Source: Rubrivivax sp. (GTDB taxonomy: Bacteria; Pseudomonadota; Gammaproteobacteria; Burkholderiales; Burkholderiaceae_C). Taken from it: a stretch of 40,938 bases of DNA. Position 1 is the stretch's first letter, and each line of letters begins with the position of its first letter. A program made the translations under genes and the position numbers. The notes under the pieces were generated by a model. It saw only the letters and a program-made list of their open reading frames with translations. It was not told the origin of the DNA and made no database searches. The stretch covers positions 1 through 40,938 of the forward strand of contig JALHOU010000003.1 of assembly GCA_022842825.1 (NCBI GenBank). The letters are read 5' to 3'. Positions 1-40,938 of this stretch are shown piece after piece.

Positions 1-664
1 CGCGCAGCCAGGCCAGCAGGTCGTGCGCCGCGGCGGCCGGCGGCGGTTGCCGCTTCGGCTCGAACGCCTGGGCAGGGGGCAGGCCGGCTTTGGTGGCGCC
101 CTCCAGCGCGTCGCTGGGCAGGCTCAGGTGCACCGGCCCGGGCCGGCCACTGCGCGCCAGGCCGATGGCGCGCGCCAGGTCGGCGGCCACGTGGTCGGGG
201 CCGGCGCTGGTCCAGGCGGCCTTGCAGACCGGGGCGGCCATCTCGGCCTGCCGCATCTCCTGGAAGGCACCCATGCCCTGCTGAAGGCTCGGCGCATGGC
301 CCGACAGCAGCAGCACCGGCGCCTCCGCCATCTGCGCGGTGTACAGCGCCGACACCGCGTTGGCATGCCCCGGGCCACCGGTGACCAGGGCCACGCCCAC
401 GGTGCCGGTGAGGCGCGCCCAGGCATCGGCCATGTGCACGGCGGCGGCCTCGTGGCGGGTGTGGATCAGCCGGATGTCGCTGCCGAGGAGGGCGTCGAAC
501 ACCGGCATGATGTGGTTGCCCGACAGCGTGAAGACGGTCTGCACGCCGGCGCGCTGCAGCGCCTGCACCAGCAGGTCGGCGCCACGGGGTGGGCGCGCCA
601 CGGCGGGCACTGCGGGCGCTGGGGGCACTTGGGCCGCCTGGGAGGAGCGCGCGCGCAGGGTCAT
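1..664 (-). CDS. Thiamine pyrophosphate-dependent enzyme (acetolactate synthase-like), N-terminal part; runs off the left edge
   Basis: Reverse-strand reading from ATG at 664 gives MTLRARSSQAAQ...GADLLVQALQRAGVQTVFTLSGNHIMPVFDAL...IRLIHTRHEAAAVHMADAWARLTGTVGVALVTGGPGHANAVSALYTAQMAEAPVLLLSG, the typical N-terminal TPP-enzyme domain. Not listed as such in the ORF track because it is open at the window edge. Confidence 0.88.
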   Translation of the reverse strand, partial: MTLRARSSQAAQVPPAPAVPAVARPPRGADLLVQALQRAGVQTVFTLSGNHIMPVFDALLGSDIRLIHTRHEAAAVHMADAWARLTGTVGVALVTGGPGHANAVSALYTAQMAEAPVLLLSGHAPSLQQGMGAFQEMRQAEMAAPVCKAAWTSAGPDHVAADLARAIGLARSGRPGPVHLSLPSDALEGATKAGLPPAQAFEPKRQPPPAAAAHDLLAWLR

Positions 665-756
665 CACCGGCGCGACGATAGACTGCGCCGCTGCAAAGCC
701 GAAGCGAATGTTTCTGCGGCTGAGGCCAAGCCCTTCTTTCCAGCACGCGCCGCGCC

Positions 757-1650
757 ATGCCCTCGATCCGCACCTTGCAGACCTTCCTGGCCGCGGCCCG
801 GCTGGGCAGCTTTGCCGCCGCCGGCACCGAGGTGGGCCTGACCGCGGCCGCGGTCGGCCTGCAGGTGCGGGCGCTGGAGGCCGAGCTGGGCCTGGCGCTG
901 TTCGACCGGCGAGGCCGCTCGGTGGTGCTCAACACCGACGGCCGGCGCACGGTGGCGCAGGTCAAGGACATCGTCGAGCGCTACCAGGCGCTGCAGAGCC
1001 GGCCGGCCGGTGACGATCTGAGCGGCACCGTCGTCGTGGGGGCGCTGGTGTCGGCCCTGATGGGCGCGTTCGGCGACGCGCTGTGGGCCTTCAAGCGCCA
1101 GCACCCGGCGCTGGAGGTGACGCTCTTTGCCGGCCAGTCGGCCGACTTCGCACAGCGGGTGGACCGTGGCGAGCTGGACGCCGCCGTGGTCACCCGGTCG
1201 CCGGCGCCGCTGCCCTCGAGCCTGCGCTGGACGCCGCTGTACAGCGAGCCCATGGTGCTGGTGGTGCCGAGGCGGCCGCACTTCAACCTGCCGGCCGAGC
1301 CGCTGGCGATGCTGGCGTTGTGCCCGTTCATGCGCTTCGATCGCCATACCTGGACCGGCCATCTGGTCGAGCAGGCGCTGGCGCAGTGCCGGGCGCGGGT
1401 GGTCGAAGGCATGGAGCTGAACTCGGTCGAGGCCATCGTCGAGCTGGTGCGCCAGGGCTTCGGCGTCTCGATCGTGCCGCAGCTGGCCAACCTGCAGTGG
1501 TCGCGCGACAAGGCCTTGCGCGTGGTGCCGCTGCCCCGCGTCACGGTGCAGCGGCATGTCGGCCTGCTCGAGCGCCGGCAGCACAGCCGCGAGCGCTTCA
1601 CGCAGGCCGTCAAGGACCACTTCGGCGCGCGTCGCGTTGCTGCGCGGTGA
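757..1650 (+). CDS. LysR family transcriptional regulator
   Basis: 297 aa; N-terminal HTH (MPSIRTLQTFLAAARLGSFAAAGTEVGLTAAAVGLQVRALEAELGLALFDRRGRSVVL) typical of LysR; divergent from the TPP enzyme. Confidence 0.93.
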   Translation: MPSIRTLQTFLAAARLGSFAAAGTEVGLTAAAVGLQVRALEAELGLALFDRRGRSVVLNTDGRRTVAQVKDIVERYQALQSRPAGDDLSGTVVVGALVSALMGAFGDALWAFKRQHPALEVTLFAGQSADFAQRVDRGELDAAVVTRSPAPLPSSLRWTPLYSEPMVLVVPRRPHFNLPAEPLAMLALCPFMRFDRHTWTGHLVEQALAQCRARVVEGMELNSVEAIVELVRQGFGVSIVPQLANLQWSRDKALRVVPLPRVTVQRHVGLLERRQHSRERFTQAVKDHFGARRVAAR

Positions 1651-1723
1651 GGTGGACGCCATCGCCTGCGGTCCCGGCGCATCTGCGGCGCCTGGCCCGA
1701 CTCGCGGCGCCATAATCCTTGCC

Positions 1724-2131
1724 ATGTCGAAGACGATGCCGGCCTCGCCCACGATCTCGGGCCATCCGGCCAGACCGCTCGGCACCTACTCGCCTGTGCG
1801 GCTGGTGCCATTGGGGGCGGTGAACCTGGCGTTCGTCTCGGGCCTTACCTCCGCCGGTCAGGCACCGGACGACGCGTCGGCCCAGGCGGAGATCATCTTC
1901 GCGCGCATGCTCGAGCTGCTGGTCGAAGTGGGCGGCGATCTCCGCCATGTCGTGAAGATCACGACCTTTCTCACCGACATGAGCGACTACGAGCGCTTCA
2001 ACGCCGTGCGCAACCGCGTTTTCGCCGGCACCGTGCCGCCGCCGGCCAGTTCCACCGTGGGCACCACGGCACTCCCGCGGGCCGGCTGCCGCGTGGAGGT
2101 GGAGGCCGTGGCCGTGATCCCAGCCTCCTGA
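1724..2131 (+). CDS. RidA/YjgF family protein
   Basis: ORF 1556..2131 with internal ATG at 1724: MSKTMPASPTISGHPARPLGTYSPVRLV...VNLAFVSGLTSAGQ...NRVFAGTVPPPASSTVGTTALPRAGCRVEVEAVAV matches the RidA fold pattern. Confidence 0.85.
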   Translation: MSKTMPASPTISGHPARPLGTYSPVRLVPLGAVNLAFVSGLTSAGQAPDDASAQAEIIFARMLELLVEVGGDLRHVVKITTFLTDMSDYERFNAVRNRVFAGTVPPPASSTVGTTALPRAGCRVEVEAVAVIPAS

Positions 2132-2132
2132 G

Positions 2133-2948
2133 CTACCGCGCGGGCAGGCGCGGCAGGCGTGCTGCTGCGTCTTCGATGCTCTTCGCGCAGCGCTGCAGCG
2201 GCGCGAGCAACGGATGGGTCGCGCCGCGTCGAGATTCCTTGGCCGAAGAGAGCGTGCTCAGCGCAATGGCGCCGACGACCTGCCCGTCGCGGCTGGTGAC
2301 GGGCGCTGCCATCGCCCTGAGTCCGATGTCCAGTTCCCCGTCGACCTCGGCCCAGCCTTGTGCGCGCACGCCGGCGAGGATCTTCCTGAGCGCGCGCGGA
2401 TCCGTCACCGTCAGCCTGGTGATGGCATCGAGCCGCGCGCGCGCGAAGTAGGCGTCCAGGTCCGCCTTCGGCAACGCCGCGAGCAGGACGCGCCCCATCG
2501 CGCTGGCATGGGCCGGAAGGCGGTCGCCGACCTTCACCGTGATGGACATCAGGCGCCTCGCAGAGGGCATCCTGATCACATGCACGATGTCGGTGCCGTC
2601 GAGCACCGCCGCCGAGCCGGATTCGCCGGTGTCGCGCACGAGTTCCTCGAGGAAGGGCCGGGCGACGTCCCAGACGCTCACCGAGGACAGGTAGGCGAAG
2701 CCGAGCGCCAGCACGCGGGGACGCAACGAGAAATTCTTGCCGTCGAAGGCCGAGTAGCCGAGCGTGACGAGGGTCCGCAGAAGCCGGCGGGCCGCGGCGC
2801 GGCTGATGTCGGCCCGGCGCGCGACCTCGCTCAGCGTGAGCGCCTCCTGCCCGTTGCCGAACGCCTCGATCACCGCCAGCCCGCGCGCGAGCGAGCTGAC
2901 GAATTCCTCCGGATGCGGGGCGTTGCTTGACAAGGGCGGCATTGGCAT
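2133..2948 (-). CDS. IclR family transcriptional regulator (IclR-1)
   Basis: Protein contains SSLARGLAVIEAFGNGQEALTLSEVARRADISRAAARRLLRTLVTLGY...LPAHASAMGRVLLAAL. Start ambiguous: ATG at 2948 or 2975. Confidence 0.9.
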   Translation of the reverse strand: MPMPPLSSNAPHPEEFVSSLARGLAVIEAFGNGQEALTLSEVARRADISRAAARRLLRTLVTLGYSAFDGKNFSLRPRVLALGFAYLSSVSVWDVARPFLEELVRDTGESGSAAVLDGTDIVHVIRMPSARRLMSITVKVGDRLPAHASAMGRVLLAALPKADLDAYFARARLDAITRLTVTDPRALRKILAGVRAQGWAEVDGELDIGLRAMAAPVTSRDGQVVGAIALSTLSSAKESRRGATHPLLAPLQRCAKSIEDAAARLPRLPAR

Positions 2949-2955
2949 CGACGAT
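2927..2955 (+). promoter_or_regulatory. Candidate sigma70 promoter for the cupin/hydrolase/Bug/SDR operon
   Basis: TTGACA (2927-2932), 17-bp spacer, GACGAT (2950-2955); perfect -35, weak -10; lies inside the 5' end of the divergent iclR gene. Confidence 0.4.
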
Positions 2956-2958
2956 GAA

Positions 2959-2982
2959 CGAACAAATGTTCGCATAGCGAAC
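2959..2982. promoter_or_regulatory. Overlapping inverted repeats, candidate IclR-type operator
   Basis: CGAACAAATGTTCGCATAGCGAAC contains CGAAC-N4-GTTCG (2959-2972) and GTTCGC-N3-GCGAAC (2968-2982) sharing the central half-site; sits between divergent iclR-1 and the cupin gene. Confidence 0.6.
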
Positions 2983-3035
2983 AACGCCCGTCCAGCCCGA
3001 ATGTGCCCGCCTCCGCGCGCGCCGACCCACACACG

Positions 3036-3470
3036 ATGACCGACCGCCTCAAAGTCCACCGCCTCAGCGAATCTCAGCGTGTCACCTACGGCCCGCTGGC
3101 GCACTACTTTCCGCTGGCAGGCGATGGCGAGACGCCCGTGCGCACGGGCATCCAGGTCGGGGAGCCGGGCTACGTTGCGCCGATGCACTGGCACCCCTAT
3201 GTCGAACTGCTGTTCGTCGTCGAGGGCGAAACCGAGGTCTGGCTGCAGGGGCAGGAGAACGCGCCCCAACATGTGGTGGCGGGCGATTGCGTGGTGCTGC
3301 CGGCCGGCATTCCGCACAGCTTCCGCACGGTGGGCGAGCGCCCCATGCGCCTGCTCGGCATCCACGCCAACGCCACGCGCGTGGTGAACTACCTCGACCG
3401 CCAGACCGACAAGGACGGCTACCCCGTGCTCGACGCGGCACTCAAGCCGGTCGCCGGACCCGGAGCCTGA
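3036..3470 (+). CDS. Cupin domain-containing protein
   Basis: ATG at 3036: MTDRLKVHRLSESQ...GYVAPMHWHPYVELLFVVEGETEVWLQGQENAPQHVVAGDCVVLPAGIPHSFRTVGERPMRLLGIHA shows both cupin motifs. Confidence 0.85.
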   Translation: MTDRLKVHRLSESQRVTYGPLAHYFPLAGDGETPVRTGIQVGEPGYVAPMHWHPYVELLFVVEGETEVWLQGQENAPQHVVAGDCVVLPAGIPHSFRTVGERPMRLLGIHANATRVVNYLDRQTDKDGYPVLDAALKPVAGPGA

Positions 3471-3472
3471 CC

Positions 3473-4375
3473 TTGTCGACAAACGGGGGCGAGCACGGCC
3501 CCGAGCACGAGGTGGTCTGGCGCGGCATGACGCGTGCGCAGATCGCGGCCCAGTACAACCCGCAGATCGCCGTTGCGGAGCCGGCGCGTTACGGGCGCGA
3601 GAACCGCGAGGCCAGTGTGGCCGCGCGGGCGCGGCTGGCGGGCACGCTCGACCTCCGCTACGGCCCCGGGCCGCGCCAGTGCCTGGACGTCTTTGCGGCG
3701 CAGGGCACCGCGCTGCGCCGCCGGGGTTTGGCGCCGGTGCTGCTGTTCATCCATGGCGGCGGCTGGCGCACATTGGACAAGTCCGTCTACTCGTTCATCG
3801 CGCCGCCCTGGTCCGACGCCGGCGTCGTCACCGTGCTGCCGAGCTACGGCCTGCTGCCCGAAGTGCCGCTGTGGCGCATGGTGGAGGAGGCGCGCGAGGC
3901 GGTGGCGTGGGTGCACGCCCACGCGCGGGCGTTCGGGGGCGACCCGGATCGCATCGTCCTCGCCGGCATGTCCGCAGGGGCGCAGCTGGGCGGGATGGCG
4001 TTGGCGCACGAGCCTTCCGCGCGCGTCGTTCGTGCCGCCGCGCTGGCGAGCTCGGTCTACGACCTCGAGGCGCACCGCTGGCACGGACGGCACGAGGACA
4101 TGGCCCTCGACGAGGCCTTGGTGGCGAAAGCCAGCCCCCTGCACAACCCGCCGCTCGACCCGCGCCTGCCGATGCTGCTCGCCGTGGGCGCCGATGAAAC
4201 GCCCGAGATGCAGCGCCAGACGCAGGCGTACCACGACATGCTCGCCGCGCGGGGGCAACCCGTGCGCATGCAGGTGGAGCCCGGGTGCCACCACCTCAAC
4301 ATGGGCCGCGTCTTTGCGCAGCCCCAGTCCGGCACGTTTCTCGCATTGCACCGGCTGCTCGACGAGACCGGCTGA
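3473..4375 (+). CDS. Alpha/beta hydrolase (esterase/arylformamidase-like)
   Basis: Reading frame of ORF 3287..4375; HGGGW oxyanion motif, GMSAGAQLGG nucleophile elbow, C-terminal CHHLNM. Start uncertain (TTG 3473 or ATG 3527). Confidence 0.8.
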   Translation: MSTNGGEHGPEHEVVWRGMTRAQIAAQYNPQIAVAEPARYGRENREASVAARARLAGTLDLRYGPGPRQCLDVFAAQGTALRRRGLAPVLLFIHGGGWRTLDKSVYSFIAPPWSDAGVVTVLPSYGLLPEVPLWRMVEEAREAVAWVHAHARAFGGDPDRIVLAGMSAGAQLGGMALAHEPSARVVRAAALASSVYDLEAHRWHGRHEDMALDEALVAKASPLHNPPLDPRLPMLLAVGADETPEMQRQTQAYHDMLAARGQPVRMQVEPGCHHLNMGRVFAQPQSGTFLALHRLLDETG

Positions 4376-4419
4376 GTGCGCTGTCTCGCCCAGTCCCCGA
4401 TCCACCTGGAGTCCCGCCG

Positions 4420-5400
4420 ATGAAATTCGCCCGCCGCAATTGGTGCGCCTGCTTGCTCGCCGCCCTCGTCTCGCCCGCCGCACCCGTGTTGGCGCAGGAG
4501 TGGCCCGCCAAGCCCATCCGCCTCATCATCCCCTACCCCCCGGGGGGGCAGACCGACATCGTCGGCCGCTGGCTCGGCACGAGGCTCTCGGCGGTGCTGG
4601 GCCAGCAGGTGGTGATGGACAACCGCACCGGCGCCCAGGGCATCGTCGGCATGAGCGCGGCCAAGGCGGCCGAGCCGGACGGCTACACCTTCGTCTACAG
4701 CAACGTCTCGATCAGCCTCATCAACCGCTACGCGCACGCCAAGCTTCCCTACGATGCGCTGACCGACTTCGAGCCGGTCTCGCTCATCGGCTACACGACG
4801 CTCGGGCTGGCCGTGCCGCAGAGTGCCGGGCTGAAGACGCTGGACGAGCTGGTCCGACATGTGAAGGCCAACCCCGGCAAGACCACCTTCGCTTCGTTCG
4901 GCATCGGCAGCACGGCGCACATCTACGGCGAGATGTTCAACGGCGCGGCGGGCCTGGACATGGCGCATGTCCCCTACAAGGGCACCGCCCCCGCCACGCT
5001 CGACGTGGCTGCCGGGCGCGCCACCGCCGGCTACATCGACTTCTCCAGCATGGGCGCGATGCTCCAGGCCGGCAAGCTGGCGGTGCTGGCGGTCACCGGA
5101 ACGCAACGCTGGCCGCTGTACCCCAACGTGCCGACCTTCGGCGAACTCGGTTTTCCGCTCGACCTGCCCGGCTGGGCCGGGATCATGGCGCCCAAGGGCA
5201 CGCCGCGCCCGGTGATCGACCGCATGAGCCAGGAGATCGCCAAGCTGCTGCGCACGCCCGAGGGCCAGGCCGAGATGCTGGAAAAGGGCGGCATCATCGC
5301 CGTGGGCAGCACGCCCGCCGAGTTCGCCGAGCGCCTGCGGCGCGATGCGCCGCGCTGGGGCGAGGCGTTCGCGAAGTCCGGCGTCAAGCCGCAGGAATGA
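4420..5400 (+). CDS. Tripartite tricarboxylate transporter substrate-binding protein (Bug/TctC family)
   Basis: ATG at 4420; signal peptide, then EWPAKPIRLIIPYPPGGQTDIVGRWLGTRLSAVLGQQVVMDNRTGAQGIVGMSAAKAAEPDGYTFVY, a hallmark Bug sequence. Confidence 0.93.
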   Translation: MKFARRNWCACLLAALVSPAAPVLAQEWPAKPIRLIIPYPPGGQTDIVGRWLGTRLSAVLGQQVVMDNRTGAQGIVGMSAAKAAEPDGYTFVYSNVSISLINRYAHAKLPYDALTDFEPVSLIGYTTLGLAVPQSAGLKTLDELVRHVKANPGKTTFASFGIGSTAHIYGEMFNGAAGLDMAHVPYKGTAPATLDVAAGRATAGYIDFSSMGAMLQAGKLAVLAVTGTQRWPLYPNVPTFGELGFPLDLPGWAGIMAPKGTPRPVIDRMSQEIAKLLRTPEGQAEMLEKGGIIAVGSTPAEFAERLRRDAPRWGEAFAKSGVKPQE

Positions 5401-6197
5401 GCGGCGCGGGCATGGCCGGCCGACTGGAAGGAAAGATCGCCCTCATCACCGGGGCGGCCGGTGCGCAGGGGCGCGCCGCGGCGTTTTCGTTCGCTGGCCA
5501 CGGGGCGCGCGTGGCGCTGGCGGACATCGACGAAGCGCGTGTCCACGCGCTCCAGGAGGAAGTCCAAGCGCGGGGCGGCGAGGCCCTCGCGATCACCTGC
5601 GACGTGAGCTCCGAAGACAGCGTGAAGCGGATGGTCGAGGCCGCGCTGGCGCACTTCGGCGGCCTGAACGTGCTCTACAACAATGCCGGCATCAACAACG
5701 GCGGCCCGACCGAGGCCGAGCGCGACTGCGACGTGATCCGCCTGCCGCTGCACATCTGGCAGCGCATGATCGACGTCAACCTGACCGGGGTGTTCCTGTG
5801 CTCGAAACACGCCATCCCGGCGCTCATCGCCGCGGGCGGCGGCTCGGTGATCAACATCTCGTCGACGGCGGGCCTCCTGGGCAGCTCGATCTCCGGCCAC
5901 ACCTACTCGGCCACCAAGGGCGGGGTGAACTCGCTCACTCGATCGATGGCCGCCGCCTATGCCAAGCACCAGGTGCGCGTGAACGCGATCTGCCCGGGCT
6001 CGCTCGAGCCGGTGATGAAATTCGGCATCCCGCGCACGCCGCAGCGGCAGAAGATGCTCGAGGCCAACTACCCGATCGGCCGCCTGGGCACCGAGGACGA
6101 CGTCGTGCACCTCGCCGTGTACCTGGCTTCGGACGAATCGGCGTGGACCACCGGCGCGGTGATTCCGGTCGACGGCGGCTTCACGTCCACGTCATGA
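5397..6197 (+). CDS. SDR family oxidoreductase
   Basis: Overlaps the Bug gene stop (ATGA). GRLEGKIALITGAAGAQGRAAAF..., NNAGIN, YSATKGGVNSLTRSMA, C-terminal IPVDGGFTSTS. Confidence 0.92.
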   Translation: MSGAGMAGRLEGKIALITGAAGAQGRAAAFSFAGHGARVALADIDEARVHALQEEVQARGGEALAITCDVSSEDSVKRMVEAALAHFGGLNVLYNNAGINNGGPTEAERDCDVIRLPLHIWQRMIDVNLTGVFLCSKHAIPALIAAGGGSVINISSTAGLLGSSISGHTYSATKGGVNSLTRSMAAAYAKHQVRVNAICPGSLEPVMKFGIPRTPQRQKMLEANYPIGRLGTEDDVVHLAVYLASDESAWTTGAVIPVDGGFTSTS

Positions 6198-6255
6198 GCC
6201 CCTACGACGGCCCCTCCGATCCGCCAGAAGTGCCATCGAGAACGGGCGCCGCCGC

Positions 6256-6651
6256 ATGAGCATGAAGCCGGCCAAGGACGCCGTCGACATCGGCATCGTC
6301 GTCGGCGACATCCAGGCCAGCCTGGCCTTCTACGAAGGCGTTCTCGGCTTGGCGAAAGTGCAGGAGATGCCGGTCTCGTTCGGCACCATGCACCGTCTGG
6401 CCTTCGGTCACAGCTTCATCAAGCTCATTGCGCCGAAGAAGGTGCCGCCTGCGGGCACGCTGGGCCTCGATCAGGCGCTCGGATTCCGCTACCTGACGTT
6501 CCCCGTCACGAACATCGACGAGGTCTGCGCCGCCTGCAAGAGGGCGGGCGTGAGGTTCGACGTCGAGAGAAACGAGTTCAAGCCGGGCGTGACCATCGCC
6601 ATGGTGCGGGACCCGGATGGCAACGTGGTCGAGTTCGTGCAGCGCGGCTGA
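6256..6651 (+). CDS. VOC family (glyoxalase/dioxygenase-fold) protein
   Basis: 131 aa; DIGIVVGDIQASLAFYEGVLGLAKVQEM...MVRDPDGNVVEFVQRG. Confidence 0.85.
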   Translation: MSMKPAKDAVDIGIVVGDIQASLAFYEGVLGLAKVQEMPVSFGTMHRLAFGHSFIKLIAPKKVPPAGTLGLDQALGFRYLTFPVTNIDEVCAACKRAGVRFDVERNEFKPGVTIAMVRDPDGNVVEFVQRG

Positions 6652-6727
6652 GGCACGCGGTCCACCGGCCCATCTGCGCGTGGATCGCGCGAGCCCGGCG
6701 CGTCCACAGCCGGCCCCCTTTCCCCAA

Positions 6728-6757
6728 TTGACATCGCGCGAAAGCGCGGCCTACGAT
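6728..6757 (+). promoter_or_regulatory. Candidate sigma70 promoter for iclR-2 and downstream catabolic operon
   Basis: TTGACA (6728-6733), 18-bp spacer, TACGAT (6752-6757); predicted start falls inside the adjacent palindrome. Confidence 0.5.
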
Positions 6758-6760
6758 GTG

Positions 6761-6787
6761 CCATAGGAGAACGCCGTTCTCCTATGG
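6761..6787. promoter_or_regulatory. 27-bp perfect inverted repeat overlapping the iclR-2 start codon; candidate autoregulatory operator
   Basis: CCATAGGAGAAC-GCC-GTTCTCCTATGG: 12-bp perfect arms, 3-bp spacer; the ATG at 6784-6786 lies in the right arm. Confidence 0.75.
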
Positions 6788-7578
6788 AGAACTCGCCGCT
6801 CGCCATGCTTGCCGCCCTCTCACACGGCCTGGACGTCATCGAGTACCTGGCCAAGGAACGCAAGCCCGCCTCGTTGGGGGCGGTGGCCGCCGCCATCGGC
6901 GTGGGCAAGTCGGGCACGCACCGCATCCTGGCCACCCTGTGCGCGCGGGGTTTCGTGGTGCGTTCCGAAGGTGGCATCTACGAGCTCGGTTTCCGGCTCT
7001 GGGAAAGCGCCTGGGCGGTGCCGGGTGTGCAGTTGGTGGCTCGCGCCGCACCGGTCATGCAGCGCGTGGCCGATGCCATCGGCGACGGCGCGACGCTGGG
7101 TGCGATCAACACCGGCTTCGATGTCGTCTACCTGCATGTGGTCGAGTCGCGGCAGACCGTTCGCGTCTACGTGGAAACCGGGGCCCGCCTGCCGGCGCAC
7201 ATCACGGCCACCGGCCTCGCCTGCCTGGCCTACTTGCCGCCCGAACGCCTGGAGCAGATCCTGCCGGCCCGGCTCGAGGCGTACACACCGAACACGCTCG
7301 TCGACCGTGATGCGCTGCTGCGCGAACTGCAGCGCATCCGCGCGCGCGGCTGCGCGCGCACGATGGGCACCTTTCGCCCGGACGTGGGCGGGATCGCCGC
7401 GCCCGTGTTCGACGGCGAAGGCCGGGTGGTTGCGGCGCTGTGTGTCTCTTCGCCCACCTACCGCATCGATACCGCCTGGACACGCAAGGTGTCCAAGGCC
7501 GTGATGGCGGCGGCGCACGAGATGAGCGGCTTTCCGTTCGCCGGCCAGGCCGTGCATGCGCTGGCAGCGGCCGCATGA
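6784..7578 (+). CDS. IclR family transcriptional regulator (IclR-2)
   Basis: 264 aa; LSHGLDVIEYLAKERKPASLGAVAAAIGVGKSGTHRILATLCARGFV...RLPAHITATGLACLAYLPPERL. Confidence 0.9.
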   Translation: MENSPLAMLAALSHGLDVIEYLAKERKPASLGAVAAAIGVGKSGTHRILATLCARGFVVRSEGGIYELGFRLWESAWAVPGVQLVARAAPVMQRVADAIGDGATLGAINTGFDVVYLHVVESRQTVRVYVETGARLPAHITATGLACLAYLPPERLEQILPARLEAYTPNTLVDRDALLRELQRIRARGCARTMGTFRPDVGGIAAPVFDGEGRVVAALCVSSPTYRIDTAWTRKVSKAVMAAAHEMSGFPFAGQAVHALAAAA

Positions 7579-7632
7579 ACGGCATGGCCATCGCACTCGC
7601 CGCATGCGCCCACCACCTCGGCCGGAGCTGAA

Positions 7633-8889
7633 ATGACATCGACCGCATTCCCCGAACAGGGGCTGGCAGCGGAGCCGCTGTTCGCGCAGATGGAACAGGC
7701 GCGCAGCACGGACGTGGACTGGAAGCGCGGTCGCCTGGGCCTGTATGTGCACTATGCGGGCGAGGACGTGCTGGCCGTCGCCAGGGAAGCGTATCTGCGC
7801 TTCTTCTCCGAGAACGCGCTCGGCCCCAAGGCCTTCCCGAGCCTGAAGCGCTTCGAGGACGACATCGTGGCCTGGACGGCGAGCATCCTTCAAGCCGGTT
7901 CCGCCGCCAGCGGCGTGGTCACCTCGGGCGGCACCGAGAGCATCTTCCTGGCCATGAAGACGGCGCGCGACTGGGCCCGCGCCGAACGGCCCGCCATCAC
8001 CGGCGTGCCCGAGGTCGTCGCGCCCGTCAGCGCCCACCCCGCGTTCGACAAGTCGGCCCACTACCTGGGCCTGCGCGTGCGCCGCGTGCCCTTGCGCGCC
8101 GACTTCCGCGCCGATGCCGAAGCGATGGCACGCGCGGTCTCGCCGGCCACGATCATGGTCGTCGGCTCGGCACCCGCGTTTCCGCACGGTGTCATCGACC
8201 CGATTCCCGACCTCGCGCGGCTGGCGCGCGAGCGCGGCCTGTGGATGCATGTCGATGCCTGCGTCGGTGGTTTCCTGGCGCCGTTCGCGCGCCGCATCGG
8301 CTACCCGATCCCGCCCTTCGACTTCGCCGTCGAGGGCGTGTCTTCCATGTCGGCCGATCTGCACAAGTACGGCTTCACGGCCAAAGGCGCATCGACCCTG
8401 CTGCTGGCTGACGCCGGGATGCGCCGCCATCTGGTCTTCGAATTCGACGGCTGGCCGCGTGGCCGCTATGCCTCGCCCACTTTCGCCGGCACGCGCCCCG
8501 GCGGCGCGATCGCGGCGGCCTGGGCGGTGATGCGCCATCTGGGTGCCGAGGGCTACTCTCGCCTGGCCCGCGCCATCATGGGAGCACGCGACCGCTGGAT
8601 GGCCGGCATCGAGGCGATCGAGGGCTTGCAAGTCGTCGGCCGGCCCGACCTCTCGGTCTTCGGGTTCACCGGCCGCGACGTGGACATGTTCGCCGTCGCC
8701 GAACAGATGACCGCACGCGGCTGGTTCGTCTCGACCATGAGCGAGCCGCCCGGCATCCACCTCGGCATGCCGACCATGGCGCACGTGCCCCATGTCGACG
8801 AGTACCTGGCCGACCTGGCCGCGGCGGTGGCCGCGGTGCGCGCCGGCCGTCTGAGTGCCGCCTCGCGGGACGTGTCGTATGGCGGGTGA
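7633..8889 (+). CDS. PLP-dependent decarboxylase/lyase-like enzyme, group II (sphingosine-1-phosphate lyase-like), paralogue 1
   Basis: 418 aa; TSGGTESIFLAMKTARD, HVDACVGGFLAPF, SADLHKYGFTAKGAS (putative PLP lysine). Confidence 0.9.
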   Translation: MTSTAFPEQGLAAEPLFAQMEQARSTDVDWKRGRLGLYVHYAGEDVLAVAREAYLRFFSENALGPKAFPSLKRFEDDIVAWTASILQAGSAASGVVTSGGTESIFLAMKTARDWARAERPAITGVPEVVAPVSAHPAFDKSAHYLGLRVRRVPLRADFRADAEAMARAVSPATIMVVGSAPAFPHGVIDPIPDLARLARERGLWMHVDACVGGFLAPFARRIGYPIPPFDFAVEGVSSMSADLHKYGFTAKGASTLLLADAGMRRHLVFEFDGWPRGRYASPTFAGTRPGGAIAAAWAVMRHLGAEGYSRLARAIMGARDRWMAGIEAIEGLQVVGRPDLSVFGFTGRDVDMFAVAEQMTARGWFVSTMSEPPGIHLGMPTMAHVPHVDEYLADLAAAVAAVRAGRLSAASRDVSYGG

Positions 8890-10999
8890 CCTGCGGCCCG
8901 CGACCCCAGCGGGCAGGCGCGACCTCGTGCTGGGTGTGGACGTGGGCGGCACCTTCACCGACCTGCTGCTGCTCGACCCTTCGACCCGCCGCCTCACGGT
9001 GGCCAAGGTGCCGACCACGCCGCGCGACCAGTCCCTCGGGTTCATGGCCGGCATCCAGGCGCTGGGGCTCGATGCAGCGCGTGCGCGCACCATCGTGCAC
9101 GGCACCACCGCGGCCACCAACGCCGTGCTCGAACGCAAGGGCGCGCGCTGCGGGCTCATCACCACAGCGGGCTTCGGCGACATCCTGGAGCTGGCGCGCC
9201 GCACGCGCCCGCACCTGTTCGGCCTCACCGGCGAGTTCGAGTCGCTGATCGCGCGCGAGCTGCGCCTCGAGGTGCGCGAGCGCATCGACGCCGACGGCGC
9301 CGTGCTGGTGCCGCTGGACGAAGCCGATGTGCGCGCCGCGGTCGCCGAACTGCAGCGCCTGGGCGCCGAATCGATTGCCGTGCACTTCCTGCACTCGTAT
9401 GCCAACCCGGCCCACGAGCGCCGCTGCCTCGAGCTCGTGCGCTCGTTGTGGCCCAACGACCATGTCTCGGCCGGCTCGGAGCTGCTGCCGGAAATCCGCG
9501 AGTTCGAGCGCGGCACCGTGGTGGCACTCAACGCCTACGTGCAGCCGATCGTCGCCGGCTACATCCAGCGCCTGTCGCGCCGGCTGGCCGAGGCCGGCTT
9601 CCAGCGAGAACTGCTGATCATGCAGGGCAATGGCGGCATGATGGACGCGACGCTGACGCGCCGGCATGCCGTGCACACGGTGCTGTCGGGGCCGGCCTCG
9701 GGCGCCATCGCCGCGGCCCGCATCGGCCAGGCGGCGGGGCTGCCCAACCTCATCACCTGCGACATGGGCGGCACGAGCTTCGATGTCTCGGTCATCGTCG
9801 ACGGCGAACCGGCGATCACGCGCGAACGCAGCATCGACTATGCGATTCCGCTGCGCATCCCGATGATCGACATCCACACCATCGGTGCCGGCGGCGGCAG
9901 CCTGGCGCGCATCACCAGCGGCGGCATGCTGCAGGTCGGGCCCCAGAGCGCGGGCGCCGACCCGGGACCGATCTGCTTCGGGCGCGGCGGCACCGAAGCG
10001 ACGGTGACCGACGCCAACCTCGTGCTCGGGCGCATCAATCCGGCGCGCCTCACGGGGGTGGCCCGCGGCGCCGACGTGGCGCAGGTGCGCCGCCAGATCG
10101 GCGAGCGCATCGGCGCGCCGCTGGGCCTGGATGCCGACGCGGCCGCGGCCGGCATCCTGGCCGTGGCCAACGCCGCGATGGCCGATGCCATCCGCTTCAT
10201 GTCCATCGAGAAGGGGTTCGACCCGCGCGACTTCGCGCTCTTCGCCTTCGGCGGCGCCGGGCCGTTGCACGCCGCAGCGCTGGCGCGCGAACTCGGCGTG
10301 CCGCGCATCCTGGTGCCGCTGTACCCCGGCATCACCTCGGCGCTGGGTTGTGTGCTGGCCGACGTGCGCCACGACTATGGCCTCACGGTGAACCGGCCGC
10401 TCGAGGAGGTGCATGGCGCCTGGGTCGACGAGGTGTTGGCCGCGCAGGCCGCCGAGGGCCGCGCCTTGATCGAGCGCGAGGCGGTCGAGGTCTCCGGCTG
10501 CGACTGCCTGCACGAGGCCGACTTCCTGTACCAGGGCCAGACCCACGTGATGCGCGTTCCGGTGCACAGCCCCGGCTTCGACCCGGCGCGCACGCGCGCG
10601 CAGTTCGAGGCGCTCTACCGCGAGCGCTTCGATGTCGACCTGTCGGAGATGCGCCCCATCCTGGCCGCGTTGCGCACGGCAGTGATCGGCCGCCGCGAAC
10701 GGCTGGAGGGCCTTGGCCGGCCGGCCGCAGCACAGTCCGACAACGCGCCGGCGCAAGCCGTAGCGCAGCCTGCCCTGTCGCCTCCGCCGGCCGCCGCGCG
10801 GGCGGTGTGGTTCAACGGCCAATGGATCCAGACCCCCATCGTGGCGCGCCAGGCGCTGCAGCCGGGTGCCGAACTGCGCGGGCCGGCCATCGTCGAGCAG
10901 CTCGACACCACCACCATCATCGAGCCGGGCGATGTCGCTCGCGTCGACGCCATGGGCAACCTGATCATCAGCATTGCAGCCGGGGCCCAATCAGCATGA
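8879..10999 (+). CDS. Hydantoinase/oxoprolinase family protein, A subunit
   Basis: RDLVLGVDVGGTFTDLLLLDPSTRRLTVAKVPTTPRDQS...IVHGTTAATNAVLERKGARCGLITTAGFGDILELARRTRP; DMGGTSFDVSVI; FGGAGPLHAAALA. Start at ATG 8879 overlaps the previous stop. Confidence 0.93.
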   Translation: MAGDLRPATPAGRRDLVLGVDVGGTFTDLLLLDPSTRRLTVAKVPTTPRDQSLGFMAGIQALGLDAARARTIVHGTTAATNAVLERKGARCGLITTAGFGDILELARRTRPHLFGLTGEFESLIARELRLEVRERIDADGAVLVPLDEADVRAAVAELQRLGAESIAVHFLHSYANPAHERRCLELVRSLWPNDHVSAGSELLPEIREFERGTVVALNAYVQPIVAGYIQRLSRRLAEAGFQRELLIMQGNGGMMDATLTRRHAVHTVLSGPASGAIAAARIGQAAGLPNLITCDMGGTSFDVSVIVDGEPAITRERSIDYAIPLRIPMIDIHTIGAGGGSLARITSGGMLQVGPQSAGADPGPICFGRGGTEATVTDANLVLGRINPARLTGVARGADVAQVRRQIGERIGAPLGLDADAAAAGILAVANAAMADAIRFMSIEKGFDPRDFALFAFGGAGPLHAAALARELGVPRILVPLYPGITSALGCVLADVRHDYGLTVNRPLEEVHGAWVDEVLAAQAAEGRALIEREAVEVSGCDCLHEADFLYQGQTHVMRVPVHSPGFDPARTRAQFEALYRERFDVDLSEMRPILAALRTAVIGRRERLEGLGRPAAAQSDNAPAQAVAQPALSPPPAAARAVWFNGQWIQTPIVARQALQPGAELRGPAIVEQLDTTTIIEPGDVARVDAMGNLIISIAAGAQSA

Positions 11000-12750
11000 G
11001 CGCAGCACTGACGCACCCCGCGCCGGCCGCCCGCGTCGACCCGATCACGCTGGCGGTGATCCACAACAGCCTGAAAATGGTCACCGGCGAGATGGACCTG
11101 GTGCAGGAGAAGACCTCGTTCTCGCCCATCATCAGCGAGGCGATGGACCGCGCCAACGGCATCTACGCCGCGCACAACGGCGAGCTCATCGTGCAGGGCG
11201 CGCGCGGCCTGCCGCTGTTCATCGGTGTGATGCAGGCCACCGTGGGCGCCGTGATCGCGCGTGCCGGCACGCTGCGCCAGGGCGACGTGGTGATCGTCAA
11301 CGATCCCTACCTGGGCGGCACGCACCTGATGGACGTGCGGCTGGTGGCGCCGTTTTTCCACGAGGGCCGGCTGTGGGCCTGGCTGGCCAACTCCGCGCAC
11401 TGGGCGGACATCGGCGGCTCGGTGGCCGGCGGGTTCTCCAGCGATACCACCGAGGTGCACCAGGAGGGTCTGCGCCTGCCGCCGATCCGCATCTGCCGTG
11501 AGGGCGAGATCGACCACGACCTGCTGGCGCTGATCCTGGCCAACTGCCGCGTGCCCGACGAGCGCATCGGCGACCTCAAGGCGCAGCTGGGGGCGCTGAA
11601 GGTCGGCGAACGCCGCCTGCGGGCCCTGATCGAGCGCTACGGTGCGCCCACGGTCGAAGCGGTGATCGCCGAGGTCCGCCAGCGCGCCGAAGCCGAGATG
11701 CGCGCCCACATCGAAGCCATCCCCGACGGCGTCTATGCGTTCGAGGCGCCGATGGACAGCGACGGCATCAGTGACGAGCCCTTGTGGGTGCGCGTCGACA
11801 TGGGTGTGCGCGGCAGCGAACTGCATTTCGACTTCTCGCGCAGCAGCCCGGCCTGCCGGGGGCCGCTGAACACGCCGTTCGCCACCACCGTCTCGGCGAC
11901 GATGATCGGCCTGCGCCATGTGTTCCCCGATGTGCCGATGAATGCCGGCTGCTTCGCGCCGGTGCACATCCCGCCGCCGCGCGGCACCTTCCTGCACGCG
12001 GAGTATCCCCGGCCGGTGGCCGGCGCGGCCGCCGAGTGCTCGCAGCGCGTGGTCGAGGCCGTGCTCGGTGCGCTGGGGAAGGCGGTGCCGCAGCGCGCCT
12101 ACGCCGGCCCCTTCGGCACCGCGGGCAACTTCAGCCTGGGCGGCTACGACCCGCAGCGCGGCAGGCACTACGTGATGTACTACTTCAGCGGCGGCGGCTA
12201 CGGCGGCCACTGGGGCGGTGACGGGCACACGAATGCCTGCGCCACCATCGCCTTCACCCAGACGCAGCCGTTCGAGATCCTCGAGTCGCACTACCCGGTG
12301 TTGTTCGACCACGCGCGCATCCGCCCAGGCTCGGCCGGCGCGGGGCGCTTTCGCGGCGGCTTCGGCATCGACTACAGGGTGACGCTGCGGCGTGGCGAGG
12401 CGACGGCGGCGTTCATGATGGACCACGGCCGCTTCCCGCCGTTTGCGTTGGGCGGCGGAAAGCACGGTGCGATGACCGAGATCGAGGTCAGCCGACACGG
12501 CGAGCTCAGCCGGCCGGCCCACGTGTCCAAGGGCTCGGGCTTCGAGCTCGAGCCGGGCGACTGGGTGAAGGTGAGCACACCCGGCGGCGGCGGCTGGGGC
12601 AACCCGCGTGAACGCGATCGCGACCGGGTCGCGCGCGACGTGTCGCGTGGCTACATCACCGAAGAGCAGGCGCGGGCGGACTATGGATTCGAGCCGCGTG
12701 GCGATGGATCGGCGGGCGACCTTCCAGTGTGTTCAACAGTGAGGAGATGA
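10996..12750 (+). CDS. Hydantoinase/oxoprolinase family protein, B subunit
   Basis: ATGA overlap with the A subunit; DPITLAVIHNSLKMVTGEMDLVQEKTSFSPIISEAMDRANGIYAAHNGELIVQGARGLPLFIGVM...GGGGWGNPRERD. Confidence 0.93.
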   Translation: MSAALTHPAPAARVDPITLAVIHNSLKMVTGEMDLVQEKTSFSPIISEAMDRANGIYAAHNGELIVQGARGLPLFIGVMQATVGAVIARAGTLRQGDVVIVNDPYLGGTHLMDVRLVAPFFHEGRLWAWLANSAHWADIGGSVAGGFSSDTTEVHQEGLRLPPIRICREGEIDHDLLALILANCRVPDERIGDLKAQLGALKVGERRLRALIERYGAPTVEAVIAEVRQRAEAEMRAHIEAIPDGVYAFEAPMDSDGISDEPLWVRVDMGVRGSELHFDFSRSSPACRGPLNTPFATTVSATMIGLRHVFPDVPMNAGCFAPVHIPPPRGTFLHAEYPRPVAGAAAECSQRVVEAVLGALGKAVPQRAYAGPFGTAGNFSLGGYDPQRGRHYVMYYFSGGGYGGHWGGDGHTNACATIAFTQTQPFEILESHYPVLFDHARIRPGSAGAGRFRGGFGIDYRVTLRRGEATAAFMMDHGRFPPFALGGGKHGAMTEIEVSRHGELSRPAHVSKGSGFELEPGDWVKVSTPGGGGWGNPRERDRDRVARDVSRGYITEEQARADYGFEPRGDGSAGDLPVCSTVRR

Positions 12751-12752
12751 CG

Positions 12753-13745
12753 ATGCAAGGCCTTCAAGCGAAATGGTGTGCCGTGGCGGCGGCCTGTCTG
12801 GTGTTCGGCCATTCGGCCCAGGCGCAGACCGGCAAGGTCACCATCAAGCTCAACCTGGGCACGCCCGCAGGGCACCCCTACAACGTGGGCGCGGATGCGT
12901 TCAAGCGCATCGTCGAGGCCGACTCGGGCGGCGCCATCGTGGTCCAGATCTTCCCCTCGGCCCAGCTCGGCAGCGAGGTCGAGAGCGCGAAGAACGTGCA
13001 GCTCGGGACGCTGGAGGCGACGATCGCCTCGACCAGCAACATGAGCTCCTTCGTCGAGCGGTACAACGTCTTCTCGGTGCCCTATGTCTTCAAGTCGATT
13101 TCGTGCTCGTTCAAGGTCGTCGATGGCGCGGTGGGGTCCGAGCTGGCCGACACGCTCTTGAAGGGCTCGCGCGTGCGCGTGCTGGGTTATCCGACCTTCG
13201 GCGCCCGGCACCTCTTCAACACCAAGCGGCGCGTGGTCAAGGTCGATGACATCAAGGGCCTGAAGATCCGCGCCCCCGACGCGCTGCTCGAAGCCACCTG
13301 GCGCGCGCTCGGCGGCAATCCAGTGCCGCTGCCGTTCCCCGAGGTGTTCAACGCATTGCAGCAAGGCGTGATCGACGGCGATGCGAACCCGCTCACCAGC
13401 ATCCAGACCTTCCGCTGGTACGAGTCGGTCAAGTACGTCTCGCTCACGAGTACCGCGGTCGGCGTCGGCGTCTTCATCCTCAACGAGCCGTTCTTCCAGA
13501 AGCTGCCCAAGGCCCAGCAGGACATCGTGCTGCGTGCCGCGGCCGAGGCGGTGAGGGCGAACCGTGAGAGCGAGGCGGCGCTGAATGCCAAGGCTGAGGC
13601 CTTCCTGCGCACCCAGGGCGTCACCTTCGACACGCCGAACCAGGACGAATTCCGCGCCCGCCTGGCCCCAGTGTTCGATACCGCGAAGACGCGCTTCGGC
13701 CAGGAGCTGCTGGACCGCATCGGCGCGGCCCAGACCGGCTGCTGA
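12753..13745 (+). CDS. TRAP transporter substrate-binding protein, DctP family
   Basis: Signal peptide then KVTIKLNLGTPAGHPYNVGADAFKRIVEADSGGAIVVQIFPSAQLGSEVESAKNVQLGTLEATI; GAGGAG ribosome site 6 nt before ATG 12753 (alternative ATG 12747). Confidence 0.92.
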   Translation: MQGLQAKWCAVAAACLVFGHSAQAQTGKVTIKLNLGTPAGHPYNVGADAFKRIVEADSGGAIVVQIFPSAQLGSEVESAKNVQLGTLEATIASTSNMSSFVERYNVFSVPYVFKSISCSFKVVDGAVGSELADTLLKGSRVRVLGYPTFGARHLFNTKRRVVKVDDIKGLKIRAPDALLEATWRALGGNPVPLPFPEVFNALQQGVIDGDANPLTSIQTFRWYESVKYVSLTSTAVGVGVFILNEPFFQKLPKAQQDIVLRAAAEAVRANRESEAALNAKAEAFLRTQGVTFDTPNQDEFRARLAPVFDTAKTRFGQELLDRIGAAQTGC

Positions 13746-13754
13746 GCGCGCGCC

Positions 13755-14258
13755 ATGCCGGCCGAGCCAACGGCGGACACGAAGCGGGCCGCGGGCCCGC
13801 TGCAACTGCTCGATCGTGCCGAGGAGTTCGTGGCTGTGGGCCTGCTCGCCGTGCTCGGGCTGCTGCTGGGTGCGCAGGTGCTGCTGCGCTTCGCCTTCGG
13901 CCTGGGCTATGGCTGGATGGAAGAGATCATCCGCATGCTCTTCATCTGGGTCATCTTCCTCGGCGCGGTGGTCGCCATGCGGACCAACCTGCATATCCGG
14001 GTCGAGGCCGGATTGATGCTCTTTCCGGCTCGGTGGCGCCCTGCGCTGGCGTGGCTGGGTGACCTGATCCTGTTCGCGTTCTGCATCGCCATGGCGTGGT
14101 ACGGGGCGCAGCTGGTGGCCTCCACGCTGGAGGTGGAGTTCCGCCTCACCTCCACCGGGCTGTCGATGTTCTGGCCCTACCTGATCATTCCGCTCAGCTT
14201 CGGACTGCAGGCCTTGCGCCTGGCCCTGTGGCGCTTCGGCGTGCGGGGCGCGCCATGA
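13755..14258 (+). CDS. TRAP transporter small permease, DctQ family
   Basis: 167 aa, four hydrophobic segments; EEFVAVGLLAVLGLLLGAQVLLRFAFGLGYGWMEEIIRMLFIWVIFLGAVVAMRTNLHIRV. Confidence 0.9.
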   Translation: MPAEPTADTKRAAGPLQLLDRAEEFVAVGLLAVLGLLLGAQVLLRFAFGLGYGWMEEIIRMLFIWVIFLGAVVAMRTNLHIRVEAGLMLFPARWRPALAWLGDLILFAFCIAMAWYGAQLVASTLEVEFRLTSTGLSMFWPYLIIPLSFGLQALRLALWRFGVRGAP

Positions 14259-15556
14259 TGGCCTGGCTGGCCAGTATCGATGTCTCGGCACTGCTGTTCG
14301 GTGCCCTGCTCGTGCTGCTGGTGCTGGGCGTGCCGATCGCCCACGCGCTGGGCGCGGCGACGCTGCTTCTGGTGCTGGCGCAGGGCATTCCGCCGGTGTT
14401 CCTGCCGCAGACCACCTTCAACACGTCCGACTCGTTCCCGCTGGTGGCGGTGCCGTTCTTCGTGCTGGCCGGCTACCTGATGGAGTACGGCGGGCTGTCG
14501 CAGCGGTTGGTGAACTTGGCCTCGGCGCTCATCGGGCACGTGCAGGGCGGCTTCGCCTGCGTCACGATCCTCGCGTGCATGTTCTTCGCCGCCATGTCGG
14601 GGTCGGGCCCGGCCACCGTGGCGGCGATCGGCACGCTGATGATCCCGGCCATGATCCGCGTCGGCTATGACCGGCCTTTCGCTGCCGCCGTGGCATCCAC
14701 CGGCGGCACGCTGGGCATCATGATTCCGCCCAGCAACCCGATGATCATCTACGGCGTGGTCGGCAACGTCTCGGTGACGCAGCTGTTCATCGCCGGCATC
14801 GTGCCGGGCCTGCTGACCGGCTTCATGCTGATCGTCGGTTCGTGGTGGCTGTGCCGGCGCTACGGATTCGTCGGCTCGGGCGAGCGCCCCAGCACACAAC
14901 GGATGTGGCGCGCCGTGCTCGACGCGCGTTGGGCGCTGCTGGCGCCGGTGGTCGTGCTGGGCGGCATCTACGGCGGGGTCTTCACGCCGACCGAAGCCTC
15001 GGTGGTGGCCGCCTTCTACGGGCTCGCCGTGGGCCTGTTCGTCTACCGCGAGCTGAACCTGCGCCTGGTCTACCGGGCGCTGGCCAATGCGGTGCTGGTG
15101 GGCGGCACGGTCACGATCATCGTCGGCCTGGCCTCCGGGTTCGGGCGCCTGCTCACCCAGTATCAGATTCCGCAGCAGCTCACGCAGTCGGTGCTGTCGC
15201 TGTCGACCAACTGGTTCGTGGTACTGACCATCATCTGCATCGGGCTCATCATCATCGGCACCTTCATGGAGACGCTGGCCACGATCGTGCTGCTGACGCC
15301 GATCCTGCTGCCGGTGGTGGTGGCGCTCGGGGTCGACCCCATCCACTTCGGCATCCTGATCGTGATCACGTCGGAGATCGGCTTCCTCACGCCGCCGCTG
15401 GGGGTGAATCTCTTCGTCGCCATGGGCATCGCGAAAGTCACGTTGGAGGAGATCACCAAGGCCGTGCTGCCCTTCCTGTGGATGCTGTGTGCGATGACGG
15501 TGATCCTGACCGCGCTGCCGGAAATCAGCCTGTGGTTGCCCCGGCTGCTGCGCTGA
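14255..15556 (+). CDS. TRAP transporter large permease, DctM family
   Basis: ATGA overlap with DctQ; highly hydrophobic; MSGSGPATVAAIGTLMIPAMIRVGYDRPFAAAVASTGGTLGIMIPPSNPMIIYGVV; C-terminal ITSEIGFLTPPLGVNLFVAMGI. Confidence 0.94.
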   Translation: MMAWLASIDVSALLFGALLVLLVLGVPIAHALGAATLLLVLAQGIPPVFLPQTTFNTSDSFPLVAVPFFVLAGYLMEYGGLSQRLVNLASALIGHVQGGFACVTILACMFFAAMSGSGPATVAAIGTLMIPAMIRVGYDRPFAAAVASTGGTLGIMIPPSNPMIIYGVVGNVSVTQLFIAGIVPGLLTGFMLIVGSWWLCRRYGFVGSGERPSTQRMWRAVLDARWALLAPVVVLGGIYGGVFTPTEASVVAAFYGLAVGLFVYRELNLRLVYRALANAVLVGGTVTIIVGLASGFGRLLTQYQIPQQLTQSVLSLSTNWFVVLTIICIGLIIIGTFMETLATIVLLTPILLPVVVALGVDPIHFGILIVITSEIGFLTPPLGVNLFVAMGIAKVTLEEITKAVLPFLWMLCAMTVILTALPEISLWLPRLLR

Positions 15557-15577
15557 TCCAATGACGACGCCTGCGCT

Positions 15578-15626
15578 TGGCACTGCGATGCCACGGATTG
15601 ACGACCCCTCAGGGCCCGCTTAGCCT
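15578..15626 (+). promoter_or_regulatory. Candidate promoter with upstream inverted repeat ahead of the Tau-type ABC operon
   Basis: TGGCA-N6-TGCCA (15578-15593), then TTGACG (15598-15603), 17-bp spacer, TAGCCT (15621-15626). -10 is weak. Confidence 0.3.
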
Positions 15627-15694
15627 CGCTGCACCTCCCCGCCATTCCACCTGCAACTTCGCCGCGATTCCCGCCGGCACCAGAAAGGCTGCTC

Positions 15695-16732
15695 ATGAAG
15701 CTCCACCTGTCGCGTCGCGACTTCGGCCTCGCGGCCTCGAACATGCTGCTGGGCTCGGTGGCCGGGGGAGGCCTGCTCGCGGCCGGGCCGGTGATGGCGC
15801 AGCAGAAGACGGTGAACCTGGGCACGTTCGGCAGCGTCGACGTGCAGAACTACATCCGCGCCAAGGGCGCGATGGCCAAGACCTTCGGTGCCGGCACCAA
15901 GGTGGAGTTCGTCACCGTGCGCGCGGGCTCGGAGGTGATCGCGGCCATCGCCGGCAACAGCCTGGACATGTGCAACCTGGGCTCGAGCCCCATGGTCGTG
16001 GGCTATGCCAACGGCGTGCAGGCCTCGCTCGTGTACGTGTACAAGAACATCATCGACAGCGAGGCGCTGGTGGTGCAGAACAGCGCCAACATCAAGACGC
16101 TGGCCGACATGCGCGGCAAACGCGTGGGCCTGCCTTTCAACACCTCGGTGCACTTCGCCGCGCTGGCCGCGTTCAAGACCGCGGGGCTCGGCCTCAACGA
16201 CGTCAAGCTCATCAACATGCGGGCCGACACCATTGCCTCGGCCTGGGCGCGGCGCGAGATCGACGCCAGCTACATCTGGGTGCCGGTGGTGCCCAAGCTC
16301 GTGGAGGACGCCGGCACCATCATCTTCAAGACCGGTGACCTCAACGCCACGGGGCTGGTGATGTTCGACGCCTTCCTCGTGCGCGACGAGTTCAAGAAGA
16401 AGCACCCGGACCTGGTGCTCGCGTTCCTGAAGGACTTCGAGCAACTGGCCGTGACCTTCAAGCAGAACCCGAAGGACGTGGTCGAGACGATGACCAAGTT
16501 CCTCGGCGTGGACGAGGCGGCGGTGATGCGCTCGCTGAACACTTTCTATCCGGTGTCGGCCAAGGAGCAGCTCACCGCCAAGTGGCTGGGCAAGCCGGGC
16601 GAGCGCAACTCGGCCGTGGTGCGCACGCTGCAGACACAGGCCGAATTCCTGAAGGAGACCGGCCAGATCAACGCACTGCCCAAGGACATGAACGGGTTGA
16701 TCGACACGAGCTTCGTCGCGCAGATGGTCTAG
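15695..16732 (+). CDS. ABC transporter substrate-binding protein (taurine/nitrate/sulfonate type), probable Tat signal
   Basis: 345 aa; N-terminal LSRRDFGLAASNMLLGSVAGGGLLAAGPVMA; FVTVRAGSEVIAAIAGNSLDMCNLGSSPMVVGYANGVQASLVYVYKNI. Confidence 0.88.
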   Translation: MKLHLSRRDFGLAASNMLLGSVAGGGLLAAGPVMAQQKTVNLGTFGSVDVQNYIRAKGAMAKTFGAGTKVEFVTVRAGSEVIAAIAGNSLDMCNLGSSPMVVGYANGVQASLVYVYKNIIDSEALVVQNSANIKTLADMRGKRVGLPFNTSVHFAALAAFKTAGLGLNDVKLINMRADTIASAWARREIDASYIWVPVVPKLVEDAGTIIFKTGDLNATGLVMFDAFLVRDEFKKKHPDLVLAFLKDFEQLAVTFKQNPKDVVETMTKFLGVDEAAVMRSLNTFYPVSAKEQLTAKWLGKPGERNSAVVRTLQTQAEFLKETGQINALPKDMNGLIDTSFVAQMV

Positions 16733-16745
16733 GCGGCCGAGCGAC

Positions 16746-17558
16746 GTGGTGGAGCCGGCGGCGACGCCCCTCGTCAAGGCGCGCTTCGACCAGGTCAGCA
16801 AGCGCTTCGGCAGCGGGCCCGACTCGGTGCTCGCGCTGGAGCCGATCTCGATGGACATCGTCGAGAACGGCTTCGTCTGCCTCGTCGGGCCCTCCGGCTG
16901 CGGCAAGAGCACGCTGCTGAACATCCTGGCCGGGTTCGAGACGGCCACCAGCGGCCGCGCGCTCATGGACGAGCAGCCCGTGAGCGGCCCCGACCCGCGC
17001 CGCGGCGTGGTGTTCCAGCAGGGCGCGTTGTTCACCTGGATGAGCGTGCTCGACAACGTGGCCTTCGGCCCGCTGGCCACGGGCAAGCCGGCCGCCGAGG
17101 CGGCGCGCATCGCCATGCACTTTCTCGAGATGGTCGGCCTGGCCTCCTTCGCGCGCCGTTATCCGTACGAGCTCTCGGGCGGCATGCAGCAGCGCGTGGG
17201 CATCGCGCGGGCGCTCGCCAACGACCCGCAGATCCTGCTCATGGACGAGCCCTTCGCGGCGCTCGATGCGCAGACGCGCGAGTTGCTGCAGGAGGAGATC
17301 AAGCGCATCTGGCAGGACACGCGAAAGACGGTGCTGTGGATCACCCACAGCATCGAGGAGGCGCTGTTCCTGGCCACCGACATCGTGGTCATGACGGCGC
17401 GGCCGGGGCGCATCAAGGCGCGGCTGCGGCCGCAGTTTGCGCTCAGCCGCGACCCGGCCGTGGTGGCCAGTGCCGAGTTCGTGCGCATGAAGGCCGAGAT
17501 CTTCGGCATGCTGCGCGAGGAGGCGCTGGCCGCGCAGGAGCAGGAGGCACCACGATGA
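16746..17558 (+). CDS. ABC transporter ATP-binding protein (taurine/nitrate/sulfonate type)
   Basis: GPSGCGKSTLLNILAG (Walker A), LSGGMQQRVGIARAL, ILLMDEPFAALDAQTRE; GTG start. Confidence 0.94.
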   Translation: MVEPAATPLVKARFDQVSKRFGSGPDSVLALEPISMDIVENGFVCLVGPSGCGKSTLLNILAGFETATSGRALMDEQPVSGPDPRRGVVFQQGALFTWMSVLDNVAFGPLATGKPAAEAARIAMHFLEMVGLASFARRYPYELSGGMQQRVGIARALANDPQILLMDEPFAALDAQTRELLQEEIKRIWQDTRKTVLWITHSIEEALFLATDIVVMTARPGRIKARLRPQFALSRDPAVVASAEFVRMKAEIFGMLREEALAAQEQEAPR

Positions 17559-17583
17559 CCGCGTTTGCGGCGAGGCGGCGGCG

Positions 17584-18387
17584 ATGAGCGTGCACGGCAC
17601 CACGAAGCCTGGCCGCTCGCGCTGGATCAACCTCGGCTCGTTCGTCTCTCTGCTGCTGCTGTGGACGCTCGTCACCACGCCGCTGGGCGACAAGCCGCTC
17701 GTGGCGCCGCTCTTCCTGCCCTCGCCGATGTCGGTGTGGAACACGTTCCTCAACCTGATCCAGAACGGCTACCAGGGCAAGAGCCTGTGGTACCACCTGG
17801 GCATCAGCCTGTTCCGCTTCGGCCTCGCGTTCACGCTGACGGTGCTGGTGGCGGTGCCGCTCGGCCTGTGGATGGGCATGAACGAGACGGTGAAGGCGGT
17901 GCTCGACCCGCCCATCGAGATCAGCCGCCCGATGCCCAAGCTCGCGCTGTTGCCGCTGCTCATCATCTGGTTCGGCATCGGCGAGGTGGCCAAGGTGGTG
18001 ATCATCGTGCTGGCGCTGTTCCCCATCCTCTCCATCAGCGCCATGCAGGCGGTGCGCGGCGTGGGCCGGCGCAAGGTGCAGGCGGCGATGGCGCTGGGCG
18101 CTTCGCGCGGCATGATCTTCCGCCGCGTCATCTTCCCGGCCAGCCTGCCGGGCATCTTCACGAGCATCCGCGTCAGCATCGGCCTGGGCGTGACGATGCT
18201 GGTCGGCGCCGAGATGATCGCCACCAGCGCGGGCATCGCCTTCATGGCCATGTCGGCCTCCGACTTCCTGCTGACCAACGTGGTGATCGTGGGCGCGCTG
18301 ATCATGGCCACGCTTGGGTACACGCTGGACCTGTGCGCACGCGCGCTCGAGAACCGCATCGTCCACTGGGGCGGAAAGGAAGGCTGA
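17584..18387 (+). CDS. ABC transporter permease (taurine/nitrate/sulfonate type)
   Basis: 267 aa; AAMALGASRGMIFRRVIFPASLPGIFTSIRVSIGLGVTMLVGAEMIATSAGIAFM (EAA-loop pattern). Confidence 0.93.
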   Translation: MSVHGTTKPGRSRWINLGSFVSLLLLWTLVTTPLGDKPLVAPLFLPSPMSVWNTFLNLIQNGYQGKSLWYHLGISLFRFGLAFTLTVLVAVPLGLWMGMNETVKAVLDPPIEISRPMPKLALLPLLIIWFGIGEVAKVVIIVLALFPILSISAMQAVRGVGRRKVQAAMALGASRGMIFRRVIFPASLPGIFTSIRVSIGLGVTMLVGAEMIATSAGIAFMAMSASDFLLTNVVIVGALIMATLGYTLDLCARALENRIVHWGGKEG

Positions 18388-18388
18388 G

Positions 18389-19624
18389 ATGACGACGTTG
18401 CCGCCATCGGGCATACCCTGGCCCGAACTGAAGGCGCAGTTGCAGGAGGCGGGCCGGAACGACGTCGACTGGCGCAACGGCCGCGTGCCGATGTTCATCC
18501 ACTACGCCGGCGAAGACGTGCTCGAGGTGGCCAAGCAGGCCTACCTGATGTACTTCTCCGAGAACGGCCTGGGGCTGCGCGCTTTCAAGAGCCTGGCCAC
18601 CTTCGAGTCCGAAGTGGTGGCGATGGGCCTGGGGCTGCTGCACGGCGACGCCGGCACGCGCGGCGCCATGACCACGGGCGGCACCGAGAGCATCTTCCTG
18701 GCGGTGAAGGCGGCGCGCGACATCATGCTCAAGCGGCGGCCCGGCATCGGGCGGCCGCAGATGGTGCTGGCCGCCAGTGCCCACCCGGCCTTCGACAAGG
18801 CCGCGCACTTCATGGGCTTGCAGACGGTGCGCACGCCCCTGCAGGCTGACTTCCGCGCCGACCCGGCCGCCATGGCCGCGGCCATCACGCCCGACACGGT
18901 GATGCTGGTCGGCTCCGTGCCGGCTTTCCCGCACGGCGTCGTCGACCCCATCGGCGACATCGCCGCCATCGCCGCGCAGCGCGGGCTGTGGATGCACGTG
19001 GACGCGTGCGTGGGCGGCTACTTCGCGCCGTTTGCCCACAAGCTCGGCGTGCCGATTCCCCACTGGGACTTTGCGGTGCCCGGTGTCACGTCGATCTCCG
19101 CCGACCTGCACAAGTACGGTTACGCGGCCAAGGGCGCCTCGACGCTGTTCTTCCGCGACGCCGAGAGCTTCGCGGGGATGGGCTGGAGTTTCGACAACTG
19201 GCCGCGCGGCCAGTACTTCACGCACACGTTGGTAGGCACGCGCGCGGGCGGCGCCATCGCCGCGGCCTGGGCGGTGATGAAGTACCTGGGCGAAGATGGC
19301 TACCTGCGCATCACCGAGCGTGTGCTGGCCACGCGGCGGGCCATCCAGGACGGGGCCGCCGCGCTGGGCCTGCCCGCGCTGGGCGACCCGCAGCTGTGCA
19401 TCCTGGCCTACGGGTCACCCGAGCACGACATCGCCGCCATCGGCGCCGGGTTGAACGCGCGCGGCTGGGTGGCGGGCTTCACCAAGGAGCCGGCCGGCAT
19501 CCACCACATGCTGAACCTGACGCACGAGCCGGTGGTCGAGCGCTACCTGTCGGACCTGTCGGACGCCATGAACGACGTGCGAAAGGCAGGCCTCAAGCCG
19601 CAGGCCGTGCAGGCGCGGTACTGA
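18389..19624 (+). CDS. PLP-dependent decarboxylase/lyase-like enzyme, group II, paralogue 2
   Basis: Clear paralogue of 7633..8889: shared DVDW, HYAGEDVL, GGTESIFLA, SAHPAFDK, FPHGV, LWMHVDACVGG, SADLHKYG, GGAIAAAWAVM. Confidence 0.9.
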   Translation: MTTLPPSGIPWPELKAQLQEAGRNDVDWRNGRVPMFIHYAGEDVLEVAKQAYLMYFSENGLGLRAFKSLATFESEVVAMGLGLLHGDAGTRGAMTTGGTESIFLAVKAARDIMLKRRPGIGRPQMVLAASAHPAFDKAAHFMGLQTVRTPLQADFRADPAAMAAAITPDTVMLVGSVPAFPHGVVDPIGDIAAIAAQRGLWMHVDACVGGYFAPFAHKLGVPIPHWDFAVPGVTSISADLHKYGYAAKGASTLFFRDAESFAGMGWSFDNWPRGQYFTHTLVGTRAGGAIAAAWAVMKYLGEDGYLRITERVLATRRAIQDGAAALGLPALGDPQLCILAYGSPEHDIAAIGAGLNARGWVAGFTKEPAGIHHMLNLTHEPVVERYLSDLSDAMNDVRKAGLKPQAVQARY

Positions 19625-19740
19625 AAGGACGGCCTTCACCGTTCGCGCCACGCGCGTCGAGGCGGCGCCGGGCGGCGGCAGGTCGGCGTGCAGCGCGTGG
19701 GGGGTGTGTGTGGCGTGCCGCGCCACGGCGATACCCGAAC

Positions 19741-19938
19741 TCAGCCGGCGGCCGGAAGGGCCCCGAGGCGAAAGCTCGAGACGACGATGCCGCGCGAGGT
19801 GTCTTCGTGAAAACTGCAGGCGCCCGCCTCGTCCTGCGCGGCGCCGCTTCGTGCGAGGCCCGCGTACGAGGCGCGCGCCTCCTCCATCCACGGCCAGGGG
19901 CCGCCGCCGTGCGAGATGAAGTAGGCGGGCAGGCGCAT
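19741..19938 (-). pseudogene. Internally deleted remnant of a class III extradiol ring-cleavage dioxygenase (LigB/DODA-type)
   Basis: Within ORF 19741..20175 (-): MRLPAYFISHGGGPWPWMEEARASYAGLARS|GAAQDEAGACSFHEDTSRGIVVSSFRLGALPAAG. N-terminal and C-terminal motifs resemble the family but are joined in only 65 codons. Confidence 0.6.
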
Positions 19939-20274
19939 GGAACGGTCTCCAGGATGCCGGATCGGCAGGATGGGCGGGATGAGCCCTTGCCAGTGTCGCA
20001 CCGGGCGGCCGGGTATCAAGGCGCTGCAGGCGCGCCGAGGAAGGCGGCCAAGCGGCCAGGCGGCCGAGCGCAAGCGGCTCATCGACCACCGGGCGCGCGA
20101 GGTGGAAGCGCTGCCGAAGTGGGCCCGCGCACGCGGCCCGCCGTCGGTCTCTGCCGGCTCGTTGATTCGACGCAACGACCTTGCCGCGGGCGTGGGAAGA
20201 ATGACTTCTGGCGCTTAAGGCTTGAAGGGGCCGCGGCGCAAAGGTTGTTCCACTCCTCCGTGAAAGGTGAATCC

Positions 20275-20730
20275 ATGTCCCGATCGCAATGGCGTCGTTT
20301 GGGCGGCTTGGCCCTGGCCGTCACGCTTGCCTCGGCCGCGCCGCTGCCGGCCCTGGCGCAGACGCCCGGTACCGCATCGACCGCCGTGCCCACGCCGGGC
20401 TTTGCCTCGAAGCAGGTGCTCGTGGCGCCCATCACCGGTGTCGAAGGCAAGCAGGTGGTGCTGGTGTCGGTTTCGCTTGCGCCGGGTGCCTCCTCGCCGG
20501 CCCACACGCACCCGGGTGACTGCTACGGCAGCGTGCTGGAAGGGGTGATCGAGTTGCGCGTGCAGGGCCAGGAGCCGCGGCGGATCTCCGCCGGGGAGTC
20601 GTACGCAACGCTGGGCAACGTGCCGCACCAGTTCACGAACGTGGGCGAAGCGCCGGTTCGGCTGCTCAACACCCTGGTCGTCGAGAAGGGGAGGCCGGCC
20701 ACCCAGCCGGCCTCGGCTCCAACCCGGTGA
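20275..20730 (+). CDS. Exported cupin domain-containing protein
   Basis: Signal peptide MSRSQWRRLGGLALAVTLASAAPLPALAQ then cupin motifs PAHTHPGDCYGSVLEGVIELRVQGQEPRRISAGESYATLGNVPHQFTNVGEAPVRLL. Confidence 0.85.
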   Translation: MSRSQWRRLGGLALAVTLASAAPLPALAQTPGTASTAVPTPGFASKQVLVAPITGVEGKQVVLVSVSLAPGASSPAHTHPGDCYGSVLEGVIELRVQGQEPRRISAGESYATLGNVPHQFTNVGEAPVRLLNTLVVEKGRPATQPASAPTR

Positions 20731-20791
20731 GCCCTCGCTGCGGGTCAGTGCGGCCCGGCGCCCGGTGGCTCTCGTCCGGCGCCGGCCTCGC

Positions 20792-21568
20792 TCACCCCAG
20801 CATGTTCGTATCGCCGCACACCGACAGTGATTGCCCGGAAATCGTGGCGCCGCGCGGGCTGGCCGCGAAGAGCACGAGGTCGGCCAGTTGCTCGGCCGTC
20901 ACGTACTCCTTGATCGAGGTGTAGCTGAAGGCCAGGCGCTCCATCTCCTCGAACGAGATGCCGCGCGCCGCGGCCTTGGCGGTGAGCACGCGTTGCTGCC
21001 GATCGCCCGCCACGATGCCGGGCAGCAGCGCGTTGACGCGGATGCGGTCGGGTCCGAGCTCGACCGCCAGCGAGCGGGTGAGGCCGATGACGCCCCACTT
21101 GGCCGCGGCGTAGGGCGTGCGCAGCGCAAAGCCCAGCCGCCCGGCCAACGACGAGACGTTCATGATGCTGGCGTTGGGGCTGCGGCGCAGGTGCGGCACG
21201 GCCAGGCGCACGCAGTTGAACTGGCCGGTCAGGTCGATGGCGATGCAGCGGTCCCACTCGGCCGGGTCGATCTCCTCGACCTTGCCCGTGGGGCCGGCGA
21301 TGCCGGCGTTGTTGACCAGGCAGTCGAGCCCGCCGAGCGCGGCGAGCGCGCGCTCGAAGAGCGCCGCGACCTGGTCGCGCGCGGCCACGTCGGCCATGCA
21401 CTGGCCGATGCCGGGCTGCTCGGCCGCGAGCTTGGCCAGGGCCGCCGCATCGACGTCGCAGACGAAGACACGCGCACCCTCGCGCACGAAGGCCTCGGCG
21501 ATGGCGCGGCCGATGCCGGCGGCACCGGCGGTGACCAGCACGCGCTGGCCGGTGAGCGAGAGATCCAT
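20792..21568 (-). CDS. SDR family oxidoreductase
   Basis: MDLSLTGQRVLVTAGAAGIGRAIAEAFVREGARVFVCDVD...LVNNAGIAG...YAAAKWGVIGLTRSLAVELGPDRIRVNALLPG. Confidence 0.93.
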   Translation of the reverse strand: MDLSLTGQRVLVTAGAAGIGRAIAEAFVREGARVFVCDVDAAALAKLAAEQPGIGQCMADVAARDQVAALFERALAALGGLDCLVNNAGIAGPTGKVEEIDPAEWDRCIAIDLTGQFNCVRLAVPHLRRSPNASIMNVSSLAGRLGFALRTPYAAAKWGVIGLTRSLAVELGPDRIRVNALLPGIVAGDRQQRVLTAKAAARGISFEEMERLAFSYTSIKEYVTAEQLADLVLFAASPRGATISGQSLSVCGDTNMLG

Positions 21569-21597
21569 GGGGAAGCTGACTCCTGTGTGTTGGGGCC

Positions 21598-22302
21598 CTA
21601 GTTCGCAGGGGGTTCGCTGCCGAGGCCGGCGCGCAGCCGGGCTTCGATGTGCTTCGCGGCGCCCTCGATGTCGGCCTCGAGGCCGGCGCGGGCGTGGGAT
21701 GCATTCTTCGCCGCGATGCCGCCCACCATGCGCGCATGGCAGCGCACGGACTTGGCCATGCGCACCGGGCCCGAACCGTCGCGCAGGTCGAGGTTGATGA
21801 GCGGCCCGATGCGCAGCCACAGGCCCTCGATCAGCGAGACCAGCGTCGGCAGGCCGGCGGCGCGGTAGACGGCGAAGTGCAGCGCGCGATTGGCGCGGAT
21901 GGCGGCGGCGACGTCGGGGCGCGTACTCTGCTGCTGGCGGGCGAAGGCGGCTTCGTGGGCACGCATCTCGGCCAGCTCGGCTTCGCTGCGCAACGTGGCC
22001 GCGCGATCGGCGGCGAAGCCCTCGAGTGCGAGGCGGATGGTGGTGAGCTCGATGAAGCGTTCGACATCGAGCACCGGCACGCGCACGGCGCGGTTGGGCA
22101 GCACCTCGAAGGCCTGGTCGGCCACCAGCCGTGCCACCGCCTCGCGCACCGGCTGCACCGAGACGCCGACCTGGGCCGCCACCGTGCGCAAAGAGAGCTT
22201 CTCGCCCGGCACCAGCGCGCCGCTGATGAGGCGCTCGCGCAGTTCGGCGTGCACATGGCGTCCGAGCGTGGGTGCGGGCGGGGCGTGCGGGGCAGAACGC
22301 AT
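21598..22302 (-). CDS. GntR family transcriptional regulator (FadR/FCD subfamily)
   Basis: LGRHVHAELRERLISGALVPGEKLSLRTVAAQVGVSVQPVREAVARLVADQAFEVLPNRAVRVPVLDVERFIELTTIRLALEGFAADRA. Confidence 0.92.
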   Translation of the reverse strand: MRSAPHAPPAPTLGRHVHAELRERLISGALVPGEKLSLRTVAAQVGVSVQPVREAVARLVADQAFEVLPNRAVRVPVLDVERFIELTTIRLALEGFAADRAATLRSEAELAEMRAHEAAFARQQQSTRPDVAAAIRANRALHFAVYRAAGLPTLVSLIEGLWLRIGPLINLDLRDGSGPVRMAKSVRCHARMVGGIAAKNASHARAGLEADIEGAAKHIEARLRAGLGSEPPAN

Positions 22303-22338
22303 GAAGCGAATGGATGGGTGCTACGGCAAAACCCTCGA

Positions 22339-22367
22339 TTGACCCGAGGCCGCCACGGACCTAAATT
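22339..22367 (+). promoter_or_regulatory. Candidate sigma70 promoter for the Liv-type ABC operon
   Basis: TTGACC (22339-22344), 17-bp spacer, TAAATT (22362-22367). Confidence 0.55.
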
Positions 22368-22383
22368 AACTGTGATCACAGTT
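22368..22383. promoter_or_regulatory. 16-bp perfect palindrome, candidate GntR/FCD operator
   Basis: AACTGTGATCACAGTT, directly downstream of the -10 box and between the divergent gntR and livK-like genes. Confidence 0.7.
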
Positions 22384-22402
22384 CGGGTCAAGGAGATTCA
22401 CC

Positions 22403-23674
22403 ATGACGCAATCCACCTCCGGCTCTTCCGGCTCTTCCGGTATCCGCCGCCGCCAGCTCGTGCAAGGCACGCTCGCCGGCGCCACCGCCACGTCGCTCGG
22501 CATTCCGGCGTTGAGCTGGGCGCAGGCCGAGGCCATCCGCGTGGGCCACCTCACACCGCGCACCGGCTTCCTCGGCCCCCTGGGCGAGTTCGCGGTGCAG
22601 GCCATGGACATGGCGGTGGCCGAGATCAACGCCGCCGGCGGCGTCATGGGTCGCAAGCTCGACCTGCTGAAGGAGGACTCGGTCAACCCGCAGACCGCCA
22701 GCACCAAGGCCGAGCGCATGATCGAGCGCGACAAGGTGGCGCTCATCATCGGCGAGATCAGCTCCGCCTCGGCCCTCACCATCAGCCAGGTGGCCGAGCG
22801 CACGAAGACGCTCTTCATCAACACCGGCGCCAACAGCGACGAGCTGCGCGGCAAGGGCTGCAAGCGCTACATGTTCCACATCGAGAGCCAGAACTCGATG
22901 TACGTGAAGACCTGCGGCCGCTCGCTGATGGCGCAGGGGCTGGTGAAGGACAAGAAGTGGTTCTCGCTCACGGCCGACTACGCCTTCGGCCACGACCTGC
23001 TGAAGGTGGCCAAGCGCTTCATGGGCGCCAATGGCGGCGCGTTTGCGGCCGACAAGCTGATGCCCACCGATGTCACCGACTTCTCGCCGATCCTGCTGGA
23101 GATCCGCAATGCCAGGCCCGACCTCGTGATCAGCAACCTGGCGGGCACGCAGATCGGCAACTTCCTCAAGCAGTACACCGAGTTCGGCCTCACCTTCCCG
23201 GTGGCCGGGTTCGGCTTCGACACCGCGATCGCCTGGGGTGCCGGCAAGGGCAACTTCCTCGGCACCTGGCCGCTGGTGTGGCACCACCTGCTCGACACGC
23301 CCGCGTCGAAGAAGTTCGTCGCCGACTTCACCGCGCGCTACAACCGCCCGCCCGAGAACCAGGCCTGGGGTGACTACAACGCCATGAAGCTGGTGGCGCA
23401 GGCGATGGCCGAGATCAAGAGCACCGATGCCACCAAGCTGGTGGAGCACTTCGAGAAGGGGGCCAAATTCCCGCTCATGAAGACGCGCGAGGGCTACTTC
23501 CGCAAGAGCGACCACCAGATGATGCACGAGATGTACACGGTGCGTGCCCTGCCTGCGGCGCAGCTGAAGAACAACTGGGACATCTTCACCTCCTCGGGCC
23601 CGGTGCCGGCCGCCAACGAGTCGCTCGAGGTGATTGCGTCGACGGCCGACGAGAACGAGTGCAAGTTCGCCTGA
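22403..23674 (+). CDS. Branched-chain amino acid-type ABC transporter substrate-binding protein (LivK-like)
   Basis: 423 aa; IRVGHLTPRTGFLGPLGEFAVQAMDMAVAEINAAGGVMGRKLDLLKEDSVNPQTASTKAERMIERDKVALIIGEISSASALTISQVAERT; AAGGAGA upstream. Confidence 0.93.
   Translation: MTQSTSGSSGSSGIRRRQLVQGTLAGATATSLGIPALSWAQAEAIRVGHLTPRTGFLGPLGEFAVQAMDMAVAEINAAGGVMGRKLDLLKEDSVNPQTASTKAERMIERDKVALIIGEISSASALTISQVAERTKTLFINTGANSDELRGKGCKRYMFHIESQNSMYVKTCGRSLMAQGLVKDKKWFSLTADYAFGHDLLKVAKRFMGANGGAFAADKLMPTDVTDFSPILLEIRNARPDLVISNLAGTQIGNFLKQYTEFGLTFPVAGFGFDTAIAWGAGKGNFLGTWPLVWHHLLDTPASKKFVADFTARYNRPPENQAWGDYNAMKLVAQAMAEIKSTDATKLVEHFEKGAKFPLMKTREGYFRKSDHQMMHEMYTVRALPAAQLKNNWDIFTSSGPVPAANESLEVIASTADENECKFA
22418..22440 (+). 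repeat. Short in-frame tandem repeat (9-bp unit, about 2.5 copies)
   Basis: TCCGGCTCT TCCGGCTCT TCCGG, encoding SGSSGSSG near the N-terminus of the LivK-like protein. Confidence 0.8.
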
Positions 23675-23710
23675 CCTCCCGTCTGAGCTGACCGCGCGGG
23701 CGCTACCGGC

Positions 23711-24580
23711 GTGCTGCTCGCCCAGCATCTGCTCAACGGCCTGCTGGCCGGGGCCTATTACCTGCTGATCGCGCTGGGGCTCTCGCTCATCTTTGCGCTG
23801 GGCGGCGTGGTCAACCTGGCGCATGGCGCGTTCTACGCCATCGGCGCCTATATCGCGGTGAGCGTGGGGCAGGCCTATGGCTTCACGCTCGCGGCGTTCG
23901 TGTCGCCGGTGGCGGTGGGGCTGCTCGGGGTGGCGGTGGAGCGGCTGCTGCTGCGCCGCTTCTACAAGGCCGACCCGGCGCTGTCGCTGCTGCTGACCTT
24001 CGGCCTGGCGTTGGTCATCGAGCAGTTGCTGCGCATGATCTATGGCGCAGCGCCGATCTCCTGGAGCATTCCGCCGGAGCTGCGCGGGCAGGTGGTGGTG
24101 GGCGACTTCTTCTATCCGCGCTACCGGCTGCTCGTGCTGGTGGTGGCGATGGCGGCCGTGGCCGGGCTGTGGTTCCTGCTGCAGCGCACCGCGTTCGGGC
24201 GCGTCGTGCGCGCCGGCGTGCAGAACCCGGACATGGTGGGGGCGCTCGGGATCTCGCTCGAGCCCTACATGGCGGCGGTGGCCTTCCTCGGCATCGGCCT
24301 GGCCGCGGTGGCCGGGGTGATGCTGGCGCCCATCTTCACCGTGCACCCGGCGATGGGGGCCGAGATCATCACCGCGGCCTTCGTGGTGGTGGTCATCGGC
24401 GGCCTCGGTTCGTTCTGGGGCGTGGTCATCGCCGCGGCCATCGTCGGCGTCATGAAGGGGGTGGTGACGGCGGCAGGCTACCCGCAGTTCTCCGAAGCGG
24501 CGATCTACCTGCTGATGCTCGTCGTGCTGCTGGTGCGCCCGCGCGGGCTGCTCGGCGAGCGCATCCTGCGATTCGAATGA
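23711..24580 (+). CDS. Branched-chain amino acid-type ABC transporter permease (LivH-like)
   Basis: LLAQHLLNGLLAGAYYLLIALGLSLIFALGGVVNLAHGAFYAIGAY...GALGISLEPYMAAVAFLGIGLAAVAGVMLAPI; GTG start. Confidence 0.93.
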   Translation: MLLAQHLLNGLLAGAYYLLIALGLSLIFALGGVVNLAHGAFYAIGAYIAVSVGQAYGFTLAAFVSPVAVGLLGVAVERLLLRRFYKADPALSLLLTFGLALVIEQLLRMIYGAAPISWSIPPELRGQVVVGDFFYPRYRLLVLVVAMAAVAGLWFLLQRTAFGRVVRAGVQNPDMVGALGISLEPYMAAVAFLGIGLAAVAGVMLAPIFTVHPAMGAEIITAAFVVVVIGGLGSFWGVVIAAAIVGVMKGVVTAAGYPQFSEAAIYLLMLVVLLVRPRGLLGERILRFE

Positions 24581-24607
24581 AGGCGCCATGATGACGCGCG
24601 CCTTCTG

Positions 24608-24637
24608 AGACGACCCCAGACGACCCGAGACGACGAC
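24608..24637 (+). repeat. Three tandem 10-bp units between livH-like gene and the fused transporter gene
   Basis: AGACGACCCC AGACGACCCG AGACGACGAC. Confidence 0.75.
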
Positions 24638-24648
24638 GGCCGCACACC

Positions 24649-27171
24649 ATGCCGCAACGCCGCGATCTGATCATCCTGCTGCTCGGGCTGGTGCTGCTGC
24701 CCTTCGCGCTGCGCGCGCTGGGCCTGGGCACGACCTCGGCCACCGAGGTGGTGGTGTTTGCGCTCGCCTGCATGGCGCTCAATGTCCTGGTCGGCTACAC
24801 GGGCCTGGTCTCGTTCGGCCATGGGGCCTGGTTCGGGCTTGGAGCCTACGCCGCGGGCTTGGCGCAGAAGGAACTGTTCCCCGGCAGCTTCGTCCTGCCG
24901 CTGCTGGTCGCCTTGGCCGCGGTGCTGGTGCTGGCGTTTGCGTTCGGCTTCCTCGTGCTGCGCCGGCGCGGCGTGTACTTCTCGCTGCTCACGCTGGCGC
25001 TGGCGGCGATGCTCTACGCGGTGGCCTTCCGCTGGACGGCAGTGACGGGCGGCGAGAACGGCCTGGGTGGCATCACGCGGCCGGTGCTGCTGGGTGTGTC
25101 CTTCGACAACGCCGACGCCTACTACGTGCTCGTGGCCAGCATCGCGCTGGTGGCGGTGGGGTTGCTGTGGCGCTTCCACCGCTCGCCGCTGGGCACGGTG
25201 CTCGTGGCCATCCGCGAAAACGAGCAGCGGGCGCGCTTCGTCGGCTACGCCACCAACCGCTACAAGCTCGCCGCCTTCACGCTCTCGGCCGGCCTCACGG
25301 GGCTGGCCGGCGTGCTGCTGCTCTTCAACAACCGAATGACGAGCGCCGAGCCGATCTCGGTGGCCTTCAGCGGCGAGCTGCTGGCCATGGTGATCATCGG
25401 CGGCATGCGCAGCTTCCTCGGGCCGGCGCTGGGGGCGTTGTTCTTCGTCATCTTCCGCGACTTCCTCTCACGCGTCACCGAGAACTGGCTGCTGTGGTTC
25501 GGGCTGCTGTTCGTGGCCTTCATCGTCTTCTCGCCCACGGGGCTGGTGGGGGTGGCGCAGCGCATCCGGCAGCGGTTGCGGCCGCCGCCGGCGGTGGACG
25601 CCGCGATGGCCTCGCGTGGGCAGGGCGAGGTCGTGCTGCCCGCATCGCTGAAGCCGCAGCAGCATGCCGAGGGGCCGGTGCTGCAGGTGCAGGGCCTGGG
25701 CAAGAGCTTCGGCGGCATCCGCGCCGTGACGGGGCTGGACCTCGCCGTGCGCGACCGCTCGCTGCACGCACTGATCGGCCCCAACGGTGCCGGCAAGACG
25801 ACCGCCTTCAACGCCATCTCGGGCCTCTTCGCGCCCGACGCCGGGCAGGTGCGGCTGCTCGGGCGCGAGGTGCAGGGGCTGAGCCCGGAAGACATCACGC
25901 AGGCGGGCGTGGGTCGTTCGTTCCAGATCACGAATCTCTTCGGCGCGCTCTCGGTGGCCGAGAACGTGCGCCTGGCGGTGCAGGCGCGCGACCGCCGCCG
26001 CATGTGGTTCTGGGTCGATGCGGCCTCGCTCTCGCAGGTGGGCGAAGACAGCGCCGATGTCGTGCGCACGATGGGCCTGGCCGGCATCGAGCAGGCGGAG
26101 GCGGCGTCGCTCTCCTATGGCGGGCAGCGCCTGCTCGACATGGCGCTGGCGGTGGCGACGCGGCCTCGCGTGCTGCTGCTCGACGAGCCGCTGGCCGGCC
26201 TGGCCGCCGCCGAGCGAGAGCGCGTGGGCCAGCTCATCAAGGGCATCTCGCGCGAGCTGCCCGTGCTGCTGGTGGAGCACGACATCGACCGCGTCTTCGC
26301 GCTCGCCGACCACGTGACGGTCATGAACGAAGGCCGGCGCCTGGTGGACGGCACGGTCGACGACGCGCGCAACTCGCCGCGCGTGCAGGAGGTGTACGTG
26401 GGCTCGGGCAGCCACGCGCTGGCGGCGCGTGCGCGCACCAGCGCCGCACGCGAGACGACGCTGCTGACGCTGCAGGGCGTGAACACCTTCTACGGCAAGA
26501 GTCACATCCTGCGCGACGTGGCCTTCGACGTGCGCGACCGCGAGATCGTGGCCCTGCTCGGCCGCAACGGCGCGGGCAAGAGCACGCTGCTGAAAACCAT
26601 CGTCGGCGTCACGCCGCCGGCCGCCGGGCGTGTCACGCTCTCGGGCCGCGAGCTGGCCGGCGAGCCCTCGGCGCGCATCGCGCGCCAGGGCGTGGCCTAC
26701 GTACCGCAGGGGCGCGGGCTCTTCGCCGGCATGACGGTGGCCGAGAACATGCAGCTCGGGCGCTTGAAGCGGCTGTCGGGCCGCGCCGACGCCGGCGTCG
26801 CCTGGGACGAGGAGCGCGTCTTCGCCTTCTTCCCGCGACTCAAGGAGCGCTGGCGCACCGAGGCCGACTACCTGAGCGGCGGCGAGCAGCAGATGGTGGC
26901 GGTGGCGCGTGCACTGGCCGGCGACACGCGACTGCTGCTGCTCGACGAGCCGTTCGAGGGCCTCGCGCCCACCGTGGTGGAAGAGCTCTTCGAGGCTTTC
27001 GACAAGCTGCGGCAGGAGATCAGCATCGTCATCGTCGACCACCACCTCGACCTCGCGCTGGCCCTGTCGGACCGCACGGTGGCGCTGGAGCGTGGCGAGG
27101 TGGTGCACGTCGGCCCCTCGCGCGTGTTGGCGGAGGACCTGGAACTGCGGCGGCGGGTGTTGTGGATGTGA
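24649..27171 (+). CDS. Fused ABC transporter: LivM-type permease + LivG-type ATPase + LivF-type ATPase
   Basis: 840-aa single ORF. Permease part MPQRRDLIILLLG...LNVLVGYTGLVSFGHGAWFGLGAYAAG; first ATPase GPNGAGKTT / LSYGGQR / LLLDEPLAGL; second ATPase GRNGAGKST / LSGGEQQ / LLLDEPFEGLAP. Confidence 0.93.
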   Translation: MPQRRDLIILLLGLVLLPFALRALGLGTTSATEVVVFALACMALNVLVGYTGLVSFGHGAWFGLGAYAAGLAQKELFPGSFVLPLLVALAAVLVLAFAFGFLVLRRRGVYFSLLTLALAAMLYAVAFRWTAVTGGENGLGGITRPVLLGVSFDNADAYYVLVASIALVAVGLLWRFHRSPLGTVLVAIRENEQRARFVGYATNRYKLAAFTLSAGLTGLAGVLLLFNNRMTSAEPISVAFSGELLAMVIIGGMRSFLGPALGALFFVIFRDFLSRVTENWLLWFGLLFVAFIVFSPTGLVGVAQRIRQRLRPPPAVDAAMASRGQGEVVLPASLKPQQHAEGPVLQVQGLGKSFGGIRAVTGLDLAVRDRSLHALIGPNGAGKTTAFNAISGLFAPDAGQVRLLGREVQGLSPEDITQAGVGRSFQITNLFGALSVAENVRLAVQARDRRRMWFWVDAASLSQVGEDSADVVRTMGLAGIEQAEAASLSYGGQRLLDMALAVATRPRVLLLDEPLAGLAAAERERVGQLIKGISRELPVLLVEHDIDRVFALADHVTVMNEGRRLVDGTVDDARNSPRVQEVYVGSGSHALAARARTSAARETTLLTLQGVNTFYGKSHILRDVAFDVRDREIVALLGRNGAGKSTLLKTIVGVTPPAAGRVTLSGRELAGEPSARIARQGVAYVPQGRGLFAGMTVAENMQLGRLKRLSGRADAGVAWDEERVFAFFPRLKERWRTEADYLSGGEQQMVAVARALAGDTRLLLLDEPFEGLAPTVVEELFEAFDKLRQEISIVIVDHHLDLALALSDRTVALERGEVVHVGPSRVLAEDLELRRRVLWM

Positions 27172-27193
27172 TGGACGGACGGGAGCGGATGCG

Positions 27194-28141
27194 ATGAACG
27201 ATCAGCGAGTGGCCATCGTCGGCGCCGGCCTCATCGGCCGCGCCTGGGCGAACGTGTTCGCGCGCGCCGGCTGGCAGGTGGCGATGTGGGATCCCGATGC
27301 GGCGCAGCGCGAGGCCGCCGCCGGACTGGTGGCGCAGTCGCTGCGCGACCTCGCCGCGCACGGCCTCGTGGCCGACCCCGAGGCGGCCGCCGGGCGCCTG
27401 CGCGTGGCCGCCTCGCTCGCCGACGCGGTGCGCGACGTGCATTACGTGCAGGAGAGCGGCCCCGAGGTGCAGGCGGTGAAGGCGCAGACCTTCGCCGAGC
27501 TGGATGCCGCGGCGCCCGCCGGCGCGGTGCTGGCCTCTTCCACCTCGGCCATCGTGGCCTCGCGCTTCACCGAAGGGCTGAAGGGCCGCGCCCGCTGCCT
27601 CGTCGCGCACCCGGTCAATCCACCGCATCTCGTGCCGGTGGTGGAAGTGTGCGGGGCGCCGTGGACCGACGCTGCCGTGAAGCAGCGCGCCATCGAAGTG
27701 CTGAGGAGCGTGGGCCAGGTGCCGATCGACGTGAAGCGCGAGATCGACGGCTTCGTGCTCAACCGCCTGCAGGTGGCGCTGCTGACGGAGGCCTTCCGCC
27801 TCGTGCAGGAAGGCGTCGTCAGCCCCGAGGACCTGGACCACACCATCGCCGACGGGCTCGGGCTGCGCTGGGCCTTCATGGGCCCATTCGAGACCATCGA
27901 GCTCAATGCGCCCGGTGGCACGGCCGACTACTGCCGCCGCTATGTCGACTGGTTCCGCCGCTACATGGCCGACGCGCCGCCTGCCAGCGTGTGGGACGAC
28001 GCGAACTGGCAGCGCGCCGCCGCCGCCTGGGGCCCGCCGCCGACGCCGGCGCAGATCGCCGACAAGAGCCGCTGGCGCGACCGGCGGCTCGCGGCGCTGG
28101 TGGCGCACAAGCGCGGCCAGCCCGGTCCCGGCGAACAATAG
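27194..28141 (+). CDS. 3-hydroxyacyl-CoA dehydrogenase family protein (carnitine dehydrogenase/L-gulonate dehydrogenase-like)
   Basis: MNDQRVAIVGAGLIGRAWANVFARAGWQVAMWDPD...SSTSAIVASRFTEGLKGRARCLVAHPVNPPHLVPVVEVCGAPWT; start internal to ORF 26909..28141. Confidence 0.9.
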   Translation: MNDQRVAIVGAGLIGRAWANVFARAGWQVAMWDPDAAQREAAAGLVAQSLRDLAAHGLVADPEAAAGRLRVAASLADAVRDVHYVQESGPEVQAVKAQTFAELDAAAPAGAVLASSTSAIVASRFTEGLKGRARCLVAHPVNPPHLVPVVEVCGAPWTDAAVKQRAIEVLRSVGQVPIDVKREIDGFVLNRLQVALLTEAFRLVQEGVVSPEDLDHTIADGLGLRWAFMGPFETIELNAPGGTADYCRRYVDWFRRYMADAPPASVWDDANWQRAAAAWGPPPTPAQIADKSRWRDRRLAALVAHKRGQPGPGEQ

Positions 28142-28193
28142 GCGCGCGCCACCCTCCCGCAGCCTGCCCGCATCCATCCGAAGGAGAACCGCC

Positions 28194-29138
28194 ATGTCCG
28201 AAACCCCGTCCCGCCGCAAGAAGGTCGTCATCACCTGCGCCGTCACCGGCGCCATCCACACGCCATCGATGAGCCCGCACCTGCCCATCACGGCCGACGA
28301 GATCGCCGATGCGGCCATCGGCGCGTACGAGGCCGGCGCGGCTGTCGTGCACCTGCATGCGCGCGACCCCCAGGACGGCCGGCCCGACCAGAGCCCGGCC
28401 GCCTTCGAGCCCTTCCTCAAGCGCATCAAGGGTCATTGCGACGTCGTCATCAACATCACCACCGGCGGCGCGCCGACGATGACGGTGGAGGAGCGCCTCA
28501 AGCCTTGCGCCCACTTCAAGCCCGAGGTGGCGTCGCTGAACATGGGCTCGATGAACTTCGGGCTCTTCCCGATGCTCGCCCGCTTCAAGGAGTTCAAGCA
28601 CGACTGGGAGCGGCCGTATCTCGAAGGCAGCGACGAGCGCATCTTCAAGAACACCTTCCGCGACATCGCCAACATCCTGAACACCTGCTCGGCCAACGGC
28701 ACGCGCTTCGAGATCGAGTGCTACGACATCGGGCACCTGTACACGCTGGCCCACTTTGCCGAGCGGGGGCTCGTGAAGCCGCCGTTCTTCGTCCAGTCGG
28801 TGTTCGGCATCCTCGGCGGCATCGGCCCCCACCCGGAGGACGTGGCGCACATGAAGCGCACCGCCGACCGCCTGTTCGGGCGCAACTACGTGTGGAGCGT
28901 GCTCGGCGCCGGGCGCAACCAGTTGCCGATCGCGGCGCAGTCGGTGGCGCTGGGCGGCAACGTGCGCGTGGGGCTGGAGGATTCGCTGTGGATCGGCCCC
29001 GGCCAGCTGGCGAAGAGCAACGCCGAGCAGGTGCGCGCGGCGCGGCAGGTCATCGAAGGCCTGGGCTACGAGGTGGCCACGCCGTCCGAGGCGCGCGAGA
29101 TGCTGCAGCTCAAGGGGCGCGAGCAGGTCAATTTCTAG
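28194..29138 (+). CDS. BKACE-family (3-keto-5-aminohexanoate cleavage enzyme-like) protein
   Basis: KKVVITCAVTGAIHTPSMSPHLPITADEIADAAIGAYEAGAAVVHLHARDPQDGRPDQSPAAFEPFLKRIK...NITTGG...SLNMGSMNFG...EIECYDIGHL. Confidence 0.93.
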   Translation: MSETPSRRKKVVITCAVTGAIHTPSMSPHLPITADEIADAAIGAYEAGAAVVHLHARDPQDGRPDQSPAAFEPFLKRIKGHCDVVINITTGGAPTMTVEERLKPCAHFKPEVASLNMGSMNFGLFPMLARFKEFKHDWERPYLEGSDERIFKNTFRDIANILNTCSANGTRFEIECYDIGHLYTLAHFAERGLVKPPFFVQSVFGILGGIGPHPEDVAHMKRTADRLFGRNYVWSVLGAGRNQLPIAAQSVALGGNVRVGLEDSLWIGPGQLAKSNAEQVRAARQVIEGLGYEVATPSEAREMLQLKGREQVNF

Positions 29139-29297
29139 GGTCCAGCGCGGCGCGGCGGCGCTTCGGGCCGTGGGGGCCATGAGATCGGGCCTTGAAATCG
29201 GCCGGGGCGCCCACAATCTGGCCTCGCGCGCTCGGCCGGGGAGGCTTGGGCGTGCCCGTTCTCCCAGGCCCATCGCAACCACCGCCACTGATCGCCC

Positions 29298-31190
29298 ATG
29301 GACAAGAAGACCCATTCCTTCCAGGCCGAGGTCAAGCAGATCCTGCACCTCGTCACGCACTCGCTGTACAGCAACAAGGAGATCTTCCTGCGCGAGCTGG
29401 TCTCCAACGCCAGCGACGCCTGCGACAAGCTGCGCTTCGAGGCGCTGGACAGGCCGGCCCTCTTCGAGGACGCGCCCAACCTCGAGGTGCGCATCTGGTT
29501 CGACGCCGAAGCCAAGACCATCACCATCCGCGACAACGGCGTGGGCATGAGCGCCGACGAGGCGGTGGCCCACCTGGGCACGATCGCCAAGAGCGGCACG
29601 CGCGAGTTCATGGCCGCGCTCGAGGGCGACAAGAAAAAGGACGCCAACCTCATCGGCCAGTTCGGCGTGGGCTTCTATTCGGGCTACATCGTCGCCGACC
29701 GCATCACGGTGGAAAGCCGCCGCGCCGGCCTCCAGCACGACCAGGGCGTGCGTTGGAGCAGCGAGGGCACGGGCGAGTTCGAGGTCGAGGCGATCACGCG
29801 CGCCGAGCGCGGCACCGACGTCATCCTGCACCTGCGCGAAGGCGAGGAGGAGTTCCTCTCGGCCTGGAAGCTGAAGTCCATCGTCGGCAAGTACTCCGAC
29901 CACATCTCGCTGCCCATCCTGATGAAGAAGGAGACCTGGGACGAGGAGAAGAAGGCCCAGGTCGACACCGGCGAGTGGGAGACGGTGAACAAGGCTGCCG
30001 CGCTGTGGACGCGCCCCAAGAGCGACATCACCGACCAGCAGTACCAGGACTTCTACAAGCAGATCAGCTACGACCAGGAGCCGCCGCTCGCCTACACGCA
30101 CAACCGCGTGGAGGGGCGCAGCGAGTACACGCAGTTGCTGTACGTGCCGGCGAAGGCGCCGTTCGACCTCTGGAACCGCGACAAGCGCGGCGGCGTGAAG
30201 CTGTACGTGAAGCGCGTCTTCATCATGGACGACGCCGAGGCGCTGATGCCGGTGTACCTGCGCTTCGTGAAGGGCGTGATCGACTCGGCCGACCTGCCAC
30301 TCAACGTGAGCCGCGAGTTGCTGCAGGAAAGCCGCGACGTGAAGGCGATCCGCGAGGGCTGCACGAAGCGGGTGCTGGCGATGCTGGAGGACGTGGCTCA
30401 AAGTGAAGACGTGAGCCAGAAGGCCAAGTACGCCGAGTTCTGGAAGCAGTTCGGCGCGGTGCTGAAGGAAGGCATCGGCGAGGACCACGCCAACCGCGAG
30501 CGGCTGGCCAAGCTGTACCGCTTTGCCTCCACGCACGCCGATGAAGGCGTCTCCTTCGCGGACTACAAGAGCCGCATGAAGGAGGGCCAGGAAGAGATCT
30601 ACTACATCACCGCCGACACGCTGACCGCAGCCAAGGCGAGCCCGCAGCTGGAGATCTTCCGCAAGAAGGGCATCGAGGTGCTGCTGCTCGTCGACCGCGT
30701 CGACGAGTGGATGCTCTCGCACCTTTACGAGTACGAGGGCCACACGCTCACGAGCGTGGCCAAGGGCTCGGTCGACCTGGGCAAACTGCAGGACGAGGCA
30801 GAGAAGAAGCAGGCCGAGGCCGCCGCCGAGGCGGCCAAGCCGCTGATCGAGCGGCTGAAGAAGTCGCTCGAGGGCCGCGCCAAGGATGTGCGCGCGACGA
30901 CGCGCCTCGTCGACTCGCCCGCCTGCATCGTGGTGGAAGAGGGCGACATGAGCGGCCACCTCGCCCGCCTGCTCAAGCAGGCCGGGCAGAGCGCGCCCGA
31001 GAGCAAGCCCATCCTCGAGGTGAACCCCGAGCATGCGCTGGTGAAGAAGCTCGACTCGGCCGAAGGCAGCGAGCACTTCGACGACCTGGCGCAGGTGCTC
31101 TTCGACCAGGCCGTGCTGGCCGAAGGCGGGCAACTCGAGGACCCGGCGGCCTACGTGCGGCGCGTCAATGCGCTGCTGACGGGCACCTGA
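29298..31190 (+). CDS. htpG: Molecular chaperone HtpG (Hsp90)
   Basis: 630 aa; [46 protein letters not shown]...[26 protein letters not shown]. Confidence 0.98.
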
Positions 31191-31259
31191 AGCGGCCGGG
31201 CCCGCCGTCACCGCCTGTCGTGGGTGGTCCGGGGGCCGGGCGGTCATCCGGCCCGCGCT

Positions 31260-32264
31260 TCAGCCGGCCATCGCCTCGATCTGCTCGCGCAGCTGCGCCG
31301 TCTGCTGGCTCCAGTAGGCGGCGCTGCCGAAGAACGGGAAGTGCATCGGGAACGTCGGGTCGATCCAACGCTCGGCCAGCCAGGCGCTGTGGCGCACCAT
31401 GCGCAACGTGCGCAAGGGCTCGATGAGGGTGCGCTCGCGGTCGTCGAATTCGCTGAACTGCTCGTAGCCTTCGAGCAGCCGGTTGAGCTGGCGCGCCATC
31501 GTGGCGTGGTCGCCAGAGACCAGCATCCACAGATCCTGCACCGCGGGGCCCTGCATCGCGTCGTCGAGGTCCACCACGTGCGGGCCGCTTTGCTCTCCGG
31601 TCTGTCGCCACAGCACGTTGCCGATGTGGCAGTCGCCATGAAGCCGCAGCGTGGCCAGCGGCGCAGCCGCGTCGAACGCGGCCACCACCAGCGCGAGTGC
31701 GGCCTCGCAGGTGCTGCGCCAGGCCGGGAGCTGGTCGGGCGGCACGAAGCCGCCGTCGATGATGAGCCTCAGCGCGCGCTGGCCGTCGGGCCCAGGCTCG
31801 AGGTGGTGGCGGAAGGCGAAGGGCTGGCGCCTGCCGACCGCGTGCAGGCGGCCGATGAAGCGGCCGATGCGCTCGAGCGTGCCTGGGTCGTCGAGTTCGG
31901 GCTCGCGGCCGGCGCAGCGCGCGGCGACGGCGAAGCGGTGGCCGGCCAGGCAGGCAAGCGTCGGCGGCGCGCCGAGCAGCGCCAGGCCGGCCACGGCCTG
32001 CGTCGGCGCCAGCACCAGCGGCGGCACGACGGGCACTTCCGCCTCGGCGAGCTCGAGCGCGAAGGCGTGCTCCTCGAGGATCTGCGCGTCGCTCCAGCGC
32101 CCCGGCCGGTAGAACTTGGCCACGACGGCGCTGCCGTCCTCCAGGAAGACCTGGAAGACGCGGTTCTCGTAGGAGTTGAGCTGCAGGATGCGGCCGTCGC
32201 CGCGCAGGCCGGCTGCGTCGAGCGCGTCCAGCACCTGCTGGGGGGTCAGGTCCCCGTAGCCCAC
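31260..32264 (-). CDS. srkA: Serine/threonine protein kinase (SrkA/YihE-like)
   Basis: 334 aa; YGDLTPQQVLDALDAAGLRGDGRILQLNSYENRVFQVFLEDGSAVVAKFYRPGRWSDAQILEEHAFALELAEAEVPVVPPL; LHGDCHIGNVLW; VDLDDAMQGPAVQDLWML. Confidence 0.9.
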   Translation of the reverse strand: MGYGDLTPQQVLDALDAAGLRGDGRILQLNSYENRVFQVFLEDGSAVVAKFYRPGRWSDAQILEEHAFALELAEAEVPVVPPLVLAPTQAVAGLALLGAPPTLACLAGHRFAVAARCAGREPELDDPGTLERIGRFIGRLHAVGRRQPFAFRHHLEPGPDGQRALRLIIDGGFVPPDQLPAWRSTCEAALALVVAAFDAAAPLATLRLHGDCHIGNVLWRQTGEQSGPHVVDLDDAMQGPAVQDLWMLVSGDHATMARQLNRLLEGYEQFSEFDDRERTLIEPLRTLRMVRHSAWLAERWIDPTFPMHFPFFGSAAYWSQQTAQLREQIEAMAG

Positions 32265-32292
32265 ACCGCTGCCGAGTCGGCCTCGTGCCGGC

Positions 32293-33015
32293 TCAGTGCC
32301 TCGTCGGCGGGGCGTCGACCACCTCGCCGCCGCGCTCGGGCAGCACGCTCGGCAGGCTGCGCGAGAAGCCGCTGATGACGCTGTCGCGGCCGAACATCGA
32401 GTCTCGGGTGTGGGCGGCGGCGGCCCATTGCGTCGGGCGTCGATGGGGCGGGGCGCTCTCCGCGTCAGGCGCGGAGGCGCTGGCCGCGCGCAGGCCGGAG
32501 TGCATCACGGCTGCCGGCGCCGGCCACAACGCCGCCGCGGAGGGCACGAGAAGCTGCAGCTCCGGCACCGAAGGCGTGTGCCCGGCCGCATAGCGCACAT
32601 AGCGGATCTGGCAGGCCGCCAGCACGGCCTGCTTGATCTGCATCGAGCGACGGGCCGGGTTGCGTCCGTCCTCCAGGTCGATGGCCGCCAACACGCGGCC
32701 GTTCGGGCTGCAGACGGCGAAGCTGACGTGTGTGGCGCCCAGCAGGTCGAACCAGAACCCCACCTGCGCCGGGTCGGTGGGGTGGCAGAAGCGCACCAGC
32801 GGCAGCTTGGCGAGCACCACCTGCTGCGGCAGCGCTTCCCTCAACTGACGATGCACACGTCCCTCGTGGGCATTGAAAACCGACCTGGGTGTGAGCGACC
32901 ACTCAGTTGGAAGGTCCGACTCCAGCTTCCTGCGCCGCGCGAGCAGCACATAGGCCAGCACGCCCACGGCAAAGGCGGTGACGAGCACGAGGAGCCAGGC
33001 AAGGGTCGGGGTCAT
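32293..33015 (-). CDS. DUF2726-like membrane-anchored protein
   Basis: N-terminal TM segment [29 protein letters not shown] then [73 protein letters not shown]. Confidence 0.75.
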
Positions 33016-33132
33016 ATGGCGTGAGCCCCGGCGGCGCCGCGGGCGAAGAGCGACGGCAGAAGCGCTCCCGGCGGGCCTTGAGGGTTCCCTGGCGCCGGAC
33101 GATACCAAGGCCGGCGGCTCGCGGGTTGCGGA

Positions 33133-33138
33133 TATACT
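33133..33138 (+). promoter_or_regulatory. Possible -10 element of the rplM-rpsI promoter
   Basis: TATACT within GGATATACTTC about 280 bp upstream of rplM; no convincing -35 found. Confidence 0.35.
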
Positions 33139-33258
33139 TCTCGGCTTTCCCGATCACGGCCGGGAAAGGGCGTGGCGGTGGGCGCACCCGCAGGCACTCG
33201 AAGCAGTGCGGCAGGATCCCCTCGCCAGGCCGGCAGCCTGTCATCCAGGGTGCCCCGT

Positions 33259-33278
33259 GGATGCGCTTGGGCGCATCC
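33259..33278 (+). other. Strong hairpin in the long rplM 5' leader
   Basis: GGATGCGC-TTGG-GCGCATCC, perfect 8-bp stem, 4-nt loop; flanking GGGTGC/GCACCC can extend it with a bulge. Confidence 0.6.
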
Positions 33279-33416
33279 GCACCCCGAAGAGGCCCAGCCG
33301 CGCAGGCGGCGCACAAGCGGTTCCGACGGGGCATGGGGCAGCGGGAGGGTTGCCATGCCGTTCACGCGCGACCGGGCCCGGATAGGCGGGCAGGACGCGT
33401 TTCTCGGAAGACCCTC

Positions 33417-33845
33417 ATGAAGACCTTCAGCGCCAAGCCGGCCGAAGTGAAGCATGATTGGTTTGTGCTTGATGCCACCGACAAGGTGCTCGGACGTGTC
33501 GCCAGCGAAGTGGCACTCCGTTTGCGCGGCAAGCACAAGGCCATCTACACGCCTCACGTCGATACCGGCGATTTCATCGTCATCGTCAACGCCGACAAGA
33601 TCCGCGTCACCGGGGCCAAGGCCACCGACAAGATCTACTACCGGCACAGTGGCTACCCCGGCGGCATCTACGCCACGTCCTTCAAGGACATGCAGGCCAA
33701 GCACCCCGGCCGCGCCCTGGAGAAGGCCGTCAAGGGCATGCTCCCCAAGGGCCCCCTGGGCTACGCGATGATCAAGAAGCTGAAGGTGTATGCCGGTGCA
33801 ACGCATCCGCACACCGCCCAGCAACCCAAGCCGCTGGCGATTTGA
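33417..33845 (+). CDS. rplM: 50S ribosomal protein L13
   Basis: [66 protein letters not shown]...KYY-type HSGYPGG...GMLPKGPLG. Confidence 0.98.
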
Positions 33846-33853
33846 GGTAAGCG

Positions 33854-34246
33854 ATGATCGGAATCTGGAACTACGGCACCGGCCGTCGCAAGTCGAGTGT
33901 CGCCCGCGTCTTCATGAAGAAGGGCGAGGGCAAGATCGTCGTCAACGGCAAGGCCATCGAGGCCTACTTCGGCCGGCAGACGTCGATCATGATCGTCAAG
34001 CAACCGCTGCTGCTCACGGGCAACGAGGCGGGCTTCGACATCAAGGTGAACGTGCACGGCGGCGGCGAAAGCGGCCAGGCCGGCGCGGTGCGCCTGGGCA
34101 TCACGCGCGCCCTCCTCGACTACGACGTGGCGTTGAAGCCCGACCTCTCGCGGGCCGGCTTCGTGACGCGCGACGCGCGCGAGGTCGAGCGCAAGAAGGT
34201 CGGCTTGCATGGCGCGCGACGCCGCAAGCAGTTCAGCAAGCGGTAA
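33854..34246 (+). CDS. rpsI: 30S ribosomal protein S9
   Basis: [38 protein letters not shown]...[23 protein letters not shown]...[10 protein letters not shown]. Confidence 0.98.
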
Positions 34247-34340
34247 CGCCACCAGACCCGGCCCGCTGTATACAGACGGGTCCGAAACTGGTGCGCGCGA
34301 GCGGAGCTTCTGGGGCTCCGCGGCCGGCCGCAAGTCCCCG

Positions 34341-35048
34341 ATGCGCTGGAAACTGCTCCGCCGCCGGCTCTCGATCGCTTCGCCGAGGGTCATGATCCGC
34401 AGCCATCTGCCATGGCCGCTGCGTTGGGCGGCGGCGGCAGTGATGCTGGGCTTCTCGGCGGCGATCGCGCTGTGGGCGTTCGAGTTCGGCCGCGAGATCG
34501 CCGGTCTGGACAGCGGCGCCAAGCAGGAGCTGGCCCGCCTGCGCGCCGAGATTGGCCGCCTCTCTGGCGAGAACGAGAAGGCGCTGTCCCTCTCGAACAC
34601 CGCCGAGAGCCTGCTGCGCACCGAGCGCGCCGCGCAGGAGCGGCTGGCCCAGCAGGTGCGCCAGCTCGAGTCCGAGCGTCAGCGGCTGCGCCAGGACCTC
34701 GGGTTCTTCGAGCGCCTCATGCCCGCCGAGGGTGAGGGCCTGCAGGTGCGCGGCCTGATGGCCGAACCCGGCGACCACGGGCAGTTGCGCTTCCAGATGC
34801 TGGTGATGCAACTCGGCCGAAACGTGGCCGAGTTCAACGGCCGCTACGAGTTGTTGCTGAGCGGCCAGCACGAAGGCAAGCCCTGGACGCTAGCATTGCC
34901 CGGCGGTGCCAGGCCCCTTACGCTCAAGCAGTACGTGCGTGTCGAAGGCTTGGTCGAACATCCACCCGGAGCGGTGATCAAGTCAGTGCAGGCCCGGGTC
35001 ATTGACGCCAAGGGGGCGGTGCGGGCCACGCAGACGCTGAAGATGTGA
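34341..35048 (+). CDS. DUF6776-like membrane-anchored coiled-coil protein
   Basis: One TM segment (WPLRWAAAAVMLGFSAAIALWAF) followed by a coiled coil (ELARLRAEIGRLSGENEKALSL...ERLAQQVRQLESERQRLRQDLGFFERLMP) and a beta-rich C-terminus. Confidence 0.7.
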   Translation: MRWKLLRRRLSIASPRVMIRSHLPWPLRWAAAAVMLGFSAAIALWAFEFGREIAGLDSGAKQELARLRAEIGRLSGENEKALSLSNTAESLLRTERAAQERLAQQVRQLESERQRLRQDLGFFERLMPAEGEGLQVRGLMAEPGDHGQLRFQMLVMQLGRNVAEFNGRYELLLSGQHEGKPWTLALPGGARPLTLKQYVRVEGLVEHPPGAVIKSVQARVIDAKGAVRATQTLKM

Positions 35049-35090
35049 GGCCCGTGGATCCGCGCTGAGCGGTGCGGACAGGAGAGCCAG

Positions 35091-35489
35091 ATGTTGCTAG
35101 GAAAGAAGAAGTCGCCGCCCATCCGCAGCCTGGTGGGCGAGGGCATGACGGTGCAGGGCACGGTGCGCTTCAGCGAGGGCCTGCGCATCGACGGTCGCGT
35201 CGAGGGCGATGTCATCGCCGAGGGCGACGGACACTCGATCCTCGTCATCAGCGAAAAAGCCCGGGTCGTGGGGAAGGTCATGGCCGCGCATGTGATCATC
35301 AACGGTGAGATCCAGGGTCCGATCGTCTGCAGCGACATGCTGGAGTTGCAGCCCAAGGCACGCGTTACCGGCGACATCCGCTACGATGTGCTCGAAATGC
35401 ATCCCGGCGCCTTGGTCGACGGCGAGTTGCGCAGCTTGAAAAGCGCCGACAAGCCGCAACTGAAGCTGGCCGCATCGAACGACGCCTGA
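35091..35489 (+). CDS. Bactofilin family polymer-forming cytoskeletal protein
   Basis: 132 aa; IRSLVGEGMTVQGTVRFSEGLRIDGRVEGDVIAEGDGHSILVISEKARVVGKVMAAHVIINGEIQGPIVCSDMLELQPKARVTGDIRYDVLEMHPGALVDGEL. Confidence 0.94.
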   Translation: MLLGKKKSPPIRSLVGEGMTVQGTVRFSEGLRIDGRVEGDVIAEGDGHSILVISEKARVVGKVMAAHVIINGEIQGPIVCSDMLELQPKARVTGDIRYDVLEMHPGALVDGELRSLKSADKPQLKLAASNDA

Positions 35490-35531
35490 AGCCCCTGCAA
35501 GAGACAACGCCCCCGCCGACCTGGAGCCGCC

Positions 35532-35906
35532 ATGAACGCCCTTGCCGAACCCCTGAGCCCCGCCACCGGCGAAATGCCCGGCCCGCTGGTGTTCACCGAC
35601 AGCGCGGCCTCGAAGGTCGCCGATCTGGTGGCCGAAGAGGGCAACCCCGACCTCAAGCTGCGCGTCTTCGTGCAGGGCGGCGGCTGCTCGGGCTTCCAGT
35701 ACGGCTTCACCTTCGACGAAGTCGCCAATGAAGACGACACGCAGATGCAAAAGAACGGCGTGACGCTGCTGATCGACGCGATGAGCCTGCAGTACCTGAT
35801 GGGCGCCGAGATCGACTACAAGGAAGACCTGCAAGGCGCGCAGTTCGTGATCAAGAATCCGAATGCCACCACCACCTGCGGTTGCGGGTCGTCTTTCTCG
35901 GCCTGA
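35532..35906 (+). CDS. erpA: Iron-sulfur cluster insertion protein ErpA
   Basis: 124 aa; [45 protein letters not shown]...[11 protein letters not shown]. Confidence 0.95.
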
Positions 35907-35929
35907 TCCGAGCCTCATCCGCCAGTCGA

Positions 35930-35957
35930 ACGGCGCCGCGAGGCACCGTTTTCCTTT
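35930..35957 (+). terminator. Candidate intrinsic terminator after erpA
   Basis: ACGGCGCC-GCGA-GGCACCGT followed by TTTCCTTT; 8-bp stem with one mismatch, convergent erpA/anmK junction. Confidence 0.5.
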
Positions 35958-35975
35958 GGGGGCCCCTGCGGCCGC

Positions 35976-37115
35976 TCAGGCCGGGTACAGCGCGCCCAGC
36001 CGGCGCGGTCCTGCGGCCCCGGTGACGCCGGGCAGGTTGCCTGCACGGTGCACGCCGAAGGCACGTGCCAGCCAGGCGAAGGCCAGCGCCTCGACATGAT
36101 CCGGCTCGATGCCCAGTGCCGCCGTGCTGGCGACATCGACCCCAGGCCTGGTCAGCGCCGCCAGACGGCGCATCAGGTGCGCGTTCATGGCGCCGCCGCC
36201 GCAGACTCGCAAGTGGCGCAACTGGGGCCCATGGCGCGCCAGCGCTTCGCAGGCCGCAGTGGCGGTGAGCTCGGCGAGCGTCGTCATCACGTCTTCGGGG
36301 GCGACCGGGGCGCCGTCCGCAGCCGTGCCGGTCGCGGCAGCGAGGCGCGCGTCGAGCCACTGCGCGTCGAACAGGTCGCGCCCGGTGCTCTTGGGCGGTT
36401 CGAGGTCGAAGAAGGGCTCTTGCAGGCAGGCCCGCAGCAGCGCCTCGTGCACCCGGCCCGTGGCGGCAATCTGTCCGTCGGGGTCGAAGCGGCGTCCGGT
36501 GCAGCGCTCGCACCACAAGTCCATGAGAAGGTTGCCCGGACCGCAGTCGAACCCGCGCACGGGACCCGAGGCCGGCAGCAGCGTGAGGTTGGCGATGCCG
36601 CCGACGTTCAGCACGGCCACTCCGCCGGCCGTGCCACCGAAGACCTCGGCGTGAAAGGCGGGCACAAGCGGTGCGCCCTGGCCGCCCGCGGCCACATCGC
36701 GAGAACGGAAGTCGCAGACGACATCGATGCCCGTGCATTCGGCAAGCAAGGCGCCGTTCAACAGCTGCGTCGTGTAGCCGGTGCCGTCGAATTCGCCGGG
36801 CCGATGGCGCACGGTCTGCCCATGCGCGCCGATGGCCCGCACCTGCGGCGGCGCAACGCCGGCCCGGTCGAGCAGGGCGCGCGTGGCATCGGCGTACAGG
36901 CGGGCCAGTGCGTTGGCGGCCAGGGCCATGCGGTGGAGTTCGCCGGGCCCTTCGCTGTTCAGGCGCAGCAGCGCGTCGCGTTGCGCCGCGGGCATCGGCA
37001 GGTGCACGAAGGCGCGCTCGACGGGCCGTGTGCCGTCGCCGGCGGCCCAGTCGGCCAGCACGGCATCGACACCGTCGAGGGACGTGCCCGACATCAGCCC
37101 GACGAACAGCGTCAT
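35976..37115 (-). CDS. anmK: Anhydro-N-acetylmuramic acid kinase
   Basis: MTLFVGLMSGTSLDGVDAVLADW...GAHGQTVRHRPGEF...VLNVGGIANLTLLP...DCGPGNLLMDLW. Confidence 0.96.
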   Translation of the reverse strand: MTLFVGLMSGTSLDGVDAVLADWAAGDGTRPVERAFVHLPMPAAQRDALLRLNSEGPGELHRMALAANALARLYADATRALLDRAGVAPPQVRAIGAHGQTVRHRPGEFDGTGYTTQLLNGALLAECTGIDVVCDFRSRDVAAGGQGAPLVPAFHAEVFGGTAGGVAVLNVGGIANLTLLPASGPVRGFDCGPGNLLMDLWCERCTGRRFDPDGQIAATGRVHEALLRACLQEPFFDLEPPKSTGRDLFDAQWLDARLAAATGTAADGAPVAPEDVMTTLAELTATAACEALARHGPQLRHLRVCGGGAMNAHLMRRLAALTRPGVDVASTAALGIEPDHVEALAFAWLARAFGVHRAGNLPGVTGAAGPRRLGALYPA

Positions 37116-37146
37116 CGGCAGCCTGAGGCGTCCGTTTCGCGAGGGC

Positions 37147-38592
37147 TCATCGCCCGCTCGCGGCCGGCGCTTCGAGCAGCGATGCCGCCAGCGCCAACTG
37201 GCCGAGCGTGCGCTGGCGGTGCACCGCAAACGGCACCAGCGCCTCCGTCGGCAAGGCCAGCACGTCGGCGTTGCGGGCGATCGTTGCCGGGTCCTGATGC
37301 GTTCCCAACACACGAAACTCGAAGTGCAGATGGGGCCCGGTGGCCCAGCCGGTGGCGCCCACCGCACCCAGCGTCTGACCCTGGACGATGCGCTCGCCAC
37401 GCTGCACGTCGATGCGGCTGAGGTGCGCATAGAGCGTGACGCGGCCGTTGCCGTGCGCCACGGTCACCGTTTCGCCATAGCCGCTCATCCAGCCGGCGCT
37501 CTCCACGGTGCCGTCGCCTACCGCGCGCACAGGGGTGCCGGCCGGCGCCGCGTAGTCGATGCCGAGATGGGCACGCCAGCCCTGGCCGAAGGGGTCGCGG
37601 CGCATCGCAAAACCCGAGGTCACGCGGGAGAACTCGAGCGGGCTGGCAAGGAAGGCGCGGCGCCGGCTCGTGCCGTCCGTGCCGTAGTAGCCGCCGCGTG
37701 CGCCGGTGTCATCGGTCGGGTCGGCGAACCAGATTGCCCGATGCGAGCGGCCGGCATTGACGAACTCGGCTGCCAGCACCCGGCCCGTGCCTTCATTCCA
37801 CGGCACCGGCTCGCCGTCGGCGCTCAGGCCCTCGTAGACGACGACGAAGCGGTCACCGCGGCGCAACTCGCGGTGGAAGTCGACATCCGCCGAGAAGATC
37901 TCGGCCAGCTGCACCGCCACCGCATCGGGCACCTGGGCGGCGTCGGTGGCCGCGAAGAGCGAAGTGCGGATGGTGCCGGCCGCCAGGCGCAGGTGCGTGC
38001 CGAACGCCACCTCTTCGGTGTGCATGTGCCAAGGCCCGGCCTCGTCGCGGCGCAGGACGAAGCGGTTGAAGTGCGTGCTGCGGCGCGCGTGGTCCTCCAC
38101 CGGATGGCGTGCCGTGAGCTCGAGCAGCCGGCCTGAGGCGTTGGTGCGCGCGCGCAGCAAGCGGCCGGCGCGGCCGCCAAGCGCGCGTCGGGCGGTGGCG
38201 TCGCCGCGCAGGAAGCTCGCGGCCTCGGCGTCGCTCACGCCCAGACGGACCAGCAGCGCGTCGAGGCTGTCGGCGCTGCGCGAGACCGTGCCGCGCGACA
38301 GTTCCAGGTCCTGCTCGGCCAGCGCCGGCAACTGCGGCGCCAGCGCCGGCAGCGGCAGCGGCTCACTGACCGTTGCCCGCGGCAGGTCGGCCGCGTCGGG
38401 TGCCAGCGAGGAGATGGCCGTCAGCGGCGCCAGCGCAAGTGCCGTGATGCCGAAGCCCGCCAGTCCCGCCGTCGCCAGCATGGCCAGCCCCCGTCGATGC
38501 GCGCCGGCCCATTGGCGCACGCCGTCGCGCAGCCGAGCGCCGCGATGGCTCGCGCACTGCGTGTCGGGGCGGCGGACGGGTGAGCTGGGCAT
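37147..38592 (-). CDS. M23 family metallopeptidase
   Basis: 481 aa; RRDPFGQGWRAHLGIDYAAPAGTPVRAVGDGTVESAGWMSGYGETVTVAHGNGRVTLYAHLSRI...GATGWATGPHLHFEFRV (LytM motifs). Confidence 0.94.
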   Translation of the reverse strand: MPSSPVRRPDTQCASHRGARLRDGVRQWAGAHRRGLAMLATAGLAGFGITALALAPLTAISSLAPDAADLPRATVSEPLPLPALAPQLPALAEQDLELSRGTVSRSADSLDALLVRLGVSDAEAASFLRGDATARRALGGRAGRLLRARTNASGRLLELTARHPVEDHARRSTHFNRFVLRRDEAGPWHMHTEEVAFGTHLRLAAGTIRTSLFAATDAAQVPDAVAVQLAEIFSADVDFHRELRRGDRFVVVYEGLSADGEPVPWNEGTGRVLAAEFVNAGRSHRAIWFADPTDDTGARGGYYGTDGTSRRRAFLASPLEFSRVTSGFAMRRDPFGQGWRAHLGIDYAAPAGTPVRAVGDGTVESAGWMSGYGETVTVAHGNGRVTLYAHLSRIDVQRGERIVQGQTLGAVGATGWATGPHLHFEFRVLGTHQDPATIARNADVLALPTEALVPFAVHRQRTLGQLALAASLLEAPAASGR

Positions 38593-38772
38593 GGCGGGGT
38601 GCCTCGACGATGTCGCCCACTAGAATGCGCGCCCTCGTCTCGAGGTGATGGGCTGCCCCCGTCGAGGGCGTGCGCAGTATGCCAGTGGCTTCGTGCCCCC
38701 CCGCCGCACCCGCACCATCCCGATCCGCGCCGCCGCTCCACCCCGCCACCGCCCCCAGCGCTTGCCGCCACC

Positions 38773-40011
38773 ATGACCGCCGCCACGCCGCCCGCCGCCC
38801 ACCCCGTCACCGACCGCGTGCGCGAGGCGTTGGCCATCTCCCTTCGCGGCTGCGAAGAGCTGCTGCCGCAGGAAGACTGGCTCAGGAAGCTGGCGCGCAG
38901 CGAAGCAACGGGCCAGCCGCTGCGCATCAAGTTCGGCATGGACCCCACGGCGCCCGACCTGCACCTGGGCCACACCGTGGTGCTCAACAAGATGCGCCAG
39001 CTGCAGGACCTCGGCCACACCGTGATCCCGCTCATCGGCGACTTCACGACGCTGATCGGCGACCCCTCCGGCCGCAACAGCACGCGCCCGCCGCTCACGC
39101 GCGAGCAGATCGAGGCCAACGCCAAGACCTACTTCGACCAGGTGCGCCTGGTCATCGACATCGACCGCGCCGAGGTGCGCTGGAACAGCGAGTGGAGCGA
39201 CCCCCTCGGCGCGCGCGGCATGATCCAGCTGGCCGCCCGCTACACCCTGGCGCGCATGATGGAGCGCGACGACTTCACCAGGCGCTATGCGTCGGGCACG
39301 CCGATCTCGGTGCACGAGTTGCTCTACCCGCTGATGCAGGGCTACGACAGCGTGGCGCTGAAGAGCGACCTCGAGCTCGGCGGCACCGACCAGAAGTTCA
39401 ACCTGCTCGTCGGCCGCGTGCTGCAGCAGGAATACGGCCAGGAGCCGCAGTGCATCCTGACCATGCCCTTGCTCGAGGGCACCGACGGTGTCGAGAAGAT
39501 GAGCAAGAGCAAGAACAACTACATCGGCATCACCGAGGATGCGAACACGATGTTCGCGAAGACGCTCTCGATCAGAGACGAGCAGATGTGGCGCTGGTAC
39601 ACGCTGCTGAGTTTCCGCCCCGAGGCCGAGATCACCCGCCTGAAGGCCGAGGTGGCGGGCGGCCGCAACCCGAAGGACGCCAAGGTGCAGCTCGCCAAGG
39701 AGATCACCGCGCGCTTCCACTCGCAGGCGGCGGCCGAAGCGGCTGAAGAGGACTTCCAGCGCCGCGCCGCCGGCGGCGTGCCCGACGACATCGTGCAGAT
39801 CGAGCTCGCCGGCGCGCCGTTGCCCATCGGCTCGCTGCTCAAGCAGGCCGGTCTCGTGCCGAGCACGAGCGAGGGCCTGCGCATGGTGGAGCAGGGCGGC
39901 GTGCGCATCGACGGCGCGGTGGTCAGCGACAAGGCCCTCAAGGTGGCCGCCGGCACGTGCGTCGTGCAGGTGGGCAAGCGCAAGTTCGCGCGCGTCACGC
40001 TCACCGCGTAG
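38773..40011 (+). CDS. tyrS: Tyrosyl-tRNA synthetase
   Basis: RIKFGMDPTAPDLHLGHTVVLNKMRQLQDLGHTVIPLIGDFTTLIGDPSGRN...KMSKSKNNYIGI; C-terminal S4-like domain. Confidence 0.97.
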   Translation: MTAATPPAAHPVTDRVREALAISLRGCEELLPQEDWLRKLARSEATGQPLRIKFGMDPTAPDLHLGHTVVLNKMRQLQDLGHTVIPLIGDFTTLIGDPSGRNSTRPPLTREQIEANAKTYFDQVRLVIDIDRAEVRWNSEWSDPLGARGMIQLAARYTLARMMERDDFTRRYASGTPISVHELLYPLMQGYDSVALKSDLELGGTDQKFNLLVGRVLQQEYGQEPQCILTMPLLEGTDGVEKMSKSKNNYIGITEDANTMFAKTLSIRDEQMWRWYTLLSFRPEAEITRLKAEVAGGRNPKDAKVQLAKEITARFHSQAAAEAAEEDFQRRAAGGVPDDIVQIELAGAPLPIGSLLKQAGLVPSTSEGLRMVEQGGVRIDGAVVSDKALKVAAGTCVVQVGKRKFARVTLTA

Positions 40012-40054
40012 CGGCGCCGCCCGAGCCTGGGCCGAGCGGCGCGCCTCACCCACG

Positions 40055-40938
40055 ATGAAGGTCGCCTCGTACCTGAAGCTCAGCATCGCGGTGGCCGTGG
40101 CCACCATCGCGCTGAAGACGGGCGCGTGGTGGGTGAGCAGCAGCGTCAGCCTGCTGTCCGACGCGCTGGAGTCGCTCGTCAACCTGGCCGGCGCCATGTT
40201 CGCGCTGATGATGGTCACCTGGGCCGCGACGCCACCCGACGACGAACACCCCTACGGCCACCATAAGGCCGAATACTTCTCCAGCGGCTTCGAGGGCGTG
40301 CTCATCTTCGTCGCCGCGCTCGCCATCATCTGGGCGGCGGTGCAGCGTCTCATCACACCGCAGCCGCTCGAGCAGCTGGGCTGGGGCCTCGCGCTCTCGG
40401 CCGTCAGCACCGCGCTCAACGGCGCGCTCGCGTGGTCGATGCTGAAGAAGGCGCGCGAGGTGCGCTCCATGGCCCTCGAAGGCGATGCGCGCCACCTCTT
40501 CACCGACGTCTGGACCTCGATCGGCGTGGTCGGTGGCCTGCTGATGGTGATGGCCACCGGCTGGCATTGGCTCGACCCGCTGATCGCCATCGCCGTGGCG
40601 CTGAACATCCTGCGCGAGGGCGCCTCGCTCGTGAAGCGCTCGGCCGACGGCCTGATGGACCGTGCGCTCGAGTCCGCGGCGCAGGCCGAGATCGCCAAGG
40701 TGCTGGAGGGCTTTGCGCACCACGCCATACGCTTCGATCACGTCGTCACCCGCCGCGCCGGGCAGCGCCGTTTCGTCGACCTGCACATGCACATGCCGGC
40801 CGCCTGGACGCTGGGCCGGGCCGCGGCGGTTCGCGGCTCGGTCGAGCAGGCCTTGATGAGCGCGGTGCCTGGGCTGCGCGCCACGATCCAGCTGCTGCCG
40901 CTGGACGTGGAGGCGCACTTTGGCGACAGCAAGGATCC
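40055..40938 (+). CDS. Cation diffusion facilitator family transporter (3' end beyond window)
   Basis: Reading from ATG 40055: MKVASYLKLSIAVAVATIALKTGAWWVSSSVSLLSDALESLVNLAGAMFALMMV...DDEHPYGHHKAEYFSSGFEG...EGDARHLFTDVWTSIGVVGGL; open to window end, hence absent from the ORF track. Confidence 0.92.
   Translation, partial: MKVASYLKLSIAVAVATIALKTGAWWVSSSVSLLSDALESLVNLAGAMFALMMVTWAATPPDDEHPYGHHKAEYFSSGFEGVLIFVAALAIIWAAVQRLITPQPLEQLGWGLALSAVSTALNGALAWSMLKKAREVRSMALEGDARHLFTDVWTSIGVVGGLLMVMATGWHWLDPLIAIAVALNILREGASLVKRSADGLMDRALESAAQAEIAKVLEGFAHHAIRFDHVVTRRAGQRRFVDLHMHMPAAWTLGRAAAVRGSVEQALMSAVPGLRATIQLLPLDVEAHFGDSKD

Follow-up and report, generated by a model that had tools for sequence, protein, structure and literature searches.

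In this analysis we describe a 27-bp perfect palindrome at the start of iclR-2, a gene coding for an IclR-family regulator, within a window of 40,938 nucleotides of Rubrivivax sp. DNA (the whole stretch analyzed; features are listed in Table 1). The palindrome is very probably the core of a three-box operator, through which IclR-2 would repress its own gene along with the catabolic and transport genes lying behind it. The proposal is built on the sequence itself, on the geometry of its boxes, on a promoter-operator layout common to relatives and on the membership of the protein in the IclR family. Autorepression through an operator at its own promoter had been suggested in an earlier note on this DNA: it is supported by the IclR domains of the product, by box geometry and by the position of the boxes relative to the promoter in about 14 relatives.

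The palindrome, CCATAGGAGAAC-GCC-GTTCTCCTATGG, was found exactly as first described, in coordinates as well as in letters; pairing reaches one base deeper than this division, so that a single central nucleotide is flanked by arms of 13 bp. No perfect inverted repeat in the window is longer, the runner-up having arms of 9 bp, and in 40 Markov shuffles of the window the longest arm ranged from 9 to 12, 13 being never reached. The promoter reported just upstream, TTGACA-N18-TACGAT, is indeed present, and is the sole sigma-70-like match within positions 6400-7700 (shuffle mean 0.1). Its -35/-10 spacer contains an inverted repeat of its own, CGCGC-GAAA-GCGCG (6735-6748).

The element does not end with the palindrome: a perfect third copy of the half-site GGAGAAC, at 6786-6792, extends it past 6787. 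The resulting series, AGAAC-GCC-GTTCT-CCTATGG-AGAAC, consists of three alternating boxes, here named B, C and D, with a 20-bp repeat; another perfect palindrome, made up of C and D, overlaps the first. Taken together, the element resembles a 17-bp operator present twice, at a distance of 20 bp, with the outermost box of the upstream copy, box A, degenerate; its loss may be explained by the overlap with the -10 element. The earlier note had two of the three boxes right and missed box D, so that the palindrome axis (6774) was mistaken for the axis of the site. Because of this third half-site, AGGAGA (6764-6769) is no longer the only ribosome-site-like stretch, as had been stated, GGAGA occurring again at 6786-6790.

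Table 1. Features at the iclR-2 start and in the genes behind it (positions in the window).
Feature	Position	Strand	Basis or remark
Sigma-70-type promoter TTGACA-N18-TACGAT	6728..6757	+	Sole match in 6400-7700; TTGAC of relatives at near-equal distance from operator
Operator box A, expected place	6756..6760	-	Degenerate, ATGTG vs consensus GTTCC; overlaps -10 element
27-bp perfect palindrome	6761..6787	.	Spacer CCATAGG + box B + GCC + box C + spacer CCTATGG
Operator box B, AGAAC	6768..6772	+	Sequence; group 2 (N3) spacing with box C; equivalent in relatives
Operator box C, GTTCT	6776..6780	-	Sequence; common to both palindromes
Group 1 type palindrome GTTCTCC-TAT-GGAGAAC	6776..6792	.	Centre 6784; top score in window, relatives-only matrix
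Operator box D, AGAAC	6788..6792	+	Third half-site; equivalent box kept in relatives
iclR-2, IclR-family regulator	6784..7578	+	PF09339 and PF01614; start ATG 6784 or, likelier, ATG 6805
Same-strand genes, probably co-transcribed with iclR-2	7633..19624	+	Junctions short or overlapping where read
DctQ-sized stretch	13746-14095		Within the 7633-19624 gene set

Suvorova and Gelfand 2021 (PMC8222616) distinguished two types of IclR motif, group 1 and group 2, which share their half-sites but arrange them differently, and predicted three-box sites combining both arrangements for 32 orthologous groups; PcaU, PobR and HmgR figure as earlier three-box cases in that paper. In the same study, site centres show two peaks relative to the gene start, one at -22 and one at -3 to +1, and a distance of 18-22 bp separates tandem sites. 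The pattern AGAAC-N3-GTTCT-N7-AGAAC exactly matches the group 1 plus the group 2 spacings, and the centre of the site, at -21 from ATG 6805 or on ATG 6784 itself, agrees with the published positions. Like the published three-box sites, that of iclR-2 features three alternating half-sites, with one group 1 and one group 2 pair, at a gene start; it differs from them in the letters of its boxes, GTTCTCC/GGAGAAC rather than GTTYCRY/RYGRAAC, and in being perfectly symmetric over 27 bp. In the PcaU, PobR and HmgR operators too, as cited there, a palindrome is accompanied by an outlying direct repeat of one of its half-sites, although their box letters are different and these regulators control an aromatic pathway, whereas the iclR-2 gene set contains hydantoinase and PLP decarboxylase genes. 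When 6776-6792 is compared with the group 1 consensus GTTYCRYW3RYGRAAC (subgroup GTT-11-AAC), 13 of the 17 positions fit and 4 miss; a search with this consensus allowing up to 3 mismatches thus does not find the site.

Such departure from the IclR consensus might point to a site for another regulator, or to a repeat that has nothing to do with IclR-2 and is structural or arose by chance, and arms of up to 12 do turn up somewhere in shuffles of a GC-rich window of 41 kb. We regard this as highly improbable: three boxes with IclR spacings lie directly behind the -10 element of an iclR gene, in a layout found also in relatives, and no terminator-like site was found at the palindrome region.

The comparison with related genomes, proposed in the earlier note, led to distant proteins for the most part. 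Only one close homologue, at 59% identity (L023), was present among 401 family genomes, and no second copy was found in its genus. In the order sample, the search for close relatives returned none except the protein encoded in the window; GTDB contigs and viral contigs gave either 30-35% matches only, from distant phyla, or none, and plasmid records a single match, at 36%. More distant relatives, at 32-38% identity, are present in both genus and family. In L023 an NN join of the assembly falls exactly at the N terminus of the gene, where the operator would be, which makes the latter unreadable, and the missing N terminus was not recovered elsewhere in that genome. The join (L023/L032, G331:C62) is located inside an iclR reading frame and seems to attach the final part of one IclR-like gene to an internal part of a second, being probably a scaffolding error.

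In the upstream regions of 33 relatives, GTTC-N9-GAAC with at most 1 mismatch was detected in 18 (shuffles: mean 1.6, maximum 3), while none of the other GTTC-GAAC spacings, from N3 to N15, exceeded 3 regions; only the half-site letters were supplied to the scan and spacing was left free, but these letters had been chosen after two of the regions were seen, so that the scan is not a blind test. GAAC-N3-GTTC occurs in 11 of the 33 regions. The full layout, a promoter followed by boxes A-N7-B-N3-C-N7-D, can be aligned in about 14 relatives at 32-38% identity, in which the box geometry recurs; in most of them it lies behind a TTGAC promoter, with 49-52 bp from TTGAC to the start of box C, the corresponding figure for iclR-2 being 48. 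The regions of L026, L027, L034, L038 and L040-L043 share with iclR-2 a TTGAC promoter followed by boxes at a 20-bp period. They contain, however, all four boxes, while box A of iclR-2 is degenerate where it overlaps the -10 element, and their inner spacers are mostly AT-rich, in contrast to the CCATAGG/CCTATGG spacers of iclR-2. With a matrix derived from the relatives only, the iclR-2 site ranks first in the window, with 10.4 bits in the minus and 8.2 in the plus reading. Most of the relatives' own sites score about 20-29 bits by the same matrix, and a site at 25920, apparently in a coding region, reaches 8.6, from which the letter match of the iclR-2 site must be considered modest: it is geometry, not letters, that carries the argument for an operator. 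In the same-genus relatives L024 and L025, TTGACA-N18-TAGTAT is followed by a palindrome, ATTCG-GTTTTGC-CGAAC, immediately inside the predicted start of the coding region.

Assignment of the iclR-2 product to the family is clear, both domains scoring above the Pfam cut-offs (PF09339, HTH_IclR, 45.6 bits with a cut-off of 22; PF01614, IclR_C, 129.9 with a cut-off of 24). ATG 6784, placed by the earlier note inside the right arm of the palindrome, is the first possible in-frame start of the gene, but is weakened as the start actually used: a start codon is found at the position equivalent to ATG 6805 in 25 of 30 relatives, and 17 of these 25 have no in-frame start further up. This favours ATG 6805, previously put forward as the alternative, and translation of iclR-2 is predicted to start there with fair likelihood; the operator would then lie in the leader, its centre at -21.

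The location of the start codon also bears on a second layer of control, in which, besides the DNA operator, a hairpin in the mRNA would hide both the ribosome site and the start codon. A transcript beginning at 6761 does fold with a 12-bp stem (z = -2.85), and AGGAGA and, if used, ATG 6784 fall within it. Yet any transcribed DNA palindrome folds in this way, the likelier start is ATG 6805, and the predicted fold depends on where transcription begins: for transcripts from 6764 and 6766, nearer to the predicted start, the excess stability is mostly lost (z = -1.26 and -0.88, respectively), and from 6766 a different hairpin is favoured. No convincing Rfam match was found at the palindrome region. 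In 14 relatives the boxes are kept but the stem is not, the minimum free energy of the corresponding 27-mer ranging from 0 to -6.0 (mean -2.0 kcal/mol) against -17.8 for iclR-2; as the relatives compared are distant, a lineage-specific hairpin may still exist. The second layer is thus not supported and appears very unlikely, a by-product of DNA symmetry being the simpler reading of the hairpin.

As a rule, IclR proteins control their own genes and neighbouring operons. In the repression model preferred here, IclR-2 dimers would bind boxes C-D, with group 1 spacing, and/or boxes B-C, with group 2 spacing, roughly from +4 to +28; a protein bound just downstream of the -10 element would block RNA polymerase, repression would extend over iclR-2 and the same-strand genes up to 19624, and it would end when an effector frees IclR-2 from the operator. 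The family includes activators and dual regulators as well, and the earlier three-box sites belong, according to PMC8222616, to PcaU, PobR and HmgR; IclR-2 might then act at this site as an activator or dual regulator instead of a simple repressor. We hold this to be quite improbable, since boxes located downstream of the -10 element, over the expected transcription start, suit the blocking of polymerase rather than its recruitment.

The genes presumably repressed together with iclR-2, with which they would be co-transcribed, encode a PLP decarboxylase-like protein, hydantoinase/oxoprolinase A and B, TRAP DctP and DctM, an ABC transporter (binding protein, ATPase and permease) and a second PLP decarboxylase-like protein. 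The two PLP decarboxylase-like genes (7633-8889 and 18389-19624) bracket the hydantoinase, TRAP and ABC transporter set, an arrangement suggesting that they serve a single pathway, whose substrate would be amino-acid-like or a cyclic amide; the first of them is MfnA-like, below the NCBIfam cut-off. For an uncharacterized IclR regulator located beside hydantoinase and PLP decarboxylase genes, the analysis thereby yields both a probable operon and a probable motif for binding, GTTCTCC-N3-GGAGAAC. Apart from its symmetry, the system would be one of ordinary autoregulation, with a known operator layout and sequence-divergent boxes.

The symmetry itself, perfect in both overlapping palindromes, makes the site well suited to a clean test of the published idea that IclR proteins have two dimerization modes. 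It is conceivable, albeit rather unlikely, that selection has favoured the 27-bp symmetry because IclR-2 dimers bind in the group 2 (B-C) mode too, the overlapping palindromes acting as a switch between two dimerization modes at one promoter and box A having been sacrificed to the -10 element.

The exact 14-letter motif occurs, in 301 family genomes, at the iclR-2 site only, and matches with at most 3 mismatches in the own genome, 93 against 76 for the control, are close to control level; one site with 1 mismatch lies at C77 of this genome. No second IclR-2 operator was found within the window: a candidate at 8688, with its 3 mismatches, is no better than expected by chance, and that at 25920 was discarded, being apparently in a coding region. 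Elsewhere in the window, an inverted repeat with 9-bp arms, AACTCGGCC-GAAACGT-GGCCGAGTT, lies at 34810-34834 and has no trailing T run. Besides iclR-2, the window contains the IclR gene iclR-1, which lies on the minus strand and diverges from a cupin gene at 3003; it has a three-box site of its own at 2959-2983, GAAC-AAAT-GTTCGCATAGCGAAC. Within it, TGTTCGCATAGCGAACA (2967-2983) is an exact fit to the published subgroup TGTYCRYW3RYGRACA, for which the chance expectation is 0.07 even with up to 2 mismatches.
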